39,780 bases of DNA, taken from a virus. Under the pieces are notes generated by a model. It had not been told where the DNA came from, searched no databases, and worked only from the letters and a program-made list of their open reading frames with translations. Below, in pieces: positions 1-39,780 of the stretch. Location: positions 1-39,780 of IMG/VR virus record IMGVR_UViG_3300022751_000028. One strand, written 5' to 3'. How positions within the stretch are numbered: position 1 is the stretch's first letter; every line of letters begins with the position of its first letter. Made by a program: the position numbers and the translations under genes.

Positions 1-120
1 CTTATGGATCATTATAACAAAAACGCAGGTATTCAGCCTATCGAAGAATACAGGAAAGATATTAGAGCGATCAAAGAAGAATATAGCTTATTGATGTCTC
101 AAGAGAATAGTGTACAATAA
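1..120 (+). CDS. 3' end of the small hypothetical gene at 39551-39757 (partial)
   Basis: This is the C-terminal 39 residues of the 68-aa protein whose complete copy lies at the right end, read across the circular join. The stop is TAA at 118-120. It differs from the complete copy by one residue (Asn for Ser in the D-H-Y-x-K-N stretch). It is not a separate gene and should be merged when the genome is circularised. Confidence 0.85.
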   Translation, partial: LMDHYNKNAGIQPIEEYRKDIRAIKEEYSLLMSQENSVQ

Positions 121-143
121 AGCCGAGTTTTAAACCAATTGGA
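1..143. repeat. Terminal direct repeat (left copy; right copy 39638-39780)
   Basis: Bases 1-143 match 39638-39780 except at positions 12, 15 and 17 of the repeat. Two differences are silent in the overlapping gene (CAT/CAC, TAT/TAC) and one gives Asn instead of Ser. The repeat means the sequence closes on itself, giving a unit of about 39,637 bp. It could be an assembly overlap from a circular or permuted genome, or a true terminal redundancy. The near-silent mismatches look like strain variation rather than sequencing noise. Confidence 0.9.
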
Positions 144-150
144 GATTACT

Positions 151-567
151 ATGAAAACACTAGAAGAACTGAATTCATTGAGTAAGGCAGACCTGAAGAA
201 GTATGCTTTTGAAGACCTAGCCCTTGAACTTAAAGGCAACCTATCAGAAGAAACTCTGATCGAGCGTATCGTTGAGAAGCAGGACGAGCTGAAAGCACAA
301 GCTGCTCGTGAACTTGACCCGGGCTTTAAATCCCAGCAAGGCGTAGCTGAACCTAAGCCAGAACCAGTAGCTGTAACGAAAGAAAGCAAATCAGCAGGCG
401 CTGAGCTGGAAGACGCCCTTGAAAAGCAAATTGGTAAGGGTCTTGGTTTTGAGCATGATGGTGTGGCTTATACCATTTCATATCGTGGTCAGTTCATTTC
501 CGGTAACCTGAGCGTCCCTAAAGACATCGTAGTCCGTCAAGCGGATGTGATGTTAAACCGCCGTTAA
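151..567 (+). CDS. Hypothetical protein, 138 aa
   Basis: The start is the ATG at 151, preceded by TTGGAGATTACT; the longer frame from a TTG at 139 would include the ribosome binding site. The N-terminal 55 residues are predicted helical and highly charged (KTLEELNSLSKADLKKYAFE). A Pro/Glu/Lys linker follows at about 60-90, then a compact C-terminal part (about 95-138) with GVAYTISYRGQFISG. It is the first of four tightly overlapping genes ahead of the packaging genes. No family was recognised; a virion or assembly role is possible from position only. Confidence 0.8.
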   Translation: MKTLEELNSLSKADLKKYAFEDLALELKGNLSEETLIERIVEKQDELKAQAARELDPGFKSQQGVAEPKPEPVAVTKESKSAGAELEDALEKQIGKGLGFEHDGVAYTISYRGQFISGNLSVPKDIVVRQADVMLNRR

Positions 568-710
568 TGTTTAATGTTACCATAAATATCAAAGGTAGCC
601 GGAGCAATTCGGTTACTTTTACCTTAACTGAGGCACAAGCTAGCGACCCTTCTCAGCTCTACACCATCATTAACTCATACCTTACGGTACTAAATGCCCA
701 AGTTATATGA
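567..710 (+). CDS. Small hypothetical protein, 47 aa
   Basis: A 48-codon frame starts on a TAATG overlap with the previous stop and ends 17 bp inside the next gene. The product begins MFNVTINIKGSRSNSV and contains SDPSQLYTIINSYLTVL. The alternating hydrophobic pattern suggests beta strands followed by a helix. Its fit into an otherwise empty 126-bp gap with coupled start and stop supports it as real. Function is unknown. Confidence 0.65.
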   Translation: MFNVTINIKGSRSNSVTFTLTEAQASDPSQLYTIINSYLTVLNAQVI

Positions 711-903
711 ATTTCAGGTATCATTAAGTGGGGAAACAGTAGAGTTTGGCCTCTCGAGTACAGATACGGGTAACGCATCACGTCTTTACAGAATGTTTAA
801 TTTACAGATAGATGCGTTATATAACTACCAAGAAATTAATTTACAATTCGTGTATAATGATTATGATGCAGTATACAACGGTCTAGATAGGGTAATTGTT
901 TAA
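694..903 (+). CDS. Hypothetical protein, 69 aa
   Basis: Starts at ATG 694 inside the end of the preceding 47-aa gene and ends with TAATG overlapping the next start at 903. The product is acidic and rich in Tyr and Asn (YNYQEINLQFVYNDYDAVYN), with probable beta structure. No family was recognised. The overlaps on both sides place it in one transcription unit with its neighbours. Confidence 0.75.
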   Translation: MPKLYEFQVSLSGETVEFGLSSTDTGNASRLYRMFNLQIDALYNYQEINLQFVYNDYDAVYNGLDRVIV

Positions 904-1322
904 TGGCAAACGTTCAGATATCAACTTTGGGTTCACAGATTAAGTCAGCCTATGAGTCTCAGCCCAATACAAACGCCTTTACTACTGCCGAGAAGACAAA
1001 ACTAGCCGGATTAACGACAAGCTATGTCATTGGATTGAGATCTTCACCTGTCACTGGCGCTACAGTTACTGTACCTTCCACTGTTTATGATATTTATAAC
1101 CTTATCCTTACACCAGCCGGAACACTTGCAACGCTAACGATTACGTTCCCAACAACAAACCTGCGCGACTGGCAGACAATCAAGATTAACTCAACTCAGG
1201 CAGTCACAGCTTTGACGATGAACGGCGGAACAATTAACGCAGCTGCTACATCCCTGACAGCTAACTCACCATTGGCATGGACATATAATCCTGAAAACAC
1301 CACATGGTACAGAACAACCTAG
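903..1322 (+). CDS. Probable minor structural or fibre-like protein, 139 aa
   Basis: Residues 10-38 hold the pattern QIKSAYESQPNTNAFTTAEK followed by KTKLAGL, a short helical motif often found at the start of phage tail-fibre and baseplate proteins. The rest is Thr/Ala/Asn-rich with alternating hydrophobics, as in beta-rich virion proteins, and ends in TWYRTT. Its location directly before the promoter of the packaging genes is unusual for a fibre. Structural function is inferred from composition only. Confidence 0.7.
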   Translation: MANVQISTLGSQIKSAYESQPNTNAFTTAEKTKLAGLTTSYVIGLRSSPVTGATVTVPSTVYDIYNLILTPAGTLATLTITFPTTNLRDWQTIKINSTQAVTALTMNGGTINAAATSLTANSPLAWTYNPENTTWYRTT

Positions 1323-1347
1323 ACAATCCCAAATAACATGTTATAAT
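1320..1347 (+). promoter_or_regulatory. Strong sigma70-type promoter for the packaging/late genes
   Basis: TAGACA (1320-1325), a 16-nt spacer, then a perfect TATAAT (1342-1347). Transcription would begin near 1354, which is also where the AGGAG ribosome binding site (1353-1357) of the next gene lies. The 5' leader would therefore be extremely short. The -35 overlaps the stop codon of the preceding gene. Confidence 0.7.
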
Positions 1348-1366
1348 CAATCAGGAGCCGAACCCG

Positions 1367-1621
1367 ATGTCAATTACACAACCTTTTAAAGAACAGCAAG
1401 ACGCTTACTTTATGAAAGCGATACACGATTCACTCAAACAAGAGATAAATCGGTATGCTGAAATAGAGATTAAGGCTGCCCAAGATCGTATAGACCGCGC
1501 TGTTAGGGACGCATTGGCTGAGATTTCGTTGAGATTATTGAAGAGATACTCTATTATGACAGATAGAGAGAATCTAGTAATTACAGTATTGAATGGAAAA
1601 GACAGTGACCTTCAACTATAA
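1367..1621 (+). CDS. Hypothetical coiled-coil protein, 84 aa
   Basis: ATG at 1367 follows an AGGAG motif at good spacing and is the first gene after the strong promoter. The product is mostly helical with heptad-like charged repeats (QEINRYAEIEIKAAQDRIDR). It could be a small assembly or regulatory protein of the packaging module. No family was recognised. Its last 29 bases overlap the next gene in another frame. Confidence 0.75.
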   Translation: MSITQPFKEQQDAYFMKAIHDSLKQEINRYAEIEIKAAQDRIDRAVRDALAEISLRLLKRYSIMTDRENLVITVLNGKDSDLQL

Positions 1622-1808
1622 AAAAGCCGATCGTATCCCAAAGATGATGTATAAGATCCTCACCGATAGCCATGGCAAGCGCGGTGACGTTAAGCTGTTC
1701 AAAGGGTTGTTACCACCAGGATGGGATATCCTGACAGAGCCTAAGTTCGAGCAATTGAAGGCAGAAGCAGAATATAAGATCGAGAACGCGGAGACACTGG
1801 ATGCGTAA
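1593..1808 (+). CDS. Hypothetical protein, 71 aa
   Basis: The ATG at 1593 lies inside the end of the preceding gene. The product is basic at the N terminus (TVTFNYKKADRIPKMMYKIL) and carries KLFKGLLPPGWDILTEPKFE, then an acidic helix. It ends 8 bp inside the next small gene. No family was recognised; it belongs to the short run of genes between the late promoter and the terminase. Confidence 0.7.
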   Translation: MEKTVTFNYKKADRIPKMMYKILTDSHGKRGDVKLFKGLLPPGWDILTEPKFEQLKAEAEYKIENAETLDA

Positions 1809-1962
1809 CCTACTAAGGCGCTTGATGGGCAAGAAGCCTGTATATCGGGTTAAGGCTGGATGGCAACCTTACGAGTTAAGAAATATTCATAAAGAATCTG
1901 GACGTGAATTTAGATATATTCCAGTATTCCATAAACCTTACCATCCGGCAAAATACTACTAA
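1801..1962 (+). CDS. Small basic protein, 53 aa
   Basis: The 54-codon frame starts at ATG 1801, overlapping the previous stop by 8 bases, and ends with TAA at 1960-1962. The product is strongly basic (MRNLLRRLMGKKPVYRVKAG) and rich in aromatic residues near the end (FHKPYHPAKYY). Nucleic-acid binding is possible from charge, but no family was recognised. Confidence 0.6.
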   Translation: MRNLLRRLMGKKPVYRVKAGWQPYELRNIHKESGREFRYIPVFHKPYHPAKYY

Positions 1963-1982
1963 ATAACTATAGAAAGATAAAA

Positions 1983-2387
1983 ATGGCAGGCGGTAGACCA
2001 CTTAAGTTTAAAACCCCCGAAGAGCTTCAAGAAAAGATTGACGCTTACTTTGCCACAACTGGAAGACAAGTAGACAAAGATGGTAACGAGTATTTTGAAC
2101 CCATTACCATAACAGGATTAGCTTTAGCATTGGATACAAGCCGTAAAGTATTGGTAGAATACGAAGAAAAGGACGAGTTTAGTAACGCTATAAAAAGAGC
2201 CAAGCTTAGATGCGAGAACTTCGCCGAGAAGATGCTGTATAGTGGAAAGTCACCTGCTGGTTCTATATTTGCCCTGAAGAACTTTAACTGGACTGACAAG
2301 ACTATTACAGAGCATGCCGGAACTATCAACGTAGTAGAGGGGCTGTACAATGCTGTTGCTGGTAAGACAGAGGATATTCCATCATGA
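1983..2387 (+). CDS. terS: Terminase small subunit
   Basis: The 134-aa product begins MAGGRPLKFKTPEELQEKID and carries the helix-turn-helix-like stretch TITGLALALDTSRKVLVEYE at about 42-61. A helical segment (KRAKLRCENFAEKMLYSGKS) and FNWTDKT follow, typical of P22 gp3-like and related small terminase subunits. These subunits recognise the viral DNA and assemble as rings that pass it to the large subunit. The large-subunit gene follows after two tiny genes, which supports the call. The last four bases form an ATGA overlap with the next small gene. Confidence 0.85.
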   Translation: MAGGRPLKFKTPEELQEKIDAYFATTGRQVDKDGNEYFEPITITGLALALDTSRKVLVEYEEKDEFSNAIKRAKLRCENFAEKMLYSGKSPAGSIFALKNFNWTDKTITEHAGTINVVEGLYNAVAGKTEDIPS

Positions 2388-2464
2388 TTAACGTTATAGG
2401 ATTATTATTAATAATAATTACTTTTATTGTCTACGTTCTTTGGGGAGGCCTAAAGAATGATTGA
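2384..2464 (+). CDS. Tiny membrane peptide, 26 aa
   Basis: A 27-codon frame starts by ATGA overlap with the terminase small subunit stop and ends 7 bases inside the next gene. The peptide is one hydrophobic helix (VIGLLLIIITFIVYVLW) followed by GGLKND, so it should span the inner membrane once. Tight coupling on both sides supports it. Function is unknown. Confidence 0.55.
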   Translation: MINVIGLLLIIITFIVYVLWGGLKND

Positions 2465-2619
2465 ATTAAATCGTCATGTAGCTGTGAGAAATTTCAAGTA
2501 TGTTGTTCCAGTTAAAGTTTGGAATACAGAGCACGAGATTAATATATACGGTCAATGGGTGCCAATAGTTAACGAAAATGCCCAAAAAGACGGTGTTATA
2601 CCGATTACGGTAAAGTAAA
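2458..2619 (+). CDS. Small hypothetical protein, 53 aa
   Basis: It starts at ATG 2458 behind GGGGAGG and stops on TAATG, shared with the large terminase start at 2619. The product has short beta-like segments (KYVVPVKVWNTEHEINIYGQ). Its position between the two terminase subunits and the coupled boundaries support it as a gene. No family was recognised. Confidence 0.65.
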
Positions 2620-4118
2620 TGGCAAAATTAGCCGTTCAGCCTAAATACGATGAGCTGGTTAAGTTACTTTCCGACCGTAAATGGAGACTTAACAACCTTT
2701 ACTACATCCAGGACAAGGAAGGATGTAAGGTTAAGTTCAAGCTTAACTCTGCCCAAGAGAAGTTCTATAGCCGCATCTGGTATATCAACTGCATACTCAA
2801 AGCTCGACAGCTTGGGCTTTCCACATTCATTCTGATCTACATCCTTGATGCTGTATTATTCAACCCTAACAAAGCGGCTGGTATTATTGCGCAAGGCCTT
2901 AGCGAGGCGGGCGACCTATTCAAGAACAAGGTCAAGTTCGCATACGATAATCTACCTGATGAGATTAAAGCCATGGTTCCTGCGGTGCAGGATAGCGCGT
3001 CATCTCTAACATTCAAGAACGGCTCCTCGATTAAGGTTGGTACGTCTTTGCGTGGCGGTACATTCCAATACCTCCACGTCTCCGAATACGGTAAGATCGC
3101 CGCCAAATACCCCGAAAAAGCGCGCGAGATCAAGACGGGTGCGCTTAACACGGTTGCAGTCGGACAGCAGATATTCATCGAATCCACGGCTGAAGGGCAG
3201 GAAGGCGAGTTCTATGAGCTATGCCAGCGCGCCCAACAGTTACAGGAGATGGGAACAGAGCTAACCCCGTTAGACCCACGCTTCCATTTCTTCCCGTGGT
3301 ATGAGGATAAGAGCTACACCCTTGACTACAACGTACCTATTGGACCCGACCTTAACCTATATTTCCAAAAGATAGAGGCTGAGGCGAAGATTACCCTGAC
3401 TGATGGGCAGAAGGCTTGGTACTCCAAGAAAAAGCTATCTATGGGTGAGGATATGCTACGGGAATTCCCCAGCACACCAGAGGAAAGCTTCCAGACTTCT
3501 ATTGAGGGTACTTATTTCAACAAGGAGATGGCCTTTCTTCGCAAGGAGGATCGCATTTGTTTTGTACCGCATAACCCTAAGAAGCCCGTCTATACGTTCT
3601 GGGATCTTGGGTTCAACGATGACACAACGATTACCTTTGTGCAGGAGAATGGCGAAGGGTTTGACATCATTGATTATTATGAGAATAACCTAGAGGGATT
3701 GCCTCATTATGCGAACTACCTAAAGTCATTGCCTTACACTTACGCAGAGCATGACTGGCCTCATGACGGTGTAAACACTGACTGGAGTACAGGGGAAAGA
3801 CGTGATGTTGCTGCTGCTAAGCTGGGATTAAAGCCTATTAGATTGATTGAGCGATCCAAAGATTTGCGTGATGACCACGAGGCCGTGCGTAACATGTTGC
3901 CACAATGCAGATTTGATGCTATAAAGTGTGATAAGCTTATTAAACATCTCGGCAGTTACAGGAAAGAATGGAATGATCGTCTCGGCGTATGGAAAGATGC
4001 TCCTCGACATGATGAGCACTCACACGGTGTATCCAGCTTCCGAACATTCGCCACGGGATATAGAAAACGCCCTGCAACTGTTAAAGAACGTTATCAGCCG
4101 GATGACTGGAGTAGTTAA
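2619..4118 (+). CDS. terL: Terminase large subunit (packaging ATPase and nuclease)
   Basis: This 499-aa motor drives DNA into the prohead and cuts it. The N-terminal ATPase shows a terminase-type Walker A (KARQLGLST, 61-69), a Walker B-like YLHVSE (151-156) ending in the catalytic Glu, and a coupling motif FIESTAEG (186-193). The C-terminal RNase H-like nuclease shows FWDLGFNDDT (Asp329), AEHDWPHDG (Asp379) and DEHSHGVSSFR (Asp465), matching three acidic metal ligands. Length is normal for the family. It starts on a TAATG overlap and ends on a TAATG overlap with the portal gene, so packaging motor and portal are translationally coupled. Confidence 0.95.
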   Translation: MAKLAVQPKYDELVKLLSDRKWRLNNLYYIQDKEGCKVKFKLNSAQEKFYSRIWYINCILKARQLGLSTFILIYILDAVLFNPNKAAGIIAQGLSEAGDLFKNKVKFAYDNLPDEIKAMVPAVQDSASSLTFKNGSSIKVGTSLRGGTFQYLHVSEYGKIAAKYPEKAREIKTGALNTVAVGQQIFIESTAEGQEGEFYELCQRAQQLQEMGTELTPLDPRFHFFPWYEDKSYTLDYNVPIGPDLNLYFQKIEAEAKITLTDGQKAWYSKKKLSMGEDMLREFPSTPEESFQTSIEGTYFNKEMAFLRKEDRICFVPHNPKKPVYTFWDLGFNDDTTITFVQENGEGFDIIDYYENNLEGLPHYANYLKSLPYTYAEHDWPHDGVNTDWSTGERRDVAAAKLGLKPIRLIERSKDLRDDHEAVRNMLPQCRFDAIKCDKLIKHLGSYRKEWNDRLGVWKDAPRHDEHSHGVSSFRTFATGYRKRPATVKERYQPDDWSS

Positions 4119-6205
4119 TGAAATCTGACGCTGATATTGCCAAACAATTTAGAAAACATAAATCCGTAACTGATCGCGGATTGTCTGCACAATGGGAAAA
4201 CACCGAGAAGGTTGACCGTTATTACGAAGCTAACTTCTTCGACACAACCAAGGCAGGTCGCCGCCCTGTACAGATCGATAAGGTAAGTCCTTACATTAAT
4301 GCCGTTAATGGTTTTATGATTCAAGTACGTCCTAATGTAGCCTATGCTGCCCGTATCCAGGATGAAGCTAAGCAGGAATTCTATTCAAAGAATGCCAATG
4401 CTATTGCCAAATATCTGCGTAAGAACGCCAAAGCTTCACAGATCGAGACTCAGGCTAACAAAAAGACCCTGATGTATGGTTACTCTGCGACAGAGACAGC
4501 CACCACTTATAATGAGGGTTATGCTACGACTGACGCTAATGGCGAAGTTATTATGGGCGATGTCACCACTGATTGTGGCTGGGATCCGATGGCGCGCCAG
4601 ACCAACCTTCTTGACAGACGCTGGGATTATTACCGTAAGTCTTATTCATTAGAGGACGCTAAGAAGCTCTTCGGTGTTTCAGATGAGGATGACTTCCAGT
4701 CTGCGCCTAAAACACCTGACACTGGCTATGAATACGATCCTGACATTTATCCTTATGACCGTTCAAAGACGGACGAGGGTACGACATATGATTGGGACAG
4801 CAAGACAGACAAGACTGTTTGGGTATATTTCTATTCTTGGACACAGATCGAAGATTTTTACCGCGCCGAGAACCCTTTATTCAAATTAACCAATCCACTG
4901 GCATTAGAAGAAGCTATTCGTTTCCTAGAGGAAATCCGTGTCGAAGCTGAAGATGATGAGGAAATGGCTGAGTTTGATCCGGGTGCTGAGCGTCTGGTGT
5001 TTACCTCGAAGTATAAAGAGCGCTTTGAAGAGGCTTTTGAAGACCTGATTAAAATTTATAAGTTTCAGAAGAAAGTCTATTACAAGGCTGTATTGTCTGG
5101 TGATAAAGTATTCACCTCTTACCGTGCTGCCTGCCAGAAAGCTTACACTGTCCAGTTCATTACTGGTACTTGGTGGGCTAAGTCGCGTATCTGGATTGGT
5201 ATGATCAATCCTATGATGGAGCCTACGCTGTTCTTTAACAAGGCGCTTGAGTCGTTGATGTATACTATTGACGCTAACTCCAAGGGTGGTTTGTTATATG
5301 AGGATGACGCGACAGACGATCCACAACGTTTAGAAGCCAACTATAACAAGACCGACAGTTCCATTAAGCTCCGCCCGGGTGGTTTAGGGAAGGTTCGTGA
5401 GAAGCGTTCTCCGTTCCAGCCTACCGGATATGATCAGATTATCAGCCTTTCGAATCAGGCTATCTCCGATACGATGGGCTTTGACCTTGCTGCTATCCTT
5501 TCAGCCCAAGACCAACAGTCAGGAGTATTGCACCGTCAGCTTGTTAAACAGGTTAAGTCTACCTTAGCTGCTTACTTCGATGCGTTTGAAGCCTATCGTG
5601 AGGAGCATGCGCGTCTAATGTTAGACCTGATGCGTGTCTACTGTGAAAACAATGAAGGTGCTGTGGTTCGTATTCTTGGCCCTGAGAATGCTGCTGAATT
5701 TATTACTATCTCTAAAGAAGCCTTGTTCGTAGAATATGACATTGACATCGTAGAGACACCAGAGACGGATGAAGTCAAAACAGAGCAAGCACAGATCCTT
5801 ATTTCTATGGGTGATAAACTGGCTGCTATTGGTGATACGGCTGGTAAGGCGTTCTATGCCGGGGCACTTAAGGTGCTTCCTCTGGATGCAGAGCAACGCC
5901 AAGAGATGCTGGAAGCCCTCAAGTCAGAAGATCCACGCATTGCACAGGCACAGCAGGTTATTCAACAGCTTCAAAGCCAAATCTCACAGCTTACAGACCA
6001 GCAGGTACGTGCGCTTAACGAAGCTAACCTCAAGCTTATTCAGGCACAGACTTCATATACACAGTCTAACATTGATAAAAATATGGCTGGCGTACAGAAA
6101 ACTGCTGCCGATACCGTTAAAGCCCTTGAAGAATCCGAGACAATCCGTATTGAGAACAAACTTGCCCCATATGCGACTATGGACAAGGTTAGCGTGAGTA
6201 TTTAA
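4118..6205 (+). CDS. Portal protein, P22-like
   Basis: The 695-aa product is close to the length of the P22 portal (about 725 aa). It shows the family pattern around residues 140-185: DCGWDPMARQ, then LLDRRWDYYRKSYSLEDAKK and LFG. The stem and clip region is in the middle (FITGTWWAKSRIWIGMINPM), and residues about 600-690 are a long Gln/Ala-rich coiled coil that may form the barrel or contact ejection proteins. Dodecameric portals form the DNA gate at one capsid vertex and bind the terminase. Starts by TAATG overlap with terL. The annotation rests on motif and context. Confidence 0.9.
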   Translation: MKSDADIAKQFRKHKSVTDRGLSAQWENTEKVDRYYEANFFDTTKAGRRPVQIDKVSPYINAVNGFMIQVRPNVAYAARIQDEAKQEFYSKNANAIAKYLRKNAKASQIETQANKKTLMYGYSATETATTYNEGYATTDANGEVIMGDVTTDCGWDPMARQTNLLDRRWDYYRKSYSLEDAKKLFGVSDEDDFQSAPKTPDTGYEYDPDIYPYDRSKTDEGTTYDWDSKTDKTVWVYFYSWTQIEDFYRAENPLFKLTNPLALEEAIRFLEEIRVEAEDDEEMAEFDPGAERLVFTSKYKERFEEAFEDLIKIYKFQKKVYYKAVLSGDKVFTSYRAACQKAYTVQFITGTWWAKSRIWIGMINPMMEPTLFFNKALESLMYTIDANSKGGLLYEDDATDDPQRLEANYNKTDSSIKLRPGGLGKVREKRSPFQPTGYDQIISLSNQAISDTMGFDLAAILSAQDQQSGVLHRQLVKQVKSTLAAYFDAFEAYREEHARLMLDLMRVYCENNEGAVVRILGPENAAEFITISKEALFVEYDIDIVETPETDEVKTEQAQILISMGDKLAAIGDTAGKAFYAGALKVLPLDAEQRQEMLEALKSEDPRIAQAQQVIQQLQSQISQLTDQQVRALNEANLKLIQAQTSYTQSNIDKNMAGVQKTAADTVKALEESETIRIENKLAPYATMDKVSVSI

Positions 6206-6225
6206 CAACAAAAGGAAGCCGAATA

Positions 6226-7098
6226 ATGAAAACAATTTATGACCAAGTAGAAGAAGAACTGAAAGCCATCGAACAACCGGAAGCGGTTGAAGAAGTGGTC
6301 GAAGAACCTGTTACCGAAGAAGAGCCTGTAGAGGAAAAAACCGAAGAAGTTGAAGAGCCTAAGGTTGAGGAAAAGGTAGAAGAAAAGCCTGACCATGCTG
6401 AGACAGCCCGTCTTCAATGGGAAAACCGTGAGCTTAAGCGTCAACAACGTGAAGCCGCCGAAGCTGCACAGCGCGCAATCGAGGTTGCCAATGCTGAGAA
6501 GCAAAAGACCGAAGACCCAGAGCCTAACAAAGCAGAAGACCGTGAAGAATGGCTGGAGTGGAAGGTTCGTCAGGCTGATAAGGTTATTGCCAGCACACAA
6601 GAGTTCATCCAAAAGGAACAGAAGCAACGTGAACAGCAAGCCCTAATCAATGGCGCTATTCAGGAGTTTCAGTCTTATGAGCAGCGTTTCGCCCTAAAAG
6701 CCCCTGATTATGACGATGCCGCTAAGTTCTTTCAGGACAAGGTTAAGGAAAGTATCTCAACCCTTAATCCACATCTTAACGCAAACCAGATCGCACAGAT
6801 GGCGGCTAACCAGCTTCTTACAATGGGGTCACAGTTCGTTAACCAAGGACTAGACCCTGCTGAAGCTATCTACAACATTGCTAAGCGTCAAGGTTTCACC
6901 AAGGAAGTCAAGCAAGACAATAAACCACAGAAAGCATCCTTAGAGACAATCGAGAAGAACAAGGCTAAATCGCCTAATGGTCTGGGTTCTGCTGGCGGTA
7001 AGTCAAAGGTTACGATTGCCACACTTGAGAAGGCTTCCATCCAAGACATGTATGATTTCTCCGATGAGGAAATCTACAACGCACAATATAAGTCTTAG
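6226..7098 (+). CDS. Scaffolding-like protein
   Basis: A 290-aa, highly charged protein lies between portal and coat, the standard place for a scaffold. Residues 1-60 are almost entirely Glu/Val/Lys/Pro (EEVVEEPVTEEEPVEEKTEE). A long coiled coil (about 65-150) follows, then a helical C-terminal half (DPAEAIYNIAKRQGF) and a C-terminal part with TLEKASIQDMYDFSDEEI. Scaffolds co-assemble with coat protein and leave the prohead. The acidic N terminus and coiled coil fit this, but no diagnostic residue exists. Confidence 0.75.
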   Translation: MKTIYDQVEEELKAIEQPEAVEEVVEEPVTEEEPVEEKTEEVEEPKVEEKVEEKPDHAETARLQWENRELKRQQREAAEAAQRAIEVANAEKQKTEDPEPNKAEDREEWLEWKVRQADKVIASTQEFIQKEQKQREQQALINGAIQEFQSYEQRFALKAPDYDDAAKFFQDKVKESISTLNPHLNANQIAQMAANQLLTMGSQFVNQGLDPAEAIYNIAKRQGFTKEVKQDNKPQKASLETIEKNKAKSPNGLGSAGGKSKVTIATLEKASIQDMYDFSDEEIYNAQYKS

Positions 7099-7117
7099 TC
7101 CTCCCCCTGACTTGTAT

Positions 7118-7151
7118 AAAATCCCCGGGTCAAAAGCTTCGGGGATTTTTT
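7118..7151 (+). terminator. Rho-independent terminator after the scaffold gene
   Basis: A 10-bp perfect stem, AAAATCCCCG (7118-7127) with CGGGGATTTT (7140-7149), closes a 12-nt loop and ends in a run of T. It lies 20 bases after the scaffold stop. It should separate the packaging/portal transcript from the coat transcript. Confidence 0.85.
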
Positions 7152-7156
7152 ATGTG

Positions 7157-7354
7157 TTGCAAATATTCTGATTGTGTAATAGTATCTTCTTATCGGGGTA
7201 TTCCTCAGGCCTGCTCAGGATTTAAACGAGCCGACATGGAGACGTAATCTCCCACTGTCACAACGCTAGCATCGCACTGCATGCCTTCCGAGGGCTTAAT
7301 CGTTCGAGTATCGACAGTTGATCAACTCTTTTCAACTTTCTATTGAGGATACTC
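7157..7354 (+). promoter_or_regulatory. Coat-gene leader with possible promoter and hairpins
   Basis: The region between the terminator and the coat start has no ORF. A possible promoter is TTGCAA (7157-7162), 17 nt, TAGTAT (7180-7185), which has only moderate scores. Downstream, the leader contains the hairpin GGAGA-CGTAA-TCTCC (about 7238-7252), a palindrome GTTGATCAAC near 7317-7326, and a direct repeat of CTCAGG near 7207-7219. The long structured leader may stabilise or regulate the coat mRNA. The ribosome binding site is TGAGGAT before ATG 7355. Confidence 0.5.
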
Positions 7355-8518
7355 ATGTCTTTTACAACAGTACCTTTGTCACAACGCGTAAATGTGTGGG
7401 CAAAGCAAGCGTGGATTCAAACCACGCAAATGTCTGTTCTGGGTCACATGTTCAACTCTGGCGTTGTTTATCGCCCGCGTGAATTTGAAGGTCAGAACTC
7501 AATCGGTCAAACCTTAACATATGCTTATATCGGCAAACTTCTGCAAGCTGGTCTAGGCGAAGGCTCCACTCTTGACGGTAACGAAGAAGCGCTAAACATC
7601 GGTGATTTCACCATGCGCGTTGGTATGATCCGTCTTGGTGTACTTAATCCTAACGATGAAGATACAATTGAATCCGTTCAATCGAATATCGAATTCGAAC
7701 AGACAACACGTTCGTTGCTGACACGTGCAATGGTAGAAAAACTGGATTACTCCGTTTTCAACCAGCTGGCAGGCGTTCAGTTCACAACTGGTGTTACTTT
7801 GGGTGGTATTACTTATAGCTCTGCTGCTGCACCAACTGCTGCAAACAACATCTATAACGTACAAGGCCTTAACCCTATCGTTGCTCCTTCTGCTGACCGC
7901 ATTCTGCGTGCTGGTGGTGGTGCTAACGACCAAGCAATCACATCTGCTAACAAGATGACATTGTCCCTTGTTGACTATGCGGTTGAATTGTTGGGTAACT
8001 CACAACAACCAGTTGATTTCTTGGATGACGGCTTCATGTATGAGCTGTGGATCTCTTATGAGCAATTCACAGATCTTAAACAAGATGCTGACAGCCCAAT
8101 CACATGGTATAACAATGCTTTGGCAATGGCTGCCGGTGGTAAAGATGAAGCCCTGACAGGTCGTAATCTTGGCTTCCGTAACAACGTCAAACCTGTTGGT
8201 GAATATGCGGGTGTGCGTATCTACGTATCTCCGCGTGTTGCCTACGGTGTAAACTCTTCGAACGGTGCACCAATCACCACTGTTCGCCGTGCTGTTCTTG
8301 TAGGCCGTAATGCTTTGTCTTACGCTTCCAAGATGGGTTCAGGACGAGTTACTGATGAATCTGTACCAATGGTATTCAAAGCCCAGCTTAAGGACTACGA
8401 ATACTACAAAGGTATCGAGGCACGTTTTATCGGTGGTATCAAGAAAAATACCCCGTCTAACGGTTCAGACGTTGGTGTCGTTGTTATCGCAACTTATGCC
8501 GCTGCACACACAGCTTAA
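7355..8518 (+). CDS. Major coat protein, N4-gp56 family (HK97-type fold)
   Basis: The start is ATG 7355, seven bases after AGGA; an in-frame TTG at 7343 lacks such a site. The 387-aa product shows the N4-gp56/DUF4043 pattern: an N-terminal helical arm (VPLSQRVNVWAKQAW), the STLDGNEEALNIGDFTMRVG stretch at 71-90, and the helix LLTRAMVEKLDYSVFNQLAG. Length is normal for the family. The codon pattern (GGT, CGT, AAC) looks optimised compared with the early genes, as expected for the most abundant virion protein. An own leader and an upstream terminator suggest separate, strong expression. Confidence 0.9.
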   Translation: MSFTTVPLSQRVNVWAKQAWIQTTQMSVLGHMFNSGVVYRPREFEGQNSIGQTLTYAYIGKLLQAGLGEGSTLDGNEEALNIGDFTMRVGMIRLGVLNPNDEDTIESVQSNIEFEQTTRSLLTRAMVEKLDYSVFNQLAGVQFTTGVTLGGITYSSAAAPTAANNIYNVQGLNPIVAPSADRILRAGGGANDQAITSANKMTLSLVDYAVELLGNSQQPVDFLDDGFMYELWISYEQFTDLKQDADSPITWYNNALAMAAGGKDEALTGRNLGFRNNVKPVGEYAGVRIYVSPRVAYGVNSSNGAPITTVRRAVLVGRNALSYASKMGSGRVTDESVPMVFKAQLKDYEYYKGIEARFIGGIKKNTPSNGSDVGVVVIATYAAAHTA

Positions 8519-8530
8519 GGAGAAGCAAAC

Positions 8531-8992
8531 ATGACAACCCCTTCAATCGTTCCTACTAAATACACTGGTACATCTGCTGACTATCGTTTGTGCAAAGCAC
8601 AGCGCGAAGGTCAGGAGACTATGGAATATGTATTGATTAACGTGCCAACAGGTACAGTAATCGGTACAAACATCGGACTTGTTCCGTTCCGTGCTGGTGC
8701 TCGTTTTAACTATAACTCTGTGATCCGTAACACTGCCCTTGGCGGTACTGCTACAGCAACATTGGGTTATATTTACGATGATAACGTAAACAACACTAAC
8801 AACACTACTGCGTTCATCACAACGCCAGTCGCTGTTTCTACTGCCGGTGCTAACATCGGTGGTGCAAACGTTGATGCTGGTATGGGTTGGAAAGCAACTG
8901 GTGACGGTTGGATCGTGACTACCATCGCTGGTACGAACACAGGTACAACTGGCACTATCAGTGGTCAAATTACTATTACTTACGATCAGTAG
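8531..8992 (+). CDS. Possible capsid decoration or head protein, 153 aa
   Basis: It lies 12 bases after the coat gene with an AAGGAG site spanning the coat stop. The product is Thr/Gly/Ala/Asn-rich with repeated short beta motifs (ITTPVAVSTAGANIGGANVD and GTNTGTTGTISGQITITYDQ). This resembles small beta-sandwich decoration proteins. The coat-like codon use and the stem-loop immediately after it suggest it is made at high level with the coat. No family was recognised; decoration is inferred from place and composition. Confidence 0.75.
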   Translation: MTTPSIVPTKYTGTSADYRLCKAQREGQETMEYVLINVPTGTVIGTNIGLVPFRAGARFNYNSVIRNTALGGTATATLGYIYDDNVNNTNNTTAFITTPVAVSTAGANIGGANVDAGMGWKATGDGWIVTTIAGTNTGTTGTISGQITITYDQ

Positions 8993-8999
8993 TGGTAAC

Positions 9000-9028
9000 G
9001 AGGGGAATGGTTCGGCTCTGTTCCCCTC
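9000..9028 (+). terminator. Stem-loop after the coat/decoration pair (weak terminator or RNA stabiliser)
   Basis: A perfect 8-bp stem, GAGGGGAA (9000-9007) with TTCCCCTC (9021-9028), has a 13-nt loop and is followed by ACTTTCTT. The poor T run suggests partial termination or 3'-end protection of the coat mRNA. Either would lower expression of the downstream tail genes relative to coat. Confidence 0.65.
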
Positions 9029-9049
9029 ACTTTCTTGAAAGGAAAACAA

Positions 9050-9262
9050 ATGGCTATTGCTTTTACTCGTGCTGACCAAGGTAGACAACCAACTTACAAG
9101 CTTAAGGTGCTGACTCTTGCACAATTGCTTACATACCCGGCTGCTTCTCATGCTGGACACATTGCTTATGTTTCTAACGGTAGTGCTGGTACACCATGTA
9201 TCGCTGCTTCCGATGGGACCAACTGGCGTGTTGTCGGTGCATTGGGCGCAACTGTTTCTTAA
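9050..9262 (+). CDS. Hypothetical protein, 70 aa
   Basis: The start is ATG 9050, seven bases after GAAAGG; the in-frame TTG at 9035 lies before the ribosome binding site. The product contains GHIAYVSNGSAGTPCIAASD followed by GTNWRV, a motif common in short phage virion-associated and fibre-like proteins. Coat-like codon use suggests high expression. It may be a head or tail accessory protein; this is inference. Confidence 0.7.
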   Translation: MAIAFTRADQGRQPTYKLKVLTLAQLLTYPAASHAGHIAYVSNGSAGTPCIAASDGTNWRVVGALGATVS

Positions 9263-9273
9263 GGATAGCGTAT

Positions 9274-9915
9274 ATGCCTACATTCGGAGAACTAAGACAG
9301 TCAGTGTCAAGACGGATCCAAGATCCTAAAAACACCGCTATCAGTGTTGCCGATGTAGGCGATACGATTAACGCATCAATCCGTTACTGGAAACAACGCC
9401 GTTTCTGGTTCAATGAAGTCTCAGAGACTGTTACAGCTACGGCTAACACAGCCCTGCTGCCTACTCCTACAATTCCTATTCTATATCTCTTTAAAGATGA
9501 CGGTATCACACTGTACGACCAGTCTTACCGTTATGTTTTAAGAAATATCTCCCCTTCCGTTTATGATAGCTGGGATATGGGTCAGATCGGTCGCCCTACT
9601 GCCTACACATACCGTGATGGCGGTTATTACCTTTACTATTATCCTATGGATCCCTACCAAGTTGTCTTGCATGGTGTGAGAGATTATGTCGATCTTGTTG
9701 ATGACGATGATACTAATGACTTTACTACTTTGGCAGACAGATTGATTATGTATGATTCAATGTCACGTATTTATGCTGAGTTTCGGCAGGATAACGAAAG
9801 TGCGGCTATCTTTTCTCAAGCTGCGGATGCTGAGTATAATAACCTTAAGTCCCGTACGGACGAGAATGTAACAACAGGCCGCATGGCTGTAGATAACAGC
9901 TTTGGGAGATATTAA
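9274..9915 (+). CDS. Head-to-tail adaptor, P22 gp4-like
   Basis: The start is ATG 9274 with AAGGAT upstream; the frame is open from 9196 but lacks a binding site there. The 213-aa product starts PTFGELRQSVSRRIQDPKNT and has SIRYWKQRRFWFNE, then beta segments, then a C-terminal helical part (LADRLIMYDSMSRIYAEFRQ). This matches the helical-bundle adaptors (P22 gp4 type) that attach to the portal ring after packaging and seal the exit channel. Its place after the coat genes and before the gp10-like hub fits. Confidence 0.75.
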   Translation: MPTFGELRQSVSRRIQDPKNTAISVADVGDTINASIRYWKQRRFWFNEVSETVTATANTALLPTPTIPILYLFKDDGITLYDQSYRYVLRNISPSVYDSWDMGQIGRPTAYTYRDGGYYLYYYPMDPYQVVLHGVRDYVDLVDDDDTNDFTTLADRLIMYDSMSRIYAEFRQDNESAAIFSQAADAEYNNLKSRTDENVTTGRMAVDNSFGRY

Positions 9916-10770
9916 TTGCCTACATATACTTCGAAATTCAACCTCATTAAACCATTACCATTTGATCTTACAGATGCGGATGTCTGGGGTGGCTATTTAA
10001 ACGAAAACTTTGATGACATTGACGGTCTCCTTGAGAGAGCGATGGAGTGGTTAGTTGTCCCTAAAGGCGCTAACTATCCCGTTGTTTCCTCAGACTATAA
10101 GACGTTGTTTGCTGCTAATGCCAGCACAGCTTCCTTTAACATTACCCTTCCCTTAGCCTCTGCCAATATCGGCCTTACAGTAGGTATTAAGAAGGTTGAT
10201 TCTACAGCTAATACAGTAACAGTCCTAACAACTGGATCAGATCAGATTGACGGTCAGGCAAACGTTGTTCTTAGCGCCCAGTATGAAGATTTATATGTCG
10301 TATCGGATGGAACGAGCTGGAACGCCATCTCTAAGATTGTTATTGCAAGCCAGATCGAGGCTGAAGCAGGGACGAATAACACTAAAGCTATGTCGCCTTT
10401 AAGAGTTTTTCAGGCAATTAGTAAGTGGGTGCTGACTTATTTAGGGTTTAATAAGGGATTTGAGAGTGCAGAGCAAGCCATCACTTCGCCTTTTAATATT
10501 GTGGTTCCTCATTTGTTAACTTTGCAGCCAAAGATATTTAATGTAGTCTTACGCTGCGTGTCATCAGAATATGGATACGGTGTCGGGGATGAGATTGCAC
10601 AGGGACAAGTCAATATTGCTGGTAGCTATAATGTTTCTACTTGGTCCAGTAGTGTTAATGTGGGTATTACCGGAGTTAATACACCTGTTATTATGAGAAG
10701 GGATATTGCTGGAAACGCAATCACAATTACACCTGCAAACTGGCGCTGGGTATTGCGCGCATGGGCTTAA
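9916..10770 (+). CDS. Tail-associated structural protein, 284 aa
   Basis: The reading frame begins with TTG directly after the previous TAA. Residues 1-45 contain SKFNLIKPLPFDLTDADVWG and LNENFDDIDGLLERA, a recurrent N-terminal module of short podophage tail and fibre proteins. A stretch with ANTVTVLTTGSDQIDGQANV, LYVVSDGTSWNAI resembles fibre-shaft insert domains. The C-terminal 90 residues are beta-rich and end WRWVLRAWA. It may be a short fibre or a plug close to the tail hub. The function is inferred from motif style and place. Confidence 0.75.
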   Translation: MPTYTSKFNLIKPLPFDLTDADVWGGYLNENFDDIDGLLERAMEWLVVPKGANYPVVSSDYKTLFAANASTASFNITLPLASANIGLTVGIKKVDSTANTVTVLTTGSDQIDGQANVVLSAQYEDLYVVSDGTSWNAISKIVIASQIEAEAGTNNTKAMSPLRVFQAISKWVLTYLGFNKGFESAEQAITSPFNIVVPHLLTLQPKIFNVVLRCVSSEYGYGVGDEIAQGQVNIAGSYNVSTWSSSVNVGITGVNTPVIMRRDIAGNAITITPANWRWVLRAWA

Positions 10771-13512
10771 ATGGTTACAAGAAACTCCAAGATTAGGCCA
10801 ATACCGCTTGAGATTAAATCAGGCGTAAAGCCTTATACTGATAGTACAGCGCTTGCGACAGATCACTATGTTATGACGCAGGGTATCCGCATGTTTAACG
10901 GCGTGCCCCGTAAGATTGGTGGTTGGGAATCTCTTAAGTTTCAAAATGATAATCAGATTACAGGATACGTTCGATCCTTATACAGCACGATATTTGATGC
11001 AGGCTATCCTCAGTTGATGATTGGGAGCAATGAGCATCTCTATAATCTTTCCGGTAATGTCTTGACAAACATCACTCCTTTTCAGGAAACAGCGCAGCCT
11101 ATCGGTAATGTTGCAACGCACTATTACGTTTTAACCGGACCCGTTCTTAACTCTACAAACGGTTCATATCGTATTATCGTTAATGATCCAAATGCTCCTT
11201 TGTATCGTATTGGGGATGAAATTACCCTTTCTGGTGCTACGTCATTTAACGGTGTGAGCGCTGCTCTTTTAAACGCGCCACATATTATTCGACAGATTAA
11301 TGCCACAAGCTATGGTTTTGATGTTAATGACCAAGCTACTGCAACAGGTATTGGTGGGGGTAGCCCTACTGTATCCAGTGGATTGATTACGATTACAGAC
11401 ACAAATCACGGACTTACTGAAGGATCACGCGTCAAACTGGAAGATGTTGCGGTTTATGCTGCATCTACAGCGACAGTAGCCAGTGCGGGGACAGGATATT
11501 CTTCCGGTAATCTTCTTACTATGGTGGGCGGTACTTTCACCACGGCAGGTGTGTTCTCTGTTTCATCAACGAAAGCAGTCAGTGTAGCCCCAGTTGCCGC
11601 AGGGACAGGGTATGCGCCGGGCGGGACTTTAACAGCCGTTGGGGGAACTTTTACCACAGCAGCCACAGCAACGATTTCCAATACAAAGGTTGTTTCTGCA
11701 ACGATTGCAGCTGGCGGTACGGGTGGATCCAATGGTACGCAGACAGTAACAGGTACGACAGGGACCGGGACTAAGTTCCAAGCTTCTGTTACGGTTTCTG
11801 GTGGTGCTATTACGGCAGTCTTAAGCATTACTGTAGGGGGTGTGTATACTGTCAACCCTACATTATTGACAAACGAACCCGTTACAGGTGCAGGTCTTTC
11901 AGGCGCTGCTTTAAACGTAGTTATGGGGGTTAACGCAGTAGCTTTAGGCGTTGCGGGTAATTATACGAATAACCCCGCTAATCCGGTAGCCACAACAGGA
12001 ACTGGATCTGGCGCTACGCTTGACCTTGTTTTTGGTGTTAATTCTGTAACAGTTTCTACACCCGGTAGCTATTCCGTCACACCAGCAAACAACGTATCAA
12101 CGACAGATACAGGAACTGGTGCAACACTTACTGTAACATATGCGGGTACTGGGAATATCGGCGGCATTTCAAGTGCTGACATTAACTCCGAGTTTATTAT
12201 TCGTAATGTGACGGCTAATGCTTTTGATGTTATGACACAAGGAACATCCACCTCACAGACTTCCAGTGCAAGTGGCGAATATTATCCTGAAATCGCTGCT
12301 GGTCCATCAACGGAATATATGCGTACAGGATACGGTGCAGGCTTATACGGTGCTGGCCTTTATGGAGCACCGGGAGTTTCGACTGTTTCACGTGTAACAC
12401 CGCGTATCTGGTATTTCGACAAATTCGGTGAAAAAGTTCTCATGACTGCGGGTGATAAGATATATGAATGGGGCGGGCAGACCAATCTTTCCCCTAATAT
12501 CCTTGCGGGCGCACCAGATGAAGTGGCTTACATGTTTGTATCAGACAACATTCTTGTCACCTTAGGCGCAGGCGGTGTTGGAAATCATATTTTCGCCTCA
12601 GATCAGGGAAATGCCTCTAATTTTGTTGGATCTTCCTTAAATCAGGTGTTTGAAGACTATATTGAAGGTGCATCTCCTCTTATTTCTCATGCGCCTGTGT
12701 CGGGCCAAAACCTTATTTTCTCACGAAATCAGACCTATACCTTCCGATATATAGGATTAGAGGCCGGAGTATGGCAGATTAAGAAGATTGATGCCAATAT
12801 CGGAATTATTGCCCCGTTAGCGCGTGTTTCCGTGAATGGTAAGGCTTATTGGATGGGATTCGATAACTTTTATATGTATCGCGGGAATAATGTTGAGGTT
12901 ATGCCAGCCAATACACAGGAATTCACGACACTACTTGAGTATGTATTCGGAAATATTAACCGTGATCAGCTTTCCAAGTGTTTCGCATGGTTTAACCAGA
13001 AGTATAATGAGATTTGGTTCCACTATCCAACTGCTGACAGTGAAGAACCTAATGCTATCGCCCGAGTAAGCCTAACCGATTTCTCATGGGTTCCCGATAG
13101 AATGGATAGAACAGCCGCTGAACAGAATGGTTTCTACTTTAACGTACCTCATTTGGCGAATGTTTCTACTATTTACGAACACGAAGTAGGCTATAATGCT
13201 GATGGTGAGGTTCTGCCTTGGCTGGTTAAGACCAATCTTCGTTCAGGCGGTAAAGACAGTACAATGATTGTTAATGTCGTTCCCGACAGCATTCAGAATG
13301 GTAACATTAATATTATGGTTGAAAACTACCGTTATCCAAATTCGTCTAATCCAATATATCAACAGAACTATGTCTTCCAAGATACAGATGAGAATATCCC
13401 TGTCCAGTTAGACGGTCACTTCTGGCAGTACACAATTACTGGGGAAGTGCTAGATCAGAATTGGATCATGGGTCAATGGTATGAATATGTACAGATGAGC
13501 AGTCCAGAATGA
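10771..13512 (+). CDS. Tail hub protein, P22 gp10-like, with inserted Gly-rich repeat domain
   Basis: The 913-aa product has an N-terminal segment typical of the family (TDHYVMTQGIRMFNGVPRKI) and the GYGAGLYGAGLYG loop near 515. The C-terminal half looks like a beta-propeller: RIWYFDKFGEKVLM, LVTLGAGG, AYWMGFDNFYMYRGN, IWFHYPTADSEEPNAI. The hub follows the adaptor in P22-like tails and stabilises packaged DNA. Residues about 234-465 are an extra block of glycine-rich imperfect repeats (AGTGYSSGN, AGTGYAPGG, VGGTFTTA) placed inside a loop, between VKLEDVAVY and GGISSADIN. The family usually lacks such a block, which may be an exposed adhesive domain. Confidence 0.8.
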   Translation: MVTRNSKIRPIPLEIKSGVKPYTDSTALATDHYVMTQGIRMFNGVPRKIGGWESLKFQNDNQITGYVRSLYSTIFDAGYPQLMIGSNEHLYNLSGNVLTNITPFQETAQPIGNVATHYYVLTGPVLNSTNGSYRIIVNDPNAPLYRIGDEITLSGATSFNGVSAALLNAPHIIRQINATSYGFDVNDQATATGIGGGSPTVSSGLITITDTNHGLTEGSRVKLEDVAVYAASTATVASAGTGYSSGNLLTMVGGTFTTAGVFSVSSTKAVSVAPVAAGTGYAPGGTLTAVGGTFTTAATATISNTKVVSATIAAGGTGGSNGTQTVTGTTGTGTKFQASVTVSGGAITAVLSITVGGVYTVNPTLLTNEPVTGAGLSGAALNVVMGVNAVALGVAGNYTNNPANPVATTGTGSGATLDLVFGVNSVTVSTPGSYSVTPANNVSTTDTGTGATLTVTYAGTGNIGGISSADINSEFIIRNVTANAFDVMTQGTSTSQTSSASGEYYPEIAAGPSTEYMRTGYGAGLYGAGLYGAPGVSTVSRVTPRIWYFDKFGEKVLMTAGDKIYEWGGQTNLSPNILAGAPDEVAYMFVSDNILVTLGAGGVGNHIFASDQGNASNFVGSSLNQVFEDYIEGASPLISHAPVSGQNLIFSRNQTYTFRYIGLEAGVWQIKKIDANIGIIAPLARVSVNGKAYWMGFDNFYMYRGNNVEVMPANTQEFTTLLEYVFGNINRDQLSKCFAWFNQKYNEIWFHYPTADSEEPNAIARVSLTDFSWVPDRMDRTAAEQNGFYFNVPHLANVSTIYEHEVGYNADGEVLPWLVKTNLRSGGKDSTMIVNVVPDSIQNGNINIMVENYRYPNSSNPIYQQNYVFQDTDENIPVQLDGHFWQYTITGEVLDQNWIMGQWYEYVQMSSPE

Positions 13513-13790
13513 TCAATGATTATCAAACCGTTTCTTCATCAGAAGATGTTCTTAGTTTCTGCCAGTCGGTAAAGAGAGAGCGTTCTACCGATATTGAAGA
13601 CTGGAATAACCTTACTAAAAGATTTATAAAAGGCCGAAAGGTTAATAAAATACCTGCGACTTCATCAGATGTAACTTCAGAAGATATTCTGGGGGACATT
13701 AATTATACAACTAGCTTTTTGTACATCTTAGTGTATGATAGCGTTAACAATGTGAACGTCTGGAGACGTTTGGCTTTAGGAGCTTTTTAA
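13509..13790 (+). CDS. Small tail/virion protein, 93 aa
   Basis: Starts by ATGA overlap with the hub gene stop and ends directly before the next start. The product has an N-terminal helical part (SSEDVLSFCQSVKRERSTDI) and a C-terminal part with TTSFLYILVYDSVNNVNVWR. Proteins of this size and placement between hub and ejection genes occur in related podophages, but I cannot name a family. Confidence 0.7.
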   Translation: MINDYQTVSSSEDVLSFCQSVKRERSTDIEDWNNLTKRFIKGRKVNKIPATSSDVTSEDILGDINYTTSFLYILVYDSVNNVNVWRRLALGAF

Positions 13791-14717
13791 ATGGGTTTAT
13801 TTGGCGCAGTATTTGGAGCACCCTCTAAATCACAGTCTGGTGGTCAGAACACATCTGTATCAGGATTTAATAATCTTCCTTCTTGGGCGCAGAATACATT
13901 ACAGGGCATCGATGGTAAAATTAGTGGTATTACTGCTGATCAATTTAGACCACTTGCTCAAACTCAAGATGAAACAAACGCGTTTAATATTATTCGCCAA
14001 GGTTTCGCACCCACAGCACAAAGCTTGCAATCAGATATTGCAATGCAGCAAAGCCCTTACCAACAATATGTTATTGATGAGATTAACCGACAGTCCCAAG
14101 GACAGAATAGTGTCCTTCAGCAAAACTTAAACTCTGCCGGGCAGTTTGGATCAAACCGTCAAATGTTCGGGGCTAATGACATTGACCTTTCTCGACAAAA
14201 TCAGATTGGCGGATTCTTATCTGATCAGTTTAACAATTCACTGAATAACTCATTAACGACTCTTCCCGGCTTGCGCGCTGCTGATGCTCAAGGTCTTTTG
14301 GGCATTGGCGAGTTCCAGCGTACCCTTGATTCCGGTGTTAATCAGGCACAAGCCGCTGCGCTTCAAGCTCAAGCAGGTATTCTTGGCGGTCTTGGATACA
14401 CTGTTGGTGGTACAAATTCTCAAGGTACAAATTGGTCAAGCTCCACGGGTGAGAATAAAGGTCTTCTTGGAAGCCTTACCTCGTCTATTGGGAACCTTAC
14501 AAAGTCCGATGAGCGCCTTAAAGAAAATATTGAGGAACTTGGTGAGGAAAATGGTCATAAGGTTTATAAGTATAATTATAAAGGCTCTGACAAGAAGTTT
14601 ATCGGTGTTATGGCGCAAGATGTCATGAAGACACATCCTGATGCTGTAGCTCTGTTGGATGGTTATTATGCAGTCGATTATAATATGATTGGCGTTAATT
14701 TCCGGGAGATTGAATAA
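13791..14717 (+). CDS. Virion protein with C-terminal S74 intramolecular chaperone
   Basis: The 308-aa protein has a Gln/Asn/Ser-rich helical region (residues 15-215) like those of podophage injection proteins. It has a C-terminal S74 (endosialidase chaperone) domain beginning at Ser239-Asp240: SDERLKENIEELGEENGHKV, then KFIGVMAQDV and AVDYNMIG. S74 domains trimerise their client and cut themselves off just before that Ser. The domain is only about 70 residues, shorter than in tailspikes. Its presence on a protein sited with ejection genes rather than with a fibre is unusual. Starts 1 base after the preceding stop and ends on a TAATG. Confidence 0.8.
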   Translation: MGLFGAVFGAPSKSQSGGQNTSVSGFNNLPSWAQNTLQGIDGKISGITADQFRPLAQTQDETNAFNIIRQGFAPTAQSLQSDIAMQQSPYQQYVIDEINRQSQGQNSVLQQNLNSAGQFGSNRQMFGANDIDLSRQNQIGGFLSDQFNNSLNNSLTTLPGLRAADAQGLLGIGEFQRTLDSGVNQAQAAALQAQAGILGGLGYTVGGTNSQGTNWSSSTGENKGLLGSLTSSIGNLTKSDERLKENIEELGEENGHKVYKYNYKGSDKKFIGVMAQDVMKTHPDAVALLDGYYAVDYNMIGVNFREIE

Positions 14718-15724
14718 TGGTTCAGTGGTTCGATAATCCTAATCCTAATGGAACAATTACACCTTATGAAGATTTGGGTGTATTCAATAAAATTAACCTT
14801 GTTTTGAATAATATTGCTGATCCTACTACAATTCCAAAGTATGAGGCTCAATCTAAATTAAGTCAAATAGCTAATGATCCTTCTTTTGGTCAATTAGCAC
14901 CTACTGAACAGCTGAGACAATATGCTGCTATTACAGGAGATGTAAAGCCATTAGCACAGTTTAGTTCAGAACAAGTTATTACGCCTTATCAACAAGCTCA
15001 ATTAGGTATTCAGAATAGGCAACTAGATATTCAATCAAGAAGACAACCTAATTATCAATTTATCCAAAACCCTGACGGATCAGTATCTGTAGGTAACCCT
15101 GCTACAGGTCAGCTTGCTCAAGTTACGCAATCTCCTTTATTTAATAGTGGTCTTCAACCGGGTCAAGGAACAACCTTACCTAGTGGTAAGAATGTAACTC
15201 TGGATGAGTCAGGTAAGCCTTTATATGGTGTTGACCCGGTTCCGGGTTATGTTCCTGCATCTGGTTTTGTACCTACAGCAGATGATACTAAGAAAGTTAA
15301 AGCGGCTACAGCATCTTCTAATAAATTACTAGGCCCTAACGGATTACTAGCCCGATATGATGAAGCAGTAAAAAAATATGGTTCCGAATTTGGGGGACGT
15401 GGTGAACAGCTTCTAAATGGTCTTAAAACAGATATTAATCTTGAACTTAAGAACGTAAATGAATTGGGTGCTCTATCAGGACCAGATCAATCTATTCTTG
15501 ACGCACAGTTATTTGACCCTACTAATGCAAATATTAGAGGTTCTTTGTCTTTCTTACCGGGCGTTACAAGCCCTACTGAGTTAGGACTAGAAAGCAGTAA
15601 ACGTTTAAGAGAAACAGTTGTTAATAACGTCAATGCTGGTTTAGGTGCTGTAGGGTATAAGAAAACAGGCGGCGGTAAATTGAATTCTGCTGGTGGCTGG
15701 TCTATAAAGCCTAAGGGTAAATAA
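14717..15724 (+). CDS. Probable DNA ejection (internal virion) protein, 335 aa
   Basis: Starts by TAATG overlap with the S74-protein gene and ends by TAATG overlap with the 702-aa protein. The Gln-rich helical middle (AQLGIQNRQLDIQSRRQPNY) and a linker with GNPATGQLAQVTQ resemble internal virion proteins of podophages. The C-terminal third (NGLLARYDEAVKKYGSEFGG onward) is helical and ends in a basic Gly-rich tail (KKTGGGKLNSAGGWSIKPKG). The three overlapping genes match a P22 gp7-gp20-gp16-like arrangement by position, without clear motif identity. Confidence 0.65.
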   Translation: MVQWFDNPNPNGTITPYEDLGVFNKINLVLNNIADPTTIPKYEAQSKLSQIANDPSFGQLAPTEQLRQYAAITGDVKPLAQFSSEQVITPYQQAQLGIQNRQLDIQSRRQPNYQFIQNPDGSVSVGNPATGQLAQVTQSPLFNSGLQPGQGTTLPSGKNVTLDESGKPLYGVDPVPGYVPASGFVPTADDTKKVKAATASSNKLLGPNGLLARYDEAVKKYGSEFGGRGEQLLNGLKTDINLELKNVNELGALSGPDQSILDAQLFDPTNANIRGSLSFLPGVTSPTELGLESSKRLRETVVNNVNAGLGAVGYKKTGGGKLNSAGGWSIKPKGK

Positions 15725-17832
15725 TGCCTACTTATGAAGTAACATCACCAAATGGACAGACTTTTGAAGTTAACGCTCCTGAGGGCGCTACTCAAGAAGA
15801 AGTAATGGCATATGCACAACAGAACTTTGGCAATGATAACCAAGAGCAGCCGGGTTTTCTGTCTCAAGTTGGTGACAAGCTTAATGAGCGTGGTGACAAA
15901 TTAGATGAGATCGTAAACGCATATAATGCAGGTGAACAAGGACTTGGCCGTAGCGCCCTGCAAACATTTGCCAATGTAGGTCTTGGCGGATTAACTGATA
16001 TAGGAAATCAGATAATTTCCTCAGCCGCCAGTTATGTTCCTGTCCCAGAGGGTTATGAGCAAGGAATATCAAATATTGGATCAGCAGCTCTTAATAGTCC
16101 TTTAGCAGAGTTTGGTGGTAATCAGATCCAACCTGCATACGATCAATACCAACAGTTTCGTGAGCAAAACCCCGCTATAGGTCGTGATATTGATGCGGCT
16201 GGTAATATCATTAATATTGCTGGATTAGTGTCTCCTGTCGGAAGAGCCGTAGAGGCTGGATCAGAGTTAGCAGCAACTGCAGGTCAAGGGCTTCGTGCTT
16301 TACCCAGTGCGGTGGCAGAGGCTTCTATTCCGTCACTAAACCCTTTAAGACTTGGGACACAAGCAGTAGAGGGAATTAATAACGGTATTGATAATCTCGC
16401 TCAATATGTAAGCCGTGGCATCAGCCGTTCACAACTTCCCCAGGAAGCTGCTGGTTTATCGGATGCAGAAGCCCTTTTCTATAAGAGCCTACAAGATGAG
16501 GGTATTAGCCCTCAATCTGCTCTTGCTGCTTATTCAGATGCTAATTCTCTTCAAGCTACGCCGTCTGTCGCTGTTACAAGCGGCGTTCCTAGTATGAAGA
16601 GCCAAGCTTTACTGATGAATAAAGGGTCTTCAGGCTCTAATGTAGCTGCATCGGCCATCAAAAATATAGACGATACACAAATTCCCAAGCTCAATAACAA
16701 AATTATTCAGGAAGCCACTGGTGGTACATCTTTAGACGCAGAACAATATGGTGAAGCTGCCAGCAAGATTGCTAAAGATATGGTTCAGGCCAAAAAGGAT
16801 GCGCTTCAAACACGGGCTAAGCCATATTATGCTGAGAGTATCGGTATTGATAAGTCAATTCCAGAGACTAATGATGCATTTAAGAAAGCTTTAGGCAATA
16901 AGAAGGTTGTTGAGGCTCTTGATAAGTACAGAACTGACACAAATACACTTACAAACGTTCAAAATGACCTTCAATCTTTAGGGATAGATGCAACAGATTT
17001 AGAGAAATTACCCTATAACTCAACGGTTGCCCTTCATTCTGCCCGTGTAAATCTCAGAGAACAAGCTGATTCCGCCTTTAGAAGCGGGGATACAGGGGTT
17101 TATAAAGCTGCGAAATCGGCAATTAATGATATTGATTCAGCTATAGAAAGCGAATACCCATCTTATAAAACAGCTAGACGTATTTATTCAGAGGATTCAG
17201 GGGCTTTAAAAACACTACAGGATAGCCCGATTGGTAAAATGTCCATGCTTGCTGATGGTAATTACAGCAAAGCTGCTTCAGATTTGATGGCACGTGATCC
17301 AGGATATATCAAGAAGTTTGTCTCTAATCTTGGTAACTCAGGCGCTGATGGTCAAAAGATCCGTGATTCGCTGGCCGGAGCATATCTTAAAAAACAACTT
17401 CAATCCTCTGCAAATGACGGACGTAGATTTAGCGATACAGTTCTGAAAAATCAGGAAGTATCTGCGCGATTGAAAGCTTTGGTTGGGGATGATCGCTTCA
17501 ACCAGATTAATAAGATTGATACGGTAATAGATCAGTTAATTCAAACCCGTCAAATCGGGGAGGGTAGCGCAACCGCACCAATTCAGGCAATGAGAGAAAT
17601 ACCGACATCTATCGGATCTGTTTTAAATTCTGTTCGTAATAAAATATCACCTTCTCTTCTGGAAGTAGTTAGACGAGATCCGACTCAGGCAGCGCGCTAT
17701 AATGAGTTGTTATTTACAGATGAAGGATATAAACTCTTAGACAAGATTTCCAAAACTCCTAAAGTCACGCCTAATGATGTAAGAACAGTGGGAAACCTAT
17801 TCAACAAACTCAAGCCGAAAGAGAAACAATGA
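15724..17832 (+). CDS. Large DNA ejection / internal virion protein
   Basis: The 702-aa product begins PTYEVTSPNGQTFEVNAPEG then ATQEEVMAYAQQNF, an N-terminal module seen in large phage ejection proteins. Residues about 75-220 are hydrophobic and Gly/Ala-rich (NVGLGGLTDIGNQIISSAAS), which may interact with membrane during injection. The rest is long helices typical of P22 gp16- and T7 gp16-like internal proteins. No transglycosylase motif was found. It ends by ATGA overlap with a small membrane protein gene. Confidence 0.75.
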   Translation: MPTYEVTSPNGQTFEVNAPEGATQEEVMAYAQQNFGNDNQEQPGFLSQVGDKLNERGDKLDEIVNAYNAGEQGLGRSALQTFANVGLGGLTDIGNQIISSAASYVPVPEGYEQGISNIGSAALNSPLAEFGGNQIQPAYDQYQQFREQNPAIGRDIDAAGNIINIAGLVSPVGRAVEAGSELAATAGQGLRALPSAVAEASIPSLNPLRLGTQAVEGINNGIDNLAQYVSRGISRSQLPQEAAGLSDAEALFYKSLQDEGISPQSALAAYSDANSLQATPSVAVTSGVPSMKSQALLMNKGSSGSNVAASAIKNIDDTQIPKLNNKIIQEATGGTSLDAEQYGEAASKIAKDMVQAKKDALQTRAKPYYAESIGIDKSIPETNDAFKKALGNKKVVEALDKYRTDTNTLTNVQNDLQSLGIDATDLEKLPYNSTVALHSARVNLREQADSAFRSGDTGVYKAAKSAINDIDSAIESEYPSYKTARRIYSEDSGALKTLQDSPIGKMSMLADGNYSKAASDLMARDPGYIKKFVSNLGNSGADGQKIRDSLAGAYLKKQLQSSANDGRRFSDTVLKNQEVSARLKALVGDDRFNQINKIDTVIDQLIQTRQIGEGSATAPIQAMREIPTSIGSVLNSVRNKISPSLLEVVRRDPTQAARYNELLFTDEGYKLLDKISKTPKVTPNDVRTVGNLFNKLKPKEKQ

Positions 17833-17990
17833 CCAAAAAAATAAAAGAATCATCAAGAGCGAAATTAGCATGGTTCGTGCTGATTTCTAACGTATTTCTA
17901 TCTGGTTTTATCATATTTTGTATTATGTCTGTACATAGTCAAATAGTTACGATGGAACGCCACTTAACTGTTGAATGTCATAAGGAGTAA
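17829..17990 (+). CDS. Small membrane protein, 53 aa
   Basis: A 54-codon frame begins on the ATGA overlap with the ejection-protein stop. A basic N terminus (MTKKIKESSRAK) is followed by one strong membrane helix (LAWFVLISNVFLSGFIIFCI) and a short polar tail. An inner-membrane location is predicted. It ends two bases before the next start, with GGAG at its end serving as that gene's binding site. Function is unknown. Confidence 0.65.
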   Translation: MTKKIKESSRAKLAWFVLISNVFLSGFIIFCIMSVHSQIVTMERHLTVECHKE

Positions 17991-17992
17991 CA

Positions 17993-18319
17993 ATGGACTA
18001 TACAACTAACATTACCGCTAACGGTAACTATAAGATCGCCACACCGGACGGTATACGTCATGATCGATGGTTTGCCAGCATTTATATATCTGGAAACTTT
18101 GGAGCAGGCACAGTAACACTTTTTACCAGCCCTGATAACGGCACAACCCTTATTCCGGCCACAAATAGTTCAGGGGTAGCCTTTTCGACTACAACTAACG
18201 CCATGACAGATATTAGCCTTGGTTTCGCCCGAAATCTTCAGGGAAAGATCACTGTATGGGCTACTCTTGCTGGTGCAACTGCTCCTAACCTTAACGTAGC
18301 GGTATTTGATAACCAATGA
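17993..18319 (+). CDS. Small beta-rich virion protein, 108 aa
   Basis: The ribosome binding site AAGGAG lies just before ATG 17993. The product contains GIRHDRWFASIYISGNFGAG and VTLFTSPDNGTTLIPATNSS, a beta-sandwich-like pattern used by short phage fibre or spike adaptors. It ends by ATGA overlap with the large adhesin gene, which suggests a chaperone, adaptor or partner of that protein. Confidence 0.7.
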   Translation: MDYTTNITANGNYKIATPDGIRHDRWFASIYISGNFGAGTVTLFTSPDNGTTLIPATNSSGVAFSTTTNAMTDISLGFARNLQGKITVWATLAGATAPNLNVAVFDNQ

Positions 18320-20727
18320 TCTCAAACCCTCTCTCCGCAATACTGTCGAATCCTCTTTCCGGTATTCTGGAGTTTGGATCTGTTTTCAATGGAGCAACCG
18401 CAGGGTTTAACTTTGCAGGTGGTACAGGTTTAACGCCTGTCATCCAGGGGGGACCAGCTCTTAGCTATTCAGGTGCATCAAACAAAACAATGTATCGCTC
18501 TGATGGATGGTTAGTCTTTGCACCGAATAACCAGTGGCTTTATTCGAATGATCCAACGAATGCGGCATGGACCGTACAGGAAGCGTTTGCTGTCGCAAGT
18601 TCAGTTCCTGCGCCTTTGGGTATTTCAGGGGGGAGTTTTCGAATTACCTCGAGCGCAAACAATGCTGTTCACTTTGCAGGACAAAACTATACCGGATATA
18701 TTGCAGGCCAGACCTATACCTTGTCTTACTACCTGCAGGCCGGGGAAAGACAATTCGCGCAACTCGTATTTCCCGGTGGTCCGTTTAACGCCACCTCTTA
18801 CGCTAACTTTGATTTAATAAACGGTACTGTAACAGTCCAAGGTTCAACGGCGACAGCGACTATCTCTAATGCCGGTTCAGGATGGTGGAGATGTTCTATT
18901 ACATCTATTTGTTTAACGACAACATCAGGCGTCGCCTCTACAGCAGCAATTGTAACGGGAACTGATGGTCGGGCACCGGCTTTTATCGGTAATCCAGCCC
19001 TAGGTTATTACATGGCGGGCGCACAGTTAGAGCTTGGTCCATATGTTCAGGCATATAACCCGACAACTTCAGCGATCTATTACGGTCCTCGTCTGGATTA
19101 TAACCCAACAACCACGAGTTATAGCAATCAGAATCTTGCTTTACGAAGTGAAGAGTTTGATAACGTCTATTGGACAAAGACAAATAGCGGTACATCAAAC
19201 CCGGTTGTAACAGCTAATCAAACAGCATCTCCAACAGGTACTTTAACAGCTGATAAAGTCGATTTTCCTGCCGTATCCGGCGTTGGAAACTTCAGTCTAG
19301 TATTTCATCAGTTCAACTATCCTACAGACCTAATTTCACCAATTACCACATATACCGGATCTATATGGCTTCGTGGCGATGTAGGGGGAGAGATTGTCTG
19401 GATTATGCAGACTCCAAACGGCTCTAACTTCACCCGTACACAATGCACGTTAACGACTTCATGGCAGCGTTTCGAGATTGCTTCTGCACCGCTCGGATTA
19501 ACAACCTATTTCCAGATCGGCATTGATAAACGCGACACAGTTGGTGGTCAGACATCTGCCGTTCCTCAAACAATTTATGTCTGGGGAGGACAGTTAAACG
19601 CTGGATCGACAGCAACAACCTATACACCGACTACTTCCACCGCTGTTATCGGATCGGCCAACGCAATTGCCCGTGGTCTGTTAATTGAAGGGGCACGGAC
19701 AAACCTCCTTACTTATTCGGATGACTTTAATAATGCTATATGGAATAAGTCAGACACCGTTATTACATCTGATAATGCGGTATCGCCCGAAGGCGTCCAG
19801 AACGCTGATCTATTCACTGAGGGAAGTGCTGGAACGGCAGGCGTTGGGGTGTTTGGAACTGCTGGTCCATTCACAGCCAATTCCGTATTGTCTTTCACAT
19901 TCTTCATAAAGCGCGGTAATCATGACTGGATTCGTGCCCGCCTGTTCGACTCTACGAATACAGACGGGGCTAATTGTTACTTCAATATTAGTTCTGGTAC
20001 CACCGGTTCTATTGCTCTTTCCGGGCTAGGTTCAGGATATACTACATCTATCGTGTCTCTTCCTAATGGATGGTTTAGATGTAATATTTCAGGATTACCA
20101 AATTCTACAACCACTACCGCAACTGTACAGACAATGAGCGCTACCGGGGATGGTAATAACATACGAATAGCTGGTGGTACTCGATACCAATACGGCGCGC
20201 AGCTTGAAGTTGGTCTATTCCCATCCTCATACATTCCGACATACGCAGCGACAGCAACACGTGCTTCAGAATTTGCGTCCGTTCCGACTGCTGGATGGTT
20301 TAATCAACCACAAGGCACGATATACGCTGTATTGACGTCAACCCAGACGAATAACACCACTACAATCGGCGGTATTAGTATTGATGGCGGTTCTAGTATT
20401 ACAGCTTTTGAGATATTCCCTAATCGCGGTCTCAGCACGAATACAGAGGTCTTTAATGGTAATACTAGCGCAGTTGCGAATCTTGGATCGTATGTTCCTA
20501 ACACGAAATACAAGGTAGCTGCTGCCTATGCAACGGCTGATTTCGCTGCAAGTCGTAACGGGGCTGCCGTTGTAACAAATAATCTCGGTGCATTACCAAC
20601 TGGTCAAACAACCCTACGTCTTGGCGTCAATGATTCTTCAACCCTTTTCTTATGGGGATGGATTGAGCAGTTCGCCTACTGGCCGACAAGACGATCAAAC
20701 GCAGAACTCCAGAGTATCTCAGCATGA
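18316..20727 (+). CDS. Large adhesin / tailspike with repeated carbohydrate-binding-like modules
   Basis: The 803-aa product has at least three diverged copies of a phage spike/fibre module, each starting with the pattern (N)LxxYSxxFxNxxW: about 79 (WLYSNDPTNAAWT), 274 (NLALRSEEFDNVYWTK) and 463 (NLLTYSDDFNNAIWNK). Each is followed by a beta-sandwich (YTLSYYLQAG, YTGSIWLRGD, LSFTFFIKRG) and a GAQLE/GGQLN strand. Residues about 655-803 resemble a LamG/concanavalin-like domain (GTIYAVLTSTQ, LFLWGWIEQFAYW). It likely binds a host surface glycan. No depolymerase catalytic motif was seen. Confidence 0.8.
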   Translation: MISNPLSAILSNPLSGILEFGSVFNGATAGFNFAGGTGLTPVIQGGPALSYSGASNKTMYRSDGWLVFAPNNQWLYSNDPTNAAWTVQEAFAVASSVPAPLGISGGSFRITSSANNAVHFAGQNYTGYIAGQTYTLSYYLQAGERQFAQLVFPGGPFNATSYANFDLINGTVTVQGSTATATISNAGSGWWRCSITSICLTTTSGVASTAAIVTGTDGRAPAFIGNPALGYYMAGAQLELGPYVQAYNPTTSAIYYGPRLDYNPTTTSYSNQNLALRSEEFDNVYWTKTNSGTSNPVVTANQTASPTGTLTADKVDFPAVSGVGNFSLVFHQFNYPTDLISPITTYTGSIWLRGDVGGEIVWIMQTPNGSNFTRTQCTLTTSWQRFEIASAPLGLTTYFQIGIDKRDTVGGQTSAVPQTIYVWGGQLNAGSTATTYTPTTSTAVIGSANAIARGLLIEGARTNLLTYSDDFNNAIWNKSDTVITSDNAVSPEGVQNADLFTEGSAGTAGVGVFGTAGPFTANSVLSFTFFIKRGNHDWIRARLFDSTNTDGANCYFNISSGTTGSIALSGLGSGYTTSIVSLPNGWFRCNISGLPNSTTTTATVQTMSATGDGNNIRIAGGTRYQYGAQLEVGLFPSSYIPTYAATATRASEFASVPTAGWFNQPQGTIYAVLTSTQTNNTTTIGGISIDGGSSITAFEIFPNRGLSTNTEVFNGNTSAVANLGSYVPNTKYKVAAAYATADFAASRNGAAVVTNNLGALPTGQTTLRLGVNDSSTLFLWGWIEQFAYWPTRRSNAELQSISA

Positions 20728-20924
20728 GGGACTATTATTTAAAATTCGATGAGCAACCAGAGCATGCTGATGAGCTTAAAAGTTCAGAAGGCGTGTTAGT
20801 TGATGTTATTGGTCCTATAAACGGTAAGGGATGGCATGTTAATTTAAGATTAGATGGTGATTTACCTGAAGAATTAAGATACTATGAAGTATTCCCGGAA
20901 GAGCCTGAAAGAGTATGGTTATGA
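20724..20924 (+). CDS. Small acidic hypothetical protein, 66 aa
   Basis: Starts by ATGA overlap with the adhesin stop and ends by ATGA overlap with the next gene. The product is acidic with GKGWHVNLRLDGDLPEELRY followed by YEVFPEEPERVWL. Short proteins with this C-terminal style often lie next to fibre genes in phages. No family name can be given. Confidence 0.7.
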   Translation: MRDYYLKFDEQPEHADELKSSEGVLVDVIGPINGKGWHVNLRLDGDLPEELRYYEVFPEEPERVWL

Positions 20925-21274
20925 ACCAAGTTATTAAAAATGGTGAAAACATAGATTTTAAAGTAGATTCCGGCAGTACGTGGATTGTTAACATCACGTG
21001 GACGGATAACAATAAGGTCCCTATCGATCTCACGGGATATATAGGACGTATGTACCTTAAACGTAATTACAATACACCTATAGCTTTTCAGATCACAACC
21101 GATAATCTGCGCCTTACCTTAGGTAATGGAACAATTTACTGGAATATCTCCGATGAGTTAACCTCTACCCTTTCCGGAAGCTATATTTATGATCTTGAGC
21201 TTCAATCATATCAGGGAGAAGTTACACGTCTATTTGAAGGATCGGTTGTATTCAGTCCTGAGGTAACTAAATGA
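20921..21274 (+). CDS. Beta-sandwich tail/fibre accessory protein, 117 aa
   Basis: The preferred start is ATG 20921, which overlaps the upstream stop as ATGA; an ATG six bases earlier is also in frame. The product matches a common small phage tail-protein pattern: DSGSTWIVNITW, IDLTGYIGRMYLKRN, LTLGNGTIYWNIS, then GSYIYDLELQSYQGEVTRLF and EGSVVFSPEVTK. This resembles the N-terminal domain of BppU-like baseplate/fibre proteins that anchors a fibre. It is followed by a fibre gene with ATGA overlap. Confidence 0.75.
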   Translation: MNQVIKNGENIDFKVDSGSTWIVNITWTDNNKVPIDLTGYIGRMYLKRNYNTPIAFQITTDNLRLTLGNGTIYWNISDELTSTLSGSYIYDLELQSYQGEVTRLFEGSVVFSPEVTK

Positions 21275-22179
21275 CAATTGTTACCATTACAGACCAATCA
21301 CCTAATAATGTAGAAATTAACACTAATACCAGTATTGTTACGATTTCTAATACGCAAGGTCCTCAAGGTGCAAGTGGTACGATTAACACAACAACCTTAA
21401 CAGGTGATGTTAATGGTTCTGGTGTTGGTACGGTTCCAACAACACTCGCCTCAGTAAACTCAAATGTGGGTAGCTTTACTAATGCAAGTATTACAGTAGA
21501 TGCTAAAGGACGTATTTTAGCTGCATCTAATGGTGCTGGAAGCGGCGGAACAGTAACGTCTGTGAGTGGATCTGGTGGTACAACAGGTCTTACATTAACT
21601 GGCGGACCTATTACTAATTCTGGTACTCTAACTCTAGGAGGGACACTAGGTATAGCTAATGGTGGTCATGGTCAAACAACAGCACTGAATGGTTTTGATG
21701 CTTTAAAACAAGCAGCTTCTACTTCTTATGCAGGTGTTACACAATTAGCCTCATCTGCGAATGTTGGAACCGGAACAGATAACTTAAAATCAATCACACC
21801 TTCAGCCTTGAAAACATCTCTAGGATTTTCAAAGTTTATGGACAGTGGTGCTATTGCTTTCTCAAATAATTCTACTTCAAATATTACAAACACAATGGGT
21901 GTTATCCCTTTATTTATGACATTTCAAGTAGAGTGTATCACAACAGATACTGTTCTAGGTGCTACAGCAGGAGATGTCTTTGAATACTATACCTATGCTT
22001 ATGATGATGCTGGTGTTGGATCTTACGGAATCTCAGTGAGAAAATCATCTTCTACCATATCACTTACTTCAAGTGCTGCAGTTAAAATGGTAAGTACGTC
22101 TACGGCAAGTCCTAATGCCAGATCATCTACTAGTATTGACTGGAGTAAATGGAGACTACGTTTTTACGCTTTCGCATAA
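21271..22179 (+). CDS. Tail fibre protein with collagen-like hinge
   Basis: The 302-aa product has a short collagen-like segment (GPQGASG, about residue 30) after an N-terminal beta region. Fibre-shaft repeats follow: LTGDVNGSGVGTVPTTL, SITVDAKGRILAASNGAG, GTLGIANGGHGQTTALNGFD. The KSITPSALKTSLGFSKFMDS segment is typical of fibre shafts before a C-terminal receptor-binding tip. The tip (about 190-302) is beta-rich and ends WSKWRLRFYAFA. It is probably one of at least three host-recognition proteins in this cluster. Confidence 0.8.
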   Translation: MTIVTITDQSPNNVEINTNTSIVTISNTQGPQGASGTINTTTLTGDVNGSGVGTVPTTLASVNSNVGSFTNASITVDAKGRILAASNGAGSGGTVTSVSGSGGTTGLTLTGGPITNSGTLTLGGTLGIANGGHGQTTALNGFDALKQAASTSYAGVTQLASSANVGTGTDNLKSITPSALKTSLGFSKFMDSGAIAFSNNSTSNITNTMGVIPLFMTFQVECITTDTVLGATAGDVFEYYTYAYDDAGVGSYGISVRKSSSTISLTSSAAVKMVSTSTASPNARSSTSIDWSKWRLRFYAFA

Positions 22180-22189
22180 GGAGAAAAAA

Positions 22190-22717
22190 ATGACTGAAAA
22201 GTTCTATGTTGACTCATCGGGGAATTATCTGGGTAGTTATTCTGGCTATAACCAGAACGTACCTATTTTGGATGAGAACGGAAATCCTATATTAGGACAA
22301 GATGGCGAACCTTTATACAATGTTGTTTACGTTGATGCTACTCCTCCAGAGGGTGGTATTGAGGTTCCTATTAATCCTCAAGACGGCAGGCAAAAATGGG
22401 ACTTCGTAAATGAAGTATGGCTTCCACTAGAAGAACAATATCTTCCTCCAAAGCGTGTAAAATCTATTACCGCCGATTATACAACAGTGCCTTTTAATTC
22501 TGTAATCCTGGCTGATTGTACAGAAGGCGATATTGAAATCACGGCTGTTGAGCCAATGGATAAACAGCTTACAATAAAAAAAGTTGACACCTCAAACAAT
22601 ATAGTAACCCTAAAATCTGTCGTTGATGGCATTCAGGACTTCATTATTGATCGCCCAATGTCCGCCTATACCTTTGCTTATTCCGATAACCAATTCTTCA
22701 TCACAGGAGTCGTATAA
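22190..22717 (+). CDS. Fibre-associated hypothetical protein, 175 aa
   Basis: The start is ATG 22190 behind AAGGAG; the frame remains open upstream but overlaps the fibre gene. The N-terminal part has SSGNYLGSYSGYNQNVPILD and a Trp-containing segment (QKWDFVNEVWLPLEEQYLPP). This pattern resembles small fibre assembly-type proteins. The C-terminal part (about 95-175) is beta-rich with ILADCTEGDIEITAVEPMDK and TIKKVDTSNNIVTLKSVVDG, a domain also seen in spike proteins. It may be a fibre chaperone or short fibre. Confidence 0.7.
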   Translation: MTEKFYVDSSGNYLGSYSGYNQNVPILDENGNPILGQDGEPLYNVVYVDATPPEGGIEVPINPQDGRQKWDFVNEVWLPLEEQYLPPKRVKSITADYTTVPFNSVILADCTEGDIEITAVEPMDKQLTIKKVDTSNNIVTLKSVVDGIQDFIIDRPMSAYTFAYSDNQFFITGVV

Positions 22718-23703
22718 TGCGCTTAGACCAACTCGTTAACGAAAAACAAGACTTTGCTCCTATTTTACAGGCTTTAGCTGCACTTCCATCCATGAATAAC
22801 GCAATGCTTCATGTCGACGCAGAGGGTGATTTGGTTGAAACCCCTGCCTATGACCTTGGTGTGAGCCTGATTGCCTCGACGACCGCCTCTAATGCTCGCT
22901 CTATTCTTGGATTGGGTTCTGCTGCCACATCTAATTCAAATGCCTTTGCGTCAACTTCCAGCTTTAGTGACCTTTCTTCCCGGGTAACAATGCTTGAGAC
23001 TGGTGGGACAATGCCTTCCGGCGCTGCTACAGAGTCGTATGTTAATTCCAAGATTGCCGAATTGGTAAACTCTGCTCCATCCACTTTGGATACTTTAAAG
23101 GAGCTTTCTGATGCTTTGGGCGGAGACTCAAGCTTTGCTACGACGATGACAACACAACTGGGATCAAAAGCTTCTAAAACCTATGTTGACGACCAATTGG
23201 CCGTTAAAGCAAGTAGCTTCGATTTAACCACGGGTTTAGCGGGAAAAGCAAATCTTTCCCATACCCATATTATCTCGGATGTCATCGGTTTACAAACCGC
23301 TTTAGATGCTAAGGCCAGCCTCACACACACTCATAGCTGGGCAGATTTGACAGGTAAACCTACCCTGTTTTCCGGTAATTATAACGACCTTTCGAATAAG
23401 CCATCTATTCCAACCATTACAACAGGGGCTTTTATCTCTAATGCCCCCACTAATGCGCCTGTAGATGCTGCCACAAACGCACCTACTGATTCAAAGACTG
23501 ACTATAACGCCCTTACTACGTTGCTAGGCACATTAACAGACGGCCTAAACACAACCAACACCCAGCAGAACCAAATCTCTTCTATTGTTAATGCGAATGC
23601 CGTAAAACAAAATACCATGGGTGGTATCGTTAATACAATTGCCACTAAGCTAAACCTGACTTTCACAAGTCTTAAAGCAAATGCTATACTTGCCAGCTCG
23701 TGA
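22717..23703 (+). CDS. Tail fibre protein with shaft repeats
   Basis: Starts by TAATG overlap with the previous gene. The 328-aa product holds phage fibre repeats: TLDTLKELSDALGGDSSFAT, KASKTYVDDQLAVKAS, HTHIISDVIGLQTALDAKAS and HTHSWADLTGKPTLF, ending in YNDLSNKPSIPT. These HTH-containing (His-Thr-His) repeats bind metal along trimeric fibre shafts in related proteins. The C terminus is Asn/Thr-rich without an obvious tip domain, so a separate protein may supply it. It ends GTGA with the next gene. Confidence 0.8.
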   Translation: MRLDQLVNEKQDFAPILQALAALPSMNNAMLHVDAEGDLVETPAYDLGVSLIASTTASNARSILGLGSAATSNSNAFASTSSFSDLSSRVTMLETGGTMPSGAATESYVNSKIAELVNSAPSTLDTLKELSDALGGDSSFATTMTTQLGSKASKTYVDDQLAVKASSFDLTTGLAGKANLSHTHIISDVIGLQTALDAKASLTHTHSWADLTGKPTLFSGNYNDLSNKPSIPTITTGAFISNAPTNAPVDAATNAPTDSKTDYNALTTLLGTLTDGLNTTNTQQNQISSIVNANAVKQNTMGGIVNTIATKLNLTFTSLKANAILASS

Positions 23704-23951
23704 CAATTAAACTAACCCTTATTCTGGTCGGGTTCCTGATTGTTTTGTCAATTTGGGGACTCGGCCTTTATTATAAAGGTAAAGAAGAAAAGGAAAACCT
23801 TAGAAGATACAGAACTTTGTATGGAAATATCAAAGCATTATCAGAAAAAATGGATCTTTTAAGCAACACTTTAATTGAAAACAGGAAGATAAGTACACAG
23901 CAACACACTGAGATTTATTCCAAGATTCCTGATGTTGTAAACGGATCGTAA
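23700..23951 (+). CDS. Membrane-anchored coiled-coil protein, 83 aa
   Basis: Begins with GTG on a GTGA overlap with the fibre stop. One N-terminal membrane helix (LTLILVGFLIVLSIWGLGLY) is followed by a charged coiled coil (LRRYRTLYGNIKALSEKMDL). The layout is that of an inner-membrane protein with an extended soluble arm and resembles a spanin, but the proper Rz/Rz1 pair lies further on. First gene of the lysis cassette; holin-related or accessory role is possible. Confidence 0.65.
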   Translation: MTIKLTLILVGFLIVLSIWGLGLYYKGKEEKENLRRYRTLYGNIKALSEKMDLLSNTLIENRKISTQQHTEIYSKIPDVVNGS

Positions 23952-23969
23952 GTAGTGTAGGATAAGCAC

Positions 23970-24284
23970 ATGGAAATAAGTGATCCCATTGTTATGACAG
24001 TTGCAGGCGGTATTGTTACCACACTGACTGGTACTATTACAGCATTATGGTTAAAAGTGGGCAAGCTTGAAGACAGAAATGACACTATTCAAAGTGAATA
24101 TCAGGCAAAAGCTGAGTCTAATCTTAAGCAAGTAACAGAACTTATGGTTACGGCTACCAACCAGACAAATACATATACTAATTCAATAACGACATTGACT
24201 TCTAATCAGGCACAGTTCCAAAAAGAAATGATGGCAGCAATCGGGGCAATCCGGGAAATGATTCTAGGATGGAAGCAGGGTTAA
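23970..24284 (+). CDS. Small membrane protein, holin candidate, 104 aa
   Basis: An N-terminal hydrophobic segment (VMTVAGGIVTTLTGTITALW) is followed by a Thr/Asn/Gln-rich helical region (KVGKLEDRNDTIQSEYQAKA onward). One membrane span plus a coiled coil is seen in several phage lysis-cassette proteins, including some holins and XhlA-like partners. Binding site GGATAAG is upstream. The call rests on the position before the muramidase. Confidence 0.6.
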   Translation: MEISDPIVMTVAGGIVTTLTGTITALWLKVGKLEDRNDTIQSEYQAKAESNLKQVTELMVTATNQTNTYTNSITTLTSNQAQFQKEMMAAIGAIREMILGWKQG

Positions 24285-24286
24285 AT

Positions 24287-24490
24287 ATGTGGAGTATATT
24301 CAAAAAATATGAGCCTGCTCCTCTGGTTTCTCAAGAGATTGAGCAAGAGTATCTGGATGCACTTAAAAAAAAGAAAGAGGCCGATTTTCATTTTCACAAT
24401 GTAAAATCTACAGTTGCGCCTAAAACCATAGAGATATTCCTCAAGGCTTTAGCTGATGGTAAAATAGAGAAAGAGCCACATCATGGGTGA
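24287..24490 (+). CDS. Small charged hypothetical protein, 67 aa
   Basis: The ATG at 24287 with AGCAGGG upstream is preferred; an alternative ATG at 24269 overlaps the previous gene. The product is hydrophilic and helical (SQEIEQEYLDALKKKKEADF) and ends GKIEKEPHHG. It overlaps the start of the next membrane-protein gene by 8 bases. No family was recognised. Confidence 0.65.
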   Translation: MWSIFKKYEPAPLVSQEIEQEYLDALKKKKEADFHFHNVKSTVAPKTIEIFLKALADGKIEKEPHHG

Positions 24491-24893
24491 ACTAATAAAA
24501 TATAATCAATTATTTGCCAGTAATTTAAAGTTTGCCCTAAGCTGGGGCGCACTGATACAAGGCCTTTTTATTATAGCGCTTGCAATTGGTATACTTTGGG
24601 AATGGAAGCAAGACAACCCTAAGGGCGAGAAATTCTGGTTTTGCTGCGGTATCCTTTTCCACTGGCTTGCTACAGTAAATGGCAGGACATTATCCCTTCT
24701 TTCTGACTCAAAGGCTATTCTAAATAGAACAGAGCATTTTTTAACCTCGTTTAATATTATATTTGTTATAGTGGCAGGTGGGTTCTACTTTAAAGCCTTA
24801 TCCCACCACTGGAAACCGGATCTATGGAAATGGGTTTCAGGAGGGGTAATCGCATTTGTATTCCTTATGTATGTTTACAGGGTGGCAATATGA
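24483..24893 (+). CDS. Multi-pass membrane protein, holin candidate, 136 aa
   Basis: Four hydrophobic stretches are visible: WGALIQGLFIIALAIGILWE (about 21-40), FWFCCGILFHWLATV, FNIIFVIVAGGFYF and WVSGGVIAFVFLMYVYRVAI at the C terminus. It ends by ATGA overlap with the muramidase, the usual holin-endolysin arrangement. It is larger than classical holins but could form the lysis hole or a pinholin-like complex. The role is inferred. Confidence 0.65.
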   Translation: MGELIKYNQLFASNLKFALSWGALIQGLFIIALAIGILWEWKQDNPKGEKFWFCCGILFHWLATVNGRTLSLLSDSKAILNRTEHFLTSFNIIFVIVAGGFYFKALSHHWKPDLWKWVSGGVIAFVFLMYVYRVAI

Positions 24894-25348
24894 CGTTTGA
24901 TCGAGCCATTAAAAATGTTTTAAATCAGGAAGGCGGCTATATTAATCATCCTGCTGATCCGGGTGGTGAAACGAAATTCGGTATTTCTAAAAGATCTTAT
25001 CCAGATTTTGATATTAAAAACCTGACCATTGACCAAGCTAAAGCGGTTTATAAACGTGATTATTGGGATAAAATAAAGGGCGATCAGCTTCCAGACGATG
25101 TTTCTTTTGTTCTGCTAGATATTGCTGTTAATATGGGTGTTTCTCAGGCAGTTAAGCTACTACAGAAGGCTGTTGACACGGTTCAGGATGGTATACTAGG
25201 CCCAAAGACAATTAATGCTGCACAGCCTAAAGACACGGTCCAGAAATTGACGCTTGAAAGAATTATTTACTACACATCTTTAGCCAATTTTAAGATATTT
25301 GGCAGAGTCTGGACTAACCGATCATTAGAAACTCTATTGGAGGCTTAA
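24890..25348 (+). CDS. Endolysin: N-acetylmuramidase, GH108 family
   Basis: The start is ATG 24890 (AGGGTGG upstream), which gives 152 aa; the upstream in-frame start would overlap the membrane gene. The N-terminal GH108 motif is LNQEGGYINHPADPGGETKF with the catalytic Glu14. Family features TIDQAKAVYKRDYWDKIKGD and LLDIAVNMGVSQAVKLLQKA follow, then the C-terminal PG_binding_3-like part (VQDGILGPKTINAA). It hydrolyses the glycan backbone of peptidoglycan. No signal peptide is seen, so a holin is needed for export. Confidence 0.9.
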   Translation: MTFDRAIKNVLNQEGGYINHPADPGGETKFGISKRSYPDFDIKNLTIDQAKAVYKRDYWDKIKGDQLPDDVSFVLLDIAVNMGVSQAVKLLQKAVDTVQDGILGPKTINAAQPKDTVQKLTLERIIYYTSLANFKIFGRVWTNRSLETLLEA

Positions 25349-25708
25349 GTGTTACCACAATTTAAAGCTATCGAGGTTATATTTGTCATTCTATTTATTT
25401 TTGCAGTGGTGGGATCTATTTTTGGCGCTGGCTGGTATTTTCGTAGTGTTCGTGCGGAAAAGGATATGCTGGCTTACCAAACTTCTCAACAGGAAGCTGT
25501 AGATCAGGACCGTGAAGAGAAACAAGCTAAATCTGATGAACTTGACGAAATAGGCATGCAGAAGTTACAACAATTAATGGTGGAAAATAACGAACTAAAG
25601 GACAAGTTAGATGAAGAAATTAACAAAATACCTGCTGCCGATAACTGTGTTATTTCTCCTAACCTCGTGCGGGCATATAACAACAAAGTTCAAACCAACC
25701 GCCGTTAA
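25349..25708 (+). CDS. Rz: Rz-like inner-membrane spanin (i-spanin)
   Basis: Starts with GTG at 25349 just after the muramidase stop. An N-terminal membrane anchor (VIFVILFIFAVVGSIFGAGW) is followed by a periplasmic coiled coil (MQKLQQLMVENNELKDKLDE) and a C-terminal tail with one Cys (ADNCVISPNLVRAYN). This fits i-spanins, which pair with an outer-membrane lipoprotein to fuse the membranes at the last step of lysis. The o-spanin gene starts inside it in another frame. Confidence 0.85.
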   Translation: MLPQFKAIEVIFVILFIFAVVGSIFGAGWYFRSVRAEKDMLAYQTSQQEAVDQDREEKQAKSDELDEIGMQKLQQLMVENNELKDKLDEEINKIPAADNCVISPNLVRAYNNKVQTNRR

Positions 25709-25847
25709 TGCTCCTACTGTAGCTAAGATACGGGGTCAGAACCCTGTAATGATGCCAGAGAAGGCTAATTTAGGTGTCTGTATGGCTACAGCGGCTGAAA
25801 ATGGATACCGCTTAAATCAGCTGAATATAAGTCATGATGCGGCATAG
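25611..25847 (+). CDS. Rz1: Rz1-like outer-membrane lipoprotein spanin (o-spanin)
   Basis: The 78-aa frame starts inside Rz and extends 139 bases beyond it. A lipoprotein signal (MKKLTKYLLPITVLFLLTSC) ends in a lipobox with Cys20 followed by Gly. The mature part contains KFKPTAVNAPTVAKIRGQNP, moderately Pro-rich as in Rz1. Overlapping Rz/Rz1 genes are a known arrangement in phages of diderm bacteria. The long tail beyond Rz makes it larger than lambda Rz1. Confidence 0.85.
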   Translation: MKKLTKYLLPITVLFLLTSCGHITTKFKPTAVNAPTVAKIRGQNPVMMPEKANLGVCMATAAENGYRLNQLNISHDAA

Positions 25848-25887
25848 AGTTTTTTACCAATACGCACCAATGAAGAGGTAAGGTTTC
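25848..25887. other. Convergent junction of late (+) and early (-) transcripts
   Basis: Only 40 bases separate the o-spanin stop from the last minus-strand gene. The stretch contains AGTTTTTTACC but no convincing hairpin, so I see no clear bidirectional terminator. Transcripts from both sides may read into each other. Confidence 0.5.
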
Positions 25888-26196
25888 CTATTGCTTCAGG
25901 TTTTGATATTTAGCTCTATATTTCTTAGCTAGTTCAACTGGGTTATAAATTCCATACTGACGGAAGAAATCAGTTTCATCTCCGAATGAATGGGAGTGCG
26001 TGTGACAGACATGGCATAGACCTAGGATAAACTCATCAGAAGCTTTCATAGACATACCCCTATAAACACCCCTCATTAGGTGGTGAGGGCTTATTGTATC
26101 TCCCGATTGTCCACAACATACGCACGGTAGAGAAGCTATCCACTTCCGGTATTTTTTATCTACAAGCGGCTTTCCAATTTTAGGGAATTTCAGCAA
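25888..26196 (-). CDS. HNH nuclease-like protein (DUF968/Ref-type), 102 aa
   Basis: A TTG at 26196 with AAGGAAG five bases upstream is the best start; earlier starts would overlap the preceding gene by about 95 bp. Motifs include RKWIASLPCVCCGQSGD (Cys pairs at about 25 and 28), SPHHLMRGVYRG (His38-His39) and LCHVCHTHSHSFGDE (Cys61, Cys64, His65). This is the treble-clef HNH arrangement of DUF968/NinG-like phage recombination nucleases. It closes the leftward early operon, whose recombination genes lie at the other end. Confidence 0.75.
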   Translation of the reverse strand: MLKFPKIGKPLVDKKYRKWIASLPCVCCGQSGDTISPHHLMRGVYRGMSMKASDEFILGLCHVCHTHSHSFGDETDFFRQYGIYNPVELAKKYRAKYQNLKQ

Positions 26197-26446
26197 GTAT
26201 AGCTTCCTTAATTTGTTCCATAACATCATATACAGCGTCTGCAACCGATCCAGTATGATCACAACTAAAGCCATTATCCCACTGATTATTAATTTCTACA
26301 TATTTAAATTCTTTTGCATACCATTGTGGTGCACAATCAAAATCACGCGTCAAGTCACAAACGCCTATCTTATACCACCAGTTAGGGAAGGATTTACAGA
26401 ACTTGTCTAACGCAACATTGTCGTCAATTGTTAACATATATGTCAT
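26180..26446 (-). CDS. Hypothetical protein, 88 aa
   Basis: The ATG at 26446 overlaps the stop of a tiny upstream frame as ATGA. The frame is open further upstream but would run through two other genes. The product includes FCKSFPNWWYKIGVCDLTRD and QWYAKEFKYVEINNQWDNGF, rich in Trp and Tyr, and ends in a helix (VADAVYDVMEQIKEAILAEI). No family was recognised. It overlaps the start of the HNH gene by 17 bases. Confidence 0.7.
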   Translation of the reverse strand: MTYMLTIDDNVALDKFCKSFPNWWYKIGVCDLTRDFDCAPQWYAKEFKYVEINNQWDNGFSCDHTGSVADAVYDVMEQIKEAILAEIP

Positions 26447-26499
26447 TTCTTCACTCTTAGCAATCCTGCTTCTATTAAGGCCTCTATTAACGGATCCAT
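26443..26499 (-). CDS. Very small ORF, 18 aa, translationally coupled
   Basis: Nineteen codons encode MDPLIEALIEAGLLRVKK. The start lies two bases after the upstream stop and has an AAAGGAA binding site. The stop forms an ATGA overlap with the 88-aa gene. The peptide would be a short amphipathic helix. It may be a coupling leader or a real micropeptide; the sequence alone cannot tell. Confidence 0.45.
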   Translation of the reverse strand: MDPLIEALIEAGLLRVKK

Positions 26500-26501
26500 A
26501 G

Positions 26502-26801
26502 TTATTCCTTTGATCGATGTTTAGAGAGTACCTTAGCTGCCATGTTTGAGGCTTTAATACAAGACGGATGCCATAGGGAGTTTTCTTCATCATCAACCCC
26601 GAAGTGATCATACATTGCCTGTAACGCCGCAATCAACTCTCCATCGTCTTGCAGACAGGCGCGTAAATATCCTTGTGTATTGAGTATATCAATCACTCTC
26701 TTATCCGCTGAAGGTAACGACCAACATTCGTCTGAAAATTCATATATTTTCATTGCGACTGTTTTGTATATTTCCTCTAAAGCCTGTTCTTTATTGTCCA
26801 T
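26502..26801 (-). CDS. Hypothetical protein, 99 aa
   Basis: The start is ATG 26801 with AAGGAG seven bases upstream; the longer frame lacks such a site. The product is acidic and helical (NKEQALEEIYKTVAMKIYEF, LQDDGELIAALQAMYDHFGV) and ends KHRSKE. It overlaps the previous gene by 11 bases. No family was recognised. Confidence 0.7.
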   Translation of the reverse strand: MDNKEQALEEIYKTVAMKIYEFSDECWSLPSADKRVIDILNTQGYLRACLQDDGELIAALQAMYDHFGVDDEENSLWHPSCIKASNMAAKVLSKHRSKE

Positions 26802-27435
26802 CGGACTGCTCCTTGAATTTGTTGTAGTTGGATAAAATAGCCTCAAGGCGGCTGGCTCTAACGAATTTCCTACGTTGTTGTAGATATAGAACTAACAACT
26901 TACATTCGTCAGCCAATTCATCAGCCACAGCAACCGGGACGGTCTTGGCTTGTAAAAGTTGTTTGATAGTATGATAGTGCTTTGGAAGACCACGTTGAAA
27001 ACCGAAGTTTTCCATTGTTTCGTACTTCGATCCCTTTGAAACAATCTCATGGAACCATTCCAAAGCCGCTTTCCGTTCTTCTGTCGTGGTTTGTGTATCC
27101 TCTGAGCGCATCAAATTACTTTGTGTACACTGACAGGCTTTTCGGTAGCAGGTAAGCGTAGTTTCGACTGACTGCTTCCCGTGTTCAAATCCTTTTTGAT
27201 AGGCAATATCAATTGCGTTATCGACCGCAGAAATGCGCGGCGTAGTTTCGACTGGATCAGGAACACTTTCGAGGTAAGGATTTATTTCTGGAGTAATATC
27301 CTTCTGCTGCGGCACAGATGTTACAGGGTGAACAAACATTTCACAATTAATACATCTCTTTAGTTCTTTATGTTTAGGACCATGTTGAAAATCATAGATA
27401 TCAGGATTTTCACAGCAATATGAGAATTTACTCAT
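26791..27435 (-). CDS. Hypothetical protein with N-terminal zinc-ribbon-like Cys cluster, 214 aa
   Basis: The N terminus has SYCCENPDIYDFQHG and KRCINCEMFVHPV, two Cys pairs about 20 residues apart that could bind zinc. The middle has DNAIDIAYQKGFEHGKQSVE, a motif seen in phage early proteins of unknown function. The C-terminal half is helical. The start at 27435 lies directly after the previous stop, with AGGAGAAAGATAGGG upstream. Function is unknown. Confidence 0.75.
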   Translation of the reverse strand: MSKFSYCCENPDIYDFQHGPKHKELKRCINCEMFVHPVTSVPQQKDITPEINPYLESVPDPVETTPRISAVDNAIDIAYQKGFEHGKQSVETTLTCYRKACQCTQSNLMRSEDTQTTTEERKAALEWFHEIVSKGSKYETMENFGFQRGLPKHYHTIKQLLQAKTVPVAVADELADECKLLVLYLQQRRKFVRASRLEAILSNYNKFKEQSDGQ

Positions 27436-27437
27436 CC

Positions 27438-27773
27438 CTATCTTTCTCCTATATGATTACCAACGGAAGGGTTAACGAAACTCCATTCATCCCCTGGCTG
27501 CATGTTGTTCCGCTTCTTACAGTCATCCGGCAGCAGATACCCTGGCTTCAGGATGCGCTGTCCTGTTCTGTCCAGTTCATACGATTTCAAGTGCGTGAAA
27601 CAGAACTGCTTCGGGCGTAGCGTATTGATCTCGGAGGCGCTGTAGAACTCTGCTTCAAATTCGGTGCATTGTGGACCGGCGCAGGCGCGATATGTGCCCT
27701 GTTCGGCGTGTGCCTGGGAAAGGAATAGCGTCCAGAGTATCCAAGTGGTTAGGTATAGGATTGTGCGGGTCAT
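27438..27773 (-). CDS. Secreted (periplasmic) hypothetical protein, 111 aa
   Basis: The ATG at 27773 overlaps the previous stop as ATGA and gives a clean signal peptide (TRTILYLTTWILWTLFLSQA then HA|EQ). The mature part has ACAGPQCTEFEAEFYSASEI and four or more Cys, so disulfides in the periplasm are likely. An exported early protein is unusual and may act on the cell envelope, for example in superinfection exclusion. The codon use is more GC-rich than its neighbours. Confidence 0.7.
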   Translation of the reverse strand: MTRTILYLTTWILWTLFLSQAHAEQGTYRACAGPQCTEFEAEFYSASEINTLRPKQFCFTHLKSYELDRTGQRILKPGYLLPDDCKKRNNMQPGDEWSFVNPSVGNHIGER

Positions 27774-27952
27774 TTTAATAATTCCTCTAATTGATCTAAA
27801 CAATGCTCAAGGTCACGAGTTCCGTCTGATTCACCATATTCACGTTCTATGGTTTCCAACGCTCCTCGAGATAGAACCGAAAGCTGTTCAGAAGTTTTTT
27901 TTAATTGAACATACTTAACAGCTAATTCACCAAATGCGTCTGAAAGTGCCAC
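27770..27952 (-). CDS. Small helical hypothetical protein, 60 aa
   Basis: The product is acidic and almost fully helical (ELAVKYVQLKKTSEQLSVLS then RDLEHCLDQLEELL). Its start shares the last base of the preceding stop and its stop overlaps the next start. No family was recognised. Confidence 0.65.
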   Translation of the reverse strand: MALSDAFGELAVKYVQLKKTSEQLSVLSRGALETIEREYGESDGTRDLEHCLDQLEELLK

Positions 27953-28245
27953 TATTTCATCTCCTCGAATGTTTTCAGGGCTTCTCGTGCTTTAGTTCCG
28001 TAATCTTCCATTACTTTAGATTCATGAACTTCGTAGTCTTGATAGCCTCTCTCAAATGTGTCACTGGAAGTCCAGTTATTATTGTTTTCATCTGCATAAA
28101 ACTTCAAAGCATCTACTAACACTTGAACCTGTGAACGGGGGATGAGGTCTTTTAAGTCCTCTTTTACCTGCGCTAAGGCCTTATCTGAAATAGTATTAAG
28201 AAGATATTCTAGGGCTTTCTTTATTTTTAAATCTTCATCCATCAC
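27952..28245 (-). CDS. Hypothetical protein with ALKFYA motif, 97 aa
   Basis: The product contains VLVDALKFYADENNNNW and ends ALKTFEEMK. The next gene upstream shares the same pattern (LVEALRFYANEVNY, ALQQFEEKVK), so the two appear paralogous in their C-terminal halves. This (V/E)AL(K/R)FYA motif recurs in small phage early proteins of unknown role. Starts by ATGA overlap. Confidence 0.7.
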   Translation of the reverse strand: MMDEDLKIKKALEYLLNTISDKALAQVKEDLKDLIPRSQVQVLVDALKFYADENNNNWTSSDTFERGYQDYEVHESKVMEDYGTKAREALKTFEEMK

Positions 28246-28565
28246 TTAACCTTTTCTTCGAATTGTTGCAGGGCTTTTTCTGCTATTTCATTTTTGTAAA
28301 CTTCTACGCCGTTCCATTTACCTGCAAAAGTATCAATATTTTTGTAATTTACTTCATTTGCATAGAATCTTAAAGCCTCAACCAGCGGCATAACATCACT
28401 AAGCGCAATGACGGGTTCTACTTCTGGTGCGGCTGATATAGCATCATAAACAGCATTTCTAGGACTAAGTGCGTGACTGATAGCTAATAGAGCGTGGCTA
28501 ACCATGTATTCGGTTGGTTCCCTAGGAACAATAACCATACTGTTTTTATCGTATTTAAGCATCAA
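28242..28565 (-). CDS. Hypothetical protein with ALRFYA motif, 107 aa
   Basis: The N-terminal half shows VPREPTEYMVSHALLAISHA and AVYDAISAAPEVEPVI, a common early phage pattern. The C-terminal half is LVEALRFYANEVNYKNIDTF then GVEVYKNEIAEKALQQFEEK, similar to the adjacent downstream gene. A local duplication is likely. It overlaps the previous gene by 11 bases. Confidence 0.7.
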   Translation of the reverse strand: MMLKYDKNSMVIVPREPTEYMVSHALLAISHALSPRNAVYDAISAAPEVEPVIALSDVMPLVEALRFYANEVNYKNIDTFAGKWNGVEVYKNEIAEKALQQFEEKVK

Positions 28566-28749
28566 TATTCTCCGGTAGTGTGTCTAACAAACCAATTTGT
28601 ATAGCTTGATCTATTGTAATACAAACTTCATCATATCGATCAGCACGTCCTTCGTTCAATAGCCAAGGATTAATTCCTAAGATATCGCAAGCATCATTCC
28701 AATCCCATGCTTTGTCCGATATTTCACCGTATGTTGTTATAATCTTCAT
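28555..28749 (-). CDS. Hypothetical protein, 64 aa
   Basis: The ATG at 28749 begins right after the previous stop; the open frame upstream belongs to a different gene. The product has ISDKAWDWNDACDILGINPW and ITIDQAIQIGLLDTLPENID, which look like two short helical units. No family was recognised. Confidence 0.65.
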   Translation of the reverse strand: MKIITTYGEISDKAWDWNDACDILGINPWLLNEGRADRYDEVCITIDQAIQIGLLDTLPENIDA

Positions 28750-28750
28750 C

Positions 28751-28924
28751 TTATTTATCCTTTTCAAACTGAACGCAGTAATCAGTACGACCATCCACTG
28801 TCTTACAGGACCAGTCATTCATGTTAAGCTGGATGCATTGTGCAGTCTTAGGCGCATGAAACATCGCAGTTATCAGTATTGCTGCAAAGCATATAATTGC
28901 TACTGATATAGAAAAGTTATTCAT
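28751..28924 (-). CDS. Small single-pass membrane protein, 57 aa
   Basis: A 58-codon frame overlaps the preceding gene by 8 bases and ends one base before the next start. An N-terminal membrane helix or uncleaved signal (SISVAIICFAAILITAMF) is followed by a polar Cys-containing part (AQCIQLNMNDWSCKTVDGRT then DYC). Three Cys after the helix suggest an exported, disulfide-bonded tail. Function is unknown. Confidence 0.65.
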   Translation of the reverse strand: MNNFSISVAIICFAAILITAMFHAPKTAQCIQLNMNDWSCKTVDGRTDYCVQFEKDK

Positions 28925-29105
28925 TTCCAAACGCCCACTTACTCACGTTATACATACGTTCAATAAACGCCACCAGGGGAAACGCCATCATCCCGAAGGC
29001 GAGTGTCACCATCCCGGCATGTAAGCCATCGAACATGAATGTAAAGATATTAAACGGCAGGTAGGCAATCAGGCAGGATAGCCATAGTTTATAGAATAGG
29101 GTCAT
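28917..29105 (-). CDS. Small membrane protein, 62 aa
   Basis: Two hydrophobic segments are visible (YKLWLSCLIAYLPFNIFTF and MVTLAFGMMAFPLVAFIERM), so two spans of the inner membrane are likely. It starts by ATGA overlap with the previous gene. Codon use is GC-richer than its neighbours. Function is unknown. Confidence 0.65.
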   Translation of the reverse strand: MTLFYKLWLSCLIAYLPFNIFTFMFDGLHAGMVTLAFGMMAFPLVAFIERMYNVSKWAFGNE

Positions 29106-29407
29106 TTTACTTCTCCGTTTGCTTTGGCTAGTGCTGCATCAATCATACCTATTGTAGGCTTCACTATGTTATCATCTCCAACTACATTTCTTAAACCTAA
29201 CCAAGTAGCCTCAACATATCCTTTTGCCTTTTCCAAAGCAGTAACAAGATCATCATGGGCATTGCAGGCTCGTACTATAAATTCAGCTGTCTCATAATCA
29301 GGAGCAATATTATCATATCCTTCATTTGACATTATAGTGTTATGTCCGGAAACCATATCGTAACAGTTATTTCCAAGAGGCTTTAGTGTAAAAGGCGGGT
29401 ACATCAT
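29102..29407 (-). CDS. Hypothetical early phage protein, 101 aa
   Basis: The ATG at 29407 shares a base with the upstream TAA and has GGAG seven bases ahead; an ATG at 29419 is an alternative. The product has NCYDMVSGHNTIMSNEGYDN and FIVRACNAHDDLVTALEKAK, the widespread phage pattern (A/V)xxCNAHDxLxxALE. Proteins with this motif are common in early operons; role unknown. Confidence 0.7.
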   Translation of the reverse strand: MMYPPFTLKPLGNNCYDMVSGHNTIMSNEGYDNIAPDYETAEFIVRACNAHDDLVTALEKAKGYVEATWLGLRNVVGDDNIVKPTIGMIDAALAKANGEVK

Positions 29408-29520
29408 TATATTCTCCATCGTGTTAGTTCAATTGCGGTTCCGTCTGGGAAAGTCATCCAACGAATCTGGTAAACGCCATTATCTGAATATTCAGTCGAA
29501 GTATAGAAATCACAAGCCAT
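29407..29520 (-). CDS. Small hypothetical protein, 37 aa
   Basis: The 38-codon frame begins on a TAATG overlap with the preceding gene (AGGAG upstream) and ends on a TAATG overlap with the next. The peptide is MACDFYTSTEYSDNGVYQIR followed by a beta-like segment with WMTFPDGTAIELTRW. It is probably a single small beta sheet. It fills an otherwise empty gap. Confidence 0.6.
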   Translation of the reverse strand: MACDFYTSTEYSDNGVYQIRWMTFPDGTAIELTRWRI

Positions 29521-29720
29521 TACGCATTTTCTCCTAAGTATTGAACTAAGCTATCAATGTGCTTATCTGTAAGCATCTTGTTAACATTTCGATAACGTCC
29601 ATTATAGAGAAGTTCTACGTCTTCAATCTCAATATCACCGTCAAAGTTAACAAATGCCACTTCAATACTGTGATTGTTTTCACCACGTAGTGTTAAGTCT
29701 AAATACTGTATCATTGCCAT
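29520..29720 (-). CDS. Hypothetical protein, 66 aa; first gene after the internal promoter
   Basis: The start lies 27 bases downstream of a consensus -10 with GAGGGAAT as binding site. The product has MAMIQYLDLTLRGENNHSIE, FDGDIEIEDVELLYNG and DKHIDSLVQYLGEN. Beta strands followed by a helix are likely. Position right after a promoter with a palindromic operator hints at a regulated, strongly expressed protein. No family was recognised. Confidence 0.7.
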   Translation of the reverse strand: MAMIQYLDLTLRGENNHSIEVAFVNFDGDIEIEDVELLYNGRYRNVNKMLTDKHIDSLVQYLGENA

Positions 29721-29746
29721 TCCCTCTGTGTTGCTTTGATAACTCT

Positions 29747-29774
29747 ATTATATACTCTGTACGTACAGTGTCAA
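29747..29774 (-). promoter_or_regulatory. Consensus sigma70 promoter with palindromic operator in the spacer
   Basis: On the minus strand: TTGACA (29774-29769), 16-nt spacer, TATAAT (29752-29747), both perfect hexamers. The spacer contains the perfect 12-bp palindrome CTGTACGTACAG (29768-29757) directly next to the -35. A bound dimer would block polymerase. The promoter drives the distal half of the leftward operon. The RHH-protein gene at 29788 lies just upstream and is a candidate regulator. Confidence 0.8.
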
Positions 29775-29787
29775 CAACAAAATACAG

Positions 29788-29958
29788 TTATTTGTAATCT
29801 TTTTCGTTAACAGGAGGTAAACATCCGTATGTATTCACATATGCCAATATAAAGTAAATGGCGTCCGAGATAGTTAATCCCTGTTTAGCCAGTATTTTTG
29901 AAACTTTAATCTTGTCCTTCTCATCAATACGAGCATAAATTCTTCCTGTTTTTGCCAT
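29788..29958 (-). CDS. RelB/DinJ-like ribbon-helix-helix protein, 56 aa
   Basis: The start at ATG 29958 shares the previous stop (TAATG). The product MAKTGRIYARIDEKDKIKVS followed by KILAKQGLTISDAIYFILAY, GCLPP matches the RHH antitoxin pattern xxVRIDxxxKxxAxxILxxxGLTxSxAI. Such proteins dimerise through a beta ribbon and bind operators. No RelE/YafQ-like toxin gene is adjacent. It sits just upstream of a promoter with a palindromic operator, so a stand-alone repressor or a decoy antitoxin are both reasonable. Confidence 0.75.
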   Translation of the reverse strand: MAKTGRIYARIDEKDKIKVSKILAKQGLTISDAIYFILAYVNTYGCLPPVNEKDYK

Positions 29959-30161
29959 TATAAGGTTTTCTCCCAATCCGTTTTCTGTGTAAATGATCTT
30001 GAATAAGAACCATCAGAGCCACGTGTCTCAACCTGAAACAACGTATTCTGCCGGATCATGCTATTATGTATCTCTGTTACCTGCATCAATGGTGTGATGT
30101 CTGTTACTGGCTGTGTATGGCTTTGCTGTGCGTGTATGATATCGGTGTAGTATCGGTGCAT
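29958..30161 (-). CDS. Hypothetical protein, 67 aa
   Basis: The product is His/Gln/Thr-rich (MHRYYTDIIHAQQSHTQPVT) and has a basic C-terminal part (SYSRSFTQKTDWEKTL). The stop overlaps the RHH gene start. No family was recognised and the amino-acid make-up is low in hydrophobics, so it may be partly disordered. Confidence 0.6.
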   Translation of the reverse strand: MHRYYTDIIHAQQSHTQPVTDITPLMQVTEIHNSMIRQNTLFQVETRGSDGSYSRSFTQKTDWEKTL

Positions 30162-30170
30162 TATAATATC

Positions 30171-30485
30171 CTAACTAGGGAGTGATACTTTATCTAAAGG
30201 TGTGTAATCATAATTCACTTCATCAAAATCACCTGCTTCTAATCCACCATCAAATGGACTTTTAAGTTCATCTTGTTTTCTTGCCAATTCAGAAAAAAGG
30301 TCGTTTTCGTCATTTCTCCAATCGAAATTTTCCCAAATCTTCTGCTTTTTTACCTCAAGATCTTTAGCAATATTAGTAGCCTTTTCGACAAAAGATTTAG
30401 CTATATCTTCGTCATCTGTGTAGAATAAAGGTTCGCAACGATAATCTGAGTAAGACCCTGTATGTCTCATAATAACATAAATCAT
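30171..30485 (-). CDS. Hypothetical protein, 104 aa
   Basis: The product starts MIYVIMRHTGSYSDYRCEPL then FYTDDEDIAKSFVEKATNIA, a pattern in which an N-terminal strand reports a value and a helix follows. The C-terminal part is acidic (DGGLEAGDFDEVNYDYTPLD). It starts eight bases after the preceding stop with AGGAGAG upstream. Similar small acidic proteins occur in phage early operons; no function is known to me. Confidence 0.7.
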   Translation of the reverse strand: MIYVIMRHTGSYSDYRCEPLFYTDDEDIAKSFVEKATNIAKDLEVKKQKIWENFDWRNDENDLFSELARKQDELKSPFDGGLEAGDFDEVNYDYTPLDKVSLPS

Positions 30486-30493
30486 TTTCTCTC

Positions 30494-30655
30494 CTATACT
30501 TTCGGCATATCAAATGGAAGTTCTTTATGCTCATCAATGTAGATTAGTAGTTGGTTGATAACGGCTGACATGGTGGTCTTTTTCTTTTTAAGAACACGTT
30601 CAGCTTTTTTCTTGCGTTCCGTTGTTGTACGGGCTTGCACGAGATCCGATTTCAT
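30494..30655 (-). CDS. Second RelB/DinJ-like ribbon-helix-helix protein, 53 aa
   Basis: The 54-codon frame starts on a TAATG overlap with the upstream nuclease gene. The sequence LVQARTTTERKKKAERVLKK followed by KTTMSAVINQLLIYIDEHKE and LPFDMPKV follows the DinJ/RelB layout, including the conserved end (L-P-F-x). The N-terminal strand and the very basic helix A favour DNA binding. No toxin gene is adjacent. This is the second such protein in the operon. Confidence 0.7.
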   Translation of the reverse strand: MKSDLVQARTTTERKKKAERVLKKKKTTMSAVINQLLIYIDEHKELPFDMPKV

Positions 30656-31032
30656 TAGTGGCTCCATTCTTTTGGCTTTTTGATTATATTTACTTCTACA
30701 CCGTGAACAGCTTTAAGAAGCTTGTATTTGAGTTTAGAGATAGGTGTTATAATGCCCTTAGTATCTTCTACAATGACTTTTCCACCTTTCAAGGTATAGC
30801 AAAAATCAGGTAATACTCGGCATATCTTCTGCTCATTAACCACAATATCATACCGAATCTGACAGGCCAGAGATGTAATTATTCCAGCTGTATACAGTGT
30901 CTTTAAGAATGAATATCGCTCTGACTCAAGCTTACTGTCGAAAACAATTCCATCGACCGTAGTTTTCTTTGCGCCATATTTGTTCTTACGTGCTGGCTGT
31001 AGATAACCGGGCATCTTACTCATTTCTGTCAT
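30655..31032 (-). CDS. DUF1064-type PD-(D/E)XK nuclease, 125 aa
   Basis: The ATG at 31032 is preferred; a TTG at 31038 is in frame. Family hallmarks are KNKYGAKKTTVDGIVFDSKL, ESERYSFLKTLYTAGIITSL, RVLPDFCYTLKGGKVIVEDT then KG. The E (in FDSKLESER), D (PDF) and E-x-K-like (VEDTK) residues make a plausible PD-(D/E)XK centre. Such phage proteins are linked to recombination or Holliday-junction processing, which agrees with the nearby ERF-, SSB- and NinB-like genes. Confidence 0.85.
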   Translation of the reverse strand: MTEMSKMPGYLQPARKNKYGAKKTTVDGIVFDSKLESERYSFLKTLYTAGIITSLACQIRYDIVVNEQKICRVLPDFCYTLKGGKVIVEDTKGIITPISKLKYKLLKAVHGVEVNIIKKPKEWSH

Positions 31033-31210
31033 TTTCAATATACTTTCTAACTAGAAATTCTATCCAGTTTGGGTGGATGGTAGTTAAGCCATTATTTAAA
31101 TCAGAAACACATTCATTAACCAGAGTAACCAACACATTAGGATGTATAGAAGGACTTTCATTAAATTTATCAGGAACTGTTATTTTATTCAGCTCTTCTA
31201 GGTAATTCAT
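31016..31210 (-). CDS. Hypothetical protein, 64 aa
   Basis: The product has NYLEELNKITVPDKFNESPS and VTLVNECVSDLNNGLTTIHP then NWIEFLVRKYI. Mostly helical. The start shares bases with the stop of the upstream 39-aa gene (ATGA). No family was recognised. Confidence 0.65.
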   Translation of the reverse strand: MNYLEELNKITVPDKFNESPSIHPNVLVTLVNECVSDLNNGLTTIHPNWIEFLVRKYIENDRNE

Positions 31211-31326
31211 CGTGATAATCTCCCTCGGTAAATGCGGCTATGTGCCTCCCAAAAATCTCGGTCTGTACAAGCCTGCTCGTGTTTGTGCTTAGATATGAGG
31301 AGTATTAAGGTGAGAATATAGATCAT
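31207..31326 (-). CDS. Small membrane peptide, 39 aa
   Basis: The 40-codon frame starts and ends with ATGA overlaps. It begins MIYILTLILLISKHKHEQAC (one hydrophobic helix) and continues with a basic tail containing DFWEAHSRIYRGRLSR. A small Rz1-like or membrane-associated peptide is possible; no family was recognised. Confidence 0.6.
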   Translation of the reverse strand: MIYILTLILLISKHKHEQACTDRDFWEAHSRIYRGRLSR

Positions 31327-31625
31327 TTTTTGTCCTTAAAAACCAATCTGCGGAAGTCTTCTAAATGGTATTTTGTAGCGGCTAGTTCATCCTTTTTATC
31401 AGCTAATTGTCTAGGATAAATTCCCTGTTCAAAAGCGCAGTCAGCTATAGCTTGCATAAATTCCTTTGCACCTCTATTTATAGTAGGTTCCATAACAGAA
31501 TAACGATCTACTCTCTCTATCGTAAATGGCTTAAATACACCAACAGTGTCATCATTAAACTCATCTAGTATCAATAAATCATACTCATTTGTATAAATAT
31601 TAAACTGTGACCTTGCCTTAATCAT
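31323..31625 (-). CDS. Conserved-type early phage protein, 100 aa
   Basis: The product reads SQFNIYTNEYDLLILDEFND, then FKPFTIERVDRYSVMEPTIN, EFMQAIADCAFEQGIYP and AATKYHLEDFRRLVF. The ATKYHLEDxRRLVF ending and the KPFTxExV...EPT pattern occur in many phage proteins of unknown function located in recombination modules. It overlaps both neighbours by ATGA. Confidence 0.8.
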   Translation of the reverse strand: MIKARSQFNIYTNEYDLLILDEFNDDTVGVFKPFTIERVDRYSVMEPTINRGAKEFMQAIADCAFEQGIYPRQLADKKDELAATKYHLEDFRRLVFKDKK

Positions 31626-32005
31626 CGTTCTAATCCATAATCTGCCGGATGCGGTAAAGCTATCCCTGCTGTTTGTGCTAATAAAATTGTACGGTCAATC
31701 AACAGGGAATAATCCTTGGTAGATAATTCTTCCGAACTTACATCACGCTCCATCACTTCGCCTTTTCTGGTTGTAAACGTCTTAACTCCGAAAACCTGAC
31801 GCTTAATGATTGTTTTCAGTTCAATCAGTTCGTATCCCGTTTCCTTACACATTACATCTAAACATTTATGCCAGTAAGATCGTTGCTCATTCGTCTTTCC
31901 TCTGCGCTTGATAACAACAAGGTATTGCTCTAACGGTAAATCCAATATGGCGTTTACAGCATTACGGCGTACTTTATCGTTAACAATGGCGAAAGCTGTT
32001 TCCAT
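31622..32005 (-). CDS. NinB-like recombination mediator, 127 aa
   Basis: The motif KRRGKTNEQRSYWHKCLDVM resembles the R-T-x-x-Q-N-x-x-Y-W motif of NinB/Orf proteins, which bind ssDNA and help SSB-coated DNA get loaded with recombinase. The rest (ELIELKTIIKRQVFGVKTFT and LLIDRTILLAQTAGIALPHP) fits its size and fold. It lies next to an SSB-like and an ERF gene. The NinB assignment is probable, not certain. Confidence 0.65.
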   Translation of the reverse strand: METAFAIVNDKVRRNAVNAILDLPLEQYLVVIKRRGKTNEQRSYWHKCLDVMCKETGYELIELKTIIKRQVFGVKTFTTRKGEVMERDVSSEELSTKDYSLLIDRTILLAQTAGIALPHPADYGLER

Positions 32006-32250
32006 TAGAACGGCGCGTCATCGAAGCTTTGAGCATTTGAAGATTTCTCTTTCGGCTCATACATAGAAAGCGTAACAACATCCTTATTATCGGGGTTTAC
32101 TACACCGGCGGGATTGAAAGTACGATCAAGGAGAATATACATTCCGTTTTCCCCCTGCATCACTGTTCCCACGTTCTTGTATCTTCCTTTAGTTTCACCA
32201 TTCTTTTCGTAAGAACCAGTCTTTACCACTAGGTCAAATAGTTTAGCCAT
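32005..32250 (-). CDS. Short SSB-like ssDNA-binding protein, 81 aa
   Basis: The protein starts MAKLFDLVVKTGSYEKNGET then KGRYKNVGTVMQGENGMYIL and LLDRTFNPAGVV, a compact OB-fold-like strand pattern found in short phage SSBs. The C terminus (SFDDAPF) resembles the acidic tip of bacterial SSB (D-D-x-P-F) that recruits partner enzymes. It is much shorter than cellular SSB. It sits between the ERF and NinB-like genes, overlapping both neighbours by one base. Confidence 0.8.
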   Translation of the reverse strand: MAKLFDLVVKTGSYEKNGETKGRYKNVGTVMQGENGMYILLDRTFNPAGVVNPDNKDVVTLSMYEPKEKSSNAQSFDDAPF

Positions 32251-32939
32251 TAAAATGCTCCTGTTTGTTGTTTGAGTTCTGTCTGTACCATTGCGTACTT
32301 CCGGCGTGTTTCGTCTTTCAGTTCTTTCGGTAGCGTGTCTACAAAGCGCTTATTCTTCGTTAACCATTTATCAAGTCCTGATTGATCCATGATAAGGTCA
32401 AGTTCTCCACTCATGCGGTCAGCTTCCTTGGCTGCGTCATATCCGAGGTCTTTAAGGTCTTCCTTAACTCCTGGTTGGTCTTTCAAAGCATTACTTGCTG
32501 CATTTGACCCAGCTTTACCAGACCATTTAGGCAATTCTTTACCTTGACTAGCAGCGTTACCGTCATCATCCTCATCGGCGGCAATGTTAAGCATTGCACA
32601 CAACGCATAACGGCGGGCGTATGTGATGGCTGAACCTTGACCTTGTGGTGTCTGCTTATCTAGTATTAAAGGCATGACTGATCTAATAACTTTTCCAGTA
32701 GTTGCATGCATAATATCAGTTGCAATATATGTGTGCTTATCATCGTAACCAACACATTGAATGATGTATAATCCATATTTAGCCAAGATAGGCGTTACCA
32801 GATTGCGAATCTCCGGCAGCGTGGCGTATTTAGACTTAAAGAACTCGTTCTTTGTGTCCTTAATAGGGTTGGTTAGCTCACTCTGTACGGCAAGCATAGC
32901 TAGTTCTAGTGTAGCCGGGTATTCTGTTTCTTTAGTCAT
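32250..32939 (-). CDS. erf: ERF-family single-strand annealing recombinase
   Basis: The 229-aa product has the ERF hallmarks: ELTNPIKDTKNEFFKSKYAT, LPEIRNLVTPILAKYGLYII, the signature GSAITYARRYAL (102-113), then ADEDDDGNAA. ERF proteins anneal complementary ssDNA and allow genome circularisation or repair. The C-terminal part (about 150-229) is a variable helical region. With the SSB-like, NinB-like and DUF1064 genes it forms a recombination module that would help to circularise a terminally redundant genome. Confidence 0.9.
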   Translation of the reverse strand: MTKETEYPATLELAMLAVQSELTNPIKDTKNEFFKSKYATLPEIRNLVTPILAKYGLYIIQCVGYDDKHTYIATDIMHATTGKVIRSVMPLILDKQTPQGQGSAITYARRYALCAMLNIAADEDDDGNAASQGKELPKWSGKAGSNAASNALKDQPGVKEDLKDLGYDAAKEADRMSGELDLIMDQSGLDKWLTKNKRFVDTLPKELKDETRRKYAMVQTELKQQTGAF

Positions 32940-32941
32940 CT

Positions 32942-33169
32942 TTAAGCATCCTTATCGTTTACGGAAACTAAATCACGCAATCTAGGCGCATCGGCAATAA
33001 GCTTTGCACGCTCTACCAGTTCGGCGAAATCATATCCTGATAGCTTACAAATTACATTACCTTTCCAGTCACCAACGGTTGCCGTGCTTTCGGTCGGCAC
33101 AAGTTTACCGTTTTTATCTTTGGCGTTAGAATTATCAGTCGCCGCATAAGTCCATTTTGTGTATGTCAT
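32942..33169 (-). CDS. Hypothetical protein, 75 aa
   Basis: The product MTYTKWTYAATDNSNAKDKN, GKLVPTESTATVGDWKGNVI, then SGYDFAELVERAKLIADAPR. The Ala-rich C-terminal helix with (A/D)AP(R/E)(L)RD resembles the common phage ending LIAxAPxxxDxL. It precedes the ERF gene by two bases. No function is known. Confidence 0.7.
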   Translation of the reverse strand: MTYTKWTYAATDNSNAKDKNGKLVPTESTATVGDWKGNVICKLSGYDFAELVERAKLIADAPRLRDLVSVNDKDA

Positions 33170-33170
33170 T

Positions 33171-33422
33171 CTAGTTCTCTTTATCGTTTACGGGTGGGTT
33201 AGGTAAGGGCATCCAGTGGGTGAACTTATCACTTTGGTCTGGTTCTCCGCCATATCCTCCAGAAGAATAGGACATGAATTTAAAACCAAGATTTTTTGTT
33301 CCATATATTCTAGTTTGTAGCTTAGTGTACTCGTCGCAATATTTACCAATTACTATATCTTCAATGTAATAATACAAAAGAATTTCTTTAGTTTTGTCTA
33401 CTGTTTCTATCGGTTGCCACAT
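33171..33422 (-). CDS. DUF551-like protein, 83 aa; first gene of the leftward operon
   Basis: The start at 33422 with GAGGGAAT upstream is preferred because the longer frame (33527) would run through the tRNA-like element. The product begins MWQPIETVDKTKEILLYYYI and ends KFTHWMPLPNPPVNDKEN, matching the W-x-P-I...V/FTHWMPLP-x-PP pattern of DUF551 proteins. These are small early phage proteins of unknown role. Confidence 0.75.
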   Translation of the reverse strand: MWQPIETVDKTKEILLYYYIEDIVIGKYCDEYTKLQTRIYGTKNLGFKFMSYSSGGYGGEPDQSDKFTHWMPLPNPPVNDKEN

Positions 33423-33472
33423 TTTCATTCCCTCTGTTAATTCAAGTATCAAGGGGTCAGTTTCCTGACTAT

Positions 33473-33542
33473 CTCCCATGGTGGGATTCGAACCCACGTC
33501 CTCCGCTTGCGGCGGCGATCTCCCCAACTGATCTACACGAGA
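33473..33542 (-). ncRNA. tRNA-like element with shortened anticodon arm in the early leader
   Basis: On the minus strand, 70 nt fold like a tRNA: acceptor TCTCGTG/CATGGGA (two G-U pairs), TA at 8-9, D arm GATC-AGTTGGGGA-GATC, and a canonical T arm GTGGG-TTCGAAT-CCCAC. The segment between D and T arms is 19 nt instead of about 23. It forms either CCGC-CGCAA-GCGG or a weak 7-nt loop CCGCAAG (nominal GCA) without U33. No CCA follows. A hairpin GTCAG-GAAA-CTGAC (33469-33456) comes right after. It should be transcribed from the promoter at 33613-33641. It is either a pseudo-tRNA or a processing/regulatory mimic. Confidence 0.7.
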
Positions 33543-33612
33543 GCTATATTCTGCTTTCCTTGCGAGTCCACATATTTACCGTGTTCTAATCCACAGCGCC
33601 CTTGATAACACT

Positions 33613-33641
33613 AATATATCCCTTGTAATCCCGCGTGTCAA
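33613..33641 (-). promoter_or_regulatory. Leftward early promoter
   Basis: On the minus strand: TTGACA (33641-33636), 17-nt spacer, TATATT (33618-33613). Transcription would start near 33606 and give a leader of about 185 nt that holds the tRNA-like element. The bases before the -35 (GTTG) match those of the internal promoter at 29774. Confidence 0.8.
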
Positions 33642-33650
33642 CAACTTTTT

Positions 33651-33661
33651 GTATGTCATAC
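33651..33661. promoter_or_regulatory. Palindrome between the divergent promoters (possible operator)
   Basis: GTATGTCATAC is a perfect inverted repeat with one central base, located between the two -35 elements (33641 and 33676). A repressor bound here could reach both promoters. The Cro/C1-type protein at 37203 or an RHH protein are candidates. The palindrome is short and could be chance. Confidence 0.4.
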
Positions 33662-33675
33662 GTAATATTTTTATC

Positions 33676-33703
33676 TTGACTTAGAAAACAGCCCGTGTAT
33701 TAT
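33676..33703 (+). promoter_or_regulatory. Rightward early promoter
   Basis: TTGACT (33676-33681), 16-nt spacer, TATTAT (33698-33703). Transcription would start near 33710. The leader contains the hairpin AGAGC-GGTATT-GCTCT (about 33714-33729) before the GAGGAGC binding site of the gene at 33771. Confidence 0.75.
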
Positions 33704-33770
33704 AGAGATGTCAGAGCGGTATTGCTCTATCGTTCTGACTTTCTTAACAAGAGCACATGAGGAGCAATTC

Positions 33771-34307
33771 ATGAAGATTACAAGTTATAAGTTTAAAGAA
33801 GTGCCAAGCTATCGAACCGCATCAAAACCATGTTCTGAATGTGGTAAAAGATTTACAAAAACATTTAAGTCATCTCAAACCGTTAACCCTTGGAATAATA
33901 AATCCTATTCAGAGATTCACCAAGAAAATGAGATTAGCAATAAAGAAAAGGAGCAGAAATGGGTTTGTATAGAAGAGAAATGCTCAAAATGTATTAAAGA
34001 TGGAATTAAGGATATTAAAGTTTATTATATATCTAATGAAGACTGGAAAGAACTATCGGATTTAAAGGATTCATACTTGGATGCTCTTAGGTATACAAAA
34101 TCAGTAGAGAAGCACATAAATGAATTATTCAAGGGAAAGGCCATAAGACTAAAAGATAGTCGAGATGCTATTATTAATGATGTTAGCTTTTGGGAATATC
34201 CTAATAAGATTCAATTGGGATATAATGTAGTTAGAAAAGATAAAAAAGGGTTACTAGAAAAAGACGAATACGATAGATTCTCTGTTCCTGAGGTAGAAAA
34301 TGTATAG
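33771..34307 (+). CDS. Zinc-ribbon hypothetical protein, 178 aa
   Basis: The start is ATG 33771 behind GAGGAGC; an upstream in-frame ATG at 33708 would be at the transcription start. Two Cys pairs (KPCSECGKRF at about 21-24 and EKCSKCIKDG about 50 residues later) suggest a split zinc ribbon. The rest is Lys-rich and helical (SDLKDSYLDALRYTKSVEKH). First gene of the rightward early operon, so a host-takeover or transcription function is plausible. AT-rich codon use differs from the late genes. Confidence 0.75.
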   Translation: MKITSYKFKEVPSYRTASKPCSECGKRFTKTFKSSQTVNPWNNKSYSEIHQENEISNKEKEQKWVCIEEKCSKCIKDGIKDIKVYYISNEDWKELSDLKDSYLDALRYTKSVEKHINELFKGKAIRLKDSRDAIINDVSFWEYPNKIQLGYNVVRKDKKGLLEKDEYDRFSVPEVENV

Positions 34308-34389
34308 CTCCAACTTTGAAGAAGCATGGCGCTTATACCCCCGTAAGATCGGAAAAGCGCTATTGACTACAAAACAAGATTCGGTATAA
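34300..34389 (+). pseudogene. 29-aa relic of a replication-protein segment, overlapping a promoter
   Basis: The 30-codon frame begins with ATG 34300 (AGGT binding site, 8-base overlap with the previous gene). It encodes MYSSNFEEAWRLYPRKIGKA and nine more residues, then stops at TAA 34387-34389. The phrase F-E-E-A-W-R-L-Y-P-R-K-x-G-K-A is a familiar segment of phage replication initiators of the DUF1376/O-type class. Here it is cut off. Its last codons form the -35 to -10 of the next promoter, so the remnant appears to have been recruited as regulatory DNA. Confidence 0.55.
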
Positions 34390-34398
34390 TAGCCGAAT
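34363..34398 (+). promoter_or_regulatory. Promoter with inverted repeat around the -10
   Basis: TTGACT (34363-34368), 16-nt spacer, perfect TATAAT (34385-34390). ATTCGG (34379-34384) and CCGAAT (34393-34398) form a 6-bp inverted repeat that brackets the -10. A repressor dimer bound here would block melting. The promoter feeds the replication gene at 34500. Confidence 0.75.
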
Positions 34399-34411
34399 AG
34401 CGGTGCCCGTA

Positions 34412-34474
34412 AGACAGGCTTTACCAATTCCTCACACGGTTGGACGCTCTACTATTAATATCTGTCTAGTGTGA
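34412..34474 (+). ncRNA. Leader RNA pseudoknot before the replication gene
   Basis: Helix A is AGACAGG (34412-34418) with TCTGTCT (34461-34467; one G-U). Inside it, CCAA (34424-34427)/TTGG (34440-34443) closes a loop that contains TCACAC (34432-34437). This loop pairs with GTGTGA (34469-34474), one base after helix A ends. The crossing gives a loop-tail pseudoknot in the roughly 103-nt leader between the promoter and ATG 34500. It could control translation or act in replication. Confidence 0.55.
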
Positions 34475-34499
34475 TTTAAAGAAAGTGTTGAGAAAAATA

Positions 34500-35375
34500 A
34501 TGGATTGGTTCCCTTGGTATCCTGAGCGATACAAACAGAAGACGTTACATCTTACTGCTGAGCAGGATGGCATATATCGCCGCCTGATAGATCATTACAT
34601 GGAAACGCGTCAACCGCTTCCTGATAGTGATTTTGCCCTTGCTCGTATTGCACAAGTAGATCAGTCTTGCTTCAAGCAAGCTTCAAGCATCGTTAGAGCA
34701 TTCTTCAAGGTAGGAAAAGACGGTTTTCTACATCTAGAAACCTGTGATAATGAGCTTGATAAACAAGATAAACAATCAAAATTCTATTCAGATCGTGCGA
34801 AACGAGGCGCGAAAGCACGTCATAGTAAAGATATAGAAAACATAGATTTACCTGCTTCAAGCAAACAACAAGCAATGCTTCAGCCTGCTACAATAACAAA
34901 AACAGTAACAATAACAAAAGTATCTAAAGATACTAATATAATACCGGATGATGTTTCAGAACAGGTTTGGAGTGATTTCAAGACCCACCGCAAAGCCAAG
35001 AAAGCTACTATTACGAAAACAGCTATCGATGGCATTCGCAGGGAGGCAACCAAGGCTGAAATAACATTAGAACAAGCAATCGTAATTATGGTCAACCGGG
35101 GCTGGACAGGCTTCAAAGCAGAATGGATGAACAATGGAACAGGTAAATCACAAACTTCAGGAACTATTAGCGCAATTGGAAGCTCTTCCGGAGAACAGAA
35201 CGGAAACGGCTATAGCGGTCGTAAGTCACAAACAGAGCTTGCCGCAGAGATCACAGAACGAATCAAACGCGAAAGACTTGAAAACTGGGAGCGCAATACG
35301 GGAAAACCCTTACCACCAGAACCAACTATCGGAATTGCTCAAGCAGACATACACGATGTTAAAAAAATACGGTGA
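34500..35375 (+). CDS. DUF1376-family replication initiation-type protein
   Basis: The start at ATG 34500 gives the usual N terminus; an in-frame GTG at 34485 is an alternative. The N-terminal domain has MDWFPWYPERYKQKTLHLTA and EQDGIYRRLIDHYMETRQPL, a classic DUF1376 (YdaU-like) signature. A basic linker (RAKRGAKARHSK) leads to a C-terminal domain with VWSDFKTHRKAKKATITKTA, IVIMVNRGWTGFKAEWMNN, as in replication initiators that act with a helicase loader. The last 242 bases are shared with the next gene in another frame. Confidence 0.85.
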   Translation: MDWFPWYPERYKQKTLHLTAEQDGIYRRLIDHYMETRQPLPDSDFALARIAQVDQSCFKQASSIVRAFFKVGKDGFLHLETCDNELDKQDKQSKFYSDRAKRGAKARHSKDIENIDLPASSKQQAMLQPATITKTVTITKVSKDTNIIPDDVSEQVWSDFKTHRKAKKATITKTAIDGIRREATKAEITLEQAIVIMVNRGWTGFKAEWMNNGTGKSQTSGTISAIGSSSGEQNGNGYSGRKSQTELAAEITERIKRERLENWERNTGKPLPPEPTIGIAQADIHDVKKIR

Positions 35376-35661
35376 GGCCGCAGACGTGACAGCTATGCGG
35401 GAAGAAGGTTTTCAGTGGATGTTAGGGGATTATACGATTGAGGCTATTACAGACGCGTTTAAACAGTATTTGAAGGTAGGTAAAGAGATACCAACCCCGG
35501 CTGATATTATCGAGATACTTGACCCATCTGTGAAACCTTTGTGCCCTCGTATGTATCAAACGCTGGTCAACAGGTCAAAGAAGGGGAGATTTGAGATTAC
35601 ACGGGATGAGTGGAGATATATCGAGCAGTACGAAGAACAACAGTTGAGACGATTGAAATGA
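35134..35661 (+). CDS. Probable replication accessory protein (helicase-loader-like), overlaps its neighbour
   Basis: The 175-aa frame starts at ATG 35134 (GGATGAACA upstream) inside the DUF1376 gene. The overlap part begins with a good helix (NHKLQELLAQLEALPENRTE). The part beyond the overlap reads KKYGEAADVTAMREEGFQWM, LGDYTIEAITDAFKQYLKVG, KEIPTPADIIEILDPSVKPL, similar in style to phage helicase loaders or primosomal partners. An alternative start at ATG 35356 would reduce the overlap to 20 bases. It ends by ATGA overlap with the HNH gene. Confidence 0.65.
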   Translation: MEQVNHKLQELLAQLEALPENRTETAIAVVSHKQSLPQRSQNESNAKDLKTGSAIRENPYHQNQLSELLKQTYTMLKKYGEAADVTAMREEGFQWMLGDYTIEAITDAFKQYLKVGKEIPTPADIIEILDPSVKPLCPRMYQTLVNRSKKGRFEITRDEWRYIEQYEEQQLRRLK

Positions 35662-36098
35662 TAATTAACCCGTGGCTCGAAGCACAGAAAGAAGCTAGAC
35701 GCAAGAAAGCGGCGAAGGCTTGGCGTAAGAAAAAGGGATTGATTAAGTCTACCGAAAACAAAAAATCTAACAAGCAGAAGAAACCAAAAAATGTCAAAGC
35801 AAACGAATTTTACAAATCTTGGGAATGGAAACGTCTCCGGTATGAGGTTCTCAGAGAACGAGGCGCTAGGTGTGAGTGCTGTGGTATCACGGCTATGGAC
35901 CATCCATTGGGATACGTTGTTGTGGATCATATTAAACCCGCAAGCATTTTTCCCGCCCTTAGAATGGAAAGAACAAATCTGCAAATCCTATGCAACGACT
36001 GTAACATGGGAAAATCAAAGAATTATCACGATGACTGGCGTCCTGAAACCGCGACACCGGATAAACACGATAATATCCGCGATTGGCTAGATAAATAG
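35658..36098 (+). CDS. HNH endonuclease, 146 aa
   Basis: ATG 35658 forms an ATGA overlap with the previous stop. Residues 10-50 are extremely basic (KEARRKKAAKAWRKKKGLIK). The HNH domain has FYKSWEWKRLRYEVLRERGA, CECC (72-75), VVDHIKPASIFPALRME (His91), and NLQILCNDCNMGKS (Cys112, Cys115, Asn116). The Cys pairs bind structural zinc. Stand-alone HNH enzymes in phages serve in DNA processing or as mobile nickases. Its place in the replication operon with ATGA coupling favours a phage function. Confidence 0.85.
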   Translation: MIINPWLEAQKEARRKKAAKAWRKKKGLIKSTENKKSNKQKKPKNVKANEFYKSWEWKRLRYEVLRERGARCECCGITAMDHPLGYVVVDHIKPASIFPALRMERTNLQILCNDCNMGKSKNYHDDWRPETATPDKHDNIRDWLDK

Positions 36099-36156
36099 GT
36101 GTAACTAAGTAATTGAAGTAATTAACTAACCATAACAACCAACAGAGGCAGAGACG

Positions 36157-36516
36157 ATGATAGAGTACCAAAAAATTATATCTGACGGCTTCATGAGGGG
36201 CTGGTACGTTAAAACAAGGTTTGGAAAGATTGTATGTCGAACAAAGAAGCAGGCAAAAGAAATGTTATATCTATACGAATCATTACAAACAGCTGATAGT
36301 ATGAAAGATTTACAGGAGAAGTTTAATCCACCAAAAGTTTTCCCAATAGGTATATGTGGTTGTCAATCACTTTCATTCACACTGAAATATCGAAGACAGA
36401 ATACGCAATACGTTGATGATAGATCGAATTGGGTTAAAAGCTGTAAGCCTTGTTTTGAAGAGATAGAACAATACAACCAAGAAAGATGGGATGAATACTA
36501 TGCTAGTAGATATTAA
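36157..36516 (+). CDS. Hypothetical Cys-containing protein, 119 aa
   Basis: The product has KIISDGFMRGWYVKTRFGKI and LYLYESLQTADSMKDLQEKF, then ICGCQSLSFTLKYRRQNTQY and WVKSCKPCFEEIEQYNQERW. The C-G-C and C-K-P-C pairs may form a zinc site. It begins after a 58-base gap with CAGAGGCAGAG upstream. No family was recognised. Confidence 0.7.
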   Translation: MIEYQKIISDGFMRGWYVKTRFGKIVCRTKKQAKEMLYLYESLQTADSMKDLQEKFNPPKVFPIGICGCQSLSFTLKYRRQNTQYVDDRSNWVKSCKPCFEEIEQYNQERWDEYYASRY

Positions 36517-36595
36517 AAAATGTGATTTCCCAGAAACTGAATGGTGCGTTTGTAAATCATGTAAATGGTGGACTACGTGGACTTATTATCGTTAA
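36500..36595 (+). CDS. Tiny Cys/Trp-rich peptide, 31 aa
   Basis: Thirty-two codons start 17 bases before the end of the previous gene with GGGATG upstream. The peptide MLVDIKKCDFPETEWCVCKS then CKWWTTWTYYR has four Cys (8, 16, 18, 21) and four Trp. A zinc-binding miniprotein is possible. Its overlap and composition suggest a real gene, but it is short. Confidence 0.45.
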   Translation: MLVDIKKCDFPETEWCVCKSCKWWTTWTYYR

Positions 36596-36669
36596 CCCCA
36601 GACAAACAGTAAGTATTTAATAACCAACAACAGAGAGAATATAAGCAATAAAATTACCTGAAATAGTTG

Positions 36670-36698
36670 TTGACTAAGTTCGTAATATCGAACATACT
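36670..36698 (+). promoter_or_regulatory. Promoter with inverted-repeat operator in the spacer
   Basis: TTGACT (36670-36675), 17-nt spacer, CATACT (36693-36698). The spacer holds the inverted repeat GTTCG (36678-36682)/CGAAC (36689-36693) with six bases between. The bases before the -35 (AGTTG) match the early promoters. It would drive the block of small genes from 36731 to the homing endonuclease. The rest of the 36596-36730 gap shows nothing else. Confidence 0.6.
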
Positions 36699-36730
36699 TA
36701 AGTTGTCAAGACAAACAACGGAGAGATAAA

Positions 36731-36928
36731 ATGTTTATTCAAGAAACTGAATTTTACACGCCAGACCAAAATACTGAATTATTATCAAACAAGAATGGTT
36801 TGGTTTATTACTACCACAACTTGTCAAAAGTTGTGACGGTGTGCGATGAAGAAGAAAACGCAATTATTACTCAAAAAGGTTTTTGCTCTAAAAAACAATT
36901 CGCTGTTGACTGGGTAGAGGCGCAATAA
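36731..36928 (+). CDS. Hypothetical protein, 65 aa
   Basis: Starts after ACGGAGAGATAAA. The product has TPDQNTELLSNKNGLVYYYH and NLSKVVTVCDEEENAIITQK, then a helix (FCSKKQFAVDWVEAQ). The layout is two strands plus a helix. Its stop overlaps the next start by one base (TAATG). No family was recognised. Confidence 0.7.
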   Translation: MFIQETEFYTPDQNTELLSNKNGLVYYYHNLSKVVTVCDEEENAIITQKGFCSKKQFAVDWVEAQ

Positions 36929-37206
36929 TGAGCATAGAACGCTGCACACAATGCGAAAAATCAGTTGATATGGATTGGAATGCCGGGGAGTATCTCAATG
37001 ATAAGTTTTATTGTGAGGGATGTATTGATGTAAGGCAGTGTCCTAATTGCAATATTATAGATAATCTTTCTGTATACAAATACGATCATGGTGGAAAACA
37101 CGTAGAATGTAATAATTGTTTCTATCTTGGACCTTGTGCTTCAACGGTAAAAGACGCAATTAAAGAACATAATGCCCTAGTTAAAGCGAAATCGGTTAAA
37201 ATATGA
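36928..37206 (+). CDS. Double zinc-finger protein with Lar-like C terminus, 92 aa
   Basis: An N-terminal finger (RCTQCEKSVD ... FYCEGCIDV) is followed by a second module (QCPNCNIIDN ... HVECNNCFYLGPCASTVKDA then IKEHNALV). The second matches the Lar/zinc-ribbon pattern CPxC...VxCxxCxxxGPxxxTxxxAIxxWN, found in restriction-alleviation protein Lar and related phage proteins. An anti-restriction role is possible but not shown. It ends by ATGA overlap with a regulator gene. Confidence 0.75.
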   Translation: MSIERCTQCEKSVDMDWNAGEYLNDKFYCEGCIDVRQCPNCNIIDNLSVYKYDHGGKHVECNNCFYLGPCASTVKDAIKEHNALVKAKSVKI

Positions 37207-37397
37207 CCCTATCAGCCAATATATCCAAAATACGCCATGCCAAGGGCCTTACTCTGCAACAGGTAGCTGAAGGTATAGGATCATCCAAAAGCTACGTCTG
37301 GGAGTTGGAAAACGGCGTTACGGACAACCCTGGGATCAAGACGGTTCTTGCGCTGGCAAAGTTTTACAATGTTTCTGTTAATAAGTTAACAAAGTAA
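37203..37397 (+). CDS. Cro/C1-type (XRE) helix-turn-helix regulator, 64 aa
   Basis: The whole protein is one HTH_3-type domain: LSANISKIRHAKGLTLQQVA, EGIGSSKSYVWELENGVTDN, PGIKTVLALAKFYNVSVNKL. The recognition helix is around SSKSYVWELENG. It has no dimerisation or cleavage domain, so it resembles Cro or restriction-controller proteins. It may act at one of the palindromic operators noted in this genome. Starts by ATGA overlap. No integrase is present, so it is not in itself evidence of lysogeny. Confidence 0.9.
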   Translation: MTLSANISKIRHAKGLTLQQVAEGIGSSKSYVWELENGVTDNPGIKTVLALAKFYNVSVNKLTK

Positions 37398-37427
37398 CCC
37401 AACAAGATCAAACCAACGGAGATTAAG

Positions 37428-37607
37428 ATGAAGATGTTAAAGTTTCGTAGTAACCAGATTTATAGCCCGCATGGACTGAAGATTAAGCAAGATCGTGACA
37501 TTTTTACATTCAAGGATATTAACCCATCGGTTGAGTTCGTTAATGTTCTAGGCCGTTTTAAGCGATTGCAATTATCTATTTGGTTTTTACTTTCGGCATT
37601 TAAATAA
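37428..37607 (+). CDS. Small basic protein, 59 aa
   Basis: Starts at ATG 37428 with GGAG seven bases upstream. The product is basic with MKMLKFRSNQIYSPHGLKIK, a short central part (DIFTFKDINPSVEFVNVLGR) and a hydrophobic end (LQLSIWFLLSAFK). The last helix may insert in or touch the membrane. No family was recognised. Confidence 0.65.
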   Translation: MKMLKFRSNQIYSPHGLKIKQDRDIFTFKDINPSVEFVNVLGRFKRLQLSIWFLLSAFK

Positions 37608-37635
37608 CCCCTATCCAACCCAAGGAGATTGATTG

Positions 37636-37806
37636 ATGACACCAGAACGAGAAACAGAAATAACAATAGCTACATGGCTAGGGATGCACCCAGAAGAAAC
37701 ACCTATTGAAAAAGTTTTTGATTACTCTGCGTCTATACATCCTTTTTGCCGTCAATTGGCGGAACTGACCTACAGGACAGTATTGCGTGAAATTAAAAAC
37801 CGTTAA
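37636..37806 (+). CDS. Small hypothetical protein, 56 aa
   Basis: Preceded by AAGGAGATTGATTG. The product TPERETEITIATWLGMHPEE then KVFDYSASIHPFCRQLAELT is helical and ends REIKNR. It stands alone with small gaps on either side and its own binding site. No family was recognised. Confidence 0.65.
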   Translation: MTPERETEITIATWLGMHPEETPIEKVFDYSASIHPFCRQLAELTYRTVLREIKNR

Positions 37807-37826
37807 CATCTATCAAAGGAAACGAA

Positions 37827-37970
37827 ATGAATAATATAACATGTGAGTTTGGAAGTTGTTATCGATGTGGAACATGCATGGATGTAATGATAGATCCGGG
37901 CAACGTGTATGCTTACTGTGAATTGTGCCAAAAAGCAATTTCAGAACCAAACCAAGATAAGGGGGAGTGA
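37827..37970 (+). CDS. Small Cys-rich protein, 47 aa
   Basis: Forty-eight codons with AAAGGAAACGAA upstream. Six Cys occur at 6, 11, 14, 17, 31 and 34 (CEFGSCYRCGTC ... YAYCELCQK), consistent with one or two zinc sites. The tail is polar (SEPNQDKGE). No family was recognised; similar mini zinc proteins are frequent in phage early regions. Confidence 0.65.
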   Translation: MNNITCEFGSCYRCGTCMDVMIDPGNVYAYCELCQKAISEPNQDKGE

Positions 37971-37976
37971 TAAGGA

Positions 37977-38228
37977 ATGACCAGTGAAGATATATTGAAG
38001 TTAGCCCAAGAATCTGATGAATTTGAGAAATTATTGCTTGAGCATAATAAAGTTTATTTTCAGGTGGGTTTCAATCATAGAGAAGATTATGAACCGGGAG
38101 AAGTAGCTTGGGATTTAATATGCGATATTAATGACAGTATTAAATCGCTTGGTATTCGTTTGGATGATACAGATTCCGATAATGATACATTATGGGGTTA
38201 TATTGTCAATATTGAGGATGATAAGTAA
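37977..38228 (+). CDS. Acidic hypothetical protein, 83 aa
   Basis: The product has SEDILKLAQESDEFEKLLLE then HREDYEPGEVAWDLICDIND and ends in an acidic tail (RLDDTDSDNDTLWGYIVNIE then DDK). The low pI suggests a DNA mimic or a protein-binding role, which is speculation. It overlaps the homing endonuclease gene by TAATG. Confidence 0.7.
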   Translation: MTSEDILKLAQESDEFEKLLLEHNKVYFQVGFNHREDYEPGEVAWDLICDINDSIKSLGIRLDDTDSDNDTLWGYIVNIEDDK

Positions 38229-38716
38229 TGAAACAAATAGTATTAGAAAATGCTATAGGAATCTTTGCCACTATTGATGATGATGATTATGAACTTGTAA
38301 ATAAGTTTAAGTGGATACTTAGAATTAAAGGTAAAAAATCATATGCGGTTACCGGAGGAAAGTCTGTTAGGCTCCACAGATTATTGTTAAATAACCCTGA
38401 TAAATCTTTACTTGTAGACCATATAAATGGCAATGGCTTAGATAATCGCCGTGAAAACCTAAGAGTTTGTAATAATGCACAAAACCTTAGGAACAGAGGA
38501 AAAAACAATAACAATAAAGGTCGTTATAAAGGTGTAAGTCTTAGAACTGGTAAAAATACTTATATTGCTCGAATAATGACCGATGAAGGAAAATACAAAT
38601 ATTTAGGTGATTTCTTAACTGACCATGATGCAGCACTGGCTTACAATAAAGCAGCAATTCAATATCATGGAGAATTTGCTTATTTAAATATTATAGTTGA
38701 TCCAGCAGGAGTATAA
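38228..38716 (+). CDS. HNH-AP2 homing endonuclease
   Basis: The 162-aa product has an N-terminal HNH_3 domain (His50-Arg51, LVDHINGNG at 62-70, NRRENLRVCNNAQNLRN at 73-89) and a C-terminal AP2 DNA-binding domain (about 97-153: KGRYKGVSLRTGKNTYIARI, KYLGDFLTDHDAALAYNKAA). This is the usual architecture of phage mobile HNH endonucleases. It stands free, not in an interrupted gene. The structured noncoding region starts at its very end: helix bases 38705-38711 lie within its last codons. That association may show insertion next to an RNA gene. Confidence 0.9.
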   Translation: MKQIVLENAIGIFATIDDDDYELVNKFKWILRIKGKKSYAVTGGKSVRLHRLLLNNPDKSLLVDHINGNGLDNRRENLRVCNNAQNLRNRGKNNNNKGRYKGVSLRTGKNTYIARIMTDEGKYKYLGDFLTDHDAALAYNKAAIQYHGEFAYLNIIVDPAGV

Positions 38717-39123
38717 CGGTATACTGTGAGCGCAACTGAGATCAGGGATTATCTCCGGTTTCAAAGGCCTGAGCATGTCGGTAACTGCTCGATCTCTCCT
38801 GGAGATAACTCTCTGACTGCTTTGATAATCTTGACCATTGCAGTGATCGTACCGAAAGGTATCCTAGAGTTATCCCTTGGATAGATAAAACACCCTGACA
38901 GGTGTCCTTGCGGGTTCAACTCCCGTCTCCTGTGCCTAATTCTTGTCAGAGATGAACAGCAGGGATGGATTTGGTTCAGGCTATCCAATTATTTCTATTG
39001 CAAGACACTAAATACATTGGTAATATACGAATAGGATAGATAGTTGGAAGTGACGACTTCACGCTGTACAATGGCAACCTGACGGTCAGGCCCATGGATG
39101 TACTTAGTCTATCCCACCTTTTA
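38705..39123 (+). ncRNA. Candidate large structured noncoding RNA (about 420 nt)
   Basis: No coding frame is supported from 38717 to 39181. Helices seen by eye: GCAGGAG (38705-38711)/CTCCTGT (38927-38933) next to a tRNA-like T arm GCGGG-TTCAACT-CCCGT (38910-38926); GATAACTCT (38804-38812)/AGAGTTATC (38866-38874) enclosing ACTGC/GCAGT (38816-20/38840-44) and GTACC-GAAA-GGTAT (38849-38862); hairpin ACACC-CTGACA-GGTGT (38890-38905) with its loop complementary to TGTCAG (38944-38949); TTGGATAG (38877-38884)/CTATCCAA (38981-38988); GGATAGA (39034-39040)/TCTATCC (39108-39114) enclosing GAAGT-GACG-ACTTC (39047-39060) and CCTGA-CGG-TCAGG (39078-39090). Not all can coexist. The ends are estimates. Confidence 0.6.
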
Positions 39124-39129
39124 TGTGAT

Positions 39130-39160
39130 CTATATCGTTCGGATCCCTCTGGCGATATAG
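39130..39160 (+). promoter_or_regulatory. Perfect 8-bp hairpin before the last small genes
   Basis: CTATATCG (39130-39137) pairs with CGATATAG (39153-39160) around a 15-nt loop. It is followed by TTCTGATAAAAGGGAGAT, the ribosome binding site of the gene at 39182. It may end the upstream structured RNA, act as an RNase site, or regulate the downstream genes. No clear T run follows it. Confidence 0.6.
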
Positions 39161-39181
39161 TTCTGATAAAAGGGAGATATC

Positions 39182-39301
39182 ATGGAAGAGTTACCCGTTT
39201 GCTTCTACTCAGATGAAGTTCTTTACATGCTCTACCCTGAAATAGACGCTTACCGTATCTTGTCCCCCAGCAACGACAACCATAGAATGAGGATATTATG
39301 A
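39182..39301 (+). CDS. Small hypothetical protein, 39 aa
   Basis: Starts after AAAGGGAGATATC, a strong binding site. The product MEELPVCFYSDEVLYMLYPE then IDAYRILSPSNDNHRMRIL has no recognised family. It ends by ATGA overlap with a membrane-protein gene. Confidence 0.6.
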   Translation: MEELPVCFYSDEVLYMLYPEIDAYRILSPSNDNHRMRIL

Positions 39302-39462
39302 TCACTTCCCTTATCTTAACCATCGTCATCCTGGTATGTATGTACCTTGCCCTTACATACGTTGCCCCTCTAGTGCCCAAAACAATGATACAACGCCTCA
39401 TACAGGCCTTAATCGTGATTGTGGCTATCGTGGGAATTTTACGCGTTTGGCAGATTGTATGA
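39298..39462 (+). CDS. Small two-pass membrane protein, 54 aa
   Basis: The 55-codon frame starts and ends with ATGA overlaps. Two hydrophobic helices (SLILTIVILVCMYLALTYVA and IQALIVIVAIVGILRVWQIV) are joined by a short basic turn (PLVPKTMIQR). An inner-membrane hairpin is predicted. The size and shape resemble small holins, but it lies far from the lysis cassette. Confidence 0.65.
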   Translation: MITSLILTIVILVCMYLALTYVAPLVPKTMIQRLIQALIVIVAIVGILRVWQIV

Positions 39463-39554
39463 TCTATTTAAAGACCATGTACGGCATGATCCCAGTAACG
39501 AGAGAATGGTGCGCTGATAACTTTATTCCACCTGAAATGATTGAATTCGAATGA
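39459..39554 (+). CDS. Small hypothetical protein, 31 aa
   Basis: ATGA overlap with the preceding gene gives the start at 39459; an ATG at 39477 is an alternative. The product MIYLKTMYGMIPVTREWCAD then NFIPPEMIEFE is short with one Cys. It ends by ATGA overlap with the next gene. The longer frame upstream would overlap the membrane-protein gene and is less likely. Confidence 0.55.
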   Translation: MIYLKTMYGMIPVTREWCADNFIPPEMIEFE

Positions 39555-39757
39555 TCCGCCTAAAGATGCCGAATGGACGTTATTTCAATGCTGGAGGGTT
39601 TATTGAACCTTCATTGAAGGACATATACCAGAAAAAGCTTATGGATCACTACAGCAAAAACGCAGGTATTCAGCCTATCGAAGAATACAGGAAAGATATT
39701 AGAGCGATCAAAGAAGAATATAGCTTATTGATGTCTCAAGAGAATAGTGTACAATAA
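39551..39757 (+). CDS. Small helical hypothetical protein, 68 aa (complete copy)
   Basis: Starts by ATGA overlap. The product has MIRLKMPNGRYFNAGGFIEP and a long charged helix (PIEEYRKDIRAIKEEYSLLM). Its last 39 codons recur at positions 1-120 with one amino-acid change. The next gene across the circular join is the one at 151. No family was recognised. Confidence 0.75.
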   Translation: MIRLKMPNGRYFNAGGFIEPSLKDIYQKKLMDHYSKNAGIQPIEEYRKDIRAIKEEYSLLMSQENSVQ

Positions 39758-39780
39758 AGCCGAGTTTTAAACCAATTGGA
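39638..39780. repeat. Terminal direct repeat (right copy)
   Basis: Matches bases 1-143 with substitutions at 39649, 39652 and 39654. See the left copy for the interpretation as a circular closure. Confidence 0.9.

Follow-up and report, generated by a model that had tools for sequence, protein, structure and literature searches.

The window analysed here is a viral stretch of 39,780 nt (IMG/VR record IMGVR_UViG_3300022751_000028). It carries a terminal direct repeat of 143 nt with 97.9% identity (positions 1-143 and 39638-39780), because of which the genome closes on itself, and the contig is probably complete, with a circularly closing genome of about 39.6 kb. Judged by coding score, its longest non-coding stretch is a gap located where the early genes give way to the terminase/structural operon. 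On the + strand, this gap is bounded by the stop codon (38714-38716) of an HNH/AP2 homing endonuclease gene and by the ATG of a short open reading frame at 39182; it spans positions 38717-39181, that is, the 465 nt free of genes to which the earlier note had drawn attention. A coding-like hexamer score is absent in all six frames of the gap, and the stop-to-stop fragments belong to no PHROGs or Pfam family. These results, together with those of tblastn, rule out a protein-coding or decayed gene; the conserved protein frame that had been named as an argument against an RNA was looked for by the same four approaches and none was found. Elsewhere in the window (36928-37206), there is a small cysteine-rich, probably zinc-binding protein with weak similarity to DUF2387, the C-terminal half of which resembles, by eye only, Lar-type restriction alleviation proteins.

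The endonuclease gene and the predicted parts of the element, all on the + strand, are the following:

38228-38716, + strand: HNH homing endonuclease with an AP2 DNA-binding domain (phrog_99, 1.4e-37; Pfam HNH_3 above and AP2 below the cut-off)
38705-38711, + strand: GCAGGAG, 5' strand of the proposed acceptor-like helix (7 of 7 pairs with 38927-38933, one of them G-U, in the minimum free energy (MFE) structure of 38705-38934)
38712-38725, + strand: short D-arm-like stretch TATAACGGTATACT, also a TATACT -10-like hexamer (from sequence; promoter-like 9/12; weak)
38737-38763, + strand: hairpin of 7 bp plus 4 bp (predicted fold)
38771-38791, + strand: hairpin GAGCA..TGCTC (predicted fold)
38800-38878, + strand: predicted three-way junction with a GAAA-capped hairpin at 38849-38862 (z -3.78; pairing probability 0.96-0.98 in all contexts)
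38890-38905, + strand: hairpin ACACC/GGTGT with the 6-nt loop CTGACA, located where an anticodon arm or variable arm would be (predicted fold)
38910-38926, + strand: canonical tRNA T-arm GCGGG-TTCAACT-CCCGT (rare in shuffles; matches phage tRNA T-arms)
38927-38936, + strand: CTCCTGT, 3' acceptor-like strand, followed by G and CC (from sequence; CCA incomplete, CCT)
38962-39115, + strand: second predicted domain closed by GGGATGGATT/AGTCTATCCC, with three inner arms (z -2.61; unstable in longer contexts)
39117-39173, + strand: long hairpin, the 3' strand of which extends into the ribosome-binding site (AAGGGAG) of gene 39182 (z -5.69; inverted repeat of 21 nt, 86%)

The proposed acceptor helix has its 5' strand (38705-38711) within the last codons of the endonuclease gene, and the ACACC/GGTGT hairpin ends 4 nt 5' of the T-arm. 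The hairpin at 39117-39173 is not followed by a T run.

Compared with shuffled sequences, the region is rich in perfect Watson-Crick helices, with 6 helices of at least 7 bp within 150 nt (2.2 +/- 1.2 in shuffles) and 63 of at least 5 bp within 150 nt (36.5 in shuffles). The eight or more helices of 5-9 bp originally counted by hand would mean little by themselves given the latter expectation, but the total does exceed the shuffles. Folding is similarly better than in composition-matched shuffles, as is expected of a structured RNA in general, with z of -3.5 for 38705-39173 (about -3.4 for both halves), -3.48 for 38705-38934, -3.78 for 38800-38878, -2.61 for 38960-39117 and -5.69 for the last hairpin (39115-39175). 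In a 230-nt tiling of the window, the mean z was -0.08 (sd 1.1) and no tile fell below about -3.0. The exact interval proposed initially, 38705-39123, yields a z of only -1.67 because it leaves out the final hairpin, which is the strongest; on the reverse strand, the same interval folds more weakly (z -1.08). Among the individual elements described in the earlier note, the three-way junction (stem 38804-38812/38866-38874) and the GAAA hairpin (38849-38862) are both recovered with pairing probabilities of 0.96-0.98 in every context tried, whereas the complementarity between a hairpin loop and a downstream tract amounts to 7 bp (38780-38786/39189-39195) and is within chance, about 8 such pairs being expected by our own estimate. 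Thus, 38717-39181 is a non-coding stretch with better-than-chance predicted structure; the suggestion of a structured phage RNA holds statistically for a structured non-coding element but not for its proposed placement in the GOLLD or ROOL class.

At the gathering thresholds, Rfam identifies only a tRNA-Cys in the whole window, outside the region of interest, and even at E 10 there is nothing meaningful across 38600-39250. This search, one of the checks recommended at the outset, brought no family near threshold. GOLLD and ROOL, which are about twice as large as the element, lack a match up to E 10, and both are excluded at the Rfam sensitivity used (gathering thresholds and E 10). The group II intron models of Rfam have no match in the region either. 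A tmRNA or permuted tmRNA is ruled out given that there is neither an Rfam match nor an ARAGORN tmRNA call; the G3-U70 alanine identity pair of tmRNA is not present, the proposed acceptor having A3-U70 instead. A group I intron containing the homing endonuclease is brought to mind by the adjacent endonuclease gene and by the segment 38764-38790, which by eye looks like the P1-P2 segment of T4 td. The Rfam group I model, however, has no match at E 10 in 38600-39250 (RF00028; the T4 td control scores 40.3 bits, E 1.6e-8), a home-made profile of 126 R-to-S core segments of phage IA introns gives no hit in this region although it detects T4 td, nrdB and nrdD (69-79 bits), the fetched introns show no similarity to the region by nhmmer, and a convincing P7/G-binding pair is absent. 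The intron is accordingly rejected at this sensitivity (Rfam E 10, IA profile, T4 controls), and its probability is close to negligible. The Rfam group I model misses T4 td and nrdB at its gathering score (for td, 40.3 versus 50 bits), and therefore a plain Rfam negative does not exclude a phage IA intron.

The only family-level signature of the region is the T-arm at 38910-38926, which the first reading of the sequence had missed. It has the TTCRANY consensus and the 5-bp stem of tRNAs (RF00005). T-arms with at least 4 G-C pairs appear in 0.03% of the shuffles of the region, a chance value that is post hoc, as it was inspection of the sequence that drew attention to the T-arm; the genuine tRNA-Cys supplies the one other T-arm of this kind in the window. 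Orphan T-arms are rare in general, with 11 found in about 3.5 Mb of strand sequence. The acceptor helix (38705-38711/38927-38933) is a less specific feature, in that a 7-bp acceptor partner arises in 14% of shuffles. When 38705-38934 is folded alone, the MFE structure combines acceptor, T-arm and inner helices, and the pairing probability of the acceptor is 0.97 in this trimmed RNA but about 0 with the 5' flank; transcripts with the 5' flank mostly keep the T-arm, the three-way junction and the last hairpin. A 7-bp acceptor stem at the normal distance is not found, the only such partner being 205 nt upstream of the T-arm and the close-distance alternative being paired at about 4 of 7 positions. 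The RF00005 covariance model does not detect the region at E 10, and the full cloverleaf is absent: the D-arm is cramped, positions 8-9 are missing, the anticodon-like loop has 6 nt, and CCT replaces CCA. Upon removal of about 150 nt, ARAGORN calls a tRNA at the default threshold, as it does for 1 of 20 shuffled left parts, none of which (0/20) reaches the best observed level of 103. Shuffling of 38856-38890 does not lower the ARAGORN level, and therefore the D-arm/anticodon-arm parts add nothing. These splicing tests provide modest support beyond the T-arm itself. We regard the stretch as an orphan candidate RNA with one strong tRNA feature.

A lone 3' tRNA segment is what one would expect at an attP, with the T-arm and acceptor strand copied from the 3' end of a host tRNA. 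No integrase, however, was detected among the proteins scanned or beside the site, and the exact 23-mer GTTCAACTCCCGTCTCCTGTGCC occurs in 0 of 84,980 species genomes, which leaves a tRNA-derived attP highly improbable.

Nucleotide homologues of the element were found neither in phages and plasmids (blastn) nor in viral contigs and species genomes (DNA-pattern scans), the search among phage contigs being another that the earlier note had called for. A pseudo-protein scan and a single-sequence covariance model run over 97 fetched loci likewise detected no homologue, and the pattern of the 18-mer GGTTCAACTCCCGTCTCC matched in four contigs, always in the T-arm of a tRNA or tRNA-like element. In the nearest relative (contig L002), the terminase is 66% identical and the neighbouring gene is present, and the element is absent. 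Such absence would be compatible with a decaying tRNA gene or another non-functional insertion brought in with the homing endonuclease, in which case the helices would be functionless leftovers. The degenerate tRNA features point in the same direction, and homing endonucleases can adjoin phage tRNA genes (one example, Kenya-K16). Nevertheless, better-than-shuffled folding is seen in several sub-domains independently, something that drifting sequence in a compact genome would not usually show, and we consider decay unlikely.

In the same relative, a clear sigma-70-like TTGCAC-17-TATAGT sequence (1550-1600) directly precedes the homologue of gene 39298 of the window; this is likely the late promoter of this phage group. 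The element could also be a structured 5' leader of the late operon, with transcription either entering this region or starting at TTGATC-17-TATACT (38697-38725), the last hairpin partly hiding the ribosome-binding site of gene 39182 and thereby controlling late-gene translation or elongation, and the T-arm being incidental or a borrowed piece of a tRNA. The location after the last early genes and ahead of the terminase/structural operon in a self-closing genome, the sigma-70-like sequence at the equivalent place in the relative and the hairpin at 39117-39173 (z -5.7) beside the ribosome-binding site are all in favor of such a leader. However, the relative does without one, promoter-like matches are about as frequent as expected by chance (17 versus 13.4), an intrinsic terminator is lacking, and the T-arm is left unexplained. 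Overall, the leader appears to be a possible but somewhat unlikely account of the whole element.

The reading that we favor, tentatively and as plausible rather than probable, is that 38705-38934 is an interrupted tRNA or tRNA-like RNA behind the homing endonuclease gene, the middle of which has been replaced by a multi-helix domain. Its observed basis consists of the T-arm, in both sequence and predicted fold, the better-than-chance folding, the lack of coding and the position overlapping the endonuclease gene. In this tRNA-like RNA, the acceptor/T-arm unit would close a multi-helix domain of about 160-180 nt that takes the place of the stretch from the D-arm to the anticodon arm. RNase P and the 3' processing enzymes recognize the acceptor/T-arm unit; formation of the helix would therefore be expected to yield a trimmed RNA of about 230 nt. 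RNase P would cut the + strand operon transcript at about 38705, the 3' tRNA-processing enzymes would cut at about 38934, and the trimmed product might accumulate as a stable phage RNA that, rather than decoding, competes for factors that bind tRNA or tmRNA (EF-Tu, SmpB, CCA-adding enzyme). The hairpin at 39117-39173 would then be a separate element, probably limiting the translation of the first late gene (39182); in the predicted fold it takes in part of AAGGGAG and may regulate the translation of this gene.

RNAs of this type are of broader relevance given that tRNA-like RNAs with long inserts escape standard tRNA and Rfam searches; here, both ARAGORN at its default settings and Rfam returned nothing for the region. 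Provided that they are indeed produced and processed, such RNAs would represent an unrecognized kind of phage RNA, one with the potential to disturb translation or trans-translation.

Comparable elements are found in several other phages. A tRNA in contig L225 has the same T-arm, a 7-bp acceptor and a long insert in the D-region, and shares TACTGTGAGCG with the element described here; it differs in that the D-loop insertion is only 48 nt, and it scores 42.3 bits against RF00005 without an ARAGORN call. On the - strand of this contig (8660-9090), there is a row of odd tRNA-like elements, none of them called by ARAGORN, including this tRNA, one without a paired acceptor and one with the acceptor GGGGGGC/GCCCTCC and a long insert. 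Microcystis phages of the Ma-LMM01 type (L229-L233) contain an element of about 199 nt with an acceptor helix, a small D-arm, a multi-helix insert and the T-arm GCGGGTTCAATTCCCGT, but this insert is not alignable with the one described here and the copies are near-identical and confined to that phage group. The 199-nt element is present in 9 of 9 Ma-LMM01-type records found, and is unannotated in all 5 whose feature tables were examined (130-328 of L229, corresponding to about 151.36-151.56 kb in MaMV-CH01; about 144.88-145.08 kb in Ma-LMM01). Contig L052, fetched via its homing endonuclease, which is related to that of the window, contains two possible, weakly supported tRNA-like elements (3709-3816 and 3926-4143) about 1.3-1.7 kb after the endonuclease gene; the first ends in ACCA and scores 13.7 bits against tmRNA (E 0.004).

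It is conceivable, although we rate it as rather improbable, that these elements represent a kind of phage RNA not described before, with a large multi-helix domain closed by an acceptor/T-arm unit, which recurs in unrelated phages (the present one, Ma-LMM01-type cyanophages, L225 and perhaps L052), and which is processed like a tRNA and acts against translation or ribosome-rescue factors in the manner of a decoy or scaffold. In the loci examined, 4 orphan T-arms have far acceptor partners, compared with a mean of about 1.8 for shuffled acceptors, which is not clear enrichment, and therefore a common class is a suggestion rather than a result.

GOLLD and ROOL are large multi-helix phage RNAs like the element described here, but they are distinct and larger; they are often located near tRNA islands, and many GOLLD members exceed 800 nt (PMC12286853). 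With respect to the genomic arrangement, the T5-like phage Kenya-K16 provides a parallel, in that the 3' end of a homing endonuclease gene overlaps the start of a tRNA-Leu, which is intact in that phage. With respect to possible function, the mycobacteriophage DS6A encodes a tmRNA that consists of the tRNA-like domain only, and a molecule similar to it inhibits tmRNA, perhaps through titration of SmpB (PMC4131195, PMC11915505). The DS6A RNA has tmRNA homology and little beyond the tRNA-like domain, whereas the element described here has a large inner domain and neither a tmRNA match nor the G3-U70 pair, and therefore is not filed as a tmRNA; what the two have in common is that both are phage RNAs, actual or candidate, with an acceptor/T-arm unit and no proper decoding arm.
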